Source: Planctomycetota bacterium
Lineage (GTDB): Bacteria > Planctomycetota > Brocadiia > SM23-32
Direction of reading: 5' to 3'
Length of the DNA: 10,028 bases
Assembly (NCBI GenBank): GCA_018400625.1
Contig: JAGYMJ010000622.1
Location: 1 to 10,028 of the forward strand
This document shows, in pieces, positions 1 through 10,028 of this stretch; positions within the stretch are counted from its first letter, which is position 1, and every line of letters begins with the position of its first letter. The notes under the pieces are model-generated. The model had not been told where the DNA came from and made no database searches. It was given only the letters and a program-made list of their open reading frames with translations. The translations under genes were made by a program, and so were the position numbers.

Positions 1-333
1 GCGAATCGGCGGACACAAAACAGGCGCAGCATTGTCGGATTGCAAAAAAAATGTTAAATTATAACCCTTTGTATAACTGGATATACGTTGGGACAGTAGT
101 GATAAAAAACAACAGTTGAATATTGGTGTCAGTCTGGTGCAAGTCGTTGTATAGCAATGGAATGCATTCGATGAAAGGTCTATATGAGTTTTTTTCGTTC
201 ATCGGCAAAAGTCCCTTTTGGACGCTACGTCGTTTCAGCCACACGGAGTCAGCCCGTGGAAACAGGGTAACGCTCCCCATCGAATGAGTCCCCCCGCGGG
301 GGGGAGATACTGAACACTATTTCGCAAAATATT
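1..333. other. Left-edge intergenic stretch with no supportable gene
   Basis: No convincing gene is visible here. From position 1 two plus-strand frames stay open to stops at 55-57 and about 114-116. Neither gives a recognisable protein, so a gene end entering from the left cannot be confirmed or excluded. The minus-strand open frame over 59-280 has low-complexity, unrecognisable content and no ribosome binding site I would trust. The only structure of note is the GC palindrome near position 297, listed separately. The stretch lies downstream of the esterase gene and probably holds the 3' end of that transcript. Confidence 0.5.
290..304. other. GC-only palindrome downstream of the esterase gene
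   Basis: Six C, GC, then seven G form a perfect 14-bp palindrome about 30 nt beyond the stop codon of the esterase gene. A second pairing is possible between CTCCCC near 273-278 and GGGGAG near 301-306. The position suits a transcript-end structure for the minus-strand operon, but no run of T follows it on the minus strand. It is therefore not a standard intrinsic terminator, and a role is inference only. Confidence 0.35.
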
Positions 334-1137
334 TCAATCTTCCATACATTCCTTGATAAAGGCAAGCATGTCTTCTTCAAAAACCATTTTCCGGTTATTT
401 TCAGGTATATTGTCGTTAATATCAACTTTCTCAACCATTGTGTGGCCTTCACCAGGGGACTCGGCGTATTGATAATTTGCTCCTGTTTCTTTTGTTTTCC
501 TGACAAAGCTTCTTGAGTTTTCAATAGCCACTGTTTTGTCGGCATCACCATGGGTAAGCCAGATAGGCGGCATATCTTTATGGATATGGTTTATTGGAGA
601 AGCATCTTTGTAAAGATCAGGTTTTTCCTCAGGAGTTCCGCCAAGAAAATTTACAACCATGCTTGACTTACGTTTAACATCAAATTCATATTGCAATTTC
701 ATATCAAGTATCGGGCAATAGGAAACTGTTCCTGTTATCTCAATAATATTGTTTTCTTCTTTCGTTGCTTTTGTGTTAAGCAGTGCGACAAGGTGCCCTC
801 CTGCTGAACCGCCTAAGAGGACACATGCGGAGGTGTCAAGCTTATAATCCGCTCCGTTATTGTTGAGCCATTTCAAAAGGTGAACAAGGTCATTGTACGC
901 AGCCGGATACTTTGCTTCCTGCCGCAAGCGATAGCTGCAAAGCACAATAGCATACCCCGTTGGCTTCAGTATTCTATTCTGGAGACGGATATAGGATTTT
1001 CGGTTTCCGTTGTGCCAGCCGCCACCGTGGACGCCAAGCACAAACTTGAAAGGTCCTTTACCCTCAGGCAGGAAAATATCAATAAGCCCGCGGTCGTCAA
1101 TTTCACCATTTGTTTGAATATTTAAAATTTTCTGCAT
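334..1137 (-). CDS. Alpha/beta hydrolase, BD-FAE-like esterase
   Basis: The 267-residue protein carries the hallmarks of carboxylesterases of the HSL/BD-FAE type. It has an oxyanion-hole HGGGW at residues 37-41, a nucleophile elbow GGSAGG with Ser111, an acid residue Asp200 in HGDADKTV, and His232 in GEGH. The family typically removes acetyl or feruloyl esters from plant or algal polysaccharides. No signal peptide is visible, so it is probably cytoplasmic. The ATG start has AAGGA about 7 nt upstream. It begins 13 nt after the stop of the neighbouring gene remnant, as if the last gene of an operon with the sialidase-like and sulfatase genes. Its codons look richer in A and T (many AAA, AAT, ATA) than those of the sulfatase, which may hint at separate acquisition. 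The fold and triad are certain; the substrate is unknown. Confidence 0.88.
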   Translation of the reverse strand: MQKILNIQTNGEIDDRGLIDIFLPEGKGPFKFVLGVHGGGWHNGNRKSYIRLQNRILKPTGYAIVLCSYRLRQEAKYPAAYNDLVHLLKWLNNNGADYKLDTSACVLLGGSAGGHLVALLNTKATKEENNIIEITGTVSYCPILDMKLQYEFDVKRKSSMVVNFLGGTPEEKPDLYKDASPINHIHKDMPPIWLTHGDADKTVAIENSRSFVRKTKETGANYQYAESPGEGHTMVEKVDINDNIPENNRKMVFEEDMLAFIKECMED

Positions 1138-1150
1138 GGCAATCCTTTAT

Positions 1151-1580
1151 TTATTTGCTGAATTTGAAAGAGTAAAAATCTGCATCCTGCATGAGTACCC
1201 GCCGCCTCACGGTTTTACCGGCAAGTGCTGATATATCCGCGCTTCCCTGCCACAATACATTGTGCTCTATTTCATTGCCATAAAGGATTTCGCTATCCGC
1301 AAGGGCGTAACCGTCAATCGCCTTGCCGCTTTCATCGCAAAGTTCAAAACGTACATATCCTATTGCGGAAGTGGAATAACTAACAACAAGCTTATCGCCT
1401 TCAAATGTAAATGGGGGGGGTAAGCATCTCTACCTACCTTGTTGCCTGGAGCATGTAATGAAAGAGGCATCTTTTCAGCGTGAATCAAAGAATAATGGTT
1501 CGGAAAGAATAGATTTAAGCTGTTTTTGCGGAGATATTCAGGAGCGCCAACCGCAAGTGTAGAATCTGCCCTCCCTGTCA
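1151..1580 (-). pseudogene. Frameshifted C-terminal remnant of a glycosidase-associated protein
   Basis: A minus-strand reading frame ending at TAA 1151-1153 is open back to about 1420. It encodes a compact beta-rich stretch containing TFEGDKLVVSYSTSA and ending DADFYSFKFSK. I recall this ending from large hypothetical or GH32-like proteins of Planctomycetes, Verrucomicrobia and Lentisphaerae; that match is from memory only. At the eight-G tract 1413-1420 the frame breaks. Upstream the sequence continues in another frame (GNKVGRDAYPP, then residues back to about 1580). There it runs into the repeat units at 1581-1726, and no start codon or N-terminal part remains. It is probably a dead gene whose 5' portion was removed when the repeats arrived. 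A sequencing slip in the G tract could explain the frameshift but not the missing N-terminus. Confidence 0.6.
1413..1420. repeat. G8 homopolymer at the remnant's frameshift
   Basis: Eight consecutive G residues lie exactly where the reading frame of the gene remnant changes. Such tracts are prone to slippage during replication and sequencing. Changing the tract length so that the frames join would connect GRDAYPP with the PFTFEGD frame. Confidence 0.7.
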
Positions 1581-1656
1581 GCAATCTCCATACCAGTGAA
1601 TCATTGCTTCCACCGGCACGGGGTCGGTGAGAGGGGCTTGGTGGTGCATCGCTTAC
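1581..1656. mobile_element. MITE-like palindromic repeat unit A1 (degenerate)
   Basis: This imperfect palindrome of about 76 bp begins GCAATCTCC and ends GCTTAC. Its core is CCACCG (1610-1615) followed by GGCACGGGGT and CGGTG. The left arm contains CCAGTGAATCATTGCTTCC. This aligns with the reverse complement of the right arm in the full-length copies at 8383 and 9861, which read CAGTGAACCACCTTGC. It is joined head to tail to unit A2. No target duplication is seen. It is likely an old, decayed relative, and the left boundary is approximate. Confidence 0.55.
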
Positions 1657-1726
1657 GTAGTGATGAATCATTGGTCCCACCGGCACGAGGTACGGTGGGG
1701 AGCAACGTGGTTCACTGAGGAGTTAC
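1657..1726. mobile_element. MITE-like palindromic repeat unit A2
   Basis: The right arm, from CGGTGGGG to TTCACTGAGGAGTTAC, closely matches the right arms of the copies at 8383-8465 and 9861-9943 (TTCACTGAGGACTTAC). The centre is CCACCG, ten bases, CGGTGG, the same hairpin with the same loop length. The left arm (GATGAATCATTGGTCCCACCG) resembles an inverted right arm, so this unit is nearly a full palindrome. Its right end lies five bases from the stop codon of the sialidase-like gene. Confidence 0.7.
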
Positions 1727-1731
1727 TTTTT

Positions 1732-3018
1732 TTATATTCCAGTGAAAATCAGGGGTTCATCGGGGTCGTCTTTTCCTTTTAAATGGCTCCAGTCTTCATC
1801 TTCCGATATGATCCCCGTCGCCTTATTGACCAACACTTTTTGTCGGGCTTTTGACGATTTGAGTTTGCCCGCATGAAGGTCCTCTTCCGTAAATGTGGCC
1901 ATCAGAATCTCTTTTTCACTGCGGCGACCGTGGTCGTAGATCACGTAAATAGTGCCGTCCGGGGCTTGTGTTCCATCCGGATAAGTGCAACCGCGCTCCT
2001 CTAACAGCAATCCGTCCGTCCAACTTTTCCCTTCATCCTCGGAGAGGAAGGCTGTGAGCCGTGAACGGTTGAATTTTAACGGCTCGCCGTTTTGATCAAG
2101 GGACTCCATCGGGCCGTTTTTTACCAGCAGGATATTGCCGGAGTTCAAACGTCTTAAGAAAAATCGGGAAGAAGTATGGGGGATGCCGGATTCCGTGACG
2201 GGAGACCAGTTCATTCCGCCGTCTTTGGAGACACTTTCCCCGATCCCGTAGCTGGTACGGAGCAGCATCCACAGGCTGCCGTCGCTCCTTTCCACCACCA
2301 TGTGTTCATTATGCGTTCTGCTGCTTTCGACTCCTAAAGCACGTCCCCGCGGCATAAGGGATTCTGAACCGTCTTTAGATGCATATACCCACGCACCTTG
2401 CCGTTCCGCGAGCCTTTCAATCTCTTCGGTTGTCATGAGAGCGAGCAGATAGGTGCGCAGGAACGCCGGCAGCATACGTTTTTCATTTTTCAGCGGGCTT
2501 TCATTATAAAGAGAGACCGGCAGCAGCCATTCACCGTTCTGAAGGACTGTTGGCTTGTTCAGCATCACACCATCGGTCAAGCGCCTGGGCGCCGACCAAT
2601 AAGGGAATTCATCGTCCGGATTGTCCGTCGTCACCGTCCAAACCCCCCACTGTCCATCATGCAAGGTATGGGCCTGGGTCCAGAACAGCCATAGACGTCC
2701 ATTGGGGTCGAGCCAGATATTGGGATCGTAGGCCCGCACATGTCCGGGGGGATCGATAACCATTTTGGCCTCGCTCCAGGATTTTCCATCGTCTTCGCTG
2801 GTCACCACCATAACATAACTGAGCGGGCTTTCTCCCTGTCCTCCTGAAAACCAAACGGCCCATAGACGGCCGGACGGGGCACGTTCTATGGACGGGATCC
2901 CCTGGAAGAGGCGCTTATCTTTTCCGTATTCGGGCCCGGGGTTGAAATTGGGTGCTATAGGTTTTCTCGCTTCTTTAAGTACGGCGGCATAAGTCAGTGA
3001 TTCATTATTTTCTCTCAT
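1732..3018 (-). CDS. Sialidase-family (BNR/Asp-box) protein
   Basis: The 428-residue product has three Asp boxes of the form S-x-D-x-G-x-x-W at residues 74-81 (SEDDGKSW), 264-271 and 326-333. These are the signature of six-bladed beta-propeller sialidases and related exo-glycosidases. Sialidase-family members of this length in PVC bacteria are commonly annotated exo-alpha-sialidase, but true sialic-acid cleavage cannot be read from sequence alone. No signal peptide is seen, suggesting a cytoplasmic enzyme acting on imported oligosaccharides. The ATG is preceded by AAGGAGAC with good spacing. It follows the sulfatase stop by 83 nt on the same strand and is probably co-transcribed. The stop codon is followed almost at once by repeat units A2 and A1, so its original downstream neighbour has been disturbed. 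Confidence 0.85.
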   Translation of the reverse strand: MRENNESLTYAAVLKEARKPIAPNFNPGPEYGKDKRLFQGIPSIERAPSGRLWAVWFSGGQGESPLSYVMVVTSEDDGKSWSEAKMVIDPPGHVRAYDPNIWLDPNGRLWLFWTQAHTLHDGQWGVWTVTTDNPDDEFPYWSAPRRLTDGVMLNKPTVLQNGEWLLPVSLYNESPLKNEKRMLPAFLRTYLLALMTTEEIERLAERQGAWVYASKDGSESLMPRGRALGVESSRTHNEHMVVERSDGSLWMLLRTSYGIGESVSKDGGMNWSPVTESGIPHTSSRFFLRRLNSGNILLVKNGPMESLDQNGEPLKFNRSRLTAFLSEDEGKSWTDGLLLEERGCTYPDGTQAPDGTIYVIYDHGRRSEKEILMATFTEEDLHAGKLKSSKARQKVLVNKATGIISEDEDWSHLKGKDDPDEPLIFTGI

Positions 3019-3101
3019 TATTGTGTCTCCTTTTTTAAGTCGATTGTTCTTAAGTTTATGGGGGGAGGGGTGGAGTTCGGGTCTGGGTCAGGGATAGATT
3101 G

Positions 3102-4613
3102 TCAGACGCCCACTTTTTCGGCCCATTCCAGAAAAAGCGTACGGAGTTCATTGACCTTTTCCGGCATCCTCGGCGCCAGATCATTTAATTCGGTGCGGTC
3201 TTTCTGCATATCATATAGTTCCCAGGGACCTTCCTTTTCCATAACCAGTTTCCATTTGCCGTTTCGGATAGCGTGGTTACCGCAGTGCGCCCAGTGGAGT
3301 ATGTCGTGCGGTGTGCGCTCCTTACCTTCAAGCACCGGAGTCAGGCTTTTGCCCTCCACAGGTATAATCGTGTTTTCATTAAAATGGGACGGGTATTCGG
3401 CTTCGGCAACATCACAGAATGTCGGCATAATATCCATCACATGCCCCACCTGATGGTTCAGTCTATTTTCCGCTATATGGCCGGGCCAGTGCGCGATAAG
3501 CGGCGTCGAAATACCGCCCTCATGCACCCAGTGCTTATGGCGCCGGAAGGGGGTATTGCTCGCATTGGACCAGCTTATTCCGTAGCTCAGATAAGAATCG
3601 ACCGTTCCGGGTTTTCCGCCCTGTCCTTCCCTGGCATCAAACCCGAGCGGCCCTCCTTCGTGGCAGGCGCCATTATCGGACAAAAACAAGATCAGTGTAT
3701 TTTCAAATACACCTTTATTTTTCAGGGCGTCAACGACCCTGCCGACGCCCTGATCCATGCGATCGACCTGTGCGGCGTAAATCGCCATTTTGCGCGCCAT
3801 AACCGCCCGTGTTCCGTCGTCAAGCTCATCCCAGTCGTAAGCTTCTTCGTCCTGTGGTGAAAGGGGCCAGGCGGGGTCAATGAGGTTGAGATCGATGAGG
3901 CGCTGATAGCGTTCACGCCTCAGTTCCGCCCAGCCGTCAAGATATCTGCGCTCATACTTTTCGATATCCTCCGGCAAAGCGTGTAAAGGCCAATGGGGGG
4001 CATTATAGGCCAGATAAAGGAAGAAAGGGTTATCCGGTGAATCATGCCCCTCGATACGTTCAACGGCATAATCGGTGAAGGCATCGGTAGCATAAAAATC
4101 TTCAGCGGGCGGTGTATAGGGTTCATTTTCGCGAGCGAATTTTCGCTTGGCGGTCAGGACTTTGGCTTTCGTGATGTCGAAATAATTCATTGCACCGCTG
4201 ATAAGGCCGTAATGGCGATCGAAACCGCGTTCCATGGGCCAATGGGGCTTATCTTCACCGACATGCCATTTACCGGACATATAAGTTGAATAGCCTGCAG
4301 CGCGCAAAACTTCGGCGAGAGTCACGCATTCCCGGTTAAGGTGTCCGAGATAGGCTTTCCCACGCTCATTTTTTTCATTATGGATCATCTTCCCCACTCC
4401 GGCCTGATGCGGATGGAGGCCGGTCAACAGGGACGCGCGGGTAGGGCAGCAGCGGGCGGCATTGTAGAAATTGGAGAACCGCATGCCGCCTTCGGCAAGC
4501 GCGTCAAGATTGGGGGTGTCTATTTCGCCACCGTAGCATCCGATATCCGAGAACCCCATATCATCGACCATAAAGAGCAGGATATTGGGGCGGGAATTTT
4601 GTTTTTTGGACAT
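3102..4613 (-). CDS. Type I (formylglycine) sulfatase, arylsulfatase family
   Basis: The 503-residue protein shows the full alkaline-phosphatase-fold sulfatase signature. Metal ligands are Asp17-Asp18 in FMVDDMG. The modification motif C-x-P-x-R spans residues 55-59 (CCPTR, Cys55 to become formylglycine) and is followed by ASLLTG. GKWHVG holds Lys115 and His117, APHWPLH holds His207, and LSDNG holds Asp313-Asn314. The C-terminal LYDMQKDRTELNDLA is also typical. It would hydrolyse sulfate esters on a polysaccharide or oligosaccharide. No signal peptide is visible at the N-terminus (MSKKQNSRPNILLF), so a cytoplasmic location is inferred. The maturation enzyme (anSME or FGE) is not in this window. 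The start lacks a recognisable Shine-Dalgarno sequence, unlike its neighbours, and lies 36 nt after the secreted-protein gene, so translation may depend on coupling. The exact sulfatase subfamily is undetermined. Confidence 0.95.
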   Translation of the reverse strand: MSKKQNSRPNILLFMVDDMGFSDIGCYGGEIDTPNLDALAEGGMRFSNFYNAARCCPTRASLLTGLHPHQAGVGKMIHNEKNERGKAYLGHLNRECVTLAEVLRAAGYSTYMSGKWHVGEDKPHWPMERGFDRHYGLISGAMNYFDITKAKVLTAKRKFARENEPYTPPAEDFYATDAFTDYAVERIEGHDSPDNPFFLYLAYNAPHWPLHALPEDIEKYERRYLDGWAELRRERYQRLIDLNLIDPAWPLSPQDEEAYDWDELDDGTRAVMARKMAIYAAQVDRMDQGVGRVVDALKNKGVFENTLILFLSDNGACHEGGPLGFDAREGQGGKPGTVDSYLSYGISWSNASNTPFRRHKHWVHEGGISTPLIAHWPGHIAENRLNHQVGHVMDIMPTFCDVAEAEYPSHFNENTIIPVEGKSLTPVLEGKERTPHDILHWAHCGNHAIRNGKWKLVMEKEGPWELYDMQKDRTELNDLAPRMPEKVNELRTLFLEWAEKVGV

Positions 4614-4649
4614 ATTATTGAATTGGGGGATCGTTTATTTAAAAGAATC

Positions 4650-5360
4650 TTACTCCGAATACGGTTTAGCATACACTTTTACATCGCTTATTCTGGCTCG
4701 CGTATAGAAATAGAAGCCGACGCGGTTCTGTTCTTCTTCAAGGACAGAACGGCCTTCTTCATATTCGTACCAGAGCTCCCCATCGACAAAGAAGCGCAGA
4801 TGCCCTTCATCATTCTCGACCACGACATGATGCATCTGATCGGCAACTATCTGGTTTTCAGTATCCTGATCATCGACCAGGGTAGAACCCGCACGAACGA
4901 TACGGTTGCGTGTGTTGTAGTATCCTCCAAACTGGAAGAAGTAGCCGGTGCGAGTGGGGCGTGCTGTTTCACTGGTTTCAATTGACTTGGAATTGATAAA
5001 GGAGCTGACATCACCTATTTCCGGCTCGACATCCATTCCGGGGATAAGCTGAATGACTTCGACATCGGTTACGGCATGGAATTCCATGCGTTGGTAGCTC
5101 AGGGGGCCGTCTTCGGGTAGAGGTACAGCCGAGACGATCGTTCCGCTCCCCCGCAGGTCGCCGTCGACAATTTCCCAGCTTCCCTCATGAATTTCCCATT
5201 TATCGCCCAATTCCTCACGTTCAAAGTCATCTTCAAATACTAATTCCCAGCCGGCATCTTCCGGCGATTCCAATAATTCTTCGGCACTAAGGTTTGCTAT
5301 CCCGACAAGCCCCACAGCCACACACACAGACACGCACAACACCATCCTCACTCTACTCAT
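4650..5360 (-). CDS. Secreted ConA-like (LamG/DUF1080-type) protein
   Basis: The 236-residue protein begins with a signal peptide: basic start MSRVRM, hydrophobic core to about residue 24, likely cleavage after Ala26 (LSA before EE). There is no clear lipobox. The mature part opens WELVFEDDFEREELGDKW and later contains FFVDGELWYEYEEG. This pattern matches concanavalin-A-like jelly-roll domains of the LamG/DUF1080 type found in PVC glycan-degradation loci. It is probably a periplasmic or extracellular carbohydrate-binding protein or a glycoside-active enzyme; no catalytic residues can be assigned. The ATG has a textbook AGGAGG site upstream, and a good promoter lies about 60 nt further up. It is the first gene of the cluster leading into the sulfatase. 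Confidence 0.75.
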   Translation of the reverse strand: MSRVRMVLCVSVCVAVGLVGIANLSAEELLESPEDAGWELVFEDDFEREELGDKWEIHEGSWEIVDGDLRGSGTIVSAVPLPEDGPLSYQRMEFHAVTDVEVIQLIPGMDVEPEIGDVSSFINSKSIETSETARPTRTGYFFQFGGYYNTRNRIVRAGSTLVDDQDTENQIVADQMHHVVVENDEGHLRFFVDGELWYEYEEGRSVLEEEQNRVGFYFYTRARISDVKVYAKPYSE

Positions 5361-5419
5361 AAGAAGCCTCCTAAAAAAGGATTAAACAACTCAAGAAGAA
5401 GTCACTTAATTATTAGTTC

Positions 5420-5448
5420 ATATTACTGAATTTTCATATATTTTGCAA
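5420..5448 (-). promoter_or_regulatory. Putative sigma70 promoter of the glycan-degradation cluster
   Basis: On the minus strand TTGCAA (5443-5448) and TAATAT (5420-5425) are separated by exactly 17 bp. A start of transcription near 5413 would leave a leader of about 50 nt before the ATG of the secreted-protein gene. The flanks are AT-rich. Four of six -35 bases and five of six -10 bases match the consensus. Confidence 0.55.
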
Positions 5449-5538
5449 ACAGATAAAATCGGGTGGAGCGGAGTCAGGCCAATAAAAATTGTTTTGGGTT
5501 TTGCTGAGTGCGCGTGAAATGAGATTATGGGAGAGAAT

Positions 5539-5578
5539 AAAAAAACGCGGCTTCCTTTCAAACAGAAAGGAAGCCGCG
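5539..5578 (-). terminator. Intrinsic terminator of gnd
   Basis: A perfect 14-bp stem (5546-5559 with 5565-5578, arm CGCGGCTTCCTTTC) and a five-base loop are followed on the minus strand by seven T residues (5539-5545 as A on the plus strand). It starts 33 nt downstream of the gnd stop codon and separates the LarA-like/gnd unit from the next promoter. Confidence 0.95.
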
Positions 5579-5610
5579 CGATTATTTACAAATTCAACGC
5601 ATTACAGGTT

Positions 5611-7026
5611 TTAGTCCAGCCATTGTGTATGGAAGACACCTTCCTTATCGATACGCTGATAAGTATGCGCGCCAAAATAGTCGCGCTGGGCCTGAATGAG
5701 GTTGGCTGAAAGCCGCTCGCGCCTGTAACTGTCATAATAAGCCAATGCTGAACTGAATGCCGGGGTCGGCAGTCCAAGCTCTACTCCGGTTTTAACCACG
5801 TGGCGCCAATCATCCTGCGCATTCTCGACAACCTCCTTAAAGTAGGGCGCACGCAAGAGGTTGGGAAGGTCCGGATCAGCATCGAATGCATCCTTGATAG
5901 GCTGCAGGAACTGGGCGCGAATAATGCATCCCTCACGCCACATCAGGGCAATCTGGCCGTAGTCCAGGTCCCACTCGTACTCCGCCGATGCTTCTTTCAG
6001 CAGGGCGAAACCCTGGGCGTAAGAACAGATTTTTGAAGCATACAAAGCGTTCTTGATCGCCTCGACAAGCTCTTTTTTGTCGCCGTCGTATTTTCCATCG
6101 GGTCCGTTGAGTTCCCTGGAAGCTTCTACACGTTCCTCTTTCTGTCCTGAAATACATCGAGCGAACACGGCTTCGGCGATAGTCGGGGCCGGAATGCCAA
6201 GGTCCAATGCCGCCTGGCTTGTCCATTTTCCCGTCCCCTTCTGGCCCGCCGTATCCAGGATAAGTTCAACTAAAGGATTACCGGTATCGGGGTCTTTTTT
6301 AGCAAAGATATCACGAGTGATCTCGATAAGGTAGCTGTCAAGATCGCCTTCATTCCATTCTGAAAAGACCTCATGCAACTCGTCGGAATTCATTCCAAGC
6401 GCATTTTTCATGATGTAATACGCCTCACAAATAAGCTGCATATCACCGTATTCAATGCCGTTATGCACCATTTTCACAAAGTGTCCGGCGCCGTCCGATC
6501 CAAGCCAATCACAGCAAGGGGAGCCGTCGGCCACTTTAGCGGCAGCGCTCTGGAGGATGTCTTTGACATGAGGCCAGGCTTCGGGGGATCCGCCGGGCAT
6601 TATACTCGGACCGTGCAGGGCGCCTTCTTCACCACCCGACACACCGGTTCCGATGTAGAGCAGCCCTTTCTCCTCAAGATTTTTTGTGCGGCGGATTGTA
6701 TCGGGGAAATGAGAATTGCCGCCGTCGATAATAATGTCGCCTTCCTCAAGATGCGGCAGGAGTTTCTCGATGAACGCATCGACCGGCCAACCGGCCTTTA
6801 CCATAAGCATAACCTTCCTGGGGCGTTTCAATGTTGAAACCAGTTCTTCAATGGAATGCGTACCGATAATATTTTTACCGGCGGCACGGTCATTCATGAA
6901 ATTATCGACTTTCTCAACAGTTCGGTTGAAGACCGATACGGTAAAACCTTTGCTTTCCATATTGAGGACGAGATTCTCGCCCATAACGGCCAGTCCAATC
7001 AATCCTATGTCAGCTTTTTCAGCCAT
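5611..7026 (-). CDS. gnd: 6-phosphogluconate dehydrogenase (decarboxylating)
   Basis: This enzyme oxidatively decarboxylates 6-phosphogluconate to ribulose 5-phosphate with NADP, in the cytoplasmic pentose phosphate pathway. The 471 residues match the long dimeric form (E. coli Gnd is 468). The dinucleotide fold shows GLAVMG at 11-16. Asn34-Arg35-Thr36 is the usual determinant for binding the NADP 2'-phosphate. The family signature IGTGVSGGEEGALHGPSIMPGG spans 125-146. The catalytic block HFVKMVHNGIEYGD contains Lys185, His188, Asn189 and Glu192, equivalent to the known Lys/Glu catalytic pair. The C-terminal tail has THTYQRID-like GAHTYQRID. The start has AAGGAG at good distance. It lies 58 nt after the LarA-like gene and ends at a strong terminator, so the two probably form one operon. 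Confidence 0.98.
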   Translation of the reverse strand: MAEKADIGLIGLAVMGENLVLNMESKGFTVSVFNRTVEKVDNFMNDRAAGKNIIGTHSIEELVSTLKRPRKVMLMVKAGWPVDAFIEKLLPHLEEGDIIIDGGNSHFPDTIRRTKNLEEKGLLYIGTGVSGGEEGALHGPSIMPGGSPEAWPHVKDILQSAAAKVADGSPCCDWLGSDGAGHFVKMVHNGIEYGDMQLICEAYYIMKNALGMNSDELHEVFSEWNEGDLDSYLIEITRDIFAKKDPDTGNPLVELILDTAGQKGTGKWTSQAALDLGIPAPTIAEAVFARCISGQKEERVEASRELNGPDGKYDGDKKELVEAIKNALYASKICSYAQGFALLKEASAEYEWDLDYGQIALMWREGCIIRAQFLQPIKDAFDADPDLPNLLRAPYFKEVVENAQDDWRHVVKTGVELGLPTPAFSSALAYYDSYRRERLSANLIQAQRDYFGAHTYQRIDKEGVFHTQWLD

Positions 7027-7084
7027 TTTGTTCTTTTTCTCCTTAATGAATTGAGTTAAAAACGATTAAACTTTTTTTACTTAA

Positions 7085-8335
7085 TTACTTACGAACTCTG
7101 TACAACATTTCGCCGGCTTTGGGCACATACAAGACGCCTTCATCTTCGCGGTCTTTATAAGCCCCGACATCGACGGAATCAGGATCCATATAACCAAGGT
7201 TGACTTTTTTACATCTTTCTTCCGGTATTCCGGTAGCGAGTATGACCTGAGCCCGGGGTTTTTCCACACCCTTCTCATAACTTCCAATCCCTTTCACGTG
7301 GGTTGAATGCGCTAAAACGCCCCAGGGATAGTCCTTGAATTTATCCCACTGTTTCCGAAAATAATCGCGGGTATGATAACCTATTTTGTCCAGGTCTTCA
7401 CCGTGCGTATAAGATATTTCTGTGATATGAGGGGCATAAATGATTAACTTGCCGCCTTCGGCTAATACCGGTTCCAATTTATACATACATTTACCGCCCG
7501 TCCAAAGGTCATCATACATTTTGGGCGCACAAGAAAGTACGGTGTGGAAGGGGTGGTTTTTATAGACGATGTGTATTTTATCCGAAAGGTCGGCGGCTTC
7601 CGACCACGCTTCTTCCGTGCCGCCGTAATACAATCCTGCAAGCTCATGCCCTTTAACCACCATACAAAAAGCACTTTTTTCAACGGGCACGTACGACGCT
7701 GCAAGGTCGAGAACGCGGCGCACGGGGGTCCATTTGTTACCGATTATATCGGGGTTGGTTATAACCGCTCCAAGCCAGTGGAAGAAATCGATGATCTCCT
7801 TGCCGGCGATCCCGGGAAAGATATACTTATTTCCGCCCGAAAATCCAACAACTTCGTGAGGGAAAACAGGACCGACAACCATGAGATGGTCGTAGTCGAG
7901 AATTTTCTTGTTCACTGTAAGTTTAACCTCCATGCGGAAAAGCCCGTCGCTGAGTTCCTCCACTTTCTCCTCCGGGATGACTCCCAGATCGGTGAGGGCG
8001 TCATTCTCTTTCCACATGTGGTTGAAAAAGCGAACATCGGAATACTTTTCCTGATGCTCCGCCCTGGTCATGCTCATTCGTTCATATATTTGTGCCTCCG
8101 ACATAGGCGGATGGGTGCCAAGCGCTATCATGACATCCAGGGCTTTCACCCTGTCGGACAGAGCGGCATAAATTGAGCGGAACATGAGCCCAATCGGGGC
8201 TGTTCGCGTGTGATCAGGAACAATGAGAAGGACTTTCTGGCCGTCAAGTTTGCCGTCAGACATCGCGTCGGAGACGATATCGTTTATTTGTTCCTCGGGT
8301 AAGTATTTGTCTGGATGACCTTTACCAACAACCAC
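7085..8335 (-). CDS. LarA-type nickel-pincer hydroxyacid racemase/epimerase homologue
   Basis: The 416-residue protein belongs to the lactate racemase LarA family (DUF2088). Members use a nickel-pincer nucleotide cofactor to invert an alpha-hydroxy acid carbon by hydride transfer. Asp41 and Arg44 lie in VPDHTRTAP, and His75 lies in IALGTHPP (cf. His108 of Lactiplantibacillus LarA). PHEVVGFSGGNKYIFPG provides His160 and Lys170, and His186 follows sixteen residues later. These spacings reproduce His174-Lys184-His200 of LarA exactly, so the cofactor site looks intact. The start is GTG, set by AGGAGA six bases upstream. The cofactor genes larB, larC and larE are absent here and would have to lie elsewhere. 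Transcription is expected from the consensus promoter at 8476-8504, through the inserted repeat. The substrate is unknown; the family also includes malate racemases and a D-gluconate 2-epimerase, so the neighbouring gnd hints at a sugar acid. Confidence 0.85.
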   Translation of the reverse strand: MVVGKGHPDKYLPEEQINDIVSDAMSDGKLDGQKVLLIVPDHTRTAPIGLMFRSIYAALSDRVKALDVMIALGTHPPMSEAQIYERMSMTRAEHQEKYSDVRFFNHMWKENDALTDLGVIPEEKVEELSDGLFRMEVKLTVNKKILDYDHLMVVGPVFPHEVVGFSGGNKYIFPGIAGKEIIDFFHWLGAVITNPDIIGNKWTPVRRVLDLAASYVPVEKSAFCMVVKGHELAGLYYGGTEEAWSEAADLSDKIHIVYKNHPFHTVLSCAPKMYDDLWTGGKCMYKLEPVLAEGGKLIIYAPHITEISYTHGEDLDKIGYHTRDYFRKQWDKFKDYPWGVLAHSTHVKGIGSYEKGVEKPRAQVILATGIPEERCKKVNLGYMDPDSVDVGAYKDREDEGVLYVPKAGEMLYRVRK

Positions 8336-8341
8336 TATAAG

Positions 8342-8347
8342 TCTCCT
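8342..8347 (-). promoter_or_regulatory. Ribosome binding site fixing the GTG start of the LarA-like gene
   Basis: AGGAGA on the minus strand lies six bases before the GTG codon at 8333-8335. No in-frame ATG offers a comparable site, so the GTG start is preferred. Confidence 0.8.
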
Positions 8348-8374
8348 AAAATAAATTATTGTTTGTCATATGTA

Positions 8375-8382
8375 ATAAAGCG
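8375..8382. repeat. Target-site duplication, left copy (ATAAAGCG)
   Basis: This octamer is identical to 8466-8473. The two copies exactly abut the two ends of the 83-bp element between them. The identity can be extended by GTA if the first three element bases are counted. Confidence 0.85.
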
Positions 8383-8465
8383 GTAAATATTCAGCGAAGT
8401 GCGCAGTTTTCTCACCACCGTGCCCTGTGCCGGTGGGGATGCAAGGTGGTTCACTGAGGACTTAC
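8383..8465. mobile_element. IS66-type MITE, copy B (83 bp)
   Basis: The element starts GTAAATATTCAGCGAA and ends TTCACTGAGGACTTAC. The ends form imperfect terminal inverted repeats (GTAA-T--TCAG-GAA conserved). The centre is a hairpin CCACCG (8415-8420), ten bases, CGGTGG (8431-8436). It aligns without length change to the copy at 9861-9943. Perfect 8-bp direct repeats flank it. GTAA termini and 8-bp duplications are known traits of the IS66 family, so passive mobilisation by an IS66-type transposase is inferred; no transposase is in the window. It has no coding capacity. It lies between the promoter at 8476-8504 and the LarA-like gene. Confidence 0.82.
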
Positions 8466-8473
8466 ATAAAGCG
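8466..8473. repeat. Target-site duplication, right copy (ATAAAGCG)
   Basis: This is the perfect repeat of 8375-8382 directly beyond the right end of the 83-bp element. It also overlaps the expected transcription start of the adjacent minus-strand promoter. Confidence 0.85.
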
Positions 8474-8475
8474 GT

Positions 8476-8504
8476 ATTATAGAACATGCAAGGAATTATG
8501 TCAA
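8476..8504 (-). promoter_or_regulatory. Perfect-consensus sigma70-type promoter for the LarA-like/gnd operon
   Basis: On the minus strand TTGACA (8499-8504) and TATAAT (8476-8481) are separated by exactly 17 bp, matching the housekeeping consensus at all twelve positions. Transcription would start near 8469, at the edge of the inserted repeat, and read through it into the LarA-like gene. With the element the leader is about 134 nt; without the element and one duplication copy it would have been about 43 nt. Confidence 0.85.
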
Positions 8505-8562
8505 GATGTCGACAAATATTTCCTCACCGGATAGAAGGACGGCTTAAAAATCTTAAAACGTT

Positions 8563-8862
8563 TCATGCCTTTTCCCGCATCTTCTGTAAAAGCTCCAGAT
8601 ACTCGTTAACGGTCGCCTCCATGATCTCTTTGCCTTTTTCAGCCGTAGCCGCTTGAGGACACCCATAGGCACCGGTTTTGCTGCTTGTATGTCCCCAGGT
8701 TGACCAGAATACTTTTGCATTATGGCGCGTGATCAGGTCACCGTCGACGAACCGGTTGCGGGTTTTGACGGGTTCATCTTCAGCTTCGGACATATCAACC
8801 CTTTTCTCCATCCCGAGCATTAAAGAGGTTTCATATACGCCCGTTTCTTCCCTTACCAGCTT
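8563..8862 (-). pseudogene. C-terminal remnant of a creatininase-family amidohydrolase
   Basis: The open frame contains GVYETSLMLGMEKRVDMSEA and, later, WSTWGHTSSKTGAYGCPQAA. Both are typical of the C-terminal half of creatininase-family amidohydrolases, metal enzymes that open cyclic or amide substrates. The Glu of ETSLML corresponds to a metal ligand. Family members are about 240-260 residues, whereas only about 100 recognisable residues remain here. The N-terminal metal-binding half (the usual E-x-H and Asp ligands) is missing. The frame can be extended to a TTG at 8919, but residues beyond about 8862 run through a G8 tract (8881-8888) and look non-homologous. It lies directly downstream of purC on the same strand. 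It is most likely a deletion relic and non-functional as an enzyme. Confidence 0.75.
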
Positions 8863-8880
8863 TCCCCGACGCGAGAATGC

Positions 8881-8888
8881 GGGGGGGG
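8881..8888. repeat. G8 homopolymer upstream of the creatininase remnant
   Basis: Eight consecutive G residues lie at the degenerate 5' side of the creatininase remnant. The similar flanks GAGAATGCG and GAGAATCCTGCG lie on either side. Changing its length would not restore the missing N-terminal half, because purC coding sequence begins 33 nt beyond it. Confidence 0.55.
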
Positions 8889-8920
8889 CGCATGAGAATC
8901 CTGCGTTCCCAAAACTCAAG

Positions 8921-9817
8921 TCATTCGGGCGTCTTGCCCGTCAGGAGTTCGCAAGCTTTTAAGTATTTTTGGGTTGTTTTTTCCACCACTTCGTCGGGTA
9001 ACGCCGGCCCCGGGGGGGTATGATCCCATCCGGATTCATCAAGCCAGTCGCGCACAAACTGTTTGTCAAAAGAAAGCTGGGGCCGTCCGGGCTCATAGGA
9101 GTCAGCAGGCCAGAAACGGCTTGAGTCAGGTGTAAGAACTTCATCGATCAAAGTCAATTCCCCATCGCATAAACCCCATTCAAATTTCGTATCACAGAGA
9201 ATGATGCCTCTTGTCGCCGCGTATTCACTGGCTTTCTTATAGATGGCCAGCGATCTTTCTTTCAGTTCTTCCGCCAGTTCCATCCCGATAATATCACCGG
9301 CCTGTTCTATACTTATGTTTTCGTCATGGCCGGTTTCGGCCTTTGTTGCCGGTGTGAAAATAGGCTCCGGGAGTTTTTCACATTGCCGCAGGCCCTCAGG
9401 CAATTTTATCCCGCAAACTTCATTATTTTGCTGGTACTCGCGCCAGCCCGAACCCGCGAGATAGCCCCTTATCACGCATTCGATCGGAATCACTTCGGCC
9501 TTTTTCACTAGCATGGAACGACCGGCCAGGACGTCTGAATGTTTTTGGATCTCTTCCCCCATCTCTGCGGGATCGGCTGTGATAAGATGGTTTGGGGTAA
9601 TATCGGACAGATAATCCAGCCAGAAGAGGGTCAGGGCGGTTAAGACGTTACCTTTTAGAGGTATAGGTGACCCCAAAACGCTGTCATAGGCGCTTATTCT
9701 GTCCGAAGCCACGATGAGCAGATTATCGCCTGCATCGTATATATCGCGCACCTTTCCTCGATTCAAGAGATCAAGGTTGTCAAAATCCGTTTCCATTAAT
9801 CCTCTTTCATTCTTCAT
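8921..9817 (-). CDS. purC: Phosphoribosylaminoimidazole-succinocarboxamide (SAICAR) synthase
   Basis: This is the de novo purine enzyme that joins CAIR and aspartate using ATP to give SAICAR in the cytoplasm. With the chosen start it has 298 residues, the length of the longer yeast ADE1-type group rather than the roughly 240-residue E. coli type. Visible motifs are the nucleotide-binding GKVRDIYD (21-28), ASDRISAYD (37-45), the first family signature VIPIECVIRGYLAGSGW (109-125) and the second, LCDTKFEWG (207-215). LIDEVLTPDSSRFWP follows, binding metal and substrate in this family. The ATG at 9815-9817 is favoured because AGAGG lies five bases upstream. An ATG at 9853 would add twelve unlike-family residues and has no such site. 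Repeat copy C lies 43 bp upstream, so any purC promoter is within or beyond the element or in the short AT-rich gap. The next gene downstream is a creatininase remnant. Confidence 0.96.
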   Translation of the reverse strand: MKNERGLMETDFDNLDLLNRGKVRDIYDAGDNLLIVASDRISAYDSVLGSPIPLKGNVLTALTLFWLDYLSDITPNHLITADPAEMGEEIQKHSDVLAGRSMLVKKAEVIPIECVIRGYLAGSGWREYQQNNEVCGIKLPEGLRQCEKLPEPIFTPATKAETGHDENISIEQAGDIIGMELAEELKERSLAIYKKASEYAATRGIILCDTKFEWGLCDGELTLIDEVLTPDSSRFWPADSYEPGRPQLSFDKQFVRDWLDESGWDHTPPGPALPDEVVEKTTQKYLKACELLTGKTPE

Positions 9818-9822
9818 ATCAA

Positions 9823-9827
9823 CCTCT
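9823..9827 (-). promoter_or_regulatory. purC: Ribosome binding site deciding the purC start
   Basis: AGAGG on the minus strand ends five bases before ATG 9815-9817. A further GAGG precedes the next in-frame ATG at 9794-9796, so initiation seven codons later is a weaker alternative. Confidence 0.65.
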
Positions 9828-9860
9828 GCAATTGTTAAGTTATAGAAATACAATGTTGCC

Positions 9861-9943
9861 GTAAGTCTTCAGTAAAGTGCACAGTTTTATCCCCACCGTT
9901 CTCTGTGCCGGTGGTGAAGCAGCGTCGTTCACTGAGGACTTCC
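9861..9943. mobile_element. IS66-type MITE, copy C (83 bp)
   Basis: This second full-length copy is in the same orientation and of the same length as that at 8383-8465. The left end GTAAGTCTTCAGTAAA pairs with the right end TTCACTGAGGACTTCC as imperfect inverted repeats. The central hairpin is CCACCG (9893-9898), ten bases, CGGTGG (9909-9914). No convincing 8-bp duplication remains (left flank ATGTTGCC, right flank ATCTAGGT) and the last bases have diverged, suggesting an older insertion than copy B. It fills the gap between the stop codon of the upstream gene (9946-9948) and purC. Confidence 0.75.
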
Positions 9944-9945
9944 AT

Positions 9946-10028
9946 CTAGGTTGTAGTTTGCAAGTTTATGCCGCTTGCGGCCTCAGCCGTTTCGATGATC
10001 TCATTGTAAACTTTGGATCGGTGGCTCA
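9946..10028 (-). CDS. 3' end of an unidentified gene (partial)
   Basis: A minus-strand frame is open from the window edge to TAG at 9946-9948. It gives about 26 residues ending EIIETAEAASGINLQTTT. The composition looks like an ordinary amphipathic C-terminus, and the other two frames on this strand have stops, so this is probably a real gene end. No family can be assigned from so short a piece. Its position upstream of purC on the same strand allows a shared operon, although repeat copy C now separates the two. Confidence 0.5.
   Translation of the reverse strand, partial: SHRSKVYNEIIETAEAASGINLQTTT

Follow-up and report, generated by a model that had tools for sequence, protein, structure and literature searches.

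A high-copy family of MITEs with IS66-type ends in a Planctomycetota genome and its relatives

The 83-bp element at positions 8383–8465 of the window (the whole stretch of DNA analysed here, 10,028 nucleotides, which makes up the entire contig C622) belongs to a family that, by the features tested, is a MITE family with IS66-type ends. Judging from the sequences, the element is very probably moved by an IS66-type transposase, most likely one of a DruA-associated clade. In the mechanism that we propose, an IS66 transposase, most likely from the clade in which DruA lies beside tnpC (L052, L109, and L311), would recognise the ends of the element in trans and join it to staggered 8-bp cuts. The growth of the family would be due to internal deletions within an IS66 of this kind and to the uptake of other hairpins, with the central hairpin flipping at times.

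Structure and setting of the element

The preliminary description had reported an 83-bp element with the ends GTAA...TTAC and a perfect 8-bp duplication, all of which can be read directly. The element occupies 8383–8465 on the plus strand, and the octamer ATAAAGCG stands to its left (8375–8382) and again to its right (8466–8473), the exact 8-bp length being found family-wide. The match between its termini is longer than four bases, and the 22-nt family end, defined by eye from sampled copies, is GTAARTMYTCAGTGAACCMCGT. An A-type end lies on the left (8383–8404, plus strand; initial 16 nt, GTAAATATTCAGCGAA) and a G-type end on the right (8444–8465, minus strand; inward reading, GTAAGTCCTCAGTGAA). 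Between them lies a core hairpin of the form CCACCG-loop-CGGTGG (8415–8436, plus strand), which is inverted between like arms in some other copies. The element thus combines three MITE traits, in that it is short, has terminal inverted repeats, and carries no transposase gene; the list of open reading frames contained no frame of 60 or more amino acids over it.

The two frames on either side of the copy are both on the minus strand. It lies upstream of one, a gene with a lactate-racemase N-terminal domain (7085–8335), and downstream of the other, a creatininase-like fragment (8563–8919). The latter, a frame of 118 amino acids adjoined by a G run at 8881–8888, covers only positions 163–238 of a 238-position profile, which suggests a truncated gene or an assembly frameshift. 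The copy had also been called recent on the strength of its duplication. The duplication is indeed intact and recency is plausible, but because the copies of the family are diverse, it gives no close insertion date.

Copy number and genomic distribution

The expectation that the element would recur in its own genome was borne out, hundreds of further copies being found in the source genome (3.19 Mb, 698 contigs, 83% complete). A DNA search of this genome gave 49 match rows from the best 40 of 555 first-look candidates. With at most one mismatch, the 16-nt end pattern occurred 635 times in the source genome versus twice for the reversed pattern, an excess that is not due to chance. In G001 it was found 183 times (control, 2) and in G002 104 times (control, 1), both being genomes of the window's genus, and each of the other 95 of the 98 genomes had 0–47 matches. 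The 22-nt end, with at most two mismatches, was found 560 times in the source genome, 169 times in G001, and 91 times in G002, and the reversed-pattern controls gave 0. Since a whole element has two ends, 560 matches correspond to at least about 280 elements in the source genome, and the family therefore shows the multiple dispersed copies typical of MITEs.

A contig sample, in which all of C1–C102 were read (451,545 bases, 14% of the source genome), contained 25 paired elements, eight of them exactly 83 bp long. Only two of the 25 lay mostly within a reading frame, versus 89.8% of random 83-mers, with the frames taken from a simple script rather than a gene caller; the family shows a preference for intergenic DNA. 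The sample also held 72 other strong ends that were unpaired, and 53 of these lay no more than 120 nt from a contig edge and pointed into it. With a less strict threshold, the same was true of 60 of 140 ends, with about four expected by chance according to our calculation. Contigs therefore frequently terminate inside elements. Identical 45-nt halves also recurred within the 14% sample, with five copies of one half and four of another.

In G014, which had 47 end matches, ends of the form GTAACTATTCAGCGAA occurred near many contig edges, as if a high-copy IS66-like repeat had broken the assembly; IS66-domain matches in this genome numbered only two.

Target duplications

Flanking sequences were compared in 87 distinct elements from several genomes, taken from all loci collected at that stage and probably including some false pairs. 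A perfect 8-bp duplication was present in 30 of them, a match at seven of eight positions in 10, and a match at six or fewer positions in 47, so that 57 elements were without a perfect duplication. Perfect 8-mers arose in 0.34% of reshuffled flanks. Exact flank matches of 4–7 or 9–12 bp occurred in none of the 87 elements, and matches of 3 bp in four. The family thus has the fixed-length target duplication of a MITE, at exactly 8 bp in these 30 elements, and its combination of a GTAA terminus with an 8-bp duplication is the one expected of an IS66-derived element and is also found in the IS66 loci of relatives.

In line with what the window copy had led us to expect, other copies in the source genome carried perfect 8-bp duplications (L003, L006, L007, and L009). 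So did four of the 24 elements of the contig sample whose flanks were readable (on contigs C33, C49, C79, and C85), the remainder matching at seven of eight positions (four elements), at six (four), or at fewer (12). When the octamers were compared, the duplications were A/T-rich and had no fixed word in common. Near-typical copies, such as L020 and L027, were among those without a duplication. Contig halves rejoined by complementary flanking octamers (swapped halves) gave five cross pairs, versus three identical-octamer controls.

One locus, L244 (4022–4275), holds two nested copies, an element within an element, and a separate perfect 8-bp duplication flanks each of them.

Core hairpin and folding

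Among 40 short elements of 70–110 bp, 31 joined an A-type (GTAAATATT-like) end to a G-type (GTAAGTCCT-like) end. By pattern reading, the core of these 31 elements ran one way in 15 and the other way in six, and was uncalled in 10. Two copies from G002 (L031 and L048) have nearly alike arms and an inverted core. Because the core occurs in both orientations between like arms, it seems that the hairpin loop can be inverted in place.

When 20 copies were aligned on the fold of L027, 86.8% of the cells paired, versus 83.4% in shuffles, and changes on both sides were found in 16 cells, versus 7.9 in shuffles. Seven pairs had a change on both sides, versus a shuffle mean of 4.6. The copies beat every shuffle in three of five measures, and the other two values were reached by 41 (the count of pairs with both-side changes) and 29 of 500 shuffles. 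The support that these statistics lend to a conserved structure is mild, because one of the aligned copies supplied the structure and the copies are related to one another. Folding strength varied, with some copies well above shuffles (L027, z = −8.7) and others weak. The window copy itself folded weakly relative to shuffles, with RNA z-scores of −1.2 on the plus strand and −2.8 on the other and a DNA z-score of −1.2, and no Rfam family matched in the window at gathering scores. Copies that matched over only half of their length had been considered as the 3′ ends of coding genes, a reading that was rejected in that they are the arms of a longer palindromic type.

Short, intergenic, hairpin-forming sequences in hundreds of copies, with base pairing of this kind, could also be extragenic palindromes of the REP kind, kept for roles in RNA or the chromosome and not mobilised by a DDE transposase. 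Many intergenic hairpins are indeed found both in this family and among REP/ERIC palindromes, and the accessible text of a 2024 review gives up to 711 copies of ERIC in Photorhabdus (PMC10969869). Nevertheless, we consider this reading very unlikely for the present family, given its precise ends and exact 8-bp target duplications, the weak fold of the window copy, and the lack of an Rfam match. To our knowledge, REPs make no such target duplications, and the family differs from the REP/RAYT palindromes in this respect.

IS66 elements and relics with similar ends

The preliminary description had named IS66 on the basis of GTAA termini and 8-bp duplications, and this combination was found in IS66 elements of the phylum and of other genomes. 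It was present, with a perfect duplication, in eight of 25 IS66 loci (L050, L051, L053, L059, L063, L064, L072, and L074), whereas the other 17 showed no such end pair, in some cases because of a contig end. A second IS66 set gave seven of 20 (L288, L313, L318, L320, L322, L324, and L326), of which L326 had already been counted as L050 in the first. The scripts used for these ends allowed only the forms GTAN or GNAA, and the variants seen included GTAT on one side of L053 and GTAC on both sides of L320. Among the IS66 ends of the same class are GTAACTATTCAGCGAA in L059 and the right-hand end TTCACTGAATAGTTAC in L055.

The portions of the published accounts available to us agree with these ends: IS66 ends begin GTAAGCGTCCGGCGAAC, with GTAAGCGTCCGGCGAACTCACCTT given as the end of a Pseudomonas IS66 (PMC12888890), and repeats of 8 bp are recorded for two IS66 elements (PMC3281130). 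GTAA-type ends and 8-bp duplications are thus common to the MITE family and to the IS66 insertion sequences, as far as those portions go, but the MITE is gene-less and 83 bp long, whereas the IS66 elements that we measured with duplications were approximately 1.5–2.5 kb. The A-type MITE end agrees with the Pseudomonas end at 11 of the first 17 positions, all six differences being transitions, and the G-type end differs at six of 17, five of which are transitions.

As had been anticipated, ends identical or similar to those of the MITE are carried by IS66 elements or relics within the genus, within the class, and elsewhere. In G001, a genome of the window's genus, a fragment of an IS66 tnpC (L297; 47% identical to the L052 TnpC across 53 aligned positions) lies approximately 180 nt from the end GTAAATCCTCAGTGAACCCCGT, which matches the 22-mer with no mismatch and has no partner end nearby. 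In a MAG labelled Vermiphilus (L293), a broken tnpC is followed after approximately 80–100 nt by GTAAATCCTCAGTAAACCACGT, with one mismatch. The complete IS66 of L052 (2737 bp) has the 22-mer at both ends with three mismatches and flanks that match at 2/8 positions; L284 likewise has three mismatches at both ends, with flanks at 3/8, and L313 has three at both ends with a perfect duplication. L311 and L312 have one end each with four mismatches, a level at which about 0.1 matches per locus are calculated to occur by chance. The best candidates for an autonomous insertion sequence with the MITE ends were relics with 0–1 mismatch on one side (L297 and L293) and elements with three mismatches on both sides (L052 and L313). 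Only a single end was present at L293, L297, L311, and L312, and none of the complete IS66 elements seen carried the exact 22-mer on each side.

A scan for end pairs 0.45–6 kb apart with 7–8 flank matches covered 367 loci (1,497,648 bases, with overlaps), many of which came from IS66 searches, so that the sample leans towards IS66. It gave four distinct elements, namely the IS66 elements L051, L059, and L313 (found again as L328) and the element in L221. The latter (4285–5022) is 738 bp long, has both ends and the perfect duplication TTCATACC, and contains nested repeats, among them the core of a long-type MITE; its longest frame is 80 amino acids. Frames near unpaired ends (L251, L221, and L228) were considered as candidate transposases and set aside, as they appear from their sequences to be ordinary genes.

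The IS66–DruA clade and the search for a helper

An IS66 clade with a DruA-domain gene (PF14236) beside tnpC was observed at L052 (125–2861), L109 (1895–4209), and L311 (2–2665), with L109, from G001, and L311 repeating the TnpC–DruA arrangement of L052. The name DruA comes from the phage-defence system Druantia, and in this clade the DruA-domain protein looks like a transposition partner or a passenger. No link between IS66 and DruA was described in the literature searched. The clade is close to the MITE family in that the ends of L052 match the MITE pattern with three mismatches each and L109 is in the same genus. It differs in that its members carry TnpC and the DruA-domain protein and that the exact MITE end is absent from the complete copies seen. 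For L109, no good end of its own was found, and the nearest candidate, with six mismatches, looks like a decayed MITE.

In the source genome (G000), which is 83% complete, the IS66 domain PF03050 gave no match, so that no IS66 transposase was found alongside the MITEs; neither a DruA domain nor a candidate for the L052 TnpC was detected there. Within the genus, an IS66 transposase was present in G001 and not in G002. The IS66 domain was found in 47 of the 98 genomes of the relatives search (source genome counted) and in seven of a set of 23 genomes, in which G001 and G100 are, by their identical matches, the same assembly. It was missing in the other 16 of the 23; ends were counted in 22 of the set, each of which had at least one match and several only 1–4. 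DruA alone was rejected as the helper, as it was found in only six of the 23 genomes. A plasmid search with the L052 TnpC gave, among the matches listed, only distant IS66 relatives with <60% identity. Multicopy IS elements and repeats are often dropped from bins. The absence of IS66 from the source genome therefore weighs little, since the genomes are mostly MAGs, from whose bins repeats are easily lost, and the completeness is 83%.

Two alternatives draw on this absence. In the first, a transposase of another family that makes 8-bp duplications moves the MITE, and its likeness to IS66 is a matter of convergence; besides the lack of a detected IS66 in the source genome and in the 16 genomes above, an IS6 element with an 8-bp duplication appears in the accessible listing of PMC3281130. 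This is improbable, however, because IS66 relics end in the 22-mer, the closest IS66 relatives have similar ends, the differences from the published IS66 end are mostly transitions, and no non-IS66 gene was bracketed by the ends and a duplication in the 367 loci of the IS66-leaning sample. The second is compatible with movement by IS66 and holds that the family is dead, having been spread by an IS66 since lost, with the copies as its fossils. The retention in G001 of an IS66–DruA pair together with fragments and the 57 of 87 elements without a perfect duplication would fit such a history, as would the missing IS66 of the source genome, although at this completeness that absence is weak evidence. 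The identical 45-nt halves and the contigs that end inside copies point instead to young, near-identical copies, and we regard a dead family as possible, if somewhat doubtful.

Distribution across labelled phyla

A scan of genome contigs with the 22-nt pattern found at least 69 loci in at least 21 assemblies, versus about one expected by calculation, with the assemblies told apart by accession prefix and records of the source genome possibly left out. The labels among the matches listed, which are those of the depositors, included Aerophobetes, Omnitrophota, Cloacimonadota, "Clostridia", "Brocadiaceae", Nitrospirota, Phycisphaerae, and Sumerlaeota; the "Brocadiaceae" MAGs G002 (PUMZ01) and G001 (PWZK01) belong to the same genus as the window. 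Among the matches listed, eight of 21 assemblies had elements with perfect 8-bp duplications, representing four labelled phyla ("Brocadiaceae", "Clostridia", Aerophobetes, and Cloacimonadota) and one assembly without a phylum label. The end was counted 136 times in G101 and 102 times in G103 (controls, 0), but only 1–4 times in several other genomes, where it may represent a lone remnant or a misbinned contig. Viral contigs contained no exact match to the end.

Outside the window's genus, the cores were unlike that of the window and were instead CATTGCGAGC...GCAATCTC-like, GTAGCCGCACCC-like, or GTCATTCTGAGCG-like, motifs that we take to be widespread repeats. We put forward, tentatively, that a single IS66-type end module is common to several bacterial phyla and packages unrelated hairpin cores, in which case a sizeable share of the dispersed intergenic palindromes in uncultured bacteria would be carried by one transposition system. 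The DruA-associated IS66 clade would serve this module, which may move across phyla while its cores flip or are exchanged.

Comparison with known MITEs

No IS66-type MITE was described in the literature searched, most subscription journals and ISfinder having been outside its reach. Like Chunjie, QMITE, and MITECca01, the present family is short, has inverted ends, and occurs in many intergenic copies, but the parent of MITECca01 is IS982, not IS66, in the available text of PMC9769881. In that of PMC3189936, MITEPsy1 ("IS5?") and MITEPsy2 (Tn3-like ends) are likewise not assigned to IS66. The accessible portion of PMC12888890 describes a MITE with a 4-bp repeat, and "IS66" has 0 occurrences in that of the 2024 MITE review (PMC10969869). 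For a MITE, the family has an unusual number of copies, and it is also unusual in that it occurs with different cores in assemblies labelled as several phyla and has a core that apparently inverts. If our reading is correct, a transposase family can be named for a very numerous repeat of uncultured bacteria, which would help to explain the shattered assemblies of some of them, and the 22-nt end would provide a concrete means of finding IS66-dependent MITEs in other phyla.

Other relatives in the window

The same-length relative that had been proposed at 9861–9943 is indeed 83 bp long and 82% identical over 88 nt, and it lies on the plus strand upstream of a SAICAR synthetase gene, but it has no duplication, its flanks matching at 4/8 positions. 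Shorter relatives had been placed at 1581–1726; a relative is present there, but rather as one copy of the longer palindromic type, approximately 130 bp in length (1597–1726, plus strand), in which only one end is clear (TTCACTGAGGAGTTAC, 1711–1726) and whose fold has a z-score of −3.8 relative to shuffles. It is flanked on opposite sides by an apparent reading-frame remnant (1141–1570), in which a G run was noted by eye at 1413–1420, and by a BNR-repeat gene (1732–3018); when it inserted, it may have interrupted a decayed gene or landed beside one.
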